In this document: piece by piece, positions 1 through 64,000 of the stretch
Layout of the letters: each line of letters starts with the position of its first letter
How positions within the stretch are numbered: the stretch's first letter is position 1
Assembly: GCA_004331795.1 (NCBI GenBank)
Contig: SJSR01000002.1
Span: 558,001-622,000, forward strand
Direction of reading: 5' to 3'
Origin: Erythrobacteraceae bacterium CFH 75059
GTDB lineage: Bacteria > Pseudomonadota > Alphaproteobacteria > Sphingomonadales > Sphingomonadaceae
DNA length: 64,000 bases
Position numbers and translations under genes: made by a program
The notes under the pieces: generated by a model
What the model was told of the DNA's origin: nothing
The model's input: the letters and a program-made list of their open reading frames with translations, nothing else
Database searches by the model: none

Positions 1-1334
1 TGCTGCATGATCGCGCTGAGGAAGTCGACATTGTGCCCAAGTCCCGCGATCCGGAACTGGTCCAGCGCCTGCACTTGCAACGCGGCCGCTTCACCGCGGG
101 TCGGCGCCCAGGTGATCAGCTTGGCGATCATCGGGTCGTAGAACATCGACACCTCGCCGCCTTCGGCAACCCCGTCGTCGAGGCGCACATAGGCCTCGTC
201 GGGCGTGGACAGCAGCGGCTCCTGATGCGTGAGGGCCGGCGGCGGCTGATAATGGACCAGCCGCCCCGTGCTGGGCAGGAAGCCGCGATAGGGATCCTCG
301 GCATAGACGCGGTTTTCGATGGACCAGCCGTTGATGCCGATGTCGTCCTGCTTGAACGAGAGCTCCTCGCCAGCCGCCACGCGGATCATCTGTTCGACGA
401 GGTCAACGCCGGTGATGCATTCCGTCACCGGATGCTCCACCTGCAGCCGGGTGTTCATCTCCAGGAAGTAGAAGCTTTCGCCGGTGGGATCCGCGCCGCT
501 GACGATCAGTTCCACCGTGCCGGCGCTGTAGTACCCGACCGCATTCGCCAGCGCGACACACTGCTCGCCCATCGCCTGCCGCATCTTGGGCGTCACGAAG
601 GGCGACGGCGCTTCCTCCACCACCTTCTGGTGCCGGCGCTGGATCGAACATTCGCGCTCATTGAGATAGAGGATATTGCCGTGTCGATCACCGAGGATCT
701 GGATCTCGATGTGACGTGGGTTCAGGATGAACTTCTCGATGAACACGCGGTCATCGCCGAAGGAGTTCAGCCCTTCGCGCTTTACCGCCTCGAACCCTTC
801 GCGCACGTCCTGCTCGGTGTAGGCGAGCCGCATCCCCTTGCCCCCGCCCCCCGCCGACGCCTTCATCATCACGGGGTAGCCGATCTCGGAGGCGATGCGG
901 ACGGCGTGTTCGGTATCCTCGATCTCGCCGACGAAGCCGGGGACGACGTTGACGCCCGCCTGCTTGGCGAGCTTCTTGGATTCGATCTTGTCGCCCATCG
1001 CCGCGATCGCGCCGACCGGCGGGCCGATGAAGGCGATGCCCTCGCGCTCCAGCGCCTCGGCGAAGCTGGTGCGTTCGGAGAGGAAGCCGTAGCCCGGATG
1101 CACGGCCTCGGCCCCGGTCTGCTTGCAAGCGGCGATGATCTTGTCCGCGATCAGGTAGCTTTCAGCGGCGGGGGAAGGCCCGATATGCACCGCCTCATCC
1201 GCCATCCGCACGAAAGGCGCGCGGGCGTCGGCGTCGGAATAGACGGCGACCGTCCGGATACCCATGCGGCGCGCGGTACGGATGATGCGGCAGGCGATCT
1301 CGCCGCGATTGGCGATGAGGATTTTGGAGAACAT
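1..1334 (-). CDS. pccA: Propionyl-CoA/acetyl-CoA carboxylase biotin carboxylase (alpha) subunit, 3' end off window
   Basis: Biotin carboxylase subunit of an acyl-CoA carboxylase, which carboxylates biotin with ATP and bicarbonate so that the beta subunit (pccB, 6165-7697) can make methylmalonyl-CoA from propionyl-CoA. The visible N-terminal 444 residues begin [17 protein letters not shown] and carry the ATP-grasp glycine loop GGGGKGM at residues 162-168, HPGYGFLSE near 79-87 and [16 protein letters not shown] further on, all standard for the family. The biotin-carboxyl-carrier end lies beyond position 1. Methylmalonyl-CoA mutase, epimerase and pccB in the same transcription direction favour the propionyl-CoA role over acetyl-CoA or methylcrotonyl-CoA. 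The substrate is inferred from context. Confidence 0.93.
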
Positions 1335-1343
1335 TTTAGCCTT

Positions 1344-1661
1344 TCAAGACGGAATTCCACTCGAGCAGGCGTCGGGTGCCGTGATCACATGGGGACGGCG
1401 CACCGCAGGTAATCTAAGGCTTTTCTTCAAGTATCGATCTAACCACGCCTTAGTACCCACTTTTTTGATCTCTAGCTCTATCCATTGTGGTGTACCGGGA
1501 GGAAGCATCAAAGTTGAGCGGACCGATTCTTGAATCTTCGGTGCCCAGAAAGACCTTACCTTCCCTTTGTCAATCTTCAACTTGCGCCGCTTAAACTTCA
1601 CGCGCGGCGTGACATCGAACCCTAAGCCTTTATTCATATTTCGAGAGGTCGTTTTGTACAT
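1344..1661 (-). CDS. Small basic hypothetical protein in the pcc region
   Basis: I do not recognise this 105-residue ORF. It starts MYKTTSRNMNKG, is strongly basic in its first half (several K/R clusters such as KFKRRKLKIDKGK), and has no visible signal peptide, membrane segment or cysteine motif. It is AT-richer than bioB upstream and pccA downstream, except for its last 20 or so codons, which are GC-rich like the host DNA. It lies 2 bp after the bioB stop and ends 9 bp before the pccA start, so it would be co-transcribed. Base composition suggests recent acquisition. It could instead be a non-coding insert with a chance ORF. Confidence 0.45.
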   Translation of the reverse strand: MYKTTSRNMNKGLGFDVTPRVKFKRRKLKIDKGKVRSFWAPKIQESVRSTLMLPPGTPQWIELEIKKVGTKAWLDRYLKKSLRLPAVRRPHVITAPDACSSGIPS

Positions 1662-1663
1662 AG

Positions 1664-2692
1664 CTAAAGAGCCTCGCTAGAAGTTCTACCAGCATGCATC
1701 GGCTCCTCGCCCTTAAGCGCCGTCAGCCCCAACTTTGCGAACAGCGCCGCATCGCTGTCGTCACCCGCGTTCGGCGCCGTCAGCAGCTTGTCGCCGGTGA
1801 AGATCGAGTTCGCCCCGGCCAGGAAGCACAGCGCCTGCGTCGCCTCGCTCATGCTCTCACGTCCGGCCGACAGGCGCACCATGCTCATCGGCATGGTGAT
1901 CCGCGCCGCCGCCACGGTGCGGACGAACTCGATGTCGTCGATCTTGGCGAGCGGGGTGTCGGCCAGCATGTCGCCCAGCACCGTGCCCCTGACCGGCACC
2001 AGCGCGTTGACCGGCACGCTTTCGGGATGGCGCGGCAGAGTGGCGAGGGTGTGAATGAAGCCGACGCGGTCGTCCCGCGTCTCGCCCATCCCGACGATGC
2101 CGCCGCTGCACACGTTGATCCCCGCCGCACGGACGTTGGCCAGCGTGTCCAGCCGGTCCTCGTAACGGCGGGTGGTGATGACCCGCTCGTAATACTCAGG
2201 CCCGGTGTCGATGTTGTGGTTGTAGTAGTCCAGCCCCGCCTCGGCCAGCATATCCGCCTGGCGCGGCGTCAGCATACCCAGCGTCATGCAGGTTTCCAGC
2301 CCCATCGCGCGGACGCCTTTCACGATTTCGATGATCGCAGGCATGTCGCGGTCCTTGGGGTTGCGCCAGGCGGCGCCCATGCAGAAACGCTGTGATCCCG
2401 CGTCCTTCGCCTGCGCCGCGCGTTGCAGCACCTGCTGCACCTCCATCAGCTTGGTCGCCTGAACCCCGCTGTCGGCCTTCACCGACTGCGAGCAATAGCC
2501 GCAATCCTCCGGACAGCCGCCCGTTTTGATGGACAGCAGTGTGCAGAGCTGAACCTGGTCTGGCGGATGGTTCGCGCGGTGAACAGTGGCGGCCTGGAAC
2601 AGCAGTTCGGTGAACGGGAGGTCGAAGAGCGCGGCGATCTCCTCGCGTGTCCAGTCGGTGCGCACCGCGTCATGCTGAACTTGTTTCAGCAT
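1664..2692 (-). CDS. bioB: Biotin synthase
   Basis: Radical-SAM enzyme that inserts sulfur into dethiobiotin. The [4Fe-4S] SAM cluster motif C-x3-C-x2-C is visible as CPEDCGYC (C60, C64, C67), followed by the expected family pattern ([32 protein letters not shown]). The length (342 aa) is normal. It supplies biotin for the carboxylase encoded on both sides, which explains its place between the mutase and pccA. The first eight residues (MLKQVQHD) come from a dispersed repeat (2670-2757). The ATG at 2692 has GAGGGG eight bases upstream, also inside the repeat. A GTG at codon 10 (2665) is the alternative start and has no good Shine-Dalgarno sequence. Confidence 0.95.
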
Positions 2693-2757
2693 CCATGTAT
2701 CCCCTCAACCCTCGTTCTCGGCCGTAACATGGACCCTGAAACACGTTCAGGGTGACG
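2670..2757. repeat. Dispersed palindromic repeat, copy 1
   Basis: The element has a left arm with TGCTGAAC-TTG-TTTCAGCA (itself a hairpin) and, about 40 bp on, a right arm CCTGAA-ACACG-TTCAGG (also a hairpin). The right arm is close to the reverse complement of the left (about 20 of 25 positions), so the whole element can fold as one large stem or as two small ones. A second copy lies at 4943-5030 in the same orientation. It sits between the mutase and bioB and overlaps the bioB start. The arms look like the abundant intergenic repeats of sphingomonads; that is from memory, not from a search. Confidence 0.8.
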
Positions 2758-2774
2758 ATGGTGGATGTCGGCGG

Positions 2775-4928
<2,154 letters not shown>

Positions 4929-4942
4929 GCTATCCCACTACC

Positions 4943-5030
4943 GTCATGCTGAACTCGTTTCGGCATCCGTTCATGCGGAGACGCAGGTTCCTGCGGCGAA
5001 TTGGATCCTGAAACAAGTTCAGGATAACGA
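4943..5030. repeat. Dispersed palindromic repeat, copy 2
   Basis: Second copy of the element at 2670-2757, in the same orientation. The left arm is TCATGCTGAACTCGTTTCGGC. The right arm ATCCTGAA-ACAAG-TTCAGGAT is a perfect 8-bp stem with a 5-nt loop. The inner about 35 bp differ from copy 1, while the arms are well conserved. It occupies the gap between mce and the mutase gene, so the operon mRNA would carry it as a hairpin. Confidence 0.8.
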
Positions 5031-5041
5031 AGTTTGCACGG

Positions 5042-5491
5042 TCAGTTCGACCAGTCCGATCCTTCGCGCGGAGTTTCCATGATTTCGGTCAGCACGCCCA
5101 TCATGTCCTTAGGATGCAGGAAGAAGATCGGCGTCCCGTGCGCCCCGATGCGGGTCGGGCCGAGAATGTGCTTGCCGAGCCCCTCGAACCATGCGCGCGC
5201 CTCGTTGATGTCGGTCACCTCGTAGCAGACATGATGCTGCCCCCCGAGCGGGTTCCTGGCGAGAAAGCCGCTCAGCGTGCTTTCCGGCCCCAGAGGCTCA
5301 ATCAGCTCGATCTGCGTTCCTTCGGTGCCGCTCTGACCCGGCGTGTCGATGAAGCACACCTTCACCCCCTGCTCCGGCAGATCAAACGGCTCGCCGACTG
5401 TAGTGGCACCCATGATATCGCGGTAGTAGGCGATGCTGTCCGCGATGGAGGGCGTCGCAACGCCGATGTGATTGAGCCGACCGAGTTTCAT
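5042..5491 (-). CDS. mce: Methylmalonyl-CoA epimerase
   Basis: Glyoxalase-fold enzyme interconverting (S)- and (R)-methylmalonyl-CoA, linking the carboxylase product to the mutase. The protein starts MKLGRLNHIGVATPSI, has the metal-binding His in LNHIG, the paired half-domains of the family, and later GGQHHVCYEVTDI and GVLTEI with the remaining ligands. The length of 149 aa is normal. The ATG at 5491 is chosen because AGGAAC lies about nine bases upstream and the homologous domain begins there. An in-frame ATG 13 codons earlier would run back into the spacer after the preceding gene. It lies 11 bp after the unknown gene at 5503-6168. Confidence 0.95.
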   Translation of the reverse strand: MKLGRLNHIGVATPSIADSIAYYRDIMGATTVGEPFDLPEQGVKVCFIDTPGQSGTEGTQIELIEPLGPESTLSGFLARNPLGGQHHVCYEVTDINEARAWFEGLGKHILGPTRIGAHGTPIFFLHPKDMMGVLTEIMETPREGSDWSN

Positions 5492-5502
5492 AGGCTTCGT
5501 TC

Positions 5503-6164
5503 CTAAGTCACACTGTTGCCAAAGCGGCATCTCTTGCTTTCTTCAGCACTGAGTTCTTCGCCCCAGTGATAAAAAGAAAAATTTGTAACGTGGCTCTTAC
5601 CAAATACATCGTCGTATCTTATCATGCCATAATGAACAATAGCGGCTTTTCTACTACCAATAGCAGTTCTATGTTCACGCAAACAATCATCTGAGTAGGT
5701 TGCGTAAACAAATTGATTGATTCCGGGGCCGATCATTGTTTCCGAAGGTAAGGAGTGATCTTCGCTCCGCCCATATTGCTTAGGATCAAATTCACGCGGT
5801 TCACCTTCCACGACTAGAAAATCGCTGACGAACTCAATAGCCGAGGCGGGGGTTGCACCATGATTTATTACATTCAAAGGAAATGTAATACGATTTTTCT
5901 CCGGAACGGTAACTCCCATCGGTTCGACCGACAGGTATGCTCTGAGTTGCTTCTCAGCGGAATCAGAAGCAATTTTATTCGCAAGCGTGGCTCTCTTCAA
6001 AGCCATTCGCCCTTGTAAAATAGTGGCCAATAGAGCGAACAAGGCAAGTACGCTTAACCCTATCGAAATAATAGATGCATCGACTGCCCGTTTGGCCTGA
6101 AGGGCAGACGCTTCTGCAGCTTCAACAGCTCGCACCTCGAGCGCTCGTTGTACTCGAATGACAC

Positions 6165-6168
<4 letters not shown>
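5503..6168 (-). CDS. Hypothetical single-pass membrane protein, AT-rich insertion in the pcc operon
   Basis: Not recognised. The 221-residue protein has an Ala-rich helical N-terminus (residues about 1-30, possibly a short coiled coil), one clear transmembrane helix (about 32-52, [19 protein letters not shown]) and a 170-residue soluble domain beginning near [10 protein letters not shown] phrase such as [12 protein letters not shown] recalls Ig-like periplasmic or cytoplasmic domains of unknown proteins. Its DNA is clearly AT-richer than its neighbours, suggesting horizontal origin. Even so its ATG overlaps the pccB stop as ATGA and it ends 11 bp before mce, so it is translated as part of the operon. 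No function is assigned. Confidence 0.75.
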
Positions 6169-7697
<1,529 letters not shown>

Positions 7698-7749
7698 CCC
7701 GCTCTCCCTCATGTGTTTGCGGGCGGTTACGCGCCGCACCGCCGCGGCG

Positions 7750-8493
7750 TCAATCGCGCAGCGCCGAGAGCAGGAATTCGCGGTTGCCTTCCGGCCCGGT
7801 GATCGGACTTTCGATCACGCCCTGAACAGCCAGCCCCGCCTGCTCCACCCACGCGCAGACTTCCTCGCACACCCGCCGATGGAGCGCAGGGTCGCGCACG
7901 ACGCCGCCCTTGCCCACTTCGTCCCGTCCTACCTCGAACTGCGGCTTGATCAACGCCACCAGGCGGCAGCGGGCGGCGGCCAGCTGCAACGGCCTCTCCA
8001 GCACCTTGGCAAGCGCGATGAAGCTGGCATCGCACACGATCCAGTCGCACGGCCGATCGATCTGTTCAGGCGTCAGCACGCGCGCGCTGGTCTGCTCCAG
8101 CACGGTGACGCGCGGATCCTGCCGCAGCTTCCAAGCCAGCTGGTTCGTTCCGCTGTCGACGGCGAAGACGTGCGCCGCCCCGCGCGTCAGCAGAACGTCA
8201 GTGAAGCCGCCGGTCGAACTGCCGATGTCCATGGCGGTCGCCCCCGAAGGGTCGAGCGCGAAGTGGTCGAGCGCATGCGCAAGCTTCACCCCGCCACGAC
8301 TGACCCACGGATGTTCCCGTCCTCGCACCTCGAGCGGCGCGTCTCGCGGCAGGAGCTGTCCCGGCTTGGCGATCCTTTGTCCGGCAGAATGCACGAGCCC
8401 CGCCATGACCAGCGCCTGCGCGCGGGTGCGGCTTTCCACCAGACCGCGTGTGACCAGCAGGTGATCGACGCGCTGCTTCGAAGCCGTGGACAT
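7750..8493 (-). CDS. tlyA: TlyA-family rRNA methyltransferase / hemolysin-like protein
   Basis: The 247-residue protein has an N-terminal S4 RNA-binding domain ([19 protein letters not shown], residues about 8-65) and a class I SAM-dependent Rossmann methyltransferase domain beginning [15 protein letters not shown] near residue 88. In characterised members it 2'-O-methylates rRNA; the hemolysin name is historical. It may start the minus-strand transcript that continues into pccB. It is divergent from the lipoprotein gene, with 29 bp between the starts, so the promoters must overlap or lie inside the coding regions. Confidence 0.92.
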
Positions 8494-8522
8494 GAGGCCG
8501 GTTTAGCGCGCATGGTGAGGCC

Positions 8523-9068
8523 ATGAAACCGATTTGCCTGCGCGCCTGCGCTGCCATTGCCCTGAGCTTCTCCATTGCCGCCTGCGTTCCGCGGACAGCG
8601 CCGCCGCCACCTGCGCCGCCCGCTCCGCCGCCGCCGGTCGCGGCGCCGGCCCCGCCACAGGCTCCGCCCCCTGCGACCAACTGGATCGACAACCCCGCCA
8701 CCGCCGGCGACTGGACCTACAGCGCCCGGCCCGTGCCGACGGCGGTGTTCGCCGACTCTTCGGGCGCGGCGCTGTTCACGATGCGCTGCGACCCCGCCTC
8801 GCGGCAGATGGCGCTTGAGCGCGCGGCGACACCCGCCGGCGCCGGTCCGCTGGTCATCCGCACCGGCACGCAGGACCGCACCCTCGCGACGCAGGACGTT
8901 GCGGCGGCACGCAGCACCCTCGCCGCACAGGTGAGCGCGAGGGACCCGCTGCTCGATGCCATGGCGTTCAGCCGAGGCCGGTTCGCCGTCGAGGCGCGCG
9001 GGGCGGCTCCGCTGTATCTTCCCTCCTGGCCCGAGATCACGCGCGTTATCGAAGCGTGCCGCGGATGA
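8523..9068 (+). CDS. Proline-rich putative lipoprotein
   Basis: The 181-residue protein begins with a signal sequence ending in the lipobox SIAAC (Cys21), so it should be lipid-anchored. A proline/alanine-rich stretch follows (residues about 24-50, a likely spacer), then a soluble domain with NWIDNPATAGDWTYS and an AALFTMRCD segment. That layout resembles small unknown alphaproteobacterial proteins that I cannot name. It is monocistronic by position: divergent from tlyA, with the long ilvE leader region after it. A role in the cell envelope is inferred only from the lipobox. Confidence 0.8.
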   Translation: MKPICLRACAAIALSFSIAACVPRTAPPPPAPPAPPPPVAAPAPPQAPPPATNWIDNPATAGDWTYSARPVPTAVFADSSGAALFTMRCDPASRQMALERAATPAGAGPLVIRTGTQDRTLATQDVAAARSTLAAQVSARDPLLDAMAFSRGRFAVEARGAAPLYLPSWPEITRVIEACRG

Positions 9069-9216
9069 TCGCGCATCCGGGGAAAACCGCGCCGCCATCT
9101 TGCAAACCCCGCGCCCACACCGCAGATTGCGGGACGAGGTCAGCGGTGAACGCTGTCCTTGACCCCCGGTGAATCGGTGCGGGTCTTGGCTCACGAGCGC
9201 GAAAGGAGGTGATCCG

Positions 9217-9273
9217 ATGTCTCATGGTTCAGCAGAGGGGTCGGCGAGTTTCCGCGCGAGGCATTACGGGTAG
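9217..9273 (+). CDS. 18-aa leader peptide with perfect Shine-Dalgarno
   Basis: A tiny ORF, MSHGSAEGSASFRARHYG, begins one base after the perfect 15-nt anti-16S match at 9201-9215. The core AGGAGG is about 8 nt from the ATG, an ideal spacing. It ends in TAG 56 nt before the terminator-like hairpin upstream of ilvE. It has no Leu, Ile or Val, so it is not a classical branched-chain attenuation peptide. The compact RARHYG end before the stop could be a stalling sequence. It is supported by the exceptional ribosome-binding site only; no homologue is known to me. Confidence 0.55.
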   Translation: MSHGSAEGSASFRARHYG

Positions 9274-9328
9274 GTTCCAGACAGTCCGTAGAGGCTTCGT
9301 AAGCGGCACTTCCGGCCGCTGACCATGC

Positions 9329-9365
9329 GAAAGGCGGTTTCCGGCAACAGCCGGGGCCGCCTTTC
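9329..9365 (+). terminator. Terminator/attenuator-like hairpin upstream of ilvE
   Basis: GAAAGGCGG-TTT-CCGGC pairs with GCCGG-GG-CCGCCTTTC around an AACA loop, giving a 14-bp stem with a small internal loop. The 3' side continues only as TCATATCC, so there is no long U tract and termination would be weak or conditional. The 5' arm (GCGAAAGGCGGT, 9327-9338) is nearly identical to the Shine-Dalgarno segment GCGAAAGGAGGT at 9199-9210, making the two compete for the same partner. Confidence 0.6.
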
Positions 9366-9447
9366 TCATATCCAGATCGCCTCCGATCGGCGCAAACTTG
9401 CCCTCGCGCCCGATGCGCCATAACGGCTCGGAGCGAAGGAGCAGGCT

Positions 9448-10548
9448 TTGACCATCACCGCACCCCTGTCGTTCACGCGCGAGCTCAACCCAGATCCCTT
9501 GCCTACGGAACAGCGCGAAGCCGCGCTGGCCTCTCCCGGCTTCGGCAAGGTGTTCACCGATCACATGATCGTCATCGATTTTGACGAGGCGCGCGGGGGC
9601 TGGCACACCGCACGCCTCTGTCCGCGTGGGCCACTGCGGCTCGACCCGGCAGCGGCCGTGCTCCACTACGCTCAGGAGATCTTCGAGGGACTGAAGGTCT
9701 ATCGCCACGACAGCGGCAGGCTGGCCCTGTTCCGCCCGGAGGCGAACGCCGCGCGGCTGAATGCGAGCGCCCGCCGCATGGCGATGCCCACCCTGCCCGA
9801 ACACCTGTTCCTCCAGGCCTTGGGCGAATTGATGGAGGTCGACGGACACTGGTTCCCCGCCGTGTCCGGCGGCTCGATCTACCTTCGGCCGTTCATGATC
9901 GCGACGGAAGCGTTTCTCGGCGTCCGGCCCGCGCGCCAGTACAAGTTCATCGTGATCGCCTCGCCCGTCGGAGGCTACTTCAAGTCGGACGCACCGGCCG
10001 TCAGCCTGTGGGTCAGCCGCCAGCATGTGCGCGCCGCACCCGGCGGAACCGGCGCGGCCAAGACGGGCGGCAACTATGCGGCGAGCCTCATTCCCATCGC
10101 CGAGGCGACCGAGCACGGCTGTGACCAGGTCGTCTTCCTCGATGCCGTGGAGCGGACATGGGTGGAGGAGCTTGGCGGCATGAACCTGTTCTTCGTGCTG
10201 GCGGATGGCCGGGTCATAACGCCGCCCCTCACAGGCACGATCCTGCCGGGGATCACCCGCGACAGCCTCATCACCCTGCTGCGCGACGAGGGAGTGGCCG
10301 TTGCCGAAGAGCCGTATTCGATCGACCGCTGGCGTGCCGACGCCGGGAGCGGCGTCCTGTCAGAGTGTTTCGCGTGCGGCACCGCAGCCGTGGTCACGCC
10401 GGTCGGGTCGGTGCTGGATGGCGAGCAACGCTTCACCATCGGCGATGGTGCGCCCGGCCCGCTGACGAAGCGGCTCCGCGAGCGGCTGACCCGCATCCAG
10501 TCGGGCAGCGCACCGGACCCTTACGGCTGGGTCACCCAGCTCGGCTGA
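9448..10548 (+). CDS. ilvE: Branched-chain amino acid aminotransferase
   Basis: PLP-dependent fold-type IV transaminase for the last step of Leu/Ile/Val synthesis or the first of their breakdown. The 366-residue protein is of the longer, eukaryote-like BCAT2/IlvK type: YAQEIFEGLKVYR, then AAKTGGNYAAS with the PLP lysine, then EELGGMNLFF and SECFACGTAAVV. The length and motif order match that subgroup rather than the 300-residue E. coli IlvE. It is preceded by the unusual leader at 9069-9447. It ends by overlapping the convergent oxidoreductase gene by 28 bp. Confidence 0.94.
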   Translation: MTITAPLSFTRELNPDPLPTEQREAALASPGFGKVFTDHMIVIDFDEARGGWHTARLCPRGPLRLDPAAAVLHYAQEIFEGLKVYRHDSGRLALFRPEANAARLNASARRMAMPTLPEHLFLQALGELMEVDGHWFPAVSGGSIYLRPFMIATEAFLGVRPARQYKFIVIASPVGGYFKSDAPAVSLWVSRQHVRAAPGGTGAAKTGGNYAASLIPIAEATEHGCDQVVFLDAVERTWVEELGGMNLFFVLADGRVITPPLTGTILPGITRDSLITLLRDEGVAVAEEPYSIDRWRADAGSGVLSECFACGTAAVVTPVGSVLDGEQRFTIGDGAPGPLTKRLRERLTRIQSGSAPDPYGWVTQLG

Positions 10549-11618
10549 GACACGCGGCTGGCGTTCATCGCCATCGGCAGGAGCCAGGGAAACAGGCGCG
10601 CGACCCTTTCGGCAACGACGCCGTGTTCACGCAGCTCGCTTACCCGCCAGAGCAGGGCGGCTGCCCCGACTGGCCGACGGACAAGACGGGCGAAACGCCG
10701 CTGAAAGGCGGGCGCGGCTTCGGGGCCACCGCGCAGGTAGGCGGACGCCGCGGCGATGCCGCTGGTCAGGGCGATGGACACCCCTTCGCCGGCGAGCGAA
10801 GGGATCACGGCGGCCTGGTCCCCGAGGCGGAAAAGGCCGCAGGATGTCTCGCGCGCGATGAAGCCGTAGGGTACGGCGCCGATGGACTGGATTGCCTCGT
10901 GCGCCGGAACATGGTCGAGGCGACGGCCGAGTTGCGGGTTCTGGACTGCGAGCTGGGCAAACAGGCGGTGCAGGTCGCCGCCCGCTCCCGCCAGCCTCGA
11001 TTTGTGGACCGCCATGCAGATGTTCACGGTGCCATTTTCCTGCCTGACAATTCCGGCATAGCCGCCGGCAAAGCAGTGCAGCTCGACGGCATCCCCGATC
11101 ACGCGCTGCAATTCGGGGTCGCCGCACAGCCTGACCCGGCATCCCAGCACCGGATCGTCGGCTAGGCGCGGCCTCGGCTGCCCGCGCACATCGTGCTTGC
11201 CGGACGCAAGGAAGATGGCCCCGGGCGTGTGCTCGCCGGCACGGGTGCGAACCCGCCCCGGCGCCACGTCGAGCGCGTGGTCGATCCTCTCCTGCGCGCC
11301 CGCAGCGATCGCGGCCCGCCGCAGCGCGCTGTCGAGCGCGTGGCGGGACAGGCCCAGGCCCGGTTCCGGCAAGGCGGCCTCGATCGGCTCGCCGTGTCCG
11401 AAATAGCGCAGGCGCGTGACGCGGACGGCCCCCGCCCCTTCGGCGTCGACCCCCAGCGCCTGAAGATTGCGCACCGTCCGCCAGCTCAGAAAGCCGCCGC
11501 ACAGCGCATCGCCGGGCGTTCGGGAGCGGTCCATGAGCACCGGCGCTGCCCCTCCGCGCGCAAGGACGATGGCGGCGGCGCAGCCGGCCGGCCCGGCACC
11601 AAGCACGAGGGGCCTCAC
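10521..11618 (-). CDS. FAD-dependent oxidoreductase of a type III PKS cluster
   Basis: The 365-residue protein begins with the dinucleotide-binding motif VLGAGPAGCAAA and later has the second FAD motif around FRLGDQAAVIPSLAGEGVSIAL. This is the layout of geranylgeranyl-reductase/monooxygenase-type flavoproteins. The start is taken at GTG 11618, which overlaps the upstream methyltransferase stop as GTGA; an ATG 18 bp earlier is possible. Directly behind a type III polyketide synthase and a methyltransferase on the same strand, it probably oxidises or hydroxylates the polyketide product. That role is inferred from context. Confidence 0.85.
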   Translation of the reverse strand: MRPLVLGAGPAGCAAAIVLARGGAAPVLMDRSRTPGDALCGGFLSWRTVRNLQALGVDAEGAGAVRVTRLRYFGHGEPIEAALPEPGLGLSRHALDSALRRAAIAAGAQERIDHALDVAPGRVRTRAGEHTPGAIFLASGKHDVRGQPRPRLADDPVLGCRVRLCGDPELQRVIGDAVELHCFAGGYAGIVRQENGTVNICMAVHKSRLAGAGGDLHRLFAQLAVQNPQLGRRLDHVPAHEAIQSIGAVPYGFIARETSCGLFRLGDQAAVIPSLAGEGVSIALTSGIAAASAYLRGGPEAAPAFQRRFARLVRRPVGAAALLWRVSELREHGVVAERVARLFPWLLPMAMNASRVSQPSWVTQP

Positions 11619-12301
11619 ACCACCTTCTCCACGCACAGGCGGAACGGGAAGATGCGCCGCACACGCGCCCCGGCGACGCCGGCCGTGTCCAGCTGAGCCG
11701 CCCAGTCGGACCGGCGGAACGCGCGCGCGATCGACACATGCCCGTCATGCCGGACGATCGGGTGGACTCTCAGGAGGCGCGCGAGCCACGGATAGGCACG
11801 GTAGGCGAAGTTGTGGCGATGAAGGTCGTTGACGAACCAGCCCGCCTGCGCCTCGGCATCCATGAAGCGCAGGAACGCGCTCAGCTGCGCCGGGTTCATG
11901 TGGTGTGCAACGAGGCTGGAGATGATGCAGTCCCACCCCTCGCCCGCCAGATCGGCGTAGTCACCATGGCGAAAGTCGATGGCGGTGTGCAGCGGGGTCG
12001 CCGCCCGCGCCGCGGCGATGCTGTTGCGGTTGAGATCGACGCCGACCAGTCGAACGGCTTGACCCCGCGCGCGCGCGAAGGCGGCGATCCTTCGCAGCAT
12101 GTCTCCCTGCCCGAACCCCACGTCCAGAACGGAAAAAGCACGTCGGCGACCCACGGCACGTTTCAGGAACTGCAGGGTGGGCCGATAAGCCCACGTGGCC
12201 CGGTTCACCCGTGCGAGATCCGCCAGCACGGCTTCATAGGTTTCAGCCGGCAGATCCGGATCGTCCATCAGCTCATCGGCGAAGGCGCGATCCTGAAGCA
12301 T
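11615..12301 (-). CDS. Class I SAM-dependent methyltransferase of a type III PKS cluster
   Basis: The 228-residue protein has motif I as VLDVGFGQGDMLRRI (residues about 57-71), the acidic VGVDLN strand end, and an HGDYADLAGEGWDCIISSLVAHHM post-motif, typical of small-molecule methyltransferases. The start at 12301 (MLQDRAFADEL) lies 4 bp after the polyketide synthase stop; an ATG 23 codons earlier would overlap that gene. It probably methylates the polyketide or its oxidised form. The same three-gene set (synthase, methyltransferase, flavoprotein) is familiar to me from alphaproteobacterial genomes, with no product known to me. Confidence 0.85.
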   Translation of the reverse strand: MLQDRAFADELMDDPDLPAETYEAVLADLARVNRATWAYRPTLQFLKRAVGRRRAFSVLDVGFGQGDMLRRIAAFARARGQAVRLVGVDLNRNSIAAARAATPLHTAIDFRHGDYADLAGEGWDCIISSLVAHHMNPAQLSAFLRFMDAEAQAGWFVNDLHRHNFAYRAYPWLARLLRVHPIVRHDGHVSIARAFRRSDWAAQLDTAGVAGARVRRIFPFRLCVEKVV

Positions 12302-12305
12302 GGGG

Positions 12306-13355
12306 TTACGCGTCGTGCCAGCCGAAGACGAACCCCTCGACGGCCAGGCCGGGGCCGAATGCCAGCGCAATCCCGCGCGTCGGCTTGTCCTGCATCAGCC
12401 GTTCGAGCACGAACATCAGGGTCGAGGAACTGATGTTCCCGCACTCGCGCAGGACCGCGCGCGACGCAGCAAGGGCGCCGGGCGGCAGGTGGAGGCCCCG
12501 CTCGACGGCATCGAGGATGGAGCGCCCGCCGGCATGGACGGCGTAGCTAACGGGTTGGTCGGTGCCGACAAGCGCCGCGATCCGTGCGCCCAGTCCGCCT
12601 TCGCCAAGCGCGGCGGCGATGCGCGCGGGGACGGCGCCCGACAGGTGCATGCGAAAGCCCGTGTCGGCGATCTCCCAGGTGATCAGGTCGTCGCTTCCGT
12701 CCAGCGTCGCCGACAGGCCGGCCCCGATTTCCAAGCCACGGCCGCAGCCTTCGACCAGTGCCGCGGCGGCGCCGTCACCGAACTGGGCGCCGGCGAGCAT
12801 CGGCTCGATCTCCGGCTCGTCCTGATGATGCAGGGTCGAGAGCTCCACCGTGACCACGAGCACGCGCGCGCCTGGATCGGAACGCACGATGTGCCGCGCG
12901 GTGCGCAGGGCCGTGACCGCTGCGTAACAGCCCATGAACCCGATCAGCACGCGCTCCACCGCGCCGTCCAGCCCGAGCCTGCGGGCGATGATCTGATCGA
13001 TGCCGGGTGCGACGAATCCGGTGCAGCTGGCGACGACAAGATGCGTGACCGGTGGCAGGGGGCCGAGCTTGCGGATCGCCTGCAGCGCGAGTTCCGGCGC
13101 TTCGCGGGCATAGATGCGCATCCGTGCGGAGGTGGACGGCGGCGTGTCGCCGCCGTAGAAGCCCTGCCCTTGGTCGAGCCGCGCGTCTTCGGCTTCGAGG
13201 ACGGACCATCGATGCTCGATGCCCGACCGTTCCGCCATGCGGGCGTAAAGGCCCGCTCGGCCAGACGGCGCCAGACGCGCGCAAGCCCAGCGCCGGTAGT
13301 CGGCCTCGAAGTCCAGCGCGGGAACGGCGCCAGCCAGACCCGTGATGATGGCCAT
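12306..13355 (-). CDS. Type III polyketide synthase (chalcone/alkylresorcinol synthase-like)
   Basis: Homodimeric ketosynthase that extends a CoA-linked starter with malonyl-CoA. The Cys-His-Asn triad is visible: Cys in VVASCTGFVAPG, His in YAVHAGGRSILDAV, Asn in ECGNISSSTLMFVL, with GFMGCYAA and GPGLAVEGF also in place. The start chosen is the ATG at 13355 (MAIITGLAG), nine bases after GAAAGG; ATGs at 13361 and 13391 are in frame but badly spaced. Length is 349 aa. A methyltransferase and an FAD oxidoreductase follow on the same strand. Starter and chain length cannot be read from the sequence. Confidence 0.93.
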   Translation of the reverse strand: MAIITGLAGAVPALDFEADYRRWACARLAPSGRAGLYARMAERSGIEHRWSVLEAEDARLDQGQGFYGGDTPPSTSARMRIYAREAPELALQAIRKLGPLPPVTHLVVASCTGFVAPGIDQIIARRLGLDGAVERVLIGFMGCYAAVTALRTARHIVRSDPGARVLVVTVELSTLHHQDEPEIEPMLAGAQFGDGAAAALVEGCGRGLEIGAGLSATLDGSDDLITWEIADTGFRMHLSGAVPARIAAALGEGGLGARIAALVGTDQPVSYAVHAGGRSILDAVERGLHLPPGALAASRAVLRECGNISSSTLMFVLERLMQDKPTRGIALAFGPGLAVEGFVFGWHDA

Positions 13356-13415
13356 GCTCATCGGCCTTTCATGCACCATGCCGCGCGCCAATGCGACAGC
13401 GCATGGGCGCGGGGA

Positions 13416-15467
<2,052 letters not shown>

Positions 15468-15474
15468 CCCCTGC

Positions 15475-16011
15475 TCAGGCTCGCCGCTGCTGCAATGCAG
15501 CGGTCGCCTCCGCGATCATCTCGAAAGCGGCTGCCAGGGCCTTGGCCCGGACCGCGGCGCGGCCAATCTCTCCGAAATGCTCTTCGCGAACCTGCGTCTC
15601 GCGATCCTGCGCGGCACAGCCAATGAAGACCAGACCTTCCTCCTGATCCTCCTCGCACGGCCCAGCGAATCCGGTGATGCCGATCGCGATGTGCGCCTCC
15701 GACCTGGCAAGAGTCCTTTCCGCCATCAGCCGGGCGACCGCCTCGTTCACGGCGGCGTTGTGCTGCACGATCTCCTCGGGAAGGTCGAGCATGTCGCACT
15801 TTGCCGTCAGCTCGTAGGTGACGAACCCGCGATCGAAGACATGGCCGCACCCCTCCACATCGGTAAGCACGGCCGCGAGCAACCCGGCGGTGCAGCTTTC
15901 CGCCGTCGCGAGGCGAAGCTCCGCATCACGCACGCGCTCAATCACGCGTTGCGCCTGTTCACGCGCGCCGGGCTCGAGAACCGCGTCGAGCACCTCAGCC
16001 ATGTCCGACAT
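15475..16011 (-). CDS. pncC: CinA C-terminal-domain protein, NMN deamidase (PncC)
   Basis: The stand-alone CinA C-terminal domain (178 aa) deamidates nicotinamide mononucleotide to nicotinic acid mononucleotide in characterised members. Family signatures are visible: LATAESCTAGLLAAVLT near residues 34-50 and IGITGFAGP near 110-118. It lacks the N-terminal molybdopterin-like domain of full CinA. Its place between topoisomerase IB and nadE suggests it feeds NaMN back toward NAD. The start could also be the ATG three codons in (16002), better spaced from AAGGGA. Confidence 0.88.
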   Translation of the reverse strand: MSDMAEVLDAVLEPGAREQAQRVIERVRDAELRLATAESCTAGLLAAVLTDVEGCGHVFDRGFVTYELTAKCDMLDLPEEIVQHNAAVNEAVARLMAERTLARSEAHIAIGITGFAGPCEEDQEEGLVFIGCAAQDRETQVREEHFGEIGRAAVRAKALAAAFEMIAEATAALQQRRA

Positions 16012-16034
16012 TCCCTTGCATTGCGTGTCTTCTC

Positions 16035-17099
16035 CTACGCGGCGCTCAGCAGTTCCATGGCATCCGGTGACTCTTCGAGCAACGCGATCAATCCCCGCTC
16101 GTGGCGACTGAGCCAGCGCGTCGCGCGCGGAAGCCTGAGCTGCGCGCGCCACTCCTCCTGCTGCTCGACCACGCTGAAAACGGCCGGATGGATGTAGCTG
16201 CGCCGGGTCACGGCGGGCGTGTTGCCCAGCCGGTCCGCGACGCTCTGCGTGAGTTCCTTGATGGTCAGGACGCGGGTCGACGAGGCCAGCGTCTCGAAGC
16301 CAATCACACTTCCGTGCCACGTGCGGAACATCTTGGCGGTGAAGCCTTCTCCCATCGTTTCGCGCAGGTACTCGTTGACGTCCGAGGAATCCACGTCGTG
16401 GCAGTTCTGCTCCTCGTCGAGGTAGCGGAACAGACGCTGGCCCGGCAGATCCTGCAGGCCGCGCACCACCTTCGCCAGCCGACGGTCCGTCAGCTGCAGG
16501 TCGCGCAGCACGCCATGCTTGCCCTTGAAGCGGATGCGAAGCGTATCGCCCACCACCTTCGCGTGCCGGCCCCTCAGCGTCGTGGCGCCGAAGCTCTTGT
16601 TGCTTTGCGCATAGCATTCGTTCCCGACGCGCAGCGCGCCAAGGTCCAGAAGCCGGACCACCCCCGCGATCGCCCGCTCGCGCGTGATCCGTCGCTGGGC
16701 CAGATCCTTTTCGACGCGCATGCGCACGAGCGGCAGAAGCTTGCCGAAGGTCGCGCACCCGTCATACTTGACGCTCTCGCGGTGAGCGCGAAACTCGGGG
16801 TGGTAGCGGTACTGCTTGCGCCCTTTCGCGTCGATCCCGGTGGCGAGGATATGCCCGTTGGGCGCCGGACAGAACCACGCGTCGCGATAGGCCGGCGGCA
16901 GCGCAATCCGGTTCAGCCGCTCGCGCTCGCGGCGGTCGGAGATGAGCCGGCCCTCGGCGTCAAAATAGGCCCAACCCTTGCCGGATCGGCGTCTCGTGAT
17001 CCCCGGAAGCTCGTCATCCACGAAGATCAGCGGTGCCTTGTCGACGTCCATGGTGTGAGGAACCTCGCGCCCGCCCTTGTTGTTCCTGCTCTCGTCCAT
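16035..17099 (-). CDS. DNA topoisomerase IB (poxvirus/bacterial type)
   Basis: Relaxes supercoils by transient 3'-phosphotyrosyl cleavage. The 354-residue protein carries the N-terminal DNA-clamp region (ITRRRSGKGWAYFDAEG) and the tyrosine-recombinase-like catalytic core with RVGNE, KGKHG and the nucleophile in AVTRRSYIHPAV (Tyr at about residue 302). This small topoisomerase is common in soil alphaproteobacteria. The start is uncertain: an ATG 16 codons later (17051) lies nearer to where family similarity begins. It is divergent from the YghU-like gene and followed by pncC and nadE. Confidence 0.93.
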   Translation of the reverse strand: MDESRNNKGGREVPHTMDVDKAPLIFVDDELPGITRRRSGKGWAYFDAEGRLISDRRERERLNRIALPPAYRDAWFCPAPNGHILATGIDAKGRKQYRYHPEFRAHRESVKYDGCATFGKLLPLVRMRVEKDLAQRRITRERAIAGVVRLLDLGALRVGNECYAQSNKSFGATTLRGRHAKVVGDTLRIRFKGKHGVLRDLQLTDRRLAKVVRGLQDLPGQRLFRYLDEEQNCHDVDSSDVNEYLRETMGEGFTAKMFRTWHGSVIGFETLASSTRVLTIKELTQSVADRLGNTPAVTRRSYIHPAVFSVVEQQEEWRAQLRLPRATRWLSRHERGLIALLEESPDAMELLSAA

Positions 17100-17152
17100 C
17101 GGATGTGGGTCCGGCGGAAGGGTGGCGCAAATCGAGCACGAAAGGCACGGAT

Positions 17153-18004
17153 GTGAGCGACGATTACCAGCCGCCTGAGGTCTGGGCCTTCGACGACGGG
17201 CATGGCGGCCGATTCTCAGCCATTAACCGGCCCACGGCCGGGGCGCGAACGACGACCCCGCTGCCCCGCGGCGAGCACGCGCTGCAACTGTATTCGCTCG
17301 CAACGCCCAACGGGGTCAAGGCGACGATCATGCTCGAGGAACTCCTTGAGGCCGGACACGGCGACGCCGAATACGACGCCTGGCCGATCGACATTTCTGC
17401 GGGCGAGCAATTCGGCAGCGGCTTCGTCGACATCAATCCAAATTCGAAGATCCCTGCGCTCGTCGACTGGTCGGAAGGAACGCCGCTTCGGGTCTTCGAG
17501 AGCGGGTCGATCCTTCTGCATCTGGCGGAGCGGTTCGGCCGTTTCCTCCCGGCGCGCGGATCGGCGCGGACGGAGACTCTGAACTGGCTGTTCTGGCAGG
17601 TGGGCAGCGCCCCGTTCATCGGCGGCGGGTTCGGACATTTCTATGCGTACGCTCCGGTCAAGATCAAATACGCCATCGACCGCTACGCCATGGAAACGAA
17701 GCGGCTGTTTGACGTGGCCGACCAACGCCTTGGCCAGACGCGCTATCTCGCCGGCGACGAATACACGATTGCCGACATCGCCGCCTTCCCGTGGCTGGCA
17801 CCGTTCGTGGAAGGGTCGATCTACGGCTCGGCACGCGAATTTCTCTCGATCGCAGAATACGGCCACGTGGCCCGCTGGGTGGCGGAGATTGCCGCCCGCC
17901 CGGCCGTGCGCCGCGGCCGCATCGTGAACAAGACTTCCGGCCCGCCCGAGACGCGGCTGGAGACGCGCCACTGCGCGGCCGATTTCGCCGGCAAGGACGT
18001 CTGA
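17153..18004 (+). CDS. yghU: YghU-type glutathione transferase / disulfide reductase
   Basis: The 283-residue protein has a thioredoxin-fold N-terminal domain (LYSLATPNGVKATIMLEELLE, then NPNSKIPALVD and VFESGSILLHLAERFG) and an all-helical C-terminal GST domain, with the N-terminal extension typical of the Nu/YghU class, which acts as a glutathione-dependent disulfide-bond reductase. The start is GTG at 17153: AAAGG lies about ten bases upstream, and reading further upstream gives Cys/Arg-rich sequence unlike the family. It is divergent from topoisomerase IB. Confidence 0.92.
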   Translation: MSDDYQPPEVWAFDDGHGGRFSAINRPTAGARTTTPLPRGEHALQLYSLATPNGVKATIMLEELLEAGHGDAEYDAWPIDISAGEQFGSGFVDINPNSKIPALVDWSEGTPLRVFESGSILLHLAERFGRFLPARGSARTETLNWLFWQVGSAPFIGGGFGHFYAYAPVKIKYAIDRYAMETKRLFDVADQRLGQTRYLAGDEYTIADIAAFPWLAPFVEGSIYGSAREFLSIAEYGHVARWVAEIAARPAVRRGRIVNKTSGPPETRLETRHCAADFAGKDV

Positions 18005-18037
18005 CAGCAGGCAGCGGCGGCGCGCCGTGCTCGCCAC

Positions 18038-18065
18038 TTGGCAAACAGGCGCCGGGCGCTATAGC
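18038..18065 (+). promoter_or_regulatory. Promoter of tRNA-Gln
   Basis: TTGGCA (18038-18043), a 16-bp spacer, then TATAGC (18060-18065). The mature tRNA begins 13 bp after the -10. The -10 lies in a perfect 14-bp palindrome GGCGCTATAGCGCC (18055-18068). Confidence 0.55.
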
Positions 18066-18077
18066 GCCTGCAGGCCT

Positions 18078-18152
18078 TGGGGCGTAGCCAAGCGGTAAGG
18101 CAGCGGTTTTTGGTACCGCCATGCGCAGGTTCGAATCCTGCCGCCCCAGCCA
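18078..18152 (+). tRNA. tRNA-Gln (anticodon TTG)
   Basis: A full cloverleaf is visible. The acceptor stem TGGGGCG pairs with CGCCCCA, the D-arm contains AGCGGTAAGGC, and the anticodon stem GCGGT/ACCGC encloses the loop TTTTGGT with anticodon TTG. The T-arm is GCAGG-TTCGAAT-CCTGC. The discriminator is G and the CCA end is encoded in the DNA. It lies in the gap between yghU and the convergent halogenase gene. Confidence 0.96.
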
Positions 18153-18181
18153 CCTTTAGACCTCCTCGGAGACCCCCTGCG

Positions 18182-19675
18182 TCAAGACGCCTCAAGAGGG
18201 CCGAAGTTGCGGGCGCAGGCGGCGAGCATGGTTTGAACCGTCGCCAGCGCCTCGCCCGCCATGGTCATGTCGTGCGGCACCGGCTGGGGTCGCGTCGGAA
18301 AGGTGCCATAGCCCGCGAACAGACAATGCCAGCTGGCGCTGCTGTAGGCGGAATGTGGCCCGTAGATCTCGGCCAGCCGCTGCCGGAGATCGGCGTGGGT
18401 GAACCAAGCCGTGATGACCTGCTTCAGCGGTTCGGACAGCGAATGGTTGCTGGCGTTGGCACGCCAGAAGTTGCCTTCCCGCTGATTGAGCCGGTAATGC
18501 GCGACGATGTAGTCCCGGATGCCGTCATAGCGGGTGGCAACGGCTTCGTTGAAGGCCCGGAGGCGATCCGGTCCGGCATCGGGCGCCCAGGCGGCGATGA
18601 AGCGTTCGACAGTGTGGATGACGATGTGCAGCGCCGTAGCCTCGAGCGGTTCGATGAACCCTTGCGCGAGTCCGACGGCGAGACAATTGCCGCGCCAGCT
18701 CTGGCGAACGCGTCCGACCTTCATCCTCAGGCGGCGCGTCTCGCCAGCGGAGAGCATGCCCAAGGCCTGCCTCAATTCGTGCTCGGCCTCGTCATCCGAC
18801 ACGAATGCGGAGGAGTAGACGTAGCCGTTGCCGCACCGCGACTGGAGCGGGATGCGCCAGCGCCAGCCGGCCCGCATGGCAATCGCCTCGGTCAGCGGCG
18901 TTGCCTGCCCCGGCGGCGGTGTCGCCATCACCACCGCCCGATCGACGAACAGGTTGTCGTCAAAGGCGATGAAGGGTTCGCCGAGCGTCTTCTGCATCAG
19001 CTCCGAGCGGAAGCCCGAACAATCCACGAACATGTCGGCGGTCAGCCGCGTGCCATCGGCACACACGAGCGCGCCGATCCGCTCGTCTCCCGCGCACTCC
19101 ACCGCCGCCACTTCGGCGCGGACATGGCGAACCCCCCGAGACGTCGCCCAGCCGCGCAGATAGGCGCCCAGCTTGTACGCATCGAAGTGATAGCCATGGG
19201 ACGGTGCGAAGGGAAAGGAATCGGCCGCGTGCGGCGATAGCCCCGCGAGCGCGAGACGGGAGGCCAGAAACCAGTCGTCAGGATGGGCGAAGTCGACCGC
19301 AGCGCCGCGGCGGGCAGCGGCGCAGACGCGGGTGTACGGCGGCTCGGTGTGGAGATCGACCGGCGACGGGAAGGGGTGGATGTAGTGCGAAAAGCCCGGC
19401 CGCTTGCTCCACCCGTGGAAGCGAATGCCCAGCTTGAAGGTGGCATCGCACGCGGCCATCCACTCCGCCTCGTCCACGCCGAGACGATCGAAGAACGCCT
19501 TGAGCTGCGGCGTGGAGCCTTCGCCGACGCCGATGATCCCGATCTCAGGGTTCTCGACGAGCGTGACCGTGGCGCCGCGCCCGGCGAAGGCTTGGTGCAG
19601 CAGACAGGCGGCGATCCATCCGGCGCTCCCTCCGCCGAGGACCACGCAGTCCGGCGCGCGCACTCCGTCAGTCAT
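18182..19675 (-). CDS. Flavin-dependent (tryptophan) halogenase-family protein, copy 1
   Basis: FADH2-dependent halogenase-like protein of 497 aa. It shows the FAD motif GGGSAGW near residue 14, GVGEGSTP, the lysine expected to hold the hypohalite-derived species in ATFKLGIRFHGW, the diagnostic WxWxIP as GWRWRIPL, and GFIEPLEAT near the flavin. It is the last gene of the glycosidase operon, its ATG overlapping the GH97 stop as ATGA. Family members of this kind often sit beside TonB receptors and glycosidases; their true substrate is unclear. It resembles copy 2 (25207-26715) in layout but is well diverged from it. Confidence 0.9.
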   Translation of the reverse strand: MTDGVRAPDCVVLGGGSAGWIAACLLHQAFAGRGATVTLVENPEIGIIGVGEGSTPQLKAFFDRLGVDEAEWMAACDATFKLGIRFHGWSKRPGFSHYIHPFPSPVDLHTEPPYTRVCAAARRGAAVDFAHPDDWFLASRLALAGLSPHAADSFPFAPSHGYHFDAYKLGAYLRGWATSRGVRHVRAEVAAVECAGDERIGALVCADGTRLTADMFVDCSGFRSELMQKTLGEPFIAFDDNLFVDRAVVMATPPPGQATPLTEAIAMRAGWRWRIPLQSRCGNGYVYSSAFVSDDEAEHELRQALGMLSAGETRRLRMKVGRVRQSWRGNCLAVGLAQGFIEPLEATALHIVIHTVERFIAAWAPDAGPDRLRAFNEAVATRYDGIRDYIVAHYRLNQREGNFWRANASNHSLSEPLKQVITAWFTHADLRQRLAEIYGPHSAYSSASWHCLFAGYGTFPTRPQPVPHDMTMAGEALATVQTMLAACARNFGPLEAS

Positions 19676-21714
19676 CTGCGCTCCGGTGTCAGCCGGATTG
19701 CCAGCCCGCCCCCCGGCGCAAGCTCGAACGTCCGGGTGTCGCCCGCGCGCAGGGTGATCGTCTCGTAGGCGATGGTGTGGCGGCTCTCGTTCTCGTAGGT
19801 CGCGCCCGGCGCATCCTTGAAGACGGTGGCTTCGTATGTCCGGCGCGGGTCGAGGAACGCGAACTGGACCGTAACGTCGCGCCGGGTGGCGTCGTTGACC
19901 CCGCCGACATACCAGTCCGCGCTGTTGCGGTCCTTGCGGGCGAAGATCGCGTAGTCGCCCACTTCTCCGGCAACAAGCCGGCTGTCCTCCCAGTCCGCCG
20001 GCACCTGCTTGATGAAGGCGAGTTCGCGCGGATGCGCCTCAAGGTTCTCGATGAAGTCGGCCGCCATCTGGATGGGCGAGTAGATGGCGAGGTACAGCCC
20101 CAGCTGCTTGGCGAGGGTCGAGGAGAACGGCATGCCGCGGTCTCCCACCAGGCTCAGCACGCCCGGCGTATAGTCCATCGGCCCGGCCAGCATGCGGGTG
20201 TAGACAAGCGTCGGATCGTGATCGGGGCCGTTGCCGAAGCGCGACCAGGCGTTGTACTCTTGACCCCGGGCGCCCTCGCGCGCCACCCAGCTCGGATAGG
20301 TCCGCCGCAGGCCGGTGTCCTTGACAGGCTCATGGGGGTTGATCGCGATCCGGTGCCGGGCGGCAGCCTCGACAACGCGCAGATGGTGCTGGACCTGCCG
20401 TTGGCCGTCGTGCCACTCGAACACCTCTCCCCGGCACGGATCGGCCGCATCGGCATTGCAGGCGATGATCCCGCCGGCGTCCGCCACATAGCCCGTCTTG
20501 ACCACGCGGACGTTCAGCCGGTCGTACAGCGCCAGAGCGTCATCGAGCTGTTTTTCGTAGTTGGCGATGTTGCCGCCGGTCTCGTGATGGCCGACGAGCT
20601 GCACGCCCCGGCTGCGGGCATAGGCGGCAACCTGCTCGAGATCGAAATCCGGATAAGGCTGCGTGAAGCTGTATTCCCGGCCGTTGCCGAACCAGTTGCC
20701 GTCCCAGCCGATGTTCCATCCCTCGATCAGGACGCCGGCAAAGCCGTGCCGCGCCGCGAAATCGATGTACTGCTTGGCGCGTGCGGTCGTGGCGCCATGC
20801 CGCGGACCCTGGGCCCAGGTCCAGTCGCCGCGGATCATGCCCCACCAGATGCCGATGTACTTCTGCGGCCGGAACCAGCTTGAGATGTCACCGAGCCGGT
20901 TCGGCTCGTTGAGGTTCAGTTCGAGATCGCTTTCGACCAGCCCCGCCGCACTGTCGGCGATGCGGATCGCCCGCCACGGCGTCACGAAGCCGCCGCGCCG
21001 CACGACCTTGGGTCCGCGGCTTGAAGGAGACAGATGGGTGCGGAAGCGCTGTCCATCGAACCGCTTGAACCAGTAGCCGGCATAGTCCACCAGCGCCGCC
21101 TCATGGAACGACAGGTGCGTCCCGTCGTCGAGGCGCATGGTGATCGGGGTGTGGGCCGTGCTGACGCTCCCGATGTCGGTCTTCTGATACAGGTATTCGT
21201 ATCGGTTCCAGTCGCCACCCTGGATCCACCAGGCGGTTCCCTTCGGCGCGACCACGAATTCGGTCAGTTCCTCGGCGATGTTGACGAGGCCGCCATTCGT
21301 GTTCTCGGGAAAGTCGTAGCGGAAGCCGACCCCATCGTCGAACACGCGGAACTGCACCGCCAGGCTGCGCTGTGCCCCGCCCTTCTCCCGGAACGTCACT
21401 GTCATCGCGTTGTGGCGATCGGTTACAAACCGGCGTTCGCCCCAGGGCTGTTCCCAGCGCGCATCGGCGCTGCCACGCTCAACGCCGGAAAGGGCGAAGT
21501 TGCGGCGCATGGGATCGGCGTCGGTGAACAGGAAGCCAAGCTGGCTGGGCGCGATGAGAACCTGCCCGTCGCGGCTGATCTCGTAGTAGGGAACCCCCTC
21601 GCCATCGGTGTTGGCCGTCACCGTGATCCGGCCGTCCGGCGACGAGACCCGCTCCTGAGCCAGCAATGCTGCAGGCGCCGCGCCTGACAGCGCGACAAGG
21701 AGAAGCGCCCTCAG
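19672..21714 (-). CDS. Glycoside hydrolase family 97 alpha-glucosidase (SusB-like), probable CTG start
   Basis: Exported alpha-glucosidase acting on maltodextrins, about 680 aa. N-terminal beta-sandwich (VSSPDGRITV onward) and a TIM barrel with FAGVLIEGWNIGWDG, VGHHETGGNIANYE, INPHEPVKDTG and EGARGQEYNAW, the conserved acidic segments of GH97. A signal peptide (RALLLVALSGAAPAALLA) begins exactly where the GH13 gene ends, but no ATG, GTG or TTG is in frame near it. The best start is CTG at 21714, which overlaps the GH13 stop as CTGA, matching the ATGA junctions in the rest of the operon. The next in-frame ATG is 44 codons upstream inside GH13. Confidence 0.88.
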   Translation of the reverse strand: MRALLLVALSGAAPAALLAQERVSSPDGRITVTANTDGEGVPYYEISRDGQVLIAPSQLGFLFTDADPMRRNFALSGVERGSADARWEQPWGERRFVTDRHNAMTVTFREKGGAQRSLAVQFRVFDDGVGFRYDFPENTNGGLVNIAEELTEFVVAPKGTAWWIQGGDWNRYEYLYQKTDIGSVSTAHTPITMRLDDGTHLSFHEAALVDYAGYWFKRFDGQRFRTHLSPSSRGPKVVRRGGFVTPWRAIRIADSAAGLVESDLELNLNEPNRLGDISSWFRPQKYIGIWWGMIRGDWTWAQGPRHGATTARAKQYIDFAARHGFAGVLIEGWNIGWDGNWFGNGREYSFTQPYPDFDLEQVAAYARSRGVQLVGHHETGGNIANYEKQLDDALALYDRLNVRVVKTGYVADAGGIIACNADAADPCRGEVFEWHDGQRQVQHHLRVVEAAARHRIAINPHEPVKDTGLRRTYPSWVAREGARGQEYNAWSRFGNGPDHDPTLVYTRMLAGPMDYTPGVLSLVGDRGMPFSSTLAKQLGLYLAIYSPIQMAADFIENLEAHPRELAFIKQVPADWEDSRLVAGEVGDYAIFARKDRNSADWYVGGVNDATRRDVTVQFAFLDPRRTYEATVFKDAPGATYENESRHTIAYETITLRAGDTRTFELAPGGGLAIRLTPERR

Positions 21715-23351
21715 AGCTGCACGAGCAGGCCGCCAAGCGGAGGCAGCCCCTCGGGCGAGGCGCCGTTGACCGCCATCAGAACGCGTGCCTCCGGCGGGAG
21801 AGACGCGAGGCCACGGGTGTGATGAAGCGACAGGTTGAACAGGCATCGGATCCTCGCGTCTTTCCACAATCGGTCGAAACTGAGCAGGTCGTCGTCGCCG
21901 CTGCACCCTTCGAAGGCGCCAAGGCGAAGCGCCGGATGCGAGCGGCGGAGGCGAAGGAGCGCGCGGACGAGATTCAGCACCGACCCCTCGTCCTGCTCCT
22001 GTCTGTCGATGGCGCGGACACGGTTGCCCGCGCCGAGCGGCAGCCACGGCGTGCCGGTGGTGAACCCGGCCTGCGGCTTGTCGGCCCGCCATGGGAGCGG
22101 CGTCCGCACCCCGTCCCGTGACAGCGTCAGGGGCCAGTTGGCGATCGCCTCCGGATCGCGCAGATCCTCGAAGGCGATCTCGTCCTGATGCAGTCCGAGT
22201 TCCTCACCCTGGAACAGGATGATGTTGCCGCGCAGCGCTGTGAGCAGCAGCAGCTTCAGCCGCACTCCCGCTTCGTGATGCTGCTCGTCCCACCAGCGCG
22301 AAGCGGCGCGGGGGGCGTCATGGTTCTCGAATGCCCAGCTGGGCCATCCTTCGTCACCCTCCCCGCTCCATGCGGAAAGGGCATCGCAGACGAGCGCGGG
22401 CGTGAGGTTCCGCGCATATAGGAAGTCGAACCCGTAGGCTGAGTCCAGACGCCGGGGACCGGCTGTGAACGCGCGCATTTCGGCAAGAGCGTTGTCTCCC
22501 CCCACCTCCGCCACAGTGAAAATCGCGCCATAGCGGTCGGTCAGCGCGCGGATCCGTTCGATGAAGGCGATGATGCCCGGATGCGACTGGTTGAAGAGGT
22601 GCTGCTGAAAGTCGAACGGCCGGGTTCGCGGGCGTCCGTCGTCGGGCGCGGGCGGATTGTCGCGCAGGCGCGGATCGTGCATGGCGAAGTTCAGCGCGTC
22701 GATGCGGAAGCCGTCGACGCCGCGATCAAGCCAGAACTGCGCGACCGAGAGCAGCGCGTCCTGCACCTGCGGGTTGTGCCCGTTCAGCTGCGGTTGCTGA
22801 GGCAGGAAGTTGTGCAGATAATACTGGCCGCGGCGCGCGTCCCAGGTCCATGCCGGCCCGCCGAAAACGGATTGCCAGTTGCTTGGCGGCGACCCGTCCG
22901 CCTTCGCGTCGGCCCAGACGAACCAGTCCGCTTTCGGGTTTGTCCGGTCCGCCCGGCTTTGGGTGAACCACGGGTGCTGATCCGAGCAGTGCGAGTAGAT
23001 CTGATCGATCAGCACCCGCAGGCCCAGCTCGTGCGCGCGGGCCACCAACGTGTCGAAGTCGGAAAGCGTTCCGAAGATCGGGTCGACATCGGTGTAGTCG
23101 CTGACGTCGTAGCCGAAATCGGCTTGGGGAGAGCGGTAGAACGGGCTGATCCAGATCGCATCCACGCCCAGTGAGGCGATGTGCGGCAAACCACGGGTAA
23201 TGCCGGGCAGATCGCCAATTCCGTCTCCGTTGGTGTCGCGGAAACTGCGCGGATAGACCTGGTAGATGGCCGCGCCGCGCCACCATGGCTGCGCCTCCGC
23301 GCGCTCTTCTGACACCGGGTTTTCGCGGACCGGCAAGGCGGCGTTGGTCAT
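21711..23351 (-). CDS. GH13 alpha-glucosidase (oligo-alpha-glucosidase)
   Basis: Intracellular-type alpha-glucosidase of the GH13 family, 546 aa, hydrolysing maltose and short alpha-glucans. Catalytic regions in order: IYQVYPRSFRDTNGDGIGDL, DQIYSHCSDQHPWF, DGFRIDALNFAMHD with the nucleophile Asp, FTVAEVGGDN with the acid/base Glu, and FENHDAPR with the third Asp. No signal peptide is seen, so it should act in the cytoplasm on imported oligosaccharides. It is joined to the alpha-amylase gene upstream by ATGA and to GH97 downstream by CTGA. Confidence 0.94.
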   Translation of the reverse strand: MTNAALPVRENPVSEERAEAQPWWRGAAIYQVYPRSFRDTNGDGIGDLPGITRGLPHIASLGVDAIWISPFYRSPQADFGYDVSDYTDVDPIFGTLSDFDTLVARAHELGLRVLIDQIYSHCSDQHPWFTQSRADRTNPKADWFVWADAKADGSPPSNWQSVFGGPAWTWDARRGQYYLHNFLPQQPQLNGHNPQVQDALLSVAQFWLDRGVDGFRIDALNFAMHDPRLRDNPPAPDDGRPRTRPFDFQQHLFNQSHPGIIAFIERIRALTDRYGAIFTVAEVGGDNALAEMRAFTAGPRRLDSAYGFDFLYARNLTPALVCDALSAWSGEGDEGWPSWAFENHDAPRAASRWWDEQHHEAGVRLKLLLLTALRGNIILFQGEELGLHQDEIAFEDLRDPEAIANWPLTLSRDGVRTPLPWRADKPQAGFTTGTPWLPLGAGNRVRAIDRQEQDEGSVLNLVRALLRLRRSHPALRLGAFEGCSGDDDLLSFDRLWKDARIRCLFNLSLHHTRGLASLPPEARVLMAVNGASPEGLPPLGGLLVQL

Positions 23352-25210
23352 CCCTGGAGTTCGCAGACCAGATGCCCGAACGGCGCGATGGTCACACGCA
23401 CGCTGCCAGGTGCCGCCACAGCGGGTGGACAGGCGCCGGCAATGGGGCGGAGCCGGCTCGCCAGCCCGTGAACGGCGACGGTGCGCGTGATCGGCTGCGC
23501 AGAGGTGTTGAAGGCGACGAGCACCCGCTGACCGCTTTCGGCGTCGAAACGCTCCACGGCGAGCAGCCCCTGGCCCTCGTGGTCGGCCGCACGCACGGTG
23601 CTCAGCCCCCGCCTCAAAGCGGGATGCGCGCGCCGGATCTGCGCCAGGTCGCCGATTGCGCGATAGAGCGGGTGGTTGATGTCGAAGTTCGAATCCGCGG
23701 GCGTGGCGGTCGTGCCCAGCAGCTCGTTATCGTTGTAAACCGCCGTCCGGCTCGGAAACATCGGTTCGCGGGCAAGCTGGTCGTGGCCGTCCGACACGAA
23801 CCCCTGTTCGTCACCGTAATAGATGGTGGGCACTCCCCGCAGCGTCAGCATCATGGCATGGCCCAGCATGGTGCGGGCCAGCAGTTCGTCGGCGCCGGCT
23901 TCGGGATTGGCGCGCCGGACGAACATGCTGAAGCGGCCGAAGTCGTGATTGCCGAGAAATGTCGGCAGGCTCAACGCCGCCTGTGCACCGCCGGGGTAGA
24001 TCACGTCCTGCTCGAGCAGATCGGCAAGCGTGCGTGGCGACGCGCGCCCTCCGACGACCCGCTGCGCGGCGCTTGCAAACCCCATGTCGAGGGCCGACGG
24101 CAGCCCGCTCTCCCACATGATCTGCGCGGCCAGCGTAGCGGACGGCTCGTCGAAGGCGATCTCGCCGAAAATGTGGAAGTTGGGGATGCCCCGGGCCTGT
24201 GCCCGGGCCTGCATGGCCGGGACGAAACGTTGCCAGAAGCTCGAATTGACGTGCTTGGCGGTGTCGATCCGGAACCCGTCGATGCCAAAACGGTCGATCC
24301 AGCCGCCGTAGATCTCGATCATCCCTTCAAGCACCCGCGGATGCTCCGTGAAAAGATCGTCCAGCCCGACGAAATCGCCATGGCGGGAGCTTTCCCCGAC
24401 CCAGTAGGTGTCCCCGCGATTGTGGTAGTAGATCGGGTCGTTCAGCCACGCCGGGACCTTCACGCCGCGCTCGTCCTCCGGCACCACCGGCGTGTAGGCC
24501 CAGCGCGGATCGTTGAGGCGGGCGAAGTTCTCCGGGCTCTCGTCCTCGTCACCTGCGAAGCCCACGTTGATCGGCGGACCTTCCACTCCGCCCCGGCGGG
24601 TGTACGGGTAGTCGGCCTTGCTGCGATAGGCATAGCCGTTCGCATCGCCCTCGGCGTAGCGGATCACGTCGGCGGTGTGATTGGTGATGATGTCCATGTA
24701 GACCTTCATCCCCCGCGCGTGCGCCGCGTCGACGAAGGCGCGGAACTCTTCGTTCGTGCCGAAATGCGGGTCGACCTGGGTGAAGTCTGTGACCCAGTAG
24801 CCGTGATAGCCTGCGCTGCGGTTGTCCGGCGGCCCCTGGACCGGCTTGTTCTTGAAGATCGGCGCGAACCAGATGGCGGTGACGCCCAGTCCCTGGATGT
24901 AATCGAGCCGCTGGGTCAGACCCTTGAGGTCACCGCCCTGGAAGAACGCCTGGCTTGTGGGATCGAAGCCGGTCACCTCGCGATCGCCCGTCAGACCGCC
25001 GCGATCGTTGGTCGGGTCTCCGTTCTCGAACCGGTCGGGAAGGACGAAGTAGATGATCTCGTCCTGCGGCAGGCGTTCGCGCATTGCCCTTGTCACGGAG
25101 GTTGCCGGCGCCTGCGCCCCAGACAGACGTTCCTCCCCGGCCGCCCATGTCGGCGTCGCCGCCAGCATCATTCCGGCGGTGAGGAGTGCGGCGAATACTC
25201 CACTGGTCAT
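23348..25210 (-). CDS. Secreted alpha-amylase family protein (GH13, SusA-like)
   Basis: 620-aa protein with a signal peptide ending AATPTWAA, so it is exported. The GH13 core has IIYFVLPDRFENGDPTND, IITNHTADV, DGFRIDTAKH (nucleophile Asp), HIFGEIAFDEP (acid/base Glu) and FLGNHDFGR. A C-terminal beta domain ends GHLVCELQG. It probably cuts starch or maltodextrins in the periplasm so that GH97 and the cytoplasmic glucosidase can finish them. It overlaps the genes on both sides by 4 nt. Confidence 0.93.
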   Translation of the reverse strand: MTSGVFAALLTAGMMLAATPTWAAGEERLSGAQAPATSVTRAMRERLPQDEIIYFVLPDRFENGDPTNDRGGLTGDREVTGFDPTSQAFFQGGDLKGLTQRLDYIQGLGVTAIWFAPIFKNKPVQGPPDNRSAGYHGYWVTDFTQVDPHFGTNEEFRAFVDAAHARGMKVYMDIITNHTADVIRYAEGDANGYAYRSKADYPYTRRGGVEGPPINVGFAGDEDESPENFARLNDPRWAYTPVVPEDERGVKVPAWLNDPIYYHNRGDTYWVGESSRHGDFVGLDDLFTEHPRVLEGMIEIYGGWIDRFGIDGFRIDTAKHVNSSFWQRFVPAMQARAQARGIPNFHIFGEIAFDEPSATLAAQIMWESGLPSALDMGFASAAQRVVGGRASPRTLADLLEQDVIYPGGAQAALSLPTFLGNHDFGRFSMFVRRANPEAGADELLARTMLGHAMMLTLRGVPTIYYGDEQGFVSDGHDQLAREPMFPSRTAVYNDNELLGTTATPADSNFDINHPLYRAIGDLAQIRRAHPALRRGLSTVRAADHEGQGLLAVERFDAESGQRVLVAFNTSAQPITRTVAVHGLASRLRPIAGACPPAVAAPGSVRVTIAPFGHLVCELQG

Positions 25211-26715
25211 GCGCGTTTCCTCTGCGGTTCAGTCATCATCGCTTGGCGAAGAGCGGCCGCATGGGTCGGCATGCGTTCAACCGCGGCGGCATGGCGGGCG
25301 AGAATGGCGTCGAGCCGGGCGCGCAAGGCCTCCGGTTCCGCCCCGGCGGCGAGCGGATGCACGCACGCGGGCAGGATGTTCTGGCCGATCAGCACCTGCG
25401 ACCACCCTTCCAGCGTGAAGAGATCCTCGTCGCGGCGCGAGACAGTCGCGGTGTGACGCCAGAGTTCGAGTTGCTCCACCAGCGTGTCGGGCAGTGCCGC
25501 TGCGCGCCGTTCATCCCAGAACGGTTCTCCCTGCCGCCCGTTGGCATGGTAGTGGAGGATCAGGAAGTCGCGGATCCGGCACCACTCCGACTGCGCCTGC
25601 CGATTGAACTCAACCGCACAGCAGGTCGCGCGCGGGTCCGAGGGCAGCAGTTGGAGCAACCGCGCGATTGAGGATTGCACCAGATGGATGCTGGTGGATT
25701 CGAGCGGCTCCATGAAACCGGCCGCCAGCCCGAGCGCGACGCAGTTGCCGACCCAGTGGCGGCGGCGCGTGCCGGTGGTGAACGAGAGCAGTCTGGGGTC
25801 CGACTCCGGCTCGCCATCAAGGTTGGCGAGCAGCACGCGACGCGCGTCCTCCTCGTCGCAGAAGCGGCTGCAGAAGACGTAACCGTTGCCGATGCGGTGC
25901 TGCAGCGGGATGCGCCACTGCCATCCGGCCTGCCGCGCCGTGGCGCGGGTATAGGGCGTGAAGTCGCCGGCAGCCGCACACGGCACCGCCCATGCCCGGT
26001 CGCACGGCAGCCAGTGCGACCAGTTGTCGAACTCGCGGGGTGCGAGTGCCTCCAGCAGCACGGCCCTGAACCCGGTGCAGTCGACGAAGAAATCCGCTGG
26101 GATGCGGCTACCGGATGCCAGGACAAGAGCCTCGACCGCCTCGCCGTCGGAGGAGAGAACCACATCGACGATCCGCCCCTCGACCCGGCGCACCCCGGCA
26201 GCCTCGGCATGGGCGCGCAGCAGCTTGGCGTAGAGTGCGGCATCGAAATGGTAGGCATAGGGGCTTTGCGGCTCGTCACCCCTGCCAAGTGGAGACGGCA
26301 CGCGCCCTGCGGTAGCGGCAACCCGATTGAGCGAGTAGGCGCCGAAATCCCGCGCAAGGCCGGCGGAGCGGGCGTGGAGCCAGTGGTGGTGAAACGGCAG
26401 GACGCCATGCGCCGCGCCGGTGGGGCCGAAGGCATGCATGTAGCGTGACCCCTCGCCGCTCCAGCCCTCGAACATGATGCCGAGCTTGTAGCTCCCTCGC
26501 GTCGCGCGGAAGAACTCGCCTTCGTCAAGGCCCACCGCGGCGTTGAACAGGCGGATCTGCGGGATCGTCGCCTCACCCACCCCGACGGTGCCGATCTCCT
26601 CGCTCTCGATCAGGGTGACTTCAAGATCGGAGAGCACGCCGAGCGCGGCCGCAGCCATCCATCCGGCGGTGCCACCACCGGCAATCACGACATGTCGCAA
26701 GCCGCGCTCGCTCAC
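25207..26715 (-). CDS. Flavin-dependent (tryptophan) halogenase-family protein, copy 2
   Basis: 502-aa halogenase-like flavoprotein: FAD motif VIAGGGTAGWMAAAAL, GVGEATIPQI, the lysine in GSYKLGIMFEGW, GWQWRIPLQHRIGNGYV (WxWxIP) and GFMEPLESTSIHL. The start is GTG 26715, seven bases after AAGGGG; the ATG 28 codons further upstream gives non-homologous sequence. It is the first enzyme gene after the TonB receptor (96-bp gap holding a hairpin) and overlaps the amylase start as ATGA. The substrate is unknown; nothing else here suggests tryptophan chemistry. Confidence 0.9.
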   Translation of the reverse strand: MSERGLRHVVIAGGGTAGWMAAAALGVLSDLEVTLIESEEIGTVGVGEATIPQIRLFNAAVGLDEGEFFRATRGSYKLGIMFEGWSGEGSRYMHAFGPTGAAHGVLPFHHHWLHARSAGLARDFGAYSLNRVAATAGRVPSPLGRGDEPQSPYAYHFDAALYAKLLRAHAEAAGVRRVEGRIVDVVLSSDGEAVEALVLASGSRIPADFFVDCTGFRAVLLEALAPREFDNWSHWLPCDRAWAVPCAAAGDFTPYTRATARQAGWQWRIPLQHRIGNGYVFCSRFCDEEDARRVLLANLDGEPESDPRLLSFTTGTRRRHWVGNCVALGLAAGFMEPLESTSIHLVQSSIARLLQLLPSDPRATCCAVEFNRQAQSEWCRIRDFLILHYHANGRQGEPFWDERRAAALPDTLVEQLELWRHTATVSRRDEDLFTLEGWSQVLIGQNILPACVHPLAAGAEPEALRARLDAILARHAAAVERMPTHAAALRQAMMTEPQRKRA

Positions 26716-26769
26716 CCCCGCACCCCTTCGCACCCAGCTACCGTGATTGCACCGGGGAGACGCGGCGAC

Positions 26770-26794
26770 GCCGGCCCGCACGTTGCGGGACGGC
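26770..26794 (-). promoter_or_regulatory. Intercistronic hairpin after the TonB receptor gene
   Basis: GCCG-CCCGCA paired with TGCGGG-CGGC around a 3-nt loop, with one mismatch, in the 96-bp gap between the receptor and the halogenase gene. There is no U tract. A 3'-end-stabilising or partially terminating hairpin would give more receptor mRNA than enzyme mRNA; this is inferred from position. Confidence 0.4.
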
Positions 26795-26811
26795 GCCATG
26801 CCCGCCAGACC

Positions 26812-29586
26812 TCAGAAACGATAGGTGAACCCTGCAAGAAACCGGCGTCCGAATGTCTGATAGTCGAGCACCTGCCGGGTGAGACCCTCCCCCGCGATCG
26901 ACACGAACGGTTCATTGGTCAGGTTCTGCCCCTGAACGTAAATGTTCAAACCCTGCAACGCCGTTCCCTGGGGGAATTCATAGCCGATCTGCGCGTCGAC
27001 GATCGTCTCCCCGCGCGCCACGCGCCGGGTGGGCGATCCCCCGAACCCGGTGAAGTCGCCAAGGAAACTGGACCTGTGACGCACGCTGGCGCGGGCGTTC
27101 AGACCGAACGCTTCGTAGAACAGGGTGCCGTTGGCAACCCACTTCGAGTAGCCGGGAATGCGTGTCTCGTTGCCCGACGCGTCGGTGACGGAGGTTTCGG
27201 TATAGCTCACCCCGCCCGTGATCCCGAACCCGCTCAACAGGCTCGAGATGGTGTCGAAGGGCAAGGTGGCGGCGAGTTCCGCACCGTAAAGGTCGCCGCC
27301 GCCGGTGTTCACCGGCGCATCGAGATTGCCGATCGTGGTGACCGGCGCCGGTCCGGGCGGCAGGGGCAGGCCCGCATAGTCGAAGACGAAGCGACCGCCG
27401 AAGATGAAGCTCTTGATGTCCTTGTAGAACAGCTGGAGCGCCAGCACGCCGGCATTGCCGAAATACTTCTCGATGTTGAAATCGACGGCGTTGGCCCGGT
27501 ACGGGCGAAGGAACGGGTTGCCGCCCCCGCCGCTGATGAAGGGCGCCTGACCCGTCGGACTTTCGGCCGGGTTGTTGTTGATGCCGTAGCCGAGCGCGAT
27601 GCGCATGTCGTCAAGACGCGGGCGCATGATCTGTCGCGACGCCGCGAACCGCAGCACCAGGTCACTGTCGAAGCGCATCGACAGGTTCAGGCTCGGCAGC
27701 ACATCCCAATAGGACGCGCCCCGCGTGATCACCTGCGGACCGGTGGGCGTGAAGGCGAAACCGGTCGATTCCTGGTCGGTGCTCACGGCCTGCACGCCGA
27801 TGTTGCCGGTCAGGACGCCCCCACCAAGCCGCTGCTCGATGTCGGCCTGAAGATAGAGCGTCATCAGGTCTTCGCGCACCGAGAACTGCTTGGCGAGCAC
27901 GTCCTGGTCGCCGCCCCCCGTGCCGTCGCGGAACTGAAGCACCAGCGCGCCGGCATCGATCAATTGCCGAGGATCGTAGCTGACGATCGGTCCGAGCCCC
28001 AGATAGGCGAGGTTCGTGGGCGCGAGCAGAAGTTCCGAAGGCACGCGCGCGGTTCTGGCTCCGCCGGGCAGCCGCACGAACGCCTCGTTCGGCGTGAGCG
28101 ACTTGTCCCGGTTGGTGTAGTTCATGCCGAACTTGACGGCCGAAATGAACGAATCGATCTCCCGCTCGACATGCACCCGGTACTGCATCAGCTCGTCATC
28201 GATGATGCGGTTGTTGTAGTAACCGGCCTGAACGCTGTCGCCGCCCCAGCCGAGCGGATCGGTGAGCAGCACCAGTGACGGGTCGCTGTAGTTCAGCGAC
28301 GGGCTGAACACCGTGCCGCGCTCGCCGGTTCGGAAGCCGATGGTGGCGGCGGCACCGATGCCGGTGTCGTCACCGTTGTAGCCCGTGCCGGCATAGCTTT
28401 CGAGATTGAGTTCGTTGCGGTCGGTGCGCGAGTAGCCGAAATCGAAATAGGCCTTCCACCCGTCGGCGCCGTCCCACTTCGCGTTGAACCCTCCGGCGAC
28501 GAGTTCGGCCTGCCGCTGGAACACATCGTTGCGCACCACGCCGCGCACATTGGTGAACTGTCCGGCGGTAATCACGCCGTTCTCCACCGTCGCACCGGCG
28601 GGATTGAAGGCAACGCCAAAGCCCCCGCCAAAGCCGAGCGGAAGCTCGATCCCGCGCCGCAGCTGGTCATCGTCGAAGTCGGAGTAGAACCCGTCGACCG
28701 TAAGTGTGAGACCGGGCGTCGGCTCCCACTGCACCGTTCCGGCAAGACCCAGCCGCTTCAGGTTGGTCGACTGCACGAAGCTCTTGTTGCCGCCGATGAC
28801 CGCATTGCCGCCCACGTCGGCATAGCCCCACGCGTTGAACTCCTGGACCTGGTACGGCTCGTCGACATAGGAAGCCGCCAGCGAAATCCCGATCGTGTCG
28901 TCGGCGAACTGGTCGACGAAGGTGGCGCTGGCGCGGTAGCCGAATTCCTCGGAACCCGCGTTCAGCCGACCGAGATCCGTGTAGGAGCCGCGCCCGCCAA
29001 TCGCCAAGACGCGCCGGCCGTAGTCGAGCGGCCGGATGGTGCGGATGTCAATGGTTCCGACCAGCCCCTGTCCGACCAGCTCGGCGCTGGGAGATTTGTA
29101 CACGACAACCTGGTTCACCAGCTCGCCGGGATATTGGTCGAACTCGACCGCGCGGTTGTCTCCGAGCGACGTCTGCTCGCGTCCGTTCAGCAGCGTCTGC
29201 GAGAAGTCGGGGCCAAAGCCGCGGATCGACACCACGTTCGCACGGCCGTTCAGGCGCTGCGCCGTCAGGCCCGGCAGGCGCGCGATCGCCTCGCCGATCG
29301 AGTTGTCAGGAAGACGTCCGATGTCTTCCGCAGTCACCGACTCGACGATGAGGTTCTGGGTGCGCTTCTCCGCCACCGCGCTTTGCAGGCTGGCGCGGAA
29401 GCCCGTCACGACGATCGCCTCCGCCCCCTCTTCCACCGGCTGCGCCGCGTCCGCTTCACCAGCGGGCGGGGTTGCAGCCGGGGGCTGCGGCGTGGCGCCC
29501 TGCTGGGCGAAAGCGGCGGCCGGCATCAGTGCCAACGCCATCGCGGAGCCGGCGAACAGCGCTGCGCCGCGGGTGCGCTTGATCAT
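26812..29586 (-). CDS. TonB-dependent receptor, probable maltodextrin transporter
   Basis: Outer-membrane active transporter of 924 aa. Signal peptide MIKRTRGAALFAGSAMALA...AAAFA, then a Pro/Ala/Glu-rich linker, a TonB-box-like EAIVVTGF, the plug domain (LPDNSIGEAIARLPGL, VVSIRGFGPDFSQTLLNGR, VNQVVVYKSPSAELVGQGL), and a long beta-barrel ending in the typical terminal Phe (FTYRF). The start is at 29586, the second of two close ATGs, six bases after GGGGGAG. Specificity for maltodextrins is inferred from the alpha-glucosidases behind it and the LacI regulator opposite; it resembles the MalA type of caulobacters. Confidence 0.93.
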   Translation of the reverse strand: MIKRTRGAALFAGSAMALALMPAAAFAQQGATPQPPAATPPAGEADAAQPVEEGAEAIVVTGFRASLQSAVAEKRTQNLIVESVTAEDIGRLPDNSIGEAIARLPGLTAQRLNGRANVVSIRGFGPDFSQTLLNGREQTSLGDNRAVEFDQYPGELVNQVVVYKSPSAELVGQGLVGTIDIRTIRPLDYGRRVLAIGGRGSYTDLGRLNAGSEEFGYRASATFVDQFADDTIGISLAASYVDEPYQVQEFNAWGYADVGGNAVIGGNKSFVQSTNLKRLGLAGTVQWEPTPGLTLTVDGFYSDFDDDQLRRGIELPLGFGGGFGVAFNPAGATVENGVITAGQFTNVRGVVRNDVFQRQAELVAGGFNAKWDGADGWKAYFDFGYSRTDRNELNLESYAGTGYNGDDTGIGAAATIGFRTGERGTVFSPSLNYSDPSLVLLTDPLGWGGDSVQAGYYNNRIIDDELMQYRVHVEREIDSFISAVKFGMNYTNRDKSLTPNEAFVRLPGGARTARVPSELLLAPTNLAYLGLGPIVSYDPRQLIDAGALVLQFRDGTGGGDQDVLAKQFSVREDLMTLYLQADIEQRLGGGVLTGNIGVQAVSTDQESTGFAFTPTGPQVITRGASYWDVLPSLNLSMRFDSDLVLRFAASRQIMRPRLDDMRIALGYGINNNPAESPTGQAPFISGGGGNPFLRPYRANAVDFNIEKYFGNAGVLALQLFYKDIKSFIFGGRFVFDYAGLPLPPGPAPVTTIGNLDAPVNTGGGDLYGAELAATLPFDTISSLLSGFGITGGVSYTETSVTDASGNETRIPGYSKWVANGTLFYEAFGLNARASVRHRSSFLGDFTGFGGSPTRRVARGETIVDAQIGYEFPQGTALQGLNIYVQGQNLTNEPFVSIAGEGLTRQVLDYQTFGRRFLAGFTYRF

Positions 29587-29672
29587 GGTCATCTCCCCCT
29601 CGCACGCCGGCAATCCGGGCGTGCCGTTTTCATCGCCTGACAATGAACTGAAACAATTCACCCGCCCAGTTC

Positions 29673-29684
29673 GCATACGTATGC
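29673..29684. promoter_or_regulatory. Palindromic LacI-family operator candidate
   Basis: GCATACGTATGC is a perfect 12-bp palindrome with a central CG, the form expected for LacI-type dimers. It lies in the divergent region between the TonB receptor gene (87 bp from its start) and lacI (114 bp from its start). An 11/12 copy lies before the transporter gene at 30863-30874. Confidence 0.65.
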
Positions 29685-29798
29685 CCGGCTGCCTGGGAAC
29701 AGCCTCGCCCGGAATCCGCCTGAGGCGATCACCGGCGATGACGGATGCGCAGCGATGCGTTAGGCAGGCGGGACGCAACCTCTGGGCAGTGCCGCGCT

Positions 29799-30839
29799 AT
29801 GCCTTCACGACCGCCGGACAAGGTGACAAGCTTCGACATCGCGTACCGCGCCGGCGTGTCGCAGCCCACGGTCAGCCGCGCCCTGCGCGGCGACCGGGCC
29901 GTGAGCCGCGAAACCCGCGAACGCATCCAGCAGATTGCGCGCGAGCTGAACTACACCGTCGACAAGAACGCCTCTGCGCTCCGCAGCCAGCGCGCCAACA
30001 CCCTGGCTCTGCTGTTCTTCGACGAGGCGGCCACGGCCGGCAGCCGCATCAACCCGTTCTTCCTCACCATGCTCGCCGCGATCACCCAGGCGTCCGGTGC
30101 CCGCGGCTTCGACCTGCTGGTGTCCTTCCAACGCCCCGACGACGACTGGCTCAGCCGCTACGAGGACAGCCACCGCGCCGACGGGCTCATCCTGCTCGGA
30201 TATGGCGACAACCGCACCTATGCCCGCTGTCTCGAGCACCTTGCGCGGCAGCAGAGCCACTTCGTGCGCTGGGGCCCGATTGGCGACACCGTGGCCGGCG
30301 CGGTGGTCGGCTCGGACAACGAGCATGCCGGGTTTCTCGTCGGGCGGCATCTGGCCGCCGCCGGACGCCGCTCCGTGGTGTTCTGCGGATGCGCGGACTC
30401 CGGCTACCCGGAGTTCAGCGACCGCTGCCGGGGGCTGATCCGCGGCTTCGTCTCTCCGCCCGGAGGCGTGCCCGTCCGCACGATTGACGCGCTGAGCAGC
30501 GAGGCGGACGGCGAGAAGGCCATCGATCAGCTGCTGTCGGCGGGAGCCAGCTTCGATGCCGTGTTCGCCGGCAGCGACCTCATCGCGATCGGCGTTCTTC
30601 GTCGCCTCAAGGCGGCCGGTTTGAGAGTTCCGGAGGATGTCCATGTTGTCGGGTTCGACGACATTCCGGCGGCGGCACTCACGTCTCCGGCGCTGACCAC
30701 CGTGGCGCAGGACACGGAAGCAGCCGCCGTGCTCCTCGTCGATCTTCTGGTGCGGCAGATCGAGGGAGAGAAAGTTGAGAACGCCGTTCTGCCCCCTCGC
30801 CTGGTGATCCGCCAAAGCTCGCCCGCAGCAGCGGGTTGA
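29799..30839 (+). CDS. LacI-family transcriptional regulator
   Basis: 346 aa. Helix-turn-helix at residues about 9-30 (VTSFDIAYRAGVSQPTVSRALRG) with hinge NASALRSQRANT, then the periplasmic-binding-protein-like sensor domain containing RADGLILLGYGD, NEHAGFLVGRHL, FAGSDLIAIGVLRRLK and VVGFDDIPAA. It is likely the local repressor of the maltodextrin genes, binding the two matching palindromes at 29673 and 30863. The start at ATG 29799 sits close to the HTH as usual; an ATG 18 codons earlier is possible. No strong Shine-Dalgarno sequence is seen for either. Confidence 0.92.
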   Translation: MPSRPPDKVTSFDIAYRAGVSQPTVSRALRGDRAVSRETRERIQQIARELNYTVDKNASALRSQRANTLALLFFDEAATAGSRINPFFLTMLAAITQASGARGFDLLVSFQRPDDDWLSRYEDSHRADGLILLGYGDNRTYARCLEHLARQQSHFVRWGPIGDTVAGAVVGSDNEHAGFLVGRHLAAAGRRSVVFCGCADSGYPEFSDRCRGLIRGFVSPPGGVPVRTIDALSSEADGEKAIDQLLSAGASFDAVFAGSDLIAIGVLRRLKAAGLRVPEDVHVVGFDDIPAAALTSPALTTVAQDTEAAAVLLVDLLVRQIEGEKVENAVLPPRLVIRQSSPAAAG

Positions 30840-30862
30840 GCTGCGCCCGCTGACCGTCGGCC

Positions 30863-30874
30863 GCATTCGTATGC
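30863..30874. promoter_or_regulatory. Second LacI-family operator candidate
   Basis: GCATTCGTATGC differs from the palindrome at 29673 by one base. It lies between lacI and the transporter gene, 89 bp before the latter's ATG, so the transporter would be under the same regulator. Confidence 0.6.
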
Positions 30875-30963
30875 AGCTTGCGCGCAGCGGTCCCGGGGTG
30901 GCACTCCGCAGGCACAACGACAAGCCGGATGCAGGCGGCGACCGCATTCGGCAGGGAGCAGGG

Positions 30964-32408
30964 ATGGACAAACCGCGGCAGAGTGCGGCCGGGCTGTGGA
31001 ATATCAGCTTCGGCTTTTTCGGTATCCAGATCGGCTTTGCCCTGCAGAACGCCAACATGAGCCGCGTCTTCCAGTCGCTCGGCAGTGCCATCGATGATCT
31101 GCCGGTGCTGTGGATCGCCGCCCCGCTCACCGGCCTTCTCGTCCAGCCCATTGTCGGCCACCTGTCCGACCGGACGTGGCTCGGCCGACTGGGATGGCGG
31201 CGATGCTGCTGTGGGTGCTGGACGCCTCGCTGAACATCAGCATGGAGCCGTTCCGCGCCTTTGTCGGCGACATGCTGCCCAAGTCTCAGCACACGGCCGG
31301 CTATGCCGTGCAGACCGCCTTCATCGGCAGCGGCGCAGTCGTCGGCTCCATCTTTCCGTGGCTGCTGGACCATTTCGGGGTCGCCAATGTCGCGCCCGAT
31401 GGCGGCATTCCCGACACGGTGCGATTCAGCTTCTGGGCCGGGGCGGCGGCGCTGTTCGCGGCGGTTCTGTGGACGGTGCTGACGACGCGGGAATATTCTC
31501 CCGAACAGATGGCGCGGTTCCACAGCGATACCGCCCAGCCGGACCCGGCAGGTTTGACGCGTGCACTGGCAAGCCGTCCCTTCACGGCGCCAATCGTCTG
31601 GCTGGTTGCGGGCGTGACCGTGATGCTCGCGGTGCGGGTGTTCGCCTTCAAGCAGGAAGTGCTGCTGCTCGGCGCGCTGATGATGACCTACGGGCTTCTG
31701 AGCGCCTATGTCATTGGCCGCGCCCGCGGAGGGGCTGCGCCGGGCATGCTGGGCAGCATCATTGGCGACTTCTCAGCCATGCCGGAGGTGATGAAGCGGC
31801 TGGCGCTGGTGCAGTTCCTCAGCTGGGCCGCCCTCTTCATCATGTGGATCCACACCACGCCGGTCGTGAGCCAGTACTTCTTCGGTTCGGACGATCCCGC
31901 CAGCGCCGCCTACCAGAATGGCGCCAACTGGGTCGGCATCCTCTTCGCCATCTACAACGGTGTCGCCGCGGTCGCTGCGCTGACACTTCTGCCATGGCTG
32001 GCGCGGCGGATCGGCAAGGCGGCAACGCATGCCGCCTGTCTGCTGTGCGGAGCCGCAGGGTTCGCCGGCTTCTTCGTGCACCGCGACCCGCATTGGCTCA
32101 TTGCCAGCGAGATCGGCGTGGGAATCGCCTGGGCGTCCATCCTGGCGATGCCGTATGCCATTCTCGCCTCCAGCCTGCCGGCCGGCAAGCTTGGCGTGTA
32201 CATGGGCCTGTTCAACGTGTTCATCGTGGTGCCGCAGCTGCTGGTCGCGACAGTCATGGGCACGATCATGGTGTCCCTGTTCCCGACGGAGCCGATCTGG
32301 ACGATGGCATTTGCCGCCGGCGCGCTGATCCTCGCGGCGGTGGCGACCCTGCGCGTGCAGACCGAGCCTGATCCGCTGCCGACAGGCGCGTCTCAGGCGG
32401 CGGCGTAG
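30964..32408 (+). pseudogene. MFS sugar transporter (SLC45/sucrose-maltose type), broken by deletion and frameshift
   Basis: The start (MDKPRQSAAGLWNISFGFFG, ATG 30964 with AGGGAGCAGGG just upstream) reads through the first two membrane segments and GHLSDRTWLGRLG. It then meets a stop at 31231-31233. The rest of the protein continues in another frame from about 31195 (MAAMLLWVLDASLNISMEPFRAFVGDML) to the stop at 32408. In homologues the loop after the GHLSDRT motif continues into a further membrane segment before LLWxLDASxNI; here roughly 26-30 residues are missing and the frame changes. The deletion is either a real loss or a sequencing/assembly error. When intact it would import maltose or a similar disaccharide. 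Confidence 0.85.
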
Positions 32409-33382
32409 ATCCTGTCGAGGACGTGCGCGACGGTCCCGACGCCATCCACGGCGGGATCGAAGCGATTGTCCTGCGCGAGGCGCAGCGCCCAGTCCGCAGC
32501 AACCCGTCCTCCCCACGCATCGGGCGCCGAGGCGATAATCTCGCGCGATGTGCCGCGGTCAACGAAGGCTTCGAAGTCGTAGAAGCTGCCGCCCACGTTA
32601 CGAAAACCGGCGCTGGCCTCTGTGCCGTAGAAGGTTGCCGAAATGACCGCATCGGCGCCGGCGTTGAGGTTCCAGGAACAGGCCAGGTTCAATGCCGCTC
32701 CGGAGTCGAGATCGATGCGGGCAACCGCATAATCCTCGACCCGCACATCGTCTCTGGCCAGCGGCTGGCCACCGGCGAAGAGCCGCGCGCTCACTTGCCG
32801 AACCTCGAGCTGCTCGAGCAGGAAAAGCGCAAGGTCGACGAGGTGCACGCCAAGATCCATGACGCAGCCGCCGCCGGACTGTGCCCGGTCGAAGAACCAC
32901 TCCCGCCCCGGCCCGTAGGCATTGTGGAAGACGAGATCGACAGCGAAGACGGTGCCGAGGCTGCCCTTGCGGATCGCATCACCGATCGCCTCCACCGCCC
33001 GGGTGCGGCGGTACGAGAAGTCGACGGCCAGCAGCCGGTCAGCCCGCCGGGCGGCGGCAATCGCGGCTTGCGCCTCGTCCGCGTTTCGTCCGAGCGGCTT
33101 CTGGCAGAACACCGCAGCGCCTTGATCCAGCGCCGCGATCGTCTGCGCGGCGTGGTGCGCGCTCGGGGTGGCAACAACGATTCCGTCCAGACCCATGGCG
33201 AGCATGGCGCCCAAGCCGTCCACGCGCGCCGCCTGCGGCGCCAGGAGCAGCGCTTCGCGGGCACTGGCATCGTCCGGGTCGCACACCGCCGCCGCCTCGA
33301 CCACTCGCGTGGCGAGCATGGCCTCCATGCGGTGCCGGCCAATCCAGCCGGTGCCGAGGAAGCCGAGCCGGGGACGAGTCAC
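32393..33382 (-). CDS. Gfo/Idh/MocA-family oxidoreductase
   Basis: NAD(P)-dependent sugar or cyclitol dehydrogenase, 329 aa. N-terminal Rossmann motif LGFLGTGWIGRHR, the EKP-like catalytic lysine segment as CQKPLGRNADEA, and a C-terminal alpha/beta domain with GGGCVMDLGVHLVDLALFLL. The start is GTG 33382, overlapping the preceding dehydrogenase stop as GTGA. It is the last gene of the minus arm of the glycan cluster and overlaps the convergent transporter pseudogene by 16 bp. Inositol 2-dehydrogenases belong to this family, which fits the inositol-phosphate synthase two genes upstream; that substrate is inferred. Confidence 0.88.
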   Translation of the reverse strand: MTRPRLGFLGTGWIGRHRMEAMLATRVVEAAAVCDPDDASAREALLLAPQAARVDGLGAMLAMGLDGIVVATPSAHHAAQTIAALDQGAAVFCQKPLGRNADEAQAAIAAARRADRLLAVDFSYRRTRAVEAIGDAIRKGSLGTVFAVDLVFHNAYGPGREWFFDRAQSGGGCVMDLGVHLVDLALFLLEQLEVRQVSARLFAGGQPLARDDVRVEDYAVARIDLDSGAALNLACSWNLNAGADAVISATFYGTEASAGFRNVGGSFYDFEAFVDRGTSREIIASAPDAWGGRVAADWALRLAQDNRFDPAVDGVGTVAHVLDRIYAAA

Positions 33383-34356
33383 GAGAACGCGACCAGCGCC
33401 TTGACGAAGCCGCCGGGCTTGTCCCGCGTGGCAATCAGCGCCTCGTCCAGCTGTTCCAGCGGATAGGTGGCTGAAAAGAGGGGTGAGGGATCCAGTCGCC
33501 CGCTGGCCACGGCATCGATTGCCTCGCGCAGGCCACGCATCTGGACGGCAGGATCGCGCTCGTGCGCGTTGACCACGTCGATGCCCTTCCAGTTCCAACC
33601 CTGCATGTTGACCTGTCGGGGGCCATCCTGATGATAGCCGGCGACCGCCAGCACCCCGCCCGTGCCGACGAGTTCGCCGGCGAGGTCCAGCGGCCACTGC
33701 TTGCCGACACACTCGATAACCCGTTCGCACATGGCGCCGTCGGTCGGTCCGCTCACCTGTGCGATGATGGCGTGGTGGTCGTGCATGGCGATGGTGTGCG
33801 TCGCCCCGAACCGGCGCGCCAGGGCGAGCGATTCCTCCCGGCGCGAGATGGCGATGACCCGCGCGCCCGCCTCGCTGGCCAGACGGCACAGCACTGCGCC
33901 AAGGAAGCCGATGCCGATGATCGCCACCGTCTGCCCCGCTTCGATGCGGCTGCGCCGGAAGATGTTAAAGGCACAACCCAGCGGTTCGCCCGGAAAGGGC
34001 GTGCCCGCCAGCGCGGGCGGCAGCACCGCGGTGGCGGCGGCAGGAACAACCTCGTACTCGGCGAACGACTGCGCGCCGAGAAAGGCAACGCGGTTTCCGG
34101 CCGCTGGCGCAGCAACGCCGGCTCCGACCGCATCGACCACGCCCCAGCCTTCATGCCCCAGACCGCCCGGAGCCGTGGGGAAGCGCATCCATTCCGGTCC
34201 TTCCCAAGGCTCGATGTTCGAGGCGCAAACGCCGCAGCCCTCGAGACGGACCCGCACCTCGCCCTCGCCCGGCTCGGGAACGGCAACCGATGTGACCGCG
34301 AAGCGGCGCGGGCCGGTCAGAACCGCCGCGCGCATGGCACCGTGAGCAACCGTCAT
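33379..34356 (-). CDS. Zinc-type (MDR) alcohol/polyol dehydrogenase-like protein
   Basis: 325-aa medium-chain dehydrogenase: GroES-like N-terminal domain with CGVCASNIEPWEGPEW and GGLGHEGWGVVDAVGAGV, then a Rossmann domain VAIIGIGFLGAVLCRLA. Cys and His/Glu of the catalytic zinc site are visible (GCGVCASN, GHEG). The four-cysteine structural zinc loop of classical alcohol dehydrogenases is absent. It could oxidise inositol or a sugar alcohol. The start at 34356 overlaps the inositol-phosphate synthase stop as ATGA; a second ATG lies seven codons in. Confidence 0.88.
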   Translation of the reverse strand: MTVAHGAMRAAVLTGPRRFAVTSVAVPEPGEGEVRVRLEGCGVCASNIEPWEGPEWMRFPTAPGGLGHEGWGVVDAVGAGVAAPAAGNRVAFLGAQSFAEYEVVPAAATAVLPPALAGTPFPGEPLGCAFNIFRRSRIEAGQTVAIIGIGFLGAVLCRLASEAGARVIAISRREESLALARRFGATHTIAMHDHHAIIAQVSGPTDGAMCERVIECVGKQWPLDLAGELVGTGGVLAVAGYHQDGPRQVNMQGWNWKGIDVVNAHERDPAVQMRGLREAIDAVASGRLDPSPLFSATYPLEQLDEALIATRDKPGGFVKALVAFS

Positions 34357-35459
34357 GCCGCGCCTATAAACCTCTGAAGTTCCGCGTGCGCGTAGTCGTC
34401 GCTCACCTGCCGCGGCGGATGCTTGCAGAAGTAGGCCGAGGCCGGGTTGATCACCCCCCCGATCTTCCTGTCGAGCGCCAGCTTGGCGCAGCGGATCATG
34501 TCGATCGCCACCCCGGCCGAGTTCGGGCTGTCCTCGACCGAGAGGCGGAGTTCGAGGTTCATCGGCACGCCCCCGAACAGCTGCCCCTCCATGCGCAGGA
34601 AGCACACCTTGTTGTCGTTCTGCCAGGCCACATAGTCGGAAGGCCCGACATGGATGTTCTCGCTTTCGAGCCGCCGCGCCGCCACCGACTGCACCGCTTC
34701 GGTCTTGGATCGCTTCTTGGACGCCAGCCGGGTCCGTTCAAGCATGTTGAGGAAGTCGGTGTTGCCGCCCGTGTTCAGCTGGTAGGTACGTTCAAGGCGC
34801 ACGCCGCGCTTGGCAAACAGGTCCGTCAGCACGCGGTGAACGATCGTCGCCCCAAGCTGCGCCTTGATGTCATCGCCGATGATCGGCACGCCGGCCTCCT
34901 CGAAGCGGCTCGCCCACGCCGGATCGCTGGCGATGAACACCGGGATCGCGTTCACGAACGCAGCACCGGCCCTTAATGCGCATTCCGCATAGAACTCCGT
35001 CGCGGCCTGCGAGCCGACCGGGAGATAGTTGACCAGCACCTCGACACGGGCCTCGCGCAGATGCTCCACCACCTCGTCCATCGACGGCTCGGCCGCCTCC
35101 GCGACGACGAAGCTCCGCTCGGGCGGATGGGCGCGCATGTGTTCGGCGACGCCGTCGAGCACGCGGCCCATGCGCACCCTGGCTCCCGTCGGCTTGACCG
35201 CATCGCAGAAGCGGGTCGTGCAGTTCGGGCTGGCGAAGATGGCCTCGCTGACATCCGTGTCCAGCTTGCGCTTGTCCACGTCCCACGCGGCAACCACCCG
35301 GATGTCGCCGGGAGCGTAGCCGCCGATGTCTGCGTGCATCAGGCCCGTGTGATCGTTCGACCCCCGCCCGTAGAGCGACAGGCCCTGAACAAGCGAGCTT
35401 GCGCAGTTGCCCACGCCGACAAGGCCCACCCTGATTTCGCGTGCGGCGCTTCCGCCCAT
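34353..35459 (-). CDS. ino1: myo-Inositol-1-phosphate synthase
   Basis: NAD-dependent isomerase turning glucose 6-phosphate into inositol phosphate, 368 aa, of the shorter prokaryotic type. Motifs seen: VGLVGVGNCASSLVQGL (NAD binding), VNYLPVGSQAATEFYAE, GDDIKAQLGATIVHRVL, YQLNTGGNTDFLNM and DSPNSAGVAIDMIRCAKLA, all standard. Start at ATG 35459, sharing one base with the stop of the upstream glycosidase (TGATG). Inositol synthesis is uncommon in bacteria, so its place inside a glycosyltransferase cluster argues that a cyclitol is part of the product. Confidence 0.94.
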   Translation of the reverse strand: MGGSAAREIRVGLVGVGNCASSLVQGLSLYGRGSNDHTGLMHADIGGYAPGDIRVVAAWDVDKRKLDTDVSEAIFASPNCTTRFCDAVKPTGARVRMGRVLDGVAEHMRAHPPERSFVVAEAAEPSMDEVVEHLREARVEVLVNYLPVGSQAATEFYAECALRAGAAFVNAIPVFIASDPAWASRFEEAGVPIIGDDIKAQLGATIVHRVLTDLFAKRGVRLERTYQLNTGGNTDFLNMLERTRLASKKRSKTEAVQSVAARRLESENIHVGPSDYVAWQNDNKVCFLRMEGQLFGGVPMNLELRLSVEDSPNSAGVAIDMIRCAKLALDRKIGGVINPASAYFCKHPPRQVSDDYAHAELQRFIGAA

Positions 35460-36388
35460 CACTGCACCCCTCGCGCGGCAGTCCGGACCTGAGCACTGGG
35501 CGGAGCGTAGCGGTCCGTCATCCAGGCGCAGAAGTCGGCAAAGGCCTGAGGCTCCCTGGCAAGGCTGGTATGATGCGCTTCGAGGCCGAGATGTTCGGGC
35601 GTGAAGCAATACGTCACCAGCAGTTCGAAATCCTGCAACGCCTCCATCTGCCGGTCGAACCAGTCGAGCGCGCCCTCGCGGAAGCTGTCCGCCCAGCTCA
35701 GCCCGGTGCGCAGCTTGCGCACGCCCAGATCCTTCATCCACCGCACGGCATCGTCCAGGCGCGGATCCTCGAAATGGAACCATTGCATGATGCCCATTTG
35801 GGCCGCATGCCGGCGATAGTGTTCGAGCGCGAGCTTGGGCGTGCCGTCCTCGCGGATCAGTCCCATGTAGAAATGCCGGTAATAGCTGGATCCCTCCGCC
35901 TCGCGGTGCCGTGTTTCAGCGCCCCAGCTCTGCGGCAGGTCGAAGAGGGAATACCAGTACACCTGCGGCACGCGCCCGATGAGCAACTCGGCCGTCCGGT
36001 TCAGCCCGAATACCTGCACCTCCTCGGCGCCGAACGAGCCGACACCGACCTCGGTCGCCCAGACGGGCTTGTCAGGGACAACGGCTTCGATCTCGGCGAT
36101 ACGGTCGGGCCAGGAGTGGATCGGCCACAGGTTCCAGTCGAGCGGAAACCCGTGCACCGCGACCACGTCGACGGCTTCCAGCGCCCCCTGGTCGCGCATC
36201 CGGCTCACCCAGTGCGGATCGATGGGCGACATCCCGCCAAGGACGCGGGTCAAGCCGGGCCGCACGGACTGAACGGCGGCACCCGCCCGGATCACGGTGT
36301 CGGCATAGCCCGCCCATTCTGGATCAAGTTCGGGGTTCCAGTGCGACTTGTTGTTCGGCTCGTTCCAGAGCATCACCGCTTCGATCAT
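35459..36388 (-). CDS. Glycoside hydrolase-like TIM-barrel protein (clan A, beta-xylosidase-like)
   Basis: 309 aa. The acid/base region MLWNEPNNKSHWN lies very near the N-terminus, and a likely nucleophile appears in PVWATEVGVGSFG near residue 120, the spacing of clan GH-A enzymes. There is no signal peptide. The barrel seems to start late: strands normally before the NEP motif are missing, and the last about 100 residues (MQWFHFEDPRLDDAVRWM onward) look like another half-barrel, as if circularly permuted. It overlaps its neighbours by ATGA and TGATG. It could trim or transfer a sugar on the cluster's product, or be a catalytically altered member. Confidence 0.72.
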   Translation of the reverse strand: MIEAVMLWNEPNNKSHWNPELDPEWAGYADTVIRAGAAVQSVRPGLTRVLGGMSPIDPHWVSRMRDQGALEAVDVVAVHGFPLDWNLWPIHSWPDRIAEIEAVVPDKPVWATEVGVGSFGAEEVQVFGLNRTAELLIGRVPQVYWYSLFDLPQSWGAETRHREAEGSSYYRHFYMGLIREDGTPKLALEHYRRHAAQMGIMQWFHFEDPRLDDAVRWMKDLGVRKLRTGLSWADSFREGALDWFDRQMEALQDFELLVTYCFTPEHLGLEAHHTSLAREPQAFADFCAWMTDRYAPPSAQVRTAARGVQ

Positions 36389-37185
36389 GCCGCCCCCTCT
36401 TTCGCGGGATAGACCGCCATCGGCCCCATGTCCGCAAACGGGACCGGCGCGGTCCGGCACAGGTAGACTTCCGCTTCGATCTGCGCCTCCACGCGGAACC
36501 CGGCGGCGCGCAGCATTGCCTGGCTGCAGGCGCTGTTGGGTGCCCACCAGTTCGTCCAGTCGTCGGCGTATTCATGCTCGATGAAATGCATCTTGGGGTA
36601 GCCCGGTTCGTCGAAATAGTCCGGCGGGTCGAAGGTGCCCGGCTTGTGAAACGGATGATTACGCGGCGGATCGAAGACGTGCTCGCTGCCGCGCTGCATC
36701 GTCTGGAACAGCAGCCAGTCCCCGGCCACATGTTCGCGAATGAGGTCAAGCGCCAGCAGCGGGTGGCGCAGGTGATAGAGCACTCCCATGAAGATGACCC
36801 AGTCGAACGTCTCGCGAAGAGCCGCGACGTCGTAGACCGACAAGTTGCGAAACTCGACGTCGCCGACCCCGCGCGCATCCGCCGCGAGCCGCGCCTGCGC
36901 CAGATAGCGGTCGTCGGTGTCGATCCCGAGCACGCGCCCCGCACCTCTCGCCTTCATCTCGAGCGCGTAAAAGCCGGCGTTGCAGCCGATGTCGAGAACC
37001 GACCGGCCCTCCAGATCAGCCGGAAGGCTGCCGGCGAAGCGGGCGAACTTGAACGCCGGATAATCGCCGAGGAAATGTTCGGGCGCGGTCCGGATGCCGC
37101 CGCCAAGGTCGATGTTCTGAAACCATGGTGCGAGTTCCCGCACCCGTTCCTCGAGATCGGTCACGGTTCCTGATGCGGGTTTCAT
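36385..37185 (-). CDS. SAM-dependent methyltransferase, TIGR04290-like
   Basis: 266 aa. It resembles the CmoB-like methyltransferase family catalogued as TIGR04290: PWFQNIDLGGGIRTAPEHFLGDYP at residues about 20-43, SAM motif I SVLDIGCNAGFYALEM, then VIFMGVLYHLRHPLLALDLI and WWAPNSACSQAMLRAAGF. The family designation is from memory. The start ATG 37185 overlaps the phosphatase stop as ATGA. It probably methylates a sugar or cyclitol hydroxyl in the glycan pathway; tRNA modification is unlikely given the neighbours. Confidence 0.85.
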   Translation of the reverse strand: MKPASGTVTDLEERVRELAPWFQNIDLGGGIRTAPEHFLGDYPAFKFARFAGSLPADLEGRSVLDIGCNAGFYALEMKARGAGRVLGIDTDDRYLAQARLAADARGVGDVEFRNLSVYDVAALRETFDWVIFMGVLYHLRHPLLALDLIREHVAGDWLLFQTMQRGSEHVFDPPRNHPFHKPGTFDPPDYFDEPGYPKMHFIEHEYADDWTNWWAPNSACSQAMLRAAGFRVEAQIEAEVYLCRTAPVPFADMGPMAVYPAKEGAA

Positions 37186-37778
37186 GCCGGAGTCTCGTTC
37201 AGGCTGATCACTCTTGCTCCCCAAGTCCCGACGGCGAGGCGGCTGATGGACGCAGGATCGATATCGAACCGGAGAAGATGGTCGAGCGAGAGCCCGAGCG
37301 CCTTGGCGACGACTGCCCGGATGACGTCGCAATGGCTGACCATCACCGCCAACCCGCCATCATGGACGGTCGCGGCGGCTTCGACCGCCCGCCAGGCGCG
37401 ACCCTGAACCTCCGTCATGCTTTCGCCGCCCGGAGGCCGCGCGGTCGCGCGGCGCTCGTTCCAGGCGCGCCAGTCCGGCTCATGATCGAGCTCCGCGAAA
37501 GACCTGCCGCGCCACGCGCCGAAGTCCACCTCATCCAGAGCTTCCACCACATCGACCGTGCACGATGCGGCCTCGGCGATGGCGGCTGCGGTCCGCCGCG
37601 TGCGAAGCGATGGGCTGGCGAGCACGCGACGAGGTTCCAGCCGGGCCACGCACTTCGCCAACGCCTGCGCCTCGCGCGTTCCCTCCGCGGAAAGGTCGGC
37701 ACTGTCGCTTCGCCCCGTCAGCACGCGGCCGTAATCCGCATGGCGCGCGTGCCGGATCAGCAGAAGGGTGATGCTCAT
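37182..37778 (-). CDS. Histidine phosphatase family protein
   Basis: 198-aa phosphoglycerate-mutase-fold phosphatase. The catalytic LIRHARHADYG lies near the N-terminus and the second His in VMVSHCDVIRAVV, with DEVDFGAWRGRSFAEL between. It is the first gene of the minus arm. No inositol monophosphatase is nearby, so it may dephosphorylate inositol phosphate or a sugar phosphate for the pathway; this is inferred. The start at 37778 is chosen because the core domain begins there; an ATG twelve codons earlier is in frame. Confidence 0.88.
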   Translation of the reverse strand: MSITLLLIRHARHADYGRVLTGRSDSADLSAEGTREAQALAKCVARLEPRRVLASPSLRTRRTAAAIAEAASCTVDVVEALDEVDFGAWRGRSFAELDHEPDWRAWNERRATARPPGGESMTEVQGRAWRAVEAAATVHDGGLAVMVSHCDVIRAVVAKALGLSLDHLLRFDIDPASISRLAVGTWGARVISLNETPA

Positions 37779-38005
37779 CGGCCATCGCTCGGCGCATAAG
37801 CTATGTAGAAGCAAGGAACAACCCCGGAACGGTCGGCCAAGCGTGCCCTGCGCGCGACAAGCCGTTCAACTGCTTGCTGTCGAGAGGGATCACGACCCTG
37901 TGCAAGCCTTCAAGAGCTGCGGGAAACCTTTCGTTGAAAGAGCGTTCATCTTCATCTACTTGCCTTCTGCGGCAAGACGACGACCATCTGCTTGGGGGGA
38001 AGCCA
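37779..38005. promoter_or_regulatory. Divergent promoter region of the two-armed glycan cluster
   Basis: The 227 bp between the phosphatase and first epimerase genes must hold promoters for both arms. On the plus strand GGAAA (37922-37926), N16, CGTT (37943-37946) resembles the alphaproteobacterial general-stress sigma EcfG promoter (GGAAC-N16/17-CGTT) with one mismatch. A small inverted repeat CTTTC-GTT-GAAAG (37929-37941) lies in its spacer. No matching site was found for the minus arm. Confidence 0.35.
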
Positions 38006-39121
38006 TTGTCAGAAACCGTTTTGGTCACCGGCGGAGCCGGGTTCATCGGCCGGCGCGTCTGCCGCGAACTGCTTGATCGGGGTCATCGGGTGCGGGTGCT
38101 CGACGCCCTGATCCCTCAGGTGCACGGCGACGGCAGCCGCCCCGCGGACCTGCCCGCGGACGTCGACCTGGTCCGCGCCGACATTCGCGACGGCGACGCA
38201 GTTGCGGATGCGCTGCGTCAGGTCGACAGCGTGGTCCACCTTGCCGCCGAGGTCGGTGTCGGACAGTCGATGTACGAGGTGGAACGCTACACCTCCGTCA
38301 ACGACGTCGGCACCGCCGTTCTCTTCGAACGGCTGATCGACCATCCGGTGCGCCGCGTGGTGACCGCATCGTCGATGAGCATCTATGGCGAAGGGCTGTA
38401 CCGGAACGCCGACGGCGAACTGGTCCAAGATGCCGCCCGGGCCCCGCTGCGCGACGGGCAGGCGCAGTGGGAGCCGACAGACGCGCAGGGACGCGCGCTG
38501 GAGCCGGTGGCTACGCCCGAATGGAAGCGGCCTTCGCTCTCGTCCATCTACGCCCTCAACAAGTACGTGCAGGAGCGCACGACACACATCATGGGCGCCC
38601 CGTACGGCATCGAGTCCGTCTGCCTGCGGCTGTTCAACGTGTTCGGACCCGGCCAGGCGCTGTCGAACCCCTATACGGGCGTGCTGGCCATCTTCGCCTC
38701 CCGCCTCCTCAACAAGCAACCGCCCCTCATCTTCGAGGACGGTCAGCAGCGGCGCGACTTCGTCCATGTGGATGATGTGGCGCGTGCCTTCGTGGCGGCG
38801 CTGTTCCTGCCGCAGGCCGCCGGTCAGACCTTCAACGTCGGCTCCGGACAGGACCGATCCGTGTCGGAGGTGGCGCGGGAACTCGCCCGGGCGATGGGAT
38901 GCGAGGGGCTGGACGCGCAGATCGTCGGCAAGGCGCGCACGGGCGACATCCGCCACTGCTTCTGCGACCCCCGACTGGCCCGCGAGCAGCTTGGCTTCAC
39001 CGCCACGGAGAATTTCGCCGAGCGCCTGCAGGAGCTTGCCGAATGGGTGGCGACGCAGACGGCCGACGACCGGGTCGAGACCGCCCGCCGCGAACTGGAA
39101 CAGCGGGGGCTGGTGGCATGA
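38006..39121 (+). CDS. NAD-dependent epimerase/dehydratase (extended SDR), nucleotide-sugar type
   Basis: 371 aa. Rossmann motif VLVTGGAGFIGRRV at the N-terminus, HLAAEVGVGQSMYEV, active-site Tyr/Lys in SSIYALNKYVQER and the downstream RLFNVFGPGQALSNPY and RRDFVHVDDVARAFV typical of dTDP-sugar epimerases. The start is TTG at 38006, five bases after GGGGGGA; no better start exists, and the ATG 44 codons upstream reads non-homologous sequence. It opens the plus arm of the cluster and overlaps the next gene as ATGA. The exact sugar is not readable. Confidence 0.88.
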   Translation: MSETVLVTGGAGFIGRRVCRELLDRGHRVRVLDALIPQVHGDGSRPADLPADVDLVRADIRDGDAVADALRQVDSVVHLAAEVGVGQSMYEVERYTSVNDVGTAVLFERLIDHPVRRVVTASSMSIYGEGLYRNADGELVQDAARAPLRDGQAQWEPTDAQGRALEPVATPEWKRPSLSSIYALNKYVQERTTHIMGAPYGIESVCLRLFNVFGPGQALSNPYTGVLAIFASRLLNKQPPLIFEDGQQRRDFVHVDDVARAFVAALFLPQAAGQTFNVGSGQDRSVSEVARELARAMGCEGLDAQIVGKARTGDIRHCFCDPRLAREQLGFTATENFAERLQELAEWVATQTADDRVETARRELEQRGLVA

Positions 39122-40194
39122 CGCTGGGTGCGGGTGATCACGTTCTCGTCACCGGGGGAGCGGGCTTCGTCGGCAGCAACCTTGCCGACCGCCTCGCCAC
39201 CCTTGGCTGCACGGTGCGGGTGTTCGACTGGCTGAAGCGGCCGGGCGTCGACGCCAATCTTCGCTGGCTTCTCGCCCGTCATGGCGAACGCATCCAACCG
39301 ATCATCGCGGACATCCGCGATGCCGCGACGCTCAGCACAGCCGTTCAGGGTGCGGCAGCGGTGTTCCACTTCGCGGCACAGGTGGCCGTCACCACCAGTC
39401 TCGACTCGCCGGGCGACGATTTTGGCATCAATCTGCACGCCACGTTCGGGCTGCTCGAGACGATCCGCAAGCACAACCCCGCCGCGGCCCTGCTCTTTGC
39501 CTCGACGAACAAGGTGTACGGCGATCTTCTCGACCTCGAGATGCCGCTCAGCGACGGTCGCTATGCGCCGGCGGATGCGGCGCTCGCCCGGCACGGAATC
39601 AGCGAGGCAAGGCCGCTCGACTTCCACACACCCTACGGCTGCTCCAAGGGGGCGGCGGATCAGTATGTGCTCGACTACGCCCGCAGCTTCGGCCTCAAGG
39701 CGGCGGTGATGCGCATGAGCTGCATCTACGGTCAGCGCCAGTGCGGATCGGAGGATCAGGGCTGGGTCGCCCATTTTCTCATCCGCGCCTTGCGCAAGGA
39801 GCCGATCACCCTGTTCGGAGACGGGCGCCAGGTCCGCGACGTCTGTCTCGTGACCGACACCTGCGATGCCTACCTCGCGCTGCACGACCGGATCGGCACC
39901 CTCAGCGGTCAGGCCTTCAACTGGGGCGGCGGTCCGGCTAACGCGGTGAGCCTGCTCGAGGTGGTGGAGGAGATCGGCCGCCTGACGGGTGTTCCTCCTC
40001 AGGTCGAGTTTGCCGACTGGCGGCCGGGTGACCAGCGGTGGTTCGTCGCCGACACGCGGCGGGCGGATGCCGCTCTGGGTCTGGCACCGCGCACGTCATG
40101 GCGCGAAGGCCTCAAGCAGTTGCACCGGTGGCTGACCGAGGAGGTCGGTGAAGGCGCCAGCGAGGCTCTGCCGCGATCCACGGCCGCCGCTTGA
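39118..40194 (+). CDS. NAD-dependent epimerase, CDP-paratose 2-epimerase-like
   Basis: 358-aa extended short-chain dehydrogenase. LVTGGAGFVGSNLADRL, VRVFDWLKRPGVDANLRWL, FHFAAQVAVTTSLDSP, LLFASTNKVYGDL and TPYGCSKGAADQY (active-site Tyr and Lys) follow closely the pattern of CDP-tyvelose/paratose 2-epimerases (RfbE). It probably supplies an activated deoxy- or epimerised hexose to the glycosyltransferases behind it. Its ATG overlaps the preceding stop and its TGA overlaps the next start (TTGA). The specific nucleotide sugar is a family-level guess. Confidence 0.87.
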   Translation: MTLGAGDHVLVTGGAGFVGSNLADRLATLGCTVRVFDWLKRPGVDANLRWLLARHGERIQPIIADIRDAATLSTAVQGAAAVFHFAAQVAVTTSLDSPGDDFGINLHATFGLLETIRKHNPAAALLFASTNKVYGDLLDLEMPLSDGRYAPADAALARHGISEARPLDFHTPYGCSKGAADQYVLDYARSFGLKAAVMRMSCIYGQRQCGSEDQGWVAHFLIRALRKEPITLFGDGRQVRDVCLVTDTCDAYLALHDRIGTLSGQAFNWGGGPANAVSLLEVVEEIGRLTGVPPQVEFADWRPGDQRWFVADTRRADAALGLAPRTSWREGLKQLHRWLTEEVGEGASEALPRSTAAA

Positions 40195-41294
40195 GCAGCG
40201 GTCCGCCACGAGTTCTGTTCATGACGGCGGACGCCGTCGGCGGCGTCTGGCGCTACGCTCTGGAGCTCGCCACGGCGATGAAGCCGCTTGGCTGGCACAC
40301 GGTGCTTGCAATCATCGGCCCGGTGCCGGACTCCGCGGCGGCGGAGGCGGCTGCGGCATTCGCCGGCATCGACCTTCGCCTGACTGACCGCCCGCTCGAC
40401 TGGCTGGCGCGCACGTCGGACGAGGTGACACACACGGCGACGGCGCTCGCCAGTCTGGCTGCCGACTGCGGCGCGGACGCAATCCTGTGCAACAGCCCTG
40501 CCCTTGCAGGTTGTGCGCGCTGGCCCGCTCCGGTCATTGCCGTTGCCCATGGCTGTGTCACGACATGGTGGGCGGCCGTTCGCCAGCAGCCGCTGCCGCC
40601 GGAATGGCAGTGGCACCACCGCCAGATGCGGCGCGGCCTCCTGCAGGCGGATGCAGTCGTCGCGCCCTCGCACGCCTTTGCCCTCGCCCTGCAGGCGGCC
40701 TATGCCCTCCCCGCCTTGCCGCAGGTCGTGCACAACGGACTGGCAGGCGCGCGCACGCGCGATGTCGAGGCGTCAGGCGTGCAGGTCGTGACCATCGGCC
40801 GGCTTTGGGACGAGGCCAAAGGAGCCGCGGTGCTCGACCGGGCCGCGGGCGAGGCGGGCGCTCGCCTCACGGCGATCGGCGCCCTCGACGGACCGGGCGG
40901 CGAGCATTTTCGCCCCCGCCACCTCCGGCCCGCCGGCGTTCTCTCCAACACCGAGGTGCAGGCTCGGCTGCGCGCCCGGCCCGTGTTCGTCTCGGCCGCA
41001 TCGTTCGAGCCGTTCGGGCTGGCTGTCCTCGAAGCGGCCATGGCGGGGTGTCCGCTCATCCTGTCCGACATTCCCACATTCCGCGAATTGTGGGACGAAG
41101 CCGCGCTGTTCGTCGCCAGCGACGACGCGGCTGGCTTCGCAAGGGCGATCGACCTTCTTGCGGGGCGACCAGACCTGCGCCGGCACTGGGGTGAGGCCGC
41201 CGCCGAACGCAGCGGGCGCTACACTCCGGAACGCTGCGCGTCGGGCATGCAAGCCGTCATCGGGCGGGCGGTGGCTTCAAGGGCGGCGGCATGA
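40191..41294 (+). CDS. Glycosyltransferase, GT4-like
   Basis: 367-aa GT-B fold glycosyltransferase. The N-terminal acceptor domain starts RVLFMTADAVGGVWRYALELA. The C-terminal nucleotide-sugar domain carries the E-x7-E signature as SFEPFGLAVLEAAMAGCPLI and then FRELWDEAALFV. The start is TTG 40191, overlapping the epimerase stop as TTGA. No membrane anchor is seen, so it is cytoplasmic or peripheral. It is the first of four glycosyltransferases in series. Confidence 0.9.
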   Translation: MSSGPPRVLFMTADAVGGVWRYALELATAMKPLGWHTVLAIIGPVPDSAAAEAAAAFAGIDLRLTDRPLDWLARTSDEVTHTATALASLAADCGADAILCNSPALAGCARWPAPVIAVAHGCVTTWWAAVRQQPLPPEWQWHHRQMRRGLLQADAVVAPSHAFALALQAAYALPALPQVVHNGLAGARTRDVEASGVQVVTIGRLWDEAKGAAVLDRAAGEAGARLTAIGALDGPGGEHFRPRHLRPAGVLSNTEVQARLRARPVFVSAASFEPFGLAVLEAAMAGCPLILSDIPTFRELWDEAALFVASDDAAGFARAIDLLAGRPDLRRHWGEAAAERSGRYTPERCASGMQAVIGRAVASRAAA

Positions 41295-42403
41295 AGATCG
41301 TCTACTTCACCCATTCGCTGCGCTCGTGCTGGAACCACGGCAACGCCCATTTCCTGCGTGGTCTGCTGCGGGTGTTGCAGAGACGCGGCCACGAGGTTGT
41401 CGCGGCCGAGCCGCGGGCGCCTTGGTCCTATACGAACCTCGTCGCCGATCACGGCGCGACGGGCGCTGCGGCCTCTTTTGCCCAACACACCGACCTGCGC
41501 ATCGCCCACAGCGACAGCCCGCAGGACCGCGAGGCGCTGCTCGATGGCGCCGATCTCGTCATCGTGCACGAATGGAACGAGCCGGCTCTGGTCGCCGCCG
41601 TGGGTGCCGCGAGGCGCGCGGGAGCGGGCTTCACCCTGCTGTTCCATGACACGCATCACCGGGCGGTGAGCGCGCCCGAAGAGATGCGCGCCTTCGATCT
41701 TGACGGCTATGACGGCATTCTGGCCTTCGGCGAGACGCTGGCCGAGGTGTATCGTGGCTGGGGCTGGAACGGCCGCGTGTGGACGTTCCACGAAGCCGCT
41801 GACGTGTCCCATTTCCGCCCACCGTCCGCGCCTCAGCAGAGGCACGGCCTGGTGTGGATCGGCAACTGGGGCGAGGACGAGCGCAGCGCGGAACTCGAAG
41901 CCTTCCTGCTTGCGCCGGCACAGGCGACGGGTCTGCCATTGACCATCCATGGCGTCCGCTATCCGGCACGGGCGCAGGCGCTGCTGGAGCGTTACGGCGC
42001 GCGCTACGCCGGCTGGGTGCCCAATGTCGAAGCGCCGGGAATCTTCGCCCGGCATCTTGCCACCGTTCACGTGCCGCGGCGGTTCTACACGACGGTGCTG
42101 CCCGGAATTCCGACCATCCGCGTGTTCGAGGCGCTGGCCTGCGGGATCCCGCTTGTTTCCGCGCCCTGGAGCGACACGGAGGGACTGTTCCGCGTGGGCA
42201 CCGATTTCCTCATGGCGGAGACGGGCGACGCCATGCGGCAACACCTCGCCGCCATCCGCGAGGACGCCGGCCTCCGCGACGCGCTGGTCGCCCACGGCCT
42301 CGAAACGATCCGGCGGAGCCACACCTGCGAGCATCGTGCTGGCCAGCTGTTGCAGATCGCCGCGCAGCTCGGCACGTCCCGAACGATGAAGGAAACCGCG
42401 TGA
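41291..42403 (+). CDS. Glycosyltransferase (CgeB-related)
   Basis: 370 aa, GT-B fold. The N-terminus MKIVYFTHSLRSCWNHGNAHFLRGLLRVLQ is shared in pattern with the two genes that follow (short strand, S-L-x-S, G-N-x-x, then RGL/RAL helix). The C-terminal domain has TIRVFEALACGIPLVSAPWSDTE, the PF13524-type donor-binding motif. It is coupled by ATGA upstream and GTGA downstream. Confidence 0.88.
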   Translation: MKIVYFTHSLRSCWNHGNAHFLRGLLRVLQRRGHEVVAAEPRAPWSYTNLVADHGATGAAASFAQHTDLRIAHSDSPQDREALLDGADLVIVHEWNEPALVAAVGAARRAGAGFTLLFHDTHHRAVSAPEEMRAFDLDGYDGILAFGETLAEVYRGWGWNGRVWTFHEAADVSHFRPPSAPQQRHGLVWIGNWGEDERSAELEAFLLAPAQATGLPLTIHGVRYPARAQALLERYGARYAGWVPNVEAPGIFARHLATVHVPRRFYTTVLPGIPTIRVFEALACGIPLVSAPWSDTEGLFRVGTDFLMAETGDAMRQHLAAIREDAGLRDALVAHGLETIRRSHTCEHRAGQLLQIAAQLGTSRTMKETA

Positions 42404-43488
42404 AGATCGCCTTTTACGGATCGAGCCTCCTGTCCGCCTACTGGAACGGCGCGGCCACCTATTACCGCGGGATCATCCGTGCCCTTGCCGCGCGGGGCTG
42501 CACCGTCACCTTTTACGAGCCGGACGCCTTCGACCGGCAGAGCCACCGCGACATCGAACCGCCATCCTGGGCCAGGAGCGTGGTCTATCCCGCCACCGAG
42601 GCCGGCCTGCGCGAGGCCCTTGCCGGAGCGGGCGAAGCCGATGTCGTCGTCAAGGCGAGCGGGGTCGGCGTGTTCGACCATGCGCTGCTCGAAGGCCTGC
42701 TCCGCCATGCCCGACCGGGTGCGCTGCGCATCTTCTGGGATGTCGATGCCGCCGCAACGCTGGACGAAGTCGACGACCACGCCGAGCACCCGATGCGCGC
42801 GGCGATCCCCCGTTACGATCTGGTGTTCACCTACGGCGGCGGCGAACCGGTGGTAAGGGCCTACGAGGCGCTGGGGGCGCGTCGCTGCGTGCCGATCTAC
42901 AACGCCCTCGATCCGTCAACCCACCATCCAGTGCCGCGGGAGGACGCCTTTGCCGCTGACCTCGCGCTGCTCGCCAATCGTCTGCCCGACCGGGAGGAGA
43001 GGATCGCCGAGTTCTTCCTGCGCCCGGCGGCCATGCTCTCGCAGAGGAGCTTCCTGCTCGGCGGAAACGGCTGGCCCGGCGCCGATCTGCCGGAGAACGT
43101 GCGCGCCATCGGCCATGTCGCGACCGAGCATCACAACGCCTTCAACTGTTCGCCGCTGGCGGTGCTCAATGTGGCGCGCGACTCCATGGCGAAGGTCGGC
43201 TTCTCGCCCGCGACGCGCGTGTTCGAGGCGGCCGGAGCCGCAGCCTGTCTGGTGACCGACGCGTGGGAAGGGATCGAGCTGTTCCTGCGTCCGGACGAGG
43301 AGGTTCTGGTTGCCCGCGACGGGCAGGATGTCGCCGAAATCCTCCGCTCCCTCACGCCCGATCGGGCGCGCCGCATCGGCGAGGCGGCACGGCGGCGCGT
43401 GCTGGCCGAGCACACCTATGACCTGCGCGCCGAGACGGTCATGCAGGTGCTCAACGAGCACCGGCAGAAGGGCACGGTGACGGCATGA
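42400..43488 (+). CDS. CgeB-like glycosyltransferase
   Basis: 362 aa. Starts MKIAFYGSSLLSAYWNGAATYYRGIIRALAARG and ends with a donor-binding domain TRVFEAAGAAACLVTDAWEGIELFLRPDEEVLVA. This arrangement matches CgeB-type proteins, first known from the Bacillus spore surface and common in bacterial glycan clusters. The start is GTG 42400, overlapping the preceding stop as GTGA with AAGGAA upstream. It is related to the genes before and after, so the array probably grew by duplication. Confidence 0.88.
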   Translation: MKIAFYGSSLLSAYWNGAATYYRGIIRALAARGCTVTFYEPDAFDRQSHRDIEPPSWARSVVYPATEAGLREALAGAGEADVVVKASGVGVFDHALLEGLLRHARPGALRIFWDVDAAATLDEVDDHAEHPMRAAIPRYDLVFTYGGGEPVVRAYEALGARRCVPIYNALDPSTHHPVPREDAFAADLALLANRLPDREERIAEFFLRPAAMLSQRSFLLGGNGWPGADLPENVRAIGHVATEHHNAFNCSPLAVLNVARDSMAKVGFSPATRVFEAAGAAACLVTDAWEGIELFLRPDEEVLVARDGQDVAEILRSLTPDRARRIGEAARRRVLAEHTYDLRAETVMQVLNEHRQKGTVTA

Positions 43489-44612
43489 GGCTCGTCGTCC
43501 TTGGCCTCAGCCTGTCGTCCTCATGGGGCAATGGCCACGCGACCACTTACCGCGCCCTGCTGTCGGCCTTCGCGGCGCGGGGTCACGACATCGTGTTCCT
43601 CGAACGCGACCAGCCCTGGTACGCCGCGAACCGCGACCTCGCCGTCCCCGATTTCTGCGCCCTGCATCTTTACCCGGACGTGCCGTCGCTCGACGCCTGG
43701 CGGGACGAGGTCGCCGCCGCCGATGCGGTGATCGTCGGCTCCTATGTCGCGGGCGGTGTGGCGGTCGCTGAATGGGTGCATCGCCATGCCCGCGGCGTGA
43801 CCGCATTCTACGACATCGACACGCCTGTCACCCTCGCCAAGCTGGCACAGGGGGACCACGAATATCTGTCGCCCGCCACGATCCCGCTGTTCGACCTCTA
43901 TTTCTCGTTCACCGGGGGACCGACGCTCCGCCAGCTCGAGCGGGACTACGGCGCGGCCTCCGCCCTGCCACTCTACTGCTCGGTCGATGCGTCGCATTAT
44001 CAGCCGCTGGACGTGCCCAAGCGCTGGGATCTCACCTATCTCGGCACCTACAGCGACGATCGCCAGCCAACGGTTCAGGAACTCCTGATCAAGCCGGCCC
44101 GTGCGCGCCCCCACCTGCGGTTCGCGGTGGCCGGGCCGCAATACCCGGCCGGGATCGACTGGCCCGCGAATGTGGAGCGGATCGAGCATCTTCCGCCCGC
44201 CGACCATCCCGCCTTCTACGCCGCGTCGCGGGCGACCCTCAATGTCACGCGCGCCGACATGATCCGGGCGGGCTGGTCCCCGTCGGTGCGCCTGTTCGAG
44301 GCGGCGGCCTGCGGCACGCCCATCATCTCGGATCACTGGCCGGGTCTTGACGAGCTGTTCGCGCCCGGCCGGGAAATCGTGATCGCCCGCACGCGCGACG
44401 ACGTGATGCGCGCGCTTGGGGATGACCTGAGCTCGATCGGCAAGGGCGGACGAAAGGTCGTGCTGAGAGGTCACACGGCGAAGCACCGCGCCGCCGAGCT
44501 CGAGCGCGACCTGCGCGCGGCTGCGGGCCGGAAGCAGACGCGTTCCCCGCACACCGCCGCACAGGCCAGCGGGGCTGAACCAAAGCACGCCTCGGACATT
44601 TTGGCAGGATGA
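43485..44612 (+). CDS. CgeB-like glycosyltransferase
   Basis: 375 aa. MRLVVLGLSLSSSWGNGHATTYRALLSAFAARG at the start and SVRLFEAAACGTPIISDHWPGLDELFAPGREIVIA toward the end give the same CgeB-type architecture as its neighbour. A basic, Ala-rich C-terminal tail (about 40 residues) is unlike the other three and may be disordered. It overlaps the genes on both sides by ATGA. Confidence 0.88.
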   Translation: MRLVVLGLSLSSSWGNGHATTYRALLSAFAARGHDIVFLERDQPWYAANRDLAVPDFCALHLYPDVPSLDAWRDEVAAADAVIVGSYVAGGVAVAEWVHRHARGVTAFYDIDTPVTLAKLAQGDHEYLSPATIPLFDLYFSFTGGPTLRQLERDYGAASALPLYCSVDASHYQPLDVPKRWDLTYLGTYSDDRQPTVQELLIKPARARPHLRFAVAGPQYPAGIDWPANVERIEHLPPADHPAFYAASRATLNVTRADMIRAGWSPSVRLFEAAACGTPIISDHWPGLDELFAPGREIVIARTRDDVMRALGDDLSSIGKGGRKVVLRGHTAKHRAAELERDLRAAAGRKQTRSPHTAAQASGAEPKHASDILAG

Positions 44613-45688
44613 TCCCGCCGCGTCCGCAACCGCTTCCCGCCAGCATCGTCCTGCGCAACGCAGCGATCTGGATCGGCCTCGTCATCTTCGTCCTGCTCGT
44701 CTGGCAGATCCGTCACGTGCTTCTGCTGGTGTTCGCGTCGATCCTGTTCGCGCTGCTGTTCCGCGCGGGAGGCTCGTCGCTGTGCCGGGCGACGGGAATG
44801 CCGTACAAGGCGGGCGTCAGCATCGTCATCGTGCTGTTTCTTGGCGTCATCGGGCTGTTCGGCTTCCTGTTCGGGAGCGAGGTCAGCCGGCAGGTGCGCG
44901 AGATCGAGTTCAGCCTTCCCCTCGCGTGGCGGACGATCGAAAACCTCATCGGCGACTACAGTTTCGGTGAACAGCTCCTCGCCCAGATCGAGGATGCGCT
45001 TCCCTCCGGCTCGGCCATATTCAACACCTTCAGCAGCATCGTGGCACAGGTCGTCGGCGCCCTGTCGACGCTGCTCCTCGTCCTCGTCGGCGGCATCTTT
45101 CTTGCCCTTCAGCCCCGGATGTACCGCGCGGGCATGCTCAAGCTCGTCCCGCGACCGCAGCGCGAACTGGCGGGGGACGCGGTTGAGAACGCCGGCAATG
45201 CGCTCAAGCTGTGGCTGCTGGCGCAGCTCGGCGTCATGGTGATCGTCGGGGTTCTGACCGGCCTTGGCCTGTGGCTGCTCGGCGTGCCGGGCGCCCTGGT
45301 CCTCGGTCTGCTGGCGGGGGTGCTCGAGTTCGTTCCCTATGCCGGCCCCATCCTTGCCGCCATTCCGGGACTGCTGATCGCCTCGACGCAAGGGTGGGAC
45401 ACCTTGCTGTGGACGCTCGGCCTCTACGTCGTCATCCAGCAGCTGGAAGGCAACGTCATCATGCCCTTGATCCAGAAATGGGCCGTGGAGCTGCCGCCGG
45501 CGCTCACCCTGTTCTCGCTGGTCGCTTTTGGCGGCATCTTCGGCGTGGCCGGGCTGCTGCTGGCGGTGCCGCTGACCGTGCTGCTTTTCGTGTTCGTCAA
45601 GCAGCTTTACGTGCGTGAAACGCTGAACGAGGAAACCGAAATCCCGGGCGAGGACACGGAACCGGACGCCGCCGAGCCCGCCGGCTGA
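44609..45688 (+). CDS. AI-2E-family membrane permease
   Basis: 359-aa integral membrane protein with about eight hydrophobic segments (two at the N-terminus, a soluble part at residues 90-130, then several in a row). The C-terminal half carries LGVPGALVLGLLAGVLEFVPYAGPI and VIQQLEGNVIMPLIQKWAVELPP, the conserved core of the AI-2E/PerM family. Family members export or take up small molecules or ions, and several are not AI-2 transporters. Coupling by ATGA to the last glycosyltransferase suggests it may move the cluster's product or a precursor. Confidence 0.92.
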   Translation: MIPPRPQPLPASIVLRNAAIWIGLVIFVLLVWQIRHVLLLVFASILFALLFRAGGSSLCRATGMPYKAGVSIVIVLFLGVIGLFGFLFGSEVSRQVREIEFSLPLAWRTIENLIGDYSFGEQLLAQIEDALPSGSAIFNTFSSIVAQVVGALSTLLLVLVGGIFLALQPRMYRAGMLKLVPRPQRELAGDAVENAGNALKLWLLAQLGVMVIVGVLTGLGLWLLGVPGALVLGLLAGVLEFVPYAGPILAAIPGLLIASTQGWDTLLWTLGLYVVIQQLEGNVIMPLIQKWAVELPPALTLFSLVAFGGIFGVAGLLLAVPLTVLLFVFVKQLYVRETLNEETEIPGEDTEPDAAEPAG

Positions 45689-45712
45689 GCGGACGGCGTG
45701 GAGAAAAGGACG

Positions 45713-45786
45713 TGCGCCCGACAGGATTCGAACCTGTGGCCCCCAGATTAGGAATCTGGTGCTCTATCCTGCTGAGCTACGGGCGC
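45713..45786 (-). tRNA. tRNA-Arg (anticodon CCT)
   Basis: Read on the minus strand from 45786: acceptor GCGCCCG pairs with CGGGCGC, D-arm GCTC-AGCAGGATA-GAGC, anticodon stem CCAGA/TCTGG with loop TTCCTAA and anticodon CCT, T-arm ACAGG-TTCGAAT-CCTGT. Discriminator A. The CCA end is not encoded, unlike the tRNA-Gln at 18078. It lies between the permease gene and the convergent DUF1178 operon. Confidence 0.96.
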
Positions 45787-45794
45787 CTGCGGCA

Positions 45795-45823
45795 TCCTTA
45801 GAGCGCGGTCACGCGCAAGACAA
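45795..45823 (-). promoter_or_regulatory. Promoter of tRNA-Arg
   Basis: On the minus strand TTGTCT, a 17-bp spacer and TAAGGA end 8 bp before the mature tRNA 5' end. The spacing is good and the boxes are fair. Confidence 0.4.
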
Positions 45824-45843
45824 TGTGCCCGACACCGCCTTCG

Positions 45844-46323
45844 CTACTGAAGTTCGTCCGGGGGAGCGACGGGGCAAGGAAGCGGCAACACGGCAATCCC
45901 CTCCTCGTGCAGGGCGCGCGCGTCGTCGAGGCTCGCCGTGCCGTGGATCGGTTCCGCTTCGGTCTCGCCATAGTGCATCTGCCGCGCCGTTTCGGAAAAC
46001 GCCGTGCCGACCCAGCGGCTTTGCGCCAGCAGCGCCTGTTGTGCCGCGACAAGGCGCTGCCACGCCTCCGCCGCTGCCCGCACCTCGGTCGCTTCGCGTC
46101 TCCTCCGGCCACCTTCCGCCGACGCTGGCCTCGCCTCGGCGTGAGACGGCTGTGAAGACCGGGTTCTTACCGCGGGTGCCATCGGCGCCTTGGCGATGTT
46201 GCGGGAGTTGCACACCGGACAGACGAGCAGCCCCTCCTGCTGCTGCGTGTCGAAGGAAGCGGCGGACGCGAACCACCCGTCGAAGGGATGCGCGCGCTCG
46301 CAGTGAAGGGCATACACGATCAT
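45844..46323 (-). CDS. DUF1178 family protein
   Basis: 159-aa protein of unknown function found across alphaproteobacteria next to nitrilase-type amidases. Starts MIVYALHCERAHPFDGWFASAASFDTQ and has a CPVCNS knuckle which, with the earlier Cys, may bind zinc; an RWVGTAFSETARQMHYGE segment is conserved in the family. It lies 7 bp after the nitrilase-family gene and is the last of the grxC-nit-DUF1178 run. Function is not known. Confidence 0.9.
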   Translation of the reverse strand: MIVYALHCERAHPFDGWFASAASFDTQQQEGLLVCPVCNSRNIAKAPMAPAVRTRSSQPSHAEARPASAEGGRRRREATEVRAAAEAWQRLVAAQQALLAQSRWVGTAFSETARQMHYGETEAEPIHGTASLDDARALHEEGIAVLPLPCPVAPPDELQ

Positions 46324-46330
46324 GGCGCGT

Positions 46331-47149
46331 CTATGTCGGGATTGTTCGCCGGTTGGCAAGGCTCGGCAGGCGGCGCCTGACAGCCGCGACCCGCCCGAGA
46401 TCGATGTCGATGACGGCAAGCCGCGCCTCCTCCCCGCCCATGTCGAGCAGGACCTCGCCCCACGGGTCCACCACCAGCGAATGTCCATAGGTCCGGCGAC
46501 CATCTTCATGAGTGCCGACTTGCGCCGCGGCGAACACGAAAGCGGTCGCCTCGACTGCCCGCGCCCGCAGCAGCAGGTGCCAGTGAGCCGCACCGGTCTC
46601 CAAGGTGAAGGCGGACGGTATCGCCAGAGCATCGCATGCACGTCGTCCCAGCGCCTCGAACAGCGCGGGGAAACGGACGTCGTAGCAGATGGTCAGACCG
46701 AGGCGGCCGACCGGCGTGTCATCGGCGTGCACGACCGCGTCGCCGGGTGTGAAGGCCGCGGACTCCTGCCAGGTTTCCGCCGACGACAGCTCGACGTCGA
46801 ACATGTGCATCTTGTCGTATGTCACTGGAGGCCGACGGTCCGGAGCGAACAGGAAAGACCGGTTCGCAAGCCGCCCGTCCGGCCGTTGCACCGCAGCCGA
46901 TCCGAGAGCAAGCCAGATGCCGTGCCGCGCGGCGCATTCGCGCAGACGTCTCTCGTATCGCCGGTCCTTCGCCTGCTCGAGCGCTGACGCCGCGCGGGAA
47001 CGATCGCGGTCGAGCATCAACGCCATTTCCGGCGTGAACAGCAGGCGCGCACCTTGCGCCGACGCGTCCATGATGGCGCGCTCGATGATGCCGCAGTTCG
47101 CCTCCGGATCGACCCCGGAGGTCATCTGCAGCATGGCCACCGCGACCAC
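46331..47149 (-). CDS. Carbon-nitrogen hydrolase (Nit1/omega-amidase type)
   Basis: 272-aa nitrilase-superfamily amidase. The catalytic Glu is in LLFTPEMALML, Lys in TYDKMHMFDVEL and Cys in LGLTICYDVRFP. The KMHMFDV and CYDVRFP forms are those of Nit1/Nit2-like enzymes, which hydrolyse deaminated glutathione or alpha-keto acid amides; this fits grxC directly upstream. The start is GTG 47149, 4 bp after the grxC stop with GAAGG inside grxC. A Met six codons in is possible. Confidence 0.9.
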   Translation of the reverse strand: MVAVAMLQMTSGVDPEANCGIIERAIMDASAQGARLLFTPEMALMLDRDRSRAASALEQAKDRRYERRLRECAARHGIWLALGSAAVQRPDGRLANRSFLFAPDRRPPVTYDKMHMFDVELSSAETWQESAAFTPGDAVVHADDTPVGRLGLTICYDVRFPALFEALGRRACDALAIPSAFTLETGAAHWHLLLRARAVEATAFVFAAAQVGTHEDGRRTYGHSLVVDPWGEVLLDMGGEEARLAVIDIDLGRVAAVRRRLPSLANRRTIPT

Positions 47150-47153
47150 GCGA

Positions 47154-47411
47154 TCAGCCTTCGAGCAAGGCGTCCAACCGGCCTGAACGTTCAAGAGCAG
47201 CAAGGTCGTCCGAACCGCCCACGTGCCGATCGCCGATGAAGATCTGGGGAACCGTGCGCGCGCCGGGCGCACGGCTGAGCATCTCGTCGCGCCGTTCGCC
47301 GCCGAACGTCACGTCGTGCTCCACGAAGGGAACGCCCTTCTGCTCGAGCAGACGCTTGGCGCGCACGCAGTACCCGCAGCCCATTTTCGTGTAGATGACG
47401 ACCTCTTGCAT
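47154..47411 (-). CDS. grxC: Glutaredoxin 3
   Basis: 85-aa thioredoxin-fold glutathione-dependent reductase. The active site is C12-G-Y-C15, where most glutaredoxin 3 proteins have CPYC. TVPQIFIGDRHVGGSDDL gives the cis-Pro and the glutathione-binding GG. The start at 47411 follows GGGAG by eight bases; the longer in-frame ORF upstream is not homologous. It is the first gene of the grxC-nit-DUF1178 operon. Confidence 0.94.
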   Translation of the reverse strand: MQEVVIYTKMGCGYCVRAKRLLEQKGVPFVEHDVTFGGERRDEMLSRAPGARTVPQIFIGDRHVGGSDDLAALERSGRLDALLEG

Positions 47412-47739
47412 GCGACTACTCCCGGAAGCAGCGGATAAAAGCCCGCTCTCGCGTGCGTGTGTAGACAGCACGCACCTCACCCCGCCAGAGGTTGCGGCGC
47501 TTTCCCGGCAAAAAAGGGGACAGGCCATCGCTGGCCTGTCCCCGCGACGCCGAAGCATCGCCAATCCGGAAACGACGACCAGGGTCGCAGTGGATCGCCG
47601 CCTGCCGGATCAGCCGGGCCACCTTCGCCGGTGTTCCGGAAAAGGCGGAAGCTGAGGCGGCAAGCGCTATCGCAGAGGTGAACGCGCAGCCATGGCGCTC
47701 TGGCGCATGTGTCAGCGCGGGACGCGCGGAGCGGCGATG
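47412..47739. other. Intergenic stretch between grxC and pyrG
   Basis: 328 bp without a supported gene. It contains the pyrG-side terminator (47509-47543), and between that and the pyrG stop about 195 bp in which I see no convincing ORF, tRNA or further hairpin. This is unusually long for a 3' untranslated region in this compact region, so a small RNA released from the pyrG transcript is possible but unsupported. Confidence 0.5.
47509..47543 (-). terminator. Rho-independent terminator of the tpiA-secG-pyrG run
   Basis: On the minus strand GGGGACAGGCC, loop AGCGAT, GGCCTGTCCCC, followed by six T. The 11-bp stem is perfect. It would stop minus-strand transcription coming from pyrG before grxC. 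Confidence 0.85.
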
Positions 47740-49371
47740 CTAAACGAGCCGCGCCTGCTCGAGCGCCGCGCCGATGAACCCGGCGAACAGGGGATGCGGG
47801 GCGAAGGGACGCGACTTGAGTTCAGGATGGAACTGCACGCCGACGAACCAGGGATGGTCCGGACGCTCGACGATTTCCGGCAGCAGGCCATCGGGGGACA
47901 ATCCGGAAAAGATCAGCCCCGCGCTCTCCAGCCGCTCGCGATAGGCGACATTGACCTCGTAACGATGACGGTGCCGCTCCGAGATGCGGGTCGTGCCGTA
48001 GATCGCGGCCGCGTGGCTGTTGCCGAGTAGCTGCGCCTCGTAGGCGCCGAGACGCATGGTCCCGCCAAGATCGCCCGCCGCGGCGCGCGTCTCCAGCCCT
48101 TCCCGCCCCAGCCATTCGGTGATGAGGCCCACGACGGGTTCAGGGGTGTCGCCGAACTCGGATGACGATGCGTGAACCAGCCCGGCGGCGCGGGCGCCTT
48201 CGATGCAGGCCATCTGCATGCCGAGACAGATGCCAAAGAAGGGGATCGAACGCTCGCGCGCGAAGCGGATGCTGGCGATCTTGCCTTCCGATCCGCGCTC
48301 GCCGAAGCCGCCAGGCACGAGAATGCCGTGGAGCGGCTCCAGCTCTGCCACGATGTCGCCGTGCGGCTGCTCGAACATTTCGGCGTCGATCCAGCGGACA
48401 TTCACCCGCACCCGGTTGGCGAGGCCTCCGTGGACCAGCGCCTCGTTCAGCGACTTGTAGGCGTCCTGCAGACCCACATACTTGCCCACGACACCGATCG
48501 TCACCTCGCCTTCCGGGTTGAAGTAGCGCTGGGTCACATCCCGCCACGCATCGAGCACGGGCGCCGGCGGCTCGTCGATGCCGAAGCCGCGCAGGACCTC
48601 GCGATCGAGCCCCTCGGCATGGTACTGGAGAGGGACGCTGTAAATGCTTGGCGCGTCGAGTGCCTGGATGACCGCGCTCTCCCGCACATTGCAGAACTGG
48701 GCGATCTTGCGCCGGTCGCTTGCGGGCAGCGGGTGCTCGCACCGGCAGAGCAGGATGTCCGGCTGGATTCCCAAGGACGCCAGCTCGCGGACCGAATGCT
48801 GCGTCGGCTTGGTCTTCAGCTCACCGGCCGCCGCGATGTAGGGCACCAGAGTGACATGAACGCTGAGGGTTTGTCCCGGGTCCATCTCGTTGCGCATCTG
48901 GCGGATGGCTTCCATGAAGGGCAGCGACTCGATGTCCCCCACCGTTCCGCCGATCTCGCACAGAATGAAATCGTGCTCATCCTCTCCGACCCGGGCGAAC
49001 TGCTTGATGGCGTCGGTCACATGCGGGATGACCTGGACCGTCGCGCCGAGATACTCTCCCCGCCGCTCGCGCGCGATGATCTGCTGGTAGATGCGCCCCG
49101 AGGTGATGTTGTCGGACTGCTGCGCGCTGACGCCCGTGAACCGTTCGTAATGCCCGAGGTCGAGGTCCGTCTCGGCGCCGTCGTCGGTGACGAACACCTC
49201 GCCGTGCTGATACGGGCTCATCGTGCCCGGATCGACGTTGAGGTAGGGGTCGAACTTGCGGATCCTGACGGTGTAGCCGCGTGACTGAAGAAGCGCGCCC
49301 AGACTGGCGGCCATCAGGCCTTTGCCAAGGGATGAGACCACGCCGCCGGTGATGAAGATGAACCGCGCCAT
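47740..49371 (-). CDS. pyrG: CTP synthase
   Basis: Makes CTP from UTP, ATP and glutamine. The 543-residue protein has the N-terminal synthetase domain ([21 protein letters not shown] with the P-loop, [25 protein letters not shown]) and the C-terminal class I glutamine amidotransferase domain with [14 protein letters not shown] (nucleophile Cys) and VQFHPE with the catalytic His and Glu. Length and order are canonical. It lies downstream of secG on the same strand with a 76-bp gap. Confidence 0.97.
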
Positions 49372-49447
49372 GGGAGCCGGCCCTTAAAGAACCGGCGGGA
49401 TTCGGAGCAAGCGCTAATCTCTGGCGGGAGGCCGCGACCCTTGCCGC

Positions 49448-49831
49448 TTAGCGCTGCGGAGCGGCGCCGTCTGCGAGCGGATCCGCGGCGGCATTGCTCG
49501 GCGACGCAGGTGCAGGAGCTGTGGCGGCCGGCGCCGCCAGCGGATCGGCCGGGGCACCCGCCGGCGCCACGTTCCGGTCCAGCGTCGTGTCGATCGCCTG
49601 ATCTCCCGTCACGTTGACCGCCAGTCCCGCCAGGACAATCGACAGACCAACGAACAGAATGGCCAGGATCCGGGTCGTGCGGGTCAGGAAATCGGCCGCA
49701 CCCCGGGCGCTCAGCATGCCCGTCGGGCTGCCGCCGATGCCCAGTCCCCCGCCTTCGGACCGCTGCATGAGAATGACACCGACAAGCGCGGCGGCGACGA
49801 TGGCCTGGACGACGGTCAGGAAGAAGAACAT
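49448..49831 (-). CDS. secG: Preprotein translocase subunit SecG
   Basis: 127-aa small inner-membrane partner of SecYE. Two transmembrane helices (residues about 3-22 and 53-73) flank the conserved LMQRSEGGGLGIGGSPTGMLSARGAADFLTRTT loop. The tail of about 50 residues is Ala/Pro-rich and longer than in E. coli, as is common in alphaproteobacteria. The start ATG 49831 (MFFFLTVVQAI) is where the first helix begins. It lies between tpiA and pyrG, as in many relatives. Confidence 0.94.
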   Translation of the reverse strand: MFFFLTVVQAIVAAALVGVILMQRSEGGGLGIGGSPTGMLSARGAADFLTRTTRILAILFVGLSIVLAGLAVNVTGDQAIDTTLDRNVAPAGAPADPLAAPAATAPAPASPSNAAADPLADGAAPQR

Positions 49832-49945
49832 GGAACGGTCCGGTGCAGCGAGGGCAGAACAGCCCAGCCCCTTAGCGGTGCGCCGCGCGTCCCGCAAGCG
49901 CTGGCACGCGCGCTCTGCCCGGGATCAGTGCCTCGGACGCCACCG

Positions 49946-50719
49946 TCATCCCGCGTCGTCTGCACCGGCCGCCAGCACGATGCTCATGAAGCTTTGCGAG
50001 GTCAGGCTCGCTCCGCCGACCAGCGCGCCGTTGACCTCCGGCAGCGCGAGGATCTCCCGCGCATTCGTGCCGTTGACCGATCCGCCGTACAGGATCCGCA
50101 CGGAACGGCCGCCCGCCTCTCCGTAGCGCCGGACCAGCAAGTCGCGGATCACCCGGTGCATGGCGCTGATCTCCGGCGCGCTCGCCGACCGGCCGGTGCC
50201 GATCGCCCACACCGGCTCGTACGCCACGGTCACCACCTCGCCAATTTCCGGACCAGTTGCCGCCATGTCGGGAAGCACGGCGTCGAGCTGGGCGAGAACA
50301 TAGGGTTCGGCTTCGGCGGCATCGCGCACGTCGAGCGGCTCGCCCACGCACAGGATCACCGACAGCCCGGCATCAACGGCGCGCCCGCACTTCGCGACGA
50401 GCGCCGCATCGTCTTCGCCATGGCGGCTGCGCCGTTCGCTGTGGCCGATGATGACGAACTGCGCTCCGGCGTCCGCCAGCATCGACGCCGACACTTCGCC
50501 GGTGAAGGCGCCGCATTCCTCCGTGCTGAGATCCTGGGCGCCCACCCGGATGTGCTCCACCTCGGCGTGGACGGGGTACAGCAGGGTGAAGGGAGGCGCG
50601 AGGGCCACGTCCGCCCACGCGAGGCGCTGCGCCGCGCGGTCGATGGCGCGCGCCTCCGAAAGCGAGGCGCGGGTGCCGTTCATCTTCCAGTTACCGACAA
50701 TCAGGGGCCGCAATGACAT
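49946..50719 (-). CDS. tpiA: Triosephosphate isomerase
   Basis: Glycolytic TIM-barrel isomerase, 257 aa. The substrate Lys is in VGNWKMNG, the electrophilic His in VIIGHSERR, the catalytic Glu in AYEPVWAIGTG, and the phosphate loop is in ILYGGSVN. Start MSLRPLIVGNWKMNG. It opens the tpiA-secG-pyrG run, with a promoter at 50773-50801, and is divergent from ppiD. Confidence 0.97.
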   Translation of the reverse strand: MSLRPLIVGNWKMNGTRASLSEARAIDRAAQRLAWADVALAPPFTLLYPVHAEVEHIRVGAQDLSTEECGAFTGEVSASMLADAGAQFVIIGHSERRSRHGEDDAALVAKCGRAVDAGLSVILCVGEPLDVRDAAEAEPYVLAQLDAVLPDMAATGPEIGEVVTVAYEPVWAIGTGRSASAPEISAMHRVIRDLLVRRYGEAGGRSVRILYGGSVNGTNAREILALPEVNGALVGGASLTSQSFMSIVLAAGADDAG

Positions 50720-50772
50720 GATCGATCCTGCATGGTGACAGCCGCGGCGGTGCCCGCCGCGTCAGGGGCGCT

Positions 50773-50801
50773 CCGCTAGCGAAGCTTTGCCCGAGCGTCA
50801 A
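50773..50801 (-). promoter_or_regulatory. Promoter of tpiA
   Basis: On the minus strand TTGACG, a 17-bp spacer and TAGCGG, ending 53 bp before the tpiA ATG. Confidence 0.5.
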
Positions 50802-50949
50802 AAGTTGATGTGGCGAGGTTGCCGATTTGGGGCAGGCTGGTTATGCCGCCGCCGACCCTCCCGCCGCGCTCTGCCCTGCTGTTGCCGGGACAGCGGCCCG
50901 TGCGGGACCGCACCGACAGGCGCAGCGCAGCAGGACAGTGGCCCCGGAC

Positions 50950-52884
50950 ATGAAGTTTTTCAGAACCTTCTTCAAATCCAAGGTCGGGCTGGGCATCACG
51001 CTGGGATTTCTCGCGCTCATCGCGTTCGCCTTCACCACCAGCGATGTGGCCAACACCTCGTTCTTCGGCGGCGTTGCCGGCGGAGACCGCGTGGCGGTGG
51101 TCGGGGACCGTCGCATCAGCACCAGCGATCTCACGCGCGCAGCCAATGACGCCTTGCAGCAGCGGCGACAGGAGGAGCCCACCGCGTCGATGCCCGCCTT
51201 CATCGAGCGCGGCGGCCTTGAGCAGGTGCTGGAGCAGCTGCTCAGCCGCGCCGCCATCGGCGAGTATGCGCGCAGGCTGGGGCTCAGGGCTGGCGACAAC
51301 CTCGTCAACAGCGAGATCAGGCAGATCGGCGCCTTTCGGGGTCCGGACGGACAGTTCAGCGAGTCGGTTTATCGGCAGGCGCTCGCCGCTCAGGGGCTGT
51401 CGGACGCCACGGTCCGCGAGGATCTGCGCACGGGACTGCTGGCCCGGCAGCTGCTGATCCCGGCAACCTTCGGTGTGACCACTCCCGAGGCGCTCGCACG
51501 GCGGTATGCCGGCCTGTTCAAGGAACGCCGCCAAGGGGCCATCGCCTTCGTGCCCAGCGCTGCGCTGGCGCCGGCAGGACAGCCGTCCGAGGATCAGCTT
51601 GCCGCCTTCTACCAGGCCAACCGCGCGCAGTTCATCCGGCCCGAGCGGCGGGTGATCCGCTACGCCTTCTTCGACGAGGGCGCCGTCGCCGCGCAGGTGG
51701 AACCCACTGCCGAAGCCGTAGCCGCCTTCTACCGCGACAATTCTGCCCGCTTCGGCCCCGTCGAACGTCGATCGCTGAACCAGTTGATCGTCCCGACCCA
51801 GCAACAGGCCGAAGCCGTCGCCCGTGCGGTGGCGGGTGGACAGACGCTCCAGGCTGCTGCGGGAGCGAGCGGACTGCGCACCAGCGCGCTGACCCGGCTG
51901 ACCCGGGACGAGCTTGCCAGCCAGACCTCGGCCGCAGTCGCGGATGCGGTCTTCGCCACCCAGCAGGGTCAGGTGAGCAGACCGGCGCGCGGTGTGCTGG
52001 GCTGGCACGTGGCACAGGTGACTGCAATCGAACGCACCCCTGGCCGCTCGCTGGAGCAGGCCCGGCCCGAGATCGTCACCGCGCTTCGCGAACAGAACCG
52101 CGCACGGGCGCTCGAAACGCTTAGCCAGGAGGTCGACGACACGCTGAACGATGGCGGCTCGCTGGCACAGGTGGCGCAGACACTCGGCGTCCAGGTGCAG
52201 ACCACGCCGCCGCTGACGACCGACGGGCGGATCTACGGCGGCGCCGGAGGAGAGGTCGACGCCCGCCTCCGGCCTGCCCTGCCGACCGCGTTCCAGATGG
52301 ACGAAAGCGCGCCGCAACTGGCCGAGATCGAGGCAGGACGGACGTTCCTGATCTTCGATGTCGCCCGGATCGAGGAAAGCGCTGCCGCGCCGCTGGCGGA
52401 GGTGCGGGATGACGTCGTGGCGGCGTGGCGGCTGGCACAGGGGCTGGCTGCGGCCTCGCGTGCCGCCGACGCCATCGCCGCACAGGCGCGTGGCGGACGT
52501 GACCTTCGCGAGGCGGTCCGTCTCGCAGGCGTGGCGAACGTGCAGATCGAGACGATCGACCTGACGCGCGAGCAGCTTGCCCAGACCGCGGGACAGCGAG
52601 TTCCGCCGCCCCTGGCGCTGCTGTTCAGCATGGCGCAGGGCACCGCCAAGAAGCTTGAGGCGGAGCGCCGGCTCGGTTTCTACATCGTCGATCTTCAGCG
52701 GATCGAGGCCGGAACGGTCGAGGCGAACGACCCGCTGCTCGCGCAGGCGCGCACCGCCCTGGCGCCGGTCGCCGGCGAGGAATACGCCCAGCAGCTCGTC
52801 ACGGCCATGCGTGCGGCAGTCGGCACGTCGCGCAACGAGGCGGCCATCGCCGCCGTGCGGCGACAGCTAGCCGGCGACAACTGA
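50950..52884 (+). CDS. ppiD: PpiD-like periplasmic peptidyl-prolyl isomerase/chaperone
   Basis: 644-aa inner-membrane-anchored folding factor. N-terminal MKFFRTFFKSK then one transmembrane helix (about 12-30), a SurA-N-like chaperone region with RVAVVGDRRISTSDLTRA and VLEQLLSRAAIGEYARRLGL, and a parvulin-type domain around residues 250-360 (RRSLNQLIVPTQQQAEAVARAV ... GVLGWHVAQV), which looks degenerate. The C-terminal half is a second chaperone-like region. The start ATG 50950 is where the anchor begins; a longer ORF upstream is not homologous. trpE follows after 17 bp. Confidence 0.9.
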   Translation: MKFFRTFFKSKVGLGITLGFLALIAFAFTTSDVANTSFFGGVAGGDRVAVVGDRRISTSDLTRAANDALQQRRQEEPTASMPAFIERGGLEQVLEQLLSRAAIGEYARRLGLRAGDNLVNSEIRQIGAFRGPDGQFSESVYRQALAAQGLSDATVREDLRTGLLARQLLIPATFGVTTPEALARRYAGLFKERRQGAIAFVPSAALAPAGQPSEDQLAAFYQANRAQFIRPERRVIRYAFFDEGAVAAQVEPTAEAVAAFYRDNSARFGPVERRSLNQLIVPTQQQAEAVARAVAGGQTLQAAAGASGLRTSALTRLTRDELASQTSAAVADAVFATQQGQVSRPARGVLGWHVAQVTAIERTPGRSLEQARPEIVTALREQNRARALETLSQEVDDTLNDGGSLAQVAQTLGVQVQTTPPLTTDGRIYGGAGGEVDARLRPALPTAFQMDESAPQLAEIEAGRTFLIFDVARIEESAAAPLAEVRDDVVAAWRLAQGLAAASRAADAIAAQARGGRDLREAVRLAGVANVQIETIDLTREQLAQTAGQRVPPPLALLFSMAQGTAKKLEAERRLGFYIVDLQRIEAGTVEANDPLLAQARTALAPVAGEEYAQQLVTAMRAAVGTSRNEAAIAAVRRQLAGDN

Positions 52885-52901
52885 GTCGATCCGGCAAGGC
52901 A

Positions 52902-54413
52902 ATGGACCTTCAGGGGGCTGCACACGCCGCGTCCGAACTCGCCGGCGGACGGTCAAGCTGCGTCTGGCTCCAGATCGTGGCCGACACGCTGACCCCGGTG
53001 GCCGCCGCGCAACGTCTGCTGCGGCCGAACAGGGGCGATTTCCTGCTCGAATCTGTGGTCGGCGGCGAGCAGCGGGGTCGTTACTCTGTGCTGGGTCTCG
53101 ATCCGGACCTGTGCTTCCGCGCCAAGGGCGACCGGGCGCAGATCAACTCCCGCTGGCAGGTCGATGACGCGGCCTTCGAGGAGTGCAACGCGCCGGTCCT
53201 TGCCGCCTTTGAACGGCTTCAGGCCCAGTGCCGCTTTGCCCGGCCGGAGGAATTGCCCGCGGCGCTGGCCACGCTGGTCGGGTATTTCGGGTTTGAAACC
53301 ATAAGGCTCGTCGAGCGCATTCCTTCTTCGGGACCGGATCCGCTCGGCCTTCCCGACGTGCTGTTCTTCCGCCCTTCGGTCGTGCTGATCTTCGATCATC
53401 TGCGCGACGATCTGTTTCTCGTGGCGCCTGTCTGGCAGGACCGGCTCGGCGACTTCGGGAGCAGCGAGGCCGCCCTTGCGGCCGCGGAGGCTCGCCTGCG
53501 CGCCTGTGTGGAGGCCCTGCGAGCGGCGCCCGTCCCACACGCGATCACAAACACGGCCGGCGCCGCTCCGCTCGTGAAGCAGGCGGTCATGGAGCCTGAC
53601 CACTACCAGTCTCTCGTGCGGCGCGCGCAGGCGATGATCGCCGCCGGCGACATCTTCCAAGTCGTGCTCGCCCAGCGTTTCGTGGCGGCCCTGTCCTGTT
53701 CGGCCTTCGCGCTCTACCGCGCCTTGCGGCGCGTCAATCCCTCGCCATTCCTGTTCTTCCTCGACTGTCCCGGCTTTGCCCTTGCGGGTTCGAGCCCGGA
53801 GATTCTCGTGCGCCTGCGTGACGGGAGGGTGACGATCCGCCCCATCGCCGGCACCCGGCCGCGCGGCCGCGATCCGGACGCGGACATCGCGGCGGAACGC
53901 GCCCTGCTGGCCGATCCGAAGGAACGTGCCGAGCACCTCATGCTGCTCGACCTGGGACGCAATGACCTGACCCGCATCGCGGCACCCGGCAGCGTGGAGG
54001 TGACGGAAAGCTTCGTCGTCGAGCGCTACAGCCACGTCATGCACATCGTCAGCAATGTGTCCGGCCGCGCCGCGGACGGTCTGAGGGCCTTGCGCGCGCT
54101 GCTTGCCGGCTTTCCGGCCGGCACGGTCAGCGGAGCGCCCAAGATCCGCGCCTGCCAGATCATTGCCGCGCTTGAACCCGAGGCGCGGGGGCCATACGGA
54201 GGCGCAGTCGGCTACTTCGGTCCGGACGGAGCGATGGATAGCTGTATCGTGTTGAGAACGGCGGTGGTAAAGGACGGCATGATGCACGTCACGGCGGGAG
54301 CGGGGGTTGTGGCCGACAGTGATCCTGACGCCGAACAGCGGGAGTGCGAGGCCAAGGCCGACGCCCTGTTCGCGGCCGCACGCGTCGCCTGCGAAGAGAC
54401 CACCCTTTTCTGA
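52902..54413 (+). CDS. trpE: Anthranilate synthase component I
   Basis: Converts chorismate to anthranilate with ammonia from TrpG. The 503-residue protein has the N-terminal regulatory region with LLES (LLESVVGGEQRGRYS, tryptophan-feedback site) and the chorismate-binding core: GDIFQVVLAQRF, NPSPFLFFLD, SSPEILVRLRDGRVTIRPIAGTRPRG, HLMLLDLGRNDLTRIA and GTVSGAPKIRA. It begins 17 bp after ppiD and leads a run lipoprotein-trpG-trpD-trpC-lexA. No leader peptide with Trp codons was seen upstream. Confidence 0.96.
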   Translation: MDLQGAAHAASELAGGRSSCVWLQIVADTLTPVAAAQRLLRPNRGDFLLESVVGGEQRGRYSVLGLDPDLCFRAKGDRAQINSRWQVDDAAFEECNAPVLAAFERLQAQCRFARPEELPAALATLVGYFGFETIRLVERIPSSGPDPLGLPDVLFFRPSVVLIFDHLRDDLFLVAPVWQDRLGDFGSSEAALAAAEARLRACVEALRAAPVPHAITNTAGAAPLVKQAVMEPDHYQSLVRRAQAMIAAGDIFQVVLAQRFVAALSCSAFALYRALRRVNPSPFLFFLDCPGFALAGSSPEILVRLRDGRVTIRPIAGTRPRGRDPDADIAAERALLADPKERAEHLMLLDLGRNDLTRIAAPGSVEVTESFVVERYSHVMHIVSNVSGRAADGLRALRALLAGFPAGTVSGAPKIRACQIIAALEPEARGPYGGAVGYFGPDGAMDSCIVLRTAVVKDGMMHVTAGAGVVADSDPDAEQRECEAKADALFAAARVACEETTLF

Positions 54414-54429
54414 CCCGAGACGCGACACC

Positions 54430-55302
54430 ATGGTGATCGGACCCGTCGGCCGTCGAACACTCCTTCTTGCGGCATTGTGCGCTGTCTCTGCCTGCGAGCA
54501 GCAGCCGGCCGGCGACCCGCTGGTGAGGACCACGATCCGCGCCGACGCGGAAGGCGCCGTTTCGTCGAGCGAGCCGGCGAACGACGTGCCGCCCCCCCTC
54601 AACGCGCAGGTCGAATCCTCGTGCCGGCCGATCATCTTCGAAAACACGCCGTTCACCCATTGTCTGGCGGTGCCGGACCGGCATCGCATCACCACCGCCC
54701 TCAACGGCCCTGCCGGCCCGTTGCGCGGGTTCGAGGCGCTGGCGGCGAGCCGCGCGCCGGACGCGCCGCCGGTCGCCTTTGCCATCAACGGCGGCAGTTT
54801 CGACGACCAGGGCGTCCCCGTCGGCTACTTCGTCGAAGCCTCGCAGCGACTCCAGCCGCTCAACACCGAAACGGGAGAAGGCGACTTTTTCATGACGCCC
54901 AACGGGGTGTTCTTCGGGTCCGGCGAGAAGTGGGAGGTGCGCACGACGACCGATTTCCTCGCCAACGTGTCGCAAAGGCCCGAGTTCGGCACCCAGTCAG
55001 GACCGATGCTCGTCATCGCCGGCCGCCTGCACCCGCGCATGGCGGCGGACGGCCCCGACCGCCTCGTGCGCAGCGCGGTGGGCACGGACAAGGACGGACG
55101 CGCGCATTTCGTCATCAGCAACGCTCCGGTCAGCTTCGGCAAGCTTGCCCGTCTTTACCGCGACAAGCTCGCGGTGAGCGATGCTCTCCATCTCGACGGC
55201 CCGGTTTCGGCCTTGTGGAGCCCCGCCAACGGGCGTCTCGACGCCGGCGCGCCGCTCGGCCCCATGATCGTGGTCGAGCGCCGGCAGGAAAGCGGCGAAT
55301 GA
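54430..55302 (+). CDS. Phosphodiester glycosidase (NAGPA-like) family lipoprotein
   Basis: 290 aa. Signal sequence with lipobox LCAVSAC, so lipid-anchored. The NAGPA-like domain shows AINGGSFDDQGVPVGYFVE, TPNGVFFG, TQSGPMLVIAGRLHP, RSAVGTDKDGRAHFVIS and LHLDGPVSALW, the conserved segments of phosphodiester alpha-N-acetylglucosaminidase-like proteins (PF09992). Enzymes of this fold hydrolyse sugar phosphodiesters in the envelope or outside. It is odd inside the trp operon: 16 bp after trpE and overlapping trpG as ATGA, hence translationally tied to tryptophan synthesis. Confidence 0.88.
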   Translation: MVIGPVGRRTLLLAALCAVSACEQQPAGDPLVRTTIRADAEGAVSSSEPANDVPPPLNAQVESSCRPIIFENTPFTHCLAVPDRHRITTALNGPAGPLRGFEALAASRAPDAPPVAFAINGGSFDDQGVPVGYFVEASQRLQPLNTETGEGDFFMTPNGVFFGSGEKWEVRTTTDFLANVSQRPEFGTQSGPMLVIAGRLHPRMAADGPDRLVRSAVGTDKDGRAHFVISNAPVSFGKLARLYRDKLAVSDALHLDGPVSALWSPANGRLDAGAPLGPMIVVERRQESGE

Positions 55303-55901
55303 TCCTGGTCATCGACAATTACGACAGCTTCACCTTCAACCTCATCCACTACCTTCAGGAACTGGGCGCGGCCGTCGAGGTCGCGCGCAACGACGCGCTC
55401 ACCGCGGCGCAGGCGCTGGGCAGCGGGGCTGCGGGCATCCTCATCTCTCCTGGGCCCGGTACACCCGACGATGCCGGCATCACGCTGGATGTCGTGGCCG
55501 CCTGCGCCCAGGAGTCCCGCCCGCTCCTGGGCGTGTGCCTCGGGCATCAGGCCATCGGCCAGGCGTTCGGCGGCACCGTCGTGCGCGGGGCGCTCATGCA
55601 CGGCAAGACAAGCGCCATCGCCCATGACGGGACCGGTCTTTTTGCAGGGCTGCCGAACGGCTTCACCGCAACGCGCTACCACTCGCTTGTCGTCGATGCC
55701 GTTCCCGACGAGCTGGTGGTCAACGCGACGAGCACCACGCCCGGCCTTCCCGGCGAAGCCGTAATGGGGCTTCGTCACCGCACCCTGCCGATCCACGGGG
55801 TGCAGTTCCACCCGGAAAGCATTGCCTCCGAGCACGGCCATCAGCTGCTCGCCAACTTCCTCGCCCTGTGCGGCGAGCAGCCTTGTGGCGTCTCGGGGTG
55901 A
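55299..55901 (+). CDS. trpG: Anthranilate/aminodeoxychorismate synthase component II (glutamine amidotransferase)
   Basis: 200-aa class I glutamine amidotransferase giving ammonia to TrpE. MILVIDNYDSFTFNLIHYLQELG at the start, oxyanion loop SPGPGTPDDAG, the nucleophile Cys in LGVCLGHQAIG and the His-Glu pair in GVQFHPESIASEHG. It may also serve folate synthesis as PabA. It overlaps the lipoprotein stop (ATGA) and the trpD start (GTGA). Confidence 0.96.
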   Translation: MILVIDNYDSFTFNLIHYLQELGAAVEVARNDALTAAQALGSGAAGILISPGPGTPDDAGITLDVVAACAQESRPLLGVCLGHQAIGQAFGGTVVRGALMHGKTSAIAHDGTGLFAGLPNGFTATRYHSLVVDAVPDELVVNATSTTPGLPGEAVMGLRHRTLPIHGVQFHPESIASEHGHQLLANFLALCGEQPCGVSG

Positions 55902-56905
55902 GCAGTCTCCCCGATCCTGGCGAGCACTTGGACGTGGAGCAGGCGGAGGATGTCTTCGGCCGCCTGCTGGACGACGAGTCGATCCCCGAGGACGAGATCG
56001 GCGCCTTTCTGATCGGTCTGACCGAGCGAAGCGAGACCGCCGCCGAGATCGCCGGCGCAGCCCGGGCGCTGCGGGCACGCATGATCCGCATCGCTGCGCC
56101 GAGCGGGACCATCGATGTCTGCGGGACGGGTGGCGACGGACACCACACCCTGAACGTGTCGACCGGGGTGAGTCTCGCCGTGGCGGCGGCGGGCGTGCCG
56201 GTGGCCAAGCACGGCAACCGGGCTGCCTCGTCGCGATCGGGCGCGGCGGACACTCTCGAGCAGCTTGGTCTGGACATGGATGCCGCCGGTCGCTCTGCCG
56301 AACAGTCGCTGGCCAGCCTCGGCATCTGCTTCCTGTTCGCCGCCAACCATCACCCCGCGATGCGCCGCATCCAGCCGATCCGCCGCCGGCTGGGCCGCAG
56401 GACGATCTTCAATCTCATGGGTCCCTTGTCCAACCCGGCCGGGGTCGAGCGGCAGCTGATCGGCATCGCGCGCCCGGCCTATGTGCCCATCTACGCCGAA
56501 GCGCAGGCGCAACTGAACAGCGCCTTCACCATGATCGTGTCGGGCGACGAGGGGCTGGACGAATTGAGCCTTGCCGGTGGCAACGAGGTTGCCGAGGTCC
56601 GCGGCTCCTCGTTCGAGATGCGACGCCTCGACGCCGGCGTCGTCGGCCTGCCCCGAACGCCGGTCACGGCCATCAGGGGCGGCGATCCACGTCACAACGC
56701 CGAGCGGCTGCGCGCGGTTCTGGCCGGAACGAAGGATGCCTTTCGCGACGCCATCGTCTTCAACGGCGCGGCCGCCCTCGCCGTCGCCGGACGCGGAGAC
56801 GGCTGGACCGAGCGGCGCAGCATGATCGAGGACGCTCTCGACAGCGGAAGAGCCGCCCGGCTGCTTGACCAGTGGATCGATCTGGCGCGGGATGTCGCGC
56901 CATGA
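55898..56905 (+). CDS. trpD: Anthranilate phosphoribosyltransferase
   Basis: Adds phosphoribose to anthranilate. The 335-residue protein has the PRPP glycine loop [38 protein letters not shown] for anthranilate, [11 protein letters not shown] and [11 protein letters not shown], all standard. The start is GTG 55898, overlapping the trpG stop as GTGA; a TTG or ATG further upstream would lie inside trpG. It is coupled to trpC by ATGA. Confidence 0.96.
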
Positions 56906-57687
56906 ACATGCTGCGCGAAATCTGTGCGACCAAGCGCGAGGAGGTTGTGCAAGCCAGAGCGCGGCAGCCATACGGCGAACTCGCTCGGCGGTGTGCGGAC
57001 GCCGATCCGCCGCGGGGGTTTGCCAGGAGGCTCCGGGCGGCTGCGCAGGACGGCTACGGCCTCATTGCCGAGATCAAGCACAAGAGCCCTTCGAAGGGCG
57101 TAATCCGCGAGCGTTTCGACCCCGCAGCGCATGCAAGGGAGTATGAACGGGGCGGAGCGGCCTGCCTTTCGGTGCTGACCGACCGTTCCTACTTCGGGGG
57201 CGCGGACGACCACCTGCGCGGGGCGCGGGCGGCATGCGGTCTGCCGGTTCTGCGGAAGGACTTCCTCGTCGATCCGTGGCAGGTGGCGCAAAGCCGCGCC
57301 CTCGGCGCGGACGCGGTCCTCATCATCGTCGCCGCTCTCGACCAGACGACCATGCACGAGATCGAAGATGCGGCGGAAGAGCATGGGATGGACGTGCTTG
57401 TCGAGGTGCACGATGCGGACGAGCTTGCCCGCGCGCTTGATCTGCGCAGCCCGCTGATCGGCGTCAACAACCGCGACCTGCGCACGTTCAAGACGGATCT
57501 CTGCGTGACGGAGCGGCTGGCGCCTCTGGTTCCATCCACCCGCACTGTGGTCGCGGAGAGCGGCATCGACGCGCACACCGACCTCAAACGCCTGGAAAAT
57601 GCGGGTGTCCGCACCTTCCTCGTCGGGGAAGCGCTGATGCGCCAAGCGGATTTGGCAGCCGCAACCACCCGCCTGCTGCGCGGCTAA
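56902..57687 (+). CDS. trpC: Indole-3-glycerol phosphate synthase
   Basis: 261-aa TIM barrel making the indole ring. [17 protein letters not shown] (catalytic Lys), [41 protein letters not shown] and [15 protein letters not shown] appear in the family order. It is not fused to TrpF. Last of the tightly coupled trp genes; lexA follows after 175 bp with its own promoter and LexA box. Confidence 0.96.
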
Positions 57688-57763
57688 GGACGCACGGCAG
57701 CACGCGAGGCCAATGCAGCCGATCTTTGGCTGCGGCAGTCCGGCCCCGTTTCGTTGCTTTGTC

Positions 57764-57792
57764 TTGACCTCACGCCGATGGTTGCTTAGTTG
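57764..57792 (+). promoter_or_regulatory. lexA promoter
   Basis: TTGACC (57764-57769), a 17-bp spacer, TAGTTG (57787-57792). The -10 touches the LexA box, the arrangement expected for repression. About 70 bp separate it from the lexA ATG. Confidence 0.6.
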
Positions 57793-57806
57793 TTCTTCAT
57801 TCGTTC
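57792..57806. promoter_or_regulatory. LexA (SOS) box, alphaproteobacterial type
   Basis: GTTC-TTCATTC-GTTC, an exact match to the direct-repeat GTTC-N7-GTTC box known for LexA in alphaproteobacteria. It lies immediately downstream of the lexA -10, so lexA represses itself. Confidence 0.9.
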
Positions 57807-57862
57807 GCATGATGGTGCGTGTGGGCGCACAGTCCTGGCCGGACGACTGGAGATCACGACTG

Positions 57863-58534
57863 ATGTTGACCGCCAAACAGCACCAACTTCTCCTCTTCAT
57901 CCAGCGTCGCCTAGACGCGACCGGCGTGTCGCCGTCGTTCGAGGAGATGAAGGAGGCGCTCGACCTCAAGAGCAAGTCGGGAGTTCACCGCCTCATCACC
58001 GCCTTGGTGGAGCGCGGATTCATCAGACGGTTGCCGAACCGGGCGCGCGCGCTCGAGGTGCTCAGGATGCCGGAGATGTCCCGCGCCGGAGCGGCCACCC
58101 CTGCGGCCGTGCTGAAGGGTGCAAGGGACATCCGCCACGAGCCGGCGAACGACACCATCGAACTGCCGCTGCACGGGCGGATCGCGGCCGGCGTGCCGAT
58201 CGAGGCGATCGAGGACCGCCAGAGTCTGAGCGTTCCGGCAGCGCTGCTCGGCCCCGGCGAGCATTTCGCCCTTGAAGTCGCCGGAGATTCCATGGTCGAG
58301 GCCGGCATTCTCGACGGTGACTATGCTCTCATCCGGCGCACCGACACCGCGCGCGACGGTGAAATCGTTGTGGCGCTGGTGAACGACGAGGAAGCGACGT
58401 TGAAGTATCTTCGCCGCGAACGGGGCCGGATCCGGCTTGATCCCGCCAACGCCAGCTATTCTCCGCAGGTCTACGAACCGCATCAGGTGAAGGTGCAGGG
58501 ACGGCTGGCAGGGTTGCTGCGGCGCTACAATTGA
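57863..58534 (+). CDS. lexA: LexA repressor
   Basis: SOS repressor, 223 aa. The N-terminal winged helix ([29 protein letters not shown]) is followed by a linker longer than in E. coli. The self-cleavage bond is A109-G110 in [10 protein letters not shown]. The catalytic Ser143 is in AGDSMVEAG and Lys181 is in EATLKYL. The alphaproteobacterial-type box upstream fits. The start at 57863 is where the family begins. It ends overlapping the convergent comEC by 10 bp. Confidence 0.97.
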
Positions 58535-60699
58535 CCTTGTGCGCTTGGGGGCGCACTCCATCCGTGAGCGGCGCCGGGCGTGCGGACCTGAACGATCCGC
58601 TTCTGCGCGAGGTGCACGGCCACGCCGCCGGTGCGCTCAAGCATGCGCCGGTCGATCGTCAGCCAGCGGGCCTGGCAGGAGCGCGGCAGGCGTCGGGGCG
58701 CGACAACGATGTCCGCTGCGCCGCAGGCGGCGGCAAGCGCGTCGGCGTCGACGCGGTGGTCCGAGCGGGCGAGCAGCATCGTCCACACGCGTCCGTCGCG
58801 GCGCAGCTCGGCGGCACAGAAATCCGCATTGCACCGCGCGCCCGGCCACTGCGTCAGGGACGACATCGTGCCGTCCACAGCCGCGAGACGGGTCAGATGC
58901 TCGGCAACGTAGTCGGACCGCGTGTTCCGCAGCGTAAGGAGTTCCCCTGTGTCGCTCCGCACCGCGACGTGGCGGCCATCGCCCGTGACCACCAGGTCGG
59001 GCGGCGACATCATCACGGTCGCTGTGGCAGCCAGCGCCACCGGCAGCAGACCGAACAGCCGGACCTTCCCCTGCCACAGGGCAAGCCACGCCAGCCCTGC
59101 CGCGAAGGTCAGGGCCACACCAACGCCCATGTGCGGGTGCAGGCGGGCGGCGCCAGGCTGCGCGGCGGTGAAATGCGCGAGTCCGAGCAGCGTGTCGAGC
59201 GACCACTGCACGAGCGGCCATGTCACCCCGCCCAGCCCCGCGACGTCGAGCAGCAGCGAGAGCGCGATGAACGGCATGGCGCAGAATGTCACCAGCGGGA
59301 TCGCCACGACGTTTGCCAGCGCGCCGTAAAGGCCGGCGCGCTGGAAATGGAACAGCACGATCGGCATTAGTGCCAGTTCGATCACGAGGCCGGTGGTGAA
59401 CAGCGCGACCATGTTGCGCCCCGCCCGATGATGCAGCGGCTCGGCCCGCGGCGCGAGCCATGCCCGGGCGGGAGCGGATCCGTGCAGGGCGACGATCGCA
59501 ATCACCGCGGCAAAGCTCATCTGGAAGCTCGGCGTGACCACCTGTTCGGGCCACAGCACCATGACGACGGCGGCGGCCATGGCCACCATGCGCATCGACA
59601 GCGCCTGCCGCCCCAGGATCAGCGCGACCAGCACCAGCAGGGCGGCAAGGCAGCTGCGCACCGTGGGCACCTCGGCTCCGGTGAGCAGGGTGTATCCCAC
59701 GCCGCTCACCGCGCCCCCGAACGCCGCCACAAGCGGAACCCTGATGCGCAGCGCAAGCGGCGGCACCGCCGCCAGGACACGCGCGATCACGAAGTAGGCG
59801 GCCGCGATGGTGGCGCTGACGTGAAGGCCGCTGATCGAGAGCAGATGCGTCAGGCCGGCGTCGCGCATGGCCTCGTCATCGGCAGCGGCGATGCTGCCGC
59901 GGTCCCCGCTGGCGAAGGCGGCGGCGATCGCGCCGGACGAACCCTCGACCCGGCTTCGCACATGGGCCGACAGGGCGCGCTGCGTTTCCGCCAGTCTCCT
60001 CGCCTGTCGGACTGGGGGCGGCTGCACCTCCATGATCTCCAGCGCGGTGCCGGTTGCGGCCAGCCCCGCAAACCACGCCGCGCGGGCGAAGTCGTACGCA
60101 CCGGGGAGCATCGGCTCGGCGGGCGGCATGAGGCGCGCCCGGACAGTGACGCGCGCGCCTTCGCGCAGGAGTGGCTGATCCATCGCCTCCGGAACATTCA
60201 GCCGGACCTTGATCAGCCGCCCGTCGCGTGCGTCTCTCGTCGCCAGGGTCAGCCGGACGCGTTGCTGCGCCGGCTGCTCTTCGCGGGTCAGGACGCTGGC
60301 CGCATAGATGCCCACCTGCGGAGCCCCGATAGGTGCGGCGCCGACCACCTCCGAACGCAGCCACATGAGACCCGTTCCCGCGGCACAGAGAAGCGGCGCG
60401 CTGACCCCGGCGAGCAGCAGCGCGCGGCGGTTCTCGCGCCCGCGCCAGTGCAGCCACGCCGCACCTGCACCCCCTGCAAGGGCCGCACACCACAGCAGCC
60501 ACGCGGCGCGGTCCGGCAGGAGAAACCACGCGGCGATGCCCGCCGCCACCATCAGCACCAGCCATGGTCCCCGCGCCGTGTCCTGCCTGAGGAGGAAGTC
60601 GTCGACCGCGTCGGCGCATCTGGACAAAGAGTCCGGCGTCGGCCAAGAGCGCTGCAATGCAGCATGATGCCCCGCTTCCGCCGATTGGATCATGACCAT
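58525..60699 (-). CDS. comEC: ComEC/Rec2-family DNA uptake protein
   Basis: 724-aa polytopic inner-membrane protein that forms the DNA channel in natural transformation. An N-terminal pair of membrane segments, the DUF4131/OB-like part (about 130-220), then the competence domain with [19 protein letters not shown] and [17 protein letters not shown], and a C-terminal soluble part. The usual metallo-beta-lactamase domain is reduced: no HxHxDH is visible in the last 180 residues, only [15 protein letters not shown] and similar. Divergent from gltX by 42 bp. Confidence 0.92.
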
Positions 60700-60741
60700 G
60701 ACCGGGGTTCTGAACTGTCGCGGACGAACAGACGGTAAAGA

Positions 60742-62214
60742 TTGGCGCCCATCGTGACACTCTCGTCCCGCAGGGTGGTGACGCGGTTTGCCCCGTCACC
60801 CACCGGCTTTCTCCACATCGGCGGCGCGCGGACGGCGCTCTTCAACTGGCTCTTTGCGCGCCATCACGCGGGCACGGCGCTGTTGAGGATCGAGGACACC
60901 GATCAGAAGCGTTCGACGCCCGAGGCGGTCGACGCCATCATCAACGGTCTGGCATGGCTCGGCCTCGACCACGACGGGCCGGTCGTGTTCCAGTCGACGC
61001 GCAGCGAGCGGCACCGGGAGGTGGCGCTGAAGCTGCTGGAGCATGGTCACGCCTACCGCTGCTATGCCACGCCCGAGGAGCTGGCCGAAATGCGCGAGCA
61101 GCAGCGCGCGGCCCGGCAACCGATCCGTTATGACGGCCGCTGGCGCGACGCCGACAGCGCGCATGTCGCCCCGGACACCCCGTTCACCGTGCGGATCAGG
61201 ATGCCGCGCTCGGGCTGCACCACCATCGCCGACGCCGTGCAGGGCGAGGTCACGGTCGCCAACAGCGAACTGGACGACTTCGTGCTGCTCCGCGCGGACG
61301 GGACGGCGACCTACATGCTGGCCGTCGTGGTCGATGATCACGACATGGGCGTGACCCACGTCATCCGCGGCGACGACCACCTCAACAACGCGTTCCGCCA
61401 GCTGCCGCTGTTCAGGGCCATGGACGCGGTCGAGGGCGGCTGGCCCGATCCGGTCTTCGCCCACATCCCGCTGATCCACGGCAGTGACGGTGCCAAGCTG
61501 TCGAAGCGTCATGGCGCCCTGAGTGTCGAAGCCTATCGCGACGAGTTCGGCATCCTTCCGGAGGCGCTCTTCAACTACCTTCTGCGACTTGGCTGGGGGC
61601 ATGGCGACACCGAGGAGATCAGCCGCGAGGACGCGATCCGCCTGTTTGATCTCTCGGGTGTCGGCCGCAGCCCGTCACGCTTCGACCTGCGCAAGCTCGA
61701 ACATCTCAACGGGCATTACCTGCGCGAGGCCGACGATGCCCGGCTAGCCGCGCTCGTGGCAGAGCGGCTCGAGCTGCCGGTGGCCCGTGACCTGCTGGTG
61801 CAGGCCATGCCGTTCATCAAGGTGCGCGCTAGGAACCTCAACGAACTCGCCGAAGGCGCCCGCTTCCTTGCAGCCGGCGAGCCGCGCGACCTGACCGACA
61901 AGGCTGAGGCGCTGCTCTCGGGCGACGGTCGGCGGCATCTCGGCATCGCCGCGGAGGCGCTCGCCAGCACGCACTGGGACGGCGCTTCGCTCGAGGCGGC
62001 GCTCGTCGCGGCGGCCGCCGGAGCCGGCCTCAAGCTCGGCCAGCTGGCGCAGCCGCTGCGCGCGGCGCTGACCGGCACGACGTCCTCGCCCGGCATCTTC
62101 GATGTCCTCGTCCTGCTGGGCCGCGAGGAGTCGATGCGCCGCATCCGCGCGCATCTTGCGCCGGGCGCCCCACAGAACCACCTCGCAACGGATGGAGGAG
62201 ATGCTCGTGTCTGA
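60742..62214 (+). CDS. gltX: Glutamyl-tRNA synthetase
   Basis: Class I synthetase charging tRNA-Glu, 490 aa. HIGH-type motif in [27 protein letters not shown]-type loop as [11 protein letters not shown], and the intervening RIEDTD. Alphaproteobacteria usually have two GluRS copies, one of which may charge tRNA-Gln; which this is cannot be read. The start is TTG 60742, but GTG at 60754 (four codons in) is equally near the homologous region. Its last 8 bp overlap the gltA start. Confidence 0.95.
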
Positions 62215-63493
62215 GAACAAGGCCACGCTGACTGTCGGCGGCAAGGAACGCACATACGACGTTCTGTCGGGCAGTTGCGGCCCCGACGTGATCGACATCC
62301 GAAAACTGTACGGCGACACGGGCTGCTTCACCTACGATCCCGGCTACAAGTCGACGGCGAGCTGTGAAAGCGCCCTCACCTACATCGACGGCGAGCAGGG
62401 GGTGCTGCTGCATCGCGGTTATCCCATCGGCCAGTTGGCCGAGCATTCCTCCTTCATGGAAGTCGCCTATCTGCTGCTGAACGGCGAACTGCCGTCGCAG
62501 CAGGAGCTGGACGAGTTCACCTGGACCATCACCCGCCACACCATGCTGCACGAGCAGCTGGCGACCTTCTACCGGGGTTTCCGCCGCGACGCGCACCCGA
62601 TGGCGATCATGTGCGGGGTTGTCGGCGCGCTGAGCGCCTTCTACCACGACAGCACCGACATCTCCGATCCCGAGCACCGGATCATCAGTTCGCACCGGCT
62701 GATCGCCAAGATGCCGACCATCGCCGCGATGGCGTACAAGTACTCGATCGGACAGCCGTTCCTCTATCCCGACAACTCGCTGAGCTACACCGGCAACTTC
62801 CTCCGGATGACGTTCGGCGTGCCCGCAGAGGAGTACGACCTGCACCCGGCGGTGGAGAAGGCGGTGGACCGCATCTTCATCCTGCACGCCGACCACGAAC
62901 AGAACGCCTCGACATCGACGGTGCGGCTGGCCGGTTCCTCCGGCGCCAATCCCTTCGCCTGCATCGCGGCGGGCATCGCCTGCCTGTGGGGTCCGGCGCA
63001 TGGCGGCGCAAACGAGGCCGCACTCAACATGCTGCGCGAGATCGGCACCCCCGACCGTATCCAGCACTACATCGACCGCGCCAAGGACAAGAACGATCCG
63101 TTCCGCCTGATGGGATTTGGCCATCGCGTGTACAAGAATTATGACCCCCGCGCGACAGTGATGCAGAAGACGGTGCGCGAGGTCTTCGACGCGCTGAAGG
63201 TCGACGATCCCGTGTTCGAAACGGCGCTGCGGCTTGAGGAAATCGCGTTGAACGACGACTATTTCCGCGAAAAGAAGCTCTTCCCCAATGTGGACTTCTA
63301 CTCCGGCATCATCCTGTCGGCCATCGGCTTCCCGACCACCATGTTCACGGCGCTCTTCGCGCTTGCCCGCACGGTGGGCTGGGTGGCGCAGTGGAATGAG
63401 ATGATTTCCGACCCGGACCAGGTCATCGGCCGTCCGCGTCAGCTGTACACCGGCCCGACGGAGCGGGACTACGTGCCGATCGGCTCGCGCTGA
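62207..63493 (+). CDS. gltA: Citrate synthase
   Basis: Condenses acetyl-CoA and oxaloacetate, 428 aa, hexameric Gram-negative type. Active-site His in [11 protein letters not shown] and in [15 protein letters not shown], and the Asp in the PNVDFYSG loop. Start GTG 62207 is chosen because GGAGGAG lies six bases upstream; homologues begin [11 protein letters not shown]. Overlap with the gltX end by 8 bp implies coupled translation. Confidence 0.97.
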
Positions 63494-63520
63494 CGCCGCA
63501 CGGCCGCCGGCTGGCGACTG

Positions 63521-64000
63521 TCAGCCGGCGTGCGGGAGCGGCAGCGTCAGGGTGAAACGTGTGCCGTTTCCGCCCGTCTCGTCGATGGCCAGTCTGCCGC
63601 CCATCTCTTCGGCCTGGCGGCGTGACGCGAACAGCCCCAGCCCGCTGCCCGGCTGATCCTGCCGACCGAGGCGCTCTCCGGGGCGGAAAAGACGTTCCTT
63701 CGCGCTCGCGGCGAGTTCCGCCCCCTCGTCCGTCACGCTGACCTTGGCGACACCGGCGGCCCGTGCGACCGAAATCTGCACAGTCGACCGGGCGGGACCA
63801 TACTTGATCGCGTTGGCGAGCAGGTTGAGGACGATCTGCCTCACGCGCCGCTCATCGCCTTGTGCCACGAGCGAAGGGGATGAAGCGGCCACCGCCAGCC
63901 TGATGCCGCGGCGGTCTGCTTCTCCAGCGAGCATCTGCGCCGCGCTTTGGCACACGGCGAAGAGATCCACCGTGGCGCCCTGCGGCAATTCCCCGCTGTC
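63521..64000 (-). CDS. Sensor histidine kinase, C-terminal ATPase domain (5' part off window)
   Basis: The last about 160 residues of a histidine kinase, open to the right edge at 64000. The ATP-binding domain has the N box NLLANAIKYGP, the F box LFRPGERLG and the G2 box GSGLGLFASRR. The G1 box reads DEGAEL where DxGxG is usual, so the last glycine is replaced. The dimerisation/phosphoacceptor helix and sensor are outside the window. Convergent with gltA, with 27 bp between the stops. Confidence 0.88.
   Translation of the reverse strand, partial: DSGELPQGATVDLFAVCQSAAQMLAGEADRRGIRLAVAASSPSLVAQGDERRVRQIVLNLLANAIKYGPARSTVQISVARAAGVAKVSVTDEGAELAASAKERLFRPGERLGRQDQPGSGLGLFASRRQAEEMGGRLAIDETGGNGTRFTLTLPLPHAG

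Follow-up and report, generated by a model that had tools for sequence, protein, structure and literature searches.

A divergent Sphingomonadaceae relative of the CC2171 small RNA with an extended Shine-Dalgarno sequence and a short reading frame of conserved end

The small element located between a lipoprotein-like gene and ilvE in the window analysed here (64,000 nucleotides of the genome of Erythrobacteraceae bacterium CFH 75059) is, as judged from model searches and alignments, a divergent relative, of the Sphingomonadaceae type, of the CC2171 sRNA family (RF01867), and not a new element as had originally been proposed. We consider it probable (about 0.6) that it constitutes a stand-alone sRNA gene whose product would be an mRNA-shaped regulatory RNA on which the ribosome docks and for which the extent of the ORF, and not the peptide, is what matters. 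Comparison of genomes shows an independent unit endowed with an RNA fold, a maintained ORF and stop and a maintained pairing with the 16S rRNA.

All the features that the original prediction had listed, namely a 15-nt Shine-Dalgarno (SD) sequence, an 18-codon ORF, a terminator-like hairpin and the downstream aminotransferase gene, are indeed present, and their positions are collected in Table 1 together with those of the elements of the RNA fold. The SD is invariant or nearly so in the alignments, and its exact 15-mer has a single occurrence in the 2.26-Mb genome. The 16S gene was not found in the CFH 75059 assembly; that the SD is complementary to the organism's own rRNA is therefore deduced from the near-universal 16S 3′ end, where primers of the AAAGGAGGTGATCC family are placed. 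The region folds with a z of −4.2 with respect to dinucleotide shuffles. A generic terminator scan yielded no match for the hairpin, which it missed because the T tract is short, and a sigma-70 promoter scan of the region found nothing; the conserved 5′ flank is probably the −10 or start region of a promoter, and −35/−10-like boxes (CTTG...CATACT, TTGACA...) are seen at the corresponding place in other orders.

Table 1. Positions within the window of the element, of its predicted RNA helices and of the two adjacent genes
Feature	Position	Strand	Evidence or remark
Lipoprotein-like gene	8523-9068		without Pfam match; conserved upstream neighbour in the family
Conserved 5′ flank GGTCTTGGCT, Erythrobacter/Novosphingobium clade	9182-9191	+	column conservation upstream of the SD
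Extended SD, 15 nt, GAAAGGAGGTGATCC	9201-9215	+	complements the whole single-stranded 16S 3′ tail
Start codon ATG	9217-9219	+	
18-codon ORF MSHGSAEGSASFRARHYG, TAG stop at 9271-9273	9217-9273	+	stop position kept among relatives
P1 helix, 5′ arm CATGGTTCAGC (codons 3-6)	9223-9233	+	class-wide own-arm pairing test
P2 helix, 5′ arm GGTCGG	9239-9244	+	predicted fold
Apical stem, 5′ arm; loop holds the stop codon	9265-9269	+	compensatory changes, alignment columns 79-86 with 99-106
Apical stem, 3′ arm	9286-9290	+	compensatory changes, family alignment
CACTTCC, candidate internal anti-SD; could pair with GGAGGTG 9205-9211, crossing P1	9307-9313	+	RNAalifold consensus
P2 helix, 3′ arm CCGGCC	9312-9317	+	predicted fold
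P1 helix, 3′ arm GCTGACCATG; the terminator follows after one base	9318-9327	+	predicted fold, pairing test
Terminator-like hairpin GAAAGGCGG...CCGCCTTTC	9329-9365	+	compensatory changes in the stem
Aminotransferase class IV gene (ilvE)	9448-10548		PF01063, E 2e-32

According to the original prediction, the element is a leader controlling ilvE, in which the 3′ arm of the hairpin pairs with either the SD or its own 5′ arm and ribosome binding switches transcription into the aminotransferase gene. The window and its clade do have ilvE downstream on the same strand, but this arrangement is not general. Among 99 family-type loci the commonest common upstream gene is the lipoprotein-like gene, whereas ilvE is downstream only in the Erythrobacter/Novosphingobium clade, where it starts 188–933 nt past the SD (the exceptions being one locus in which it is 2.9 kb away and another without ilvE within 6.7 kb), and in none of the Sphingomonas-clade loci; in the rest of the class ilvE is not downstream either, and no neighbour gene is common to the element loci class-wide. 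Furthermore, an inversion in genome G163 (loci L058/L297) comprises only the element, which is intact and, lying between the lipoprotein gene and ilvE, is divergent from the latter. A conserved place upstream of a regulated gene is thus not found, and attenuation of ilvE was rejected on account of the variable or missing downstream gene and of the G163 inversion. As to the proposed switch, the duplex between the SD and the terminator 3′ arm has a median of −10.7 kcal/mol, compared to −9.2 for composition-shuffled arms and approximately −28 for the hairpin; since its margin over shuffled arms is slight and the hairpin is much stronger, this candidate was also discarded, and no conserved antiterminator rivalling the terminator was found, the pairing of the SD with the 3′ arm being near shuffle level. 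The likeness between the purine-rich SD and the hairpin 5′ arm (11 of 12 positions are identical between GCGAAAGGCGGT and GCGAAAGGAGGT) is best explained as a consequence of the composition of the terminator. Finally, the absence of Leu, Ile and Val from the leader peptide, already remarked upon, is borne out, the number of such regulatory codons in MSHGSAEGSASFRARHYG being 0. A cis-acting attenuator or leader of ilvE is therefore a most improbable explanation, comparison of the loci shows the element to be independent of this gene, and a false lead on branched-chain amino-acid control is removed.

With regard to other neighbourhoods, the element lies downstream of a Vut_1 transporter gene (PF02592) at Rhodobacterales loci (L163, L168, L191 and others), several loci have an RF-1-domain (ArfB-like) gene downstream of it, and in Bosea/Methylobacterium the downstream gene is RNase R-like (PF00773).

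A BLASTN search with positions 9190–9370 found, besides its own match, 14 same-family genomes over 142–178 bases with 78–86% identity, and further genomes in which the SD/start block is matched, with 86–100% identity. A covariance model built from the Sphingomonad copies (R1) detects the element, generally as a single copy, in most of the family's genomes that were sampled, and yields weaker but clear matches across the Alphaproteobacteria; this supports the original reading of SD, ORF and structure as a single unit, which is here seen to be conserved. These distant matches have a common anatomy consisting of (C)AACAA, GAAAGGAGGTGATCC, an RTG start, a Ser codon, an ORF of mostly 18–36 codons and a terminator. 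When up to one mismatch is allowed, 97 of 387 genomes of the class contain the pattern formed by the anti-16S SD and the start, almost always once; the controls gave 0 matches, and none of the genomes from outside the Alphaproteobacteria in a sample of the phylum has it. A record labelled SAR92, a gammaproteobacterium, has the short pattern and is missing the rest of the element; this match is probably due to chance or contamination.

The kinship with the Caulobacter sRNA CC2171 emerges from the comparison of the window with RF01867, whose model is aligned in its full length (1–159 of 159) to positions 9192–9363 with 36.5 bits and an E of 2.8e-6, even if this score falls short of the curated cut-off of 75 bits. 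The same model exceeds the cut-off in locus L062 and gives significant, though sub-threshold, matches in 11 of 12 further loci; in a class-wide search, of which Caulobacter vibrioides was the positive control, 63 of 241 genomes were matched at E ≤ 0.01, eight of these 63 exceeding the cut-off. Detection is reciprocal, in that R1 finds a place in genome G356 (C81, 94313–94439, E 1e-7) at which RF01867 scores 76.3 bits, above its cut-off, so that both models converge there. Some Sphingomonads (loci L292 to L295) also hold, beside the SHGSA type, a second copy of the canonical CC2171 type (MSHC..., CATTGTC/GACAATG), and the SHGSA type of the window is therefore a variant line; a canonical copy is also present in L296, from another family of the class. 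At six Azospirillum-type loci the same SD and a ATGTCTCATGG start lead an ORF of 56–59 amino acids whose beginning is signal-peptide-like and which has no Pfam match; here the ORF of the RNA may perhaps have been captured as a secreted protein gene.

Conservation of the ORF concerns its beginning and its end. Of 85 distinct family sequences, 78 have a stop at codon 19 and the others have one within three codons of it, and a codon-19 stop is present in 15 of 15 Rhodobacterales-type sequences; TAA, TGA and TAG are all used at this position and the other frames show no such stop. When the stop codon is left out of tree building, the family requires 25 changes of stop state, five of which are losses (i.e., displacements) and at least 20 stop-to-stop switches, and the Rhodobacterales eight switches and no loss, so that over the two clades at least 28 stop-to-stop switches are to be set against 5 displacements. 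The start codon alternates only among ATG, GTG and a few TTG. Start, frame and stop are thus conserved, as looked for in RNAs of the dual-function type. It is for these reasons that a purely structural non-coding sRNA carrying an incidental ORF is very unlikely, in spite of the fact that Rfam files CC2171 as an sRNA and that a strongly conserved structure without amino-acid-level selection is what such an RNA would display: the codon-19 stop is frame-specific and is preserved through repeated switches, and the start is restricted as described.

The peptide behaves differently. The entropy by codon position, determined in three clades, displays no third-position excess, and the peptides of different orders have only Met-Ser in common, although some likeness exists at the level of single clades (MSHGSA, MSRVILERGVGT, MSHCH). 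Taken together with the preserved codon-19 stop, these data indicate that selection acts on translation to a given point and not on the peptide, and they support purifying selection on the stop of the ORF. A small-protein gene having the short peptide as its product could explain the strong SD, the preserved start and stop and the clade-level likeness; it is, however, unlikely, given that third codon positions are no more variable than the others, that the length is variable (mostly 18–36) and that the P1 helix dictates the early codons, and the peptide as product was rejected because amino-acid-level selection is absent in the three clades. The ribosome engagement invoked in the original prediction consequently survives, as something on which selection acts in preference to the peptide, without the ilvE switch that it was supposed to operate.

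The minimum-energy fold of the window element is a rod closed by P1, in which CAUGGU(U)CAGC is paired with GCUGACCAUG, followed by P2 (GGUCGG/CCGGCC) and by the apical stem; the terminator comes after the rod. P1, which is predicted to be stable and has its first base at position +7 relative to the start codon, is near-invariant inside the family, where covariation is too scarce to show, and was therefore tested over the whole class. With 63 class representatives having distinct 5′ arms, a choice that reduces but does not remove relatedness, and with the 3′ arm defined as the 23 nt at the foot of the terminator, a window narrowed after a first result was known, the pairing energies of the sequences with their own arms sum to −501.5, compared to −337 (sd 17) for permuted arms, 0 of 5000 permutations reaching the observed value; the earlier test, with a wide 3′ window, had given a weak result that was sharpened by terminator anchoring. 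Examples of compensatory pairs are CAUGG/CCAUG, CAUUG/CAAUG, CAUCG/CGAUG, CACCG/CGGUG and AUGAGAUU/AAUCUCAU. The class-wide compensatory changes support a helix that links codons 3–6 to the bases abutting the terminator, and compensatory changes are found in the apical and terminator stems within the family alignment. The stop codon is located in the apical loop in 88 of 204 cases overall, compared to 36 expected; as a class-wide rule this placement was rejected, since it holds for the CAT family only and for 11 of the 63 class representatives.

The pairing of the SD with the 16S tail has left its own trace. Among one-mismatch SD variants, counted class-wide and once per family, 17 of 18 transitions preserve pairing with the tail by means of G-U (p 7e-5; chance expectation 7 of 14 sites), among them changes in GAUCC, which lies beyond the usual core of the SD. 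Selection maintaining the pairing of the SD with the 16S tail is supported by these variants, but the G-U bias could also stem from pairing with an internal mimic of the tail. The fold favoured by RNAalifold for 16 family sequences is a second one, with GGAGGUG paired to CACUUCC (SD columns 20–26 with 123–129) and the start codon buried; this pairing crosses P1, and therefore the two folds are either exclusive or form a pseudoknot. In the class representatives the SD gives a better pairing with its own domain than with shuffled ones (mean z −1.31), and 199 of 200 permuted SDs pair less well, 1 of 200 being as good; one locus (L204) contains a perfect CGGATCACCTCCG. An internal 16S-tail mimic able to mask the SD has, from these comparisons, real but modest support. 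The notion that the SD has a competitor is thus retained, the competitor being probably internal and not the terminator 3′ arm.

On these premises, the most likely interpretation seems to be a regulatory RNA resembling an mRNA, the fold of which would be controlled by the binding of a ribosome and by translation. The promoter-like flank and the terminator would generate a transcript of approximately 165–180 nt, to which the 30S subunit would dock by pairing with the whole 16S tail in competition with the internal mimic; the short ORF would then be translated, its extent being important and its peptide indifferent. P1 begins as early as codon 3 and the apical loop contains the stop, so that a ribosome engaged in translation would have to open the 5′ half of the rod, P1 included, thereby freeing the 3′ half. 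Translation may therefore toggle the two folds, i.e., P1 with a free SD or an SD masked by the internal mimic, and this toggle may gate a function in trans or the stability of the RNA.

The main rival of this translation gate is a pure sink for free 30S subunits, in which the 15-bp duplex and the P1 block after the AUG would keep the subunit in a complex that initiates slowly or not at all, so as to tune translation capacity. The selection on 16S-tail pairing beyond the SD core and the stable P1 from +7 are what such a decoy would entail, and the frequency of GUG starts (91 of 225) implies that maximal peptide output is not the aim; yet a decoy has no need of a stop codon, the position of which is strongly kept, and a single chromosomal copy would demand very high expression, which makes this explanation doubtful. 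A regulatory RNA gated by translation may, more tentatively, be conceived as a class-wide gauge of translation capacity, typically encoded by one gene per genome and able to pair with the complete 16S tail, of which its own sequence would contain a copy: free 30S subunits would compete with this copy and, were they to win, the sequence-indifferent ORF would be translated and the RNA would refold, exposing the 16S-like segment, which could act on other mRNAs or alter the fate of the RNA itself.

In the literature searched CC2171 has so far been a name without a function, and no description of an ORF or of 16S pairing was found there for the family, an absence that does not amount to proof; a member from Mesorhizobium huakuii, MH_s33, is a 215-nt RNA-seq unit (PMC5596092). 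The comparative data place CC2171, or a near relative, across much of the Alphaproteobacteria, as an RNA that would dock on the ribosome by way of the whole 16S tail and whose ORF is kept open to a fixed end with indifference to the peptide. The question is thereby opened whether this RNA senses or titrates ribosomes, in a group in which many genes lack an SD.

Among known systems, CC2171 itself shares with the element the order of the parts (an SD-like 5′ end and a domain whose closing helix adjoins the terminator), the full-length model alignment and the reciprocal model matches; P1, on the other hand, is CATGG/CCATG in the window and CATTG/CAATG in CC2171, interior and peptide are unrelated, and the name and type given for RF01867 in the search output make no mention of an ORF or of 16S complementarity. 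Like rnTrpL/peTrpL of Sinorhizobium, a dual-function, attenuator-derived sRNA with a leader peptide (PMC10117765), the element is a short alphaproteobacterial RNA carrying a translated ORF (14 codons in rnTrpL); unlike it, the window element has a 15-nt SD and neither a fixed downstream gene nor a run of regulatory codons, whereas rnTrpL is leaderless and originates from the trpE attenuator. In Caulobacter 75% of the genes are without an SD, and profiling found ncRNAs to be mostly untranslated, apart from “two cases” that the main text does not name (PMC4117421). In Staphylococcus aureus, finally, pairing with the 16S rRNA beyond the GGAGG core aids start selection (PMC13009471); the base pairing exceeds this core in both systems, but the extended interaction is a widespread mRNA feature in S. 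aureus, whereas here it is typically a single RNA per genome that would pair with the entire tail.
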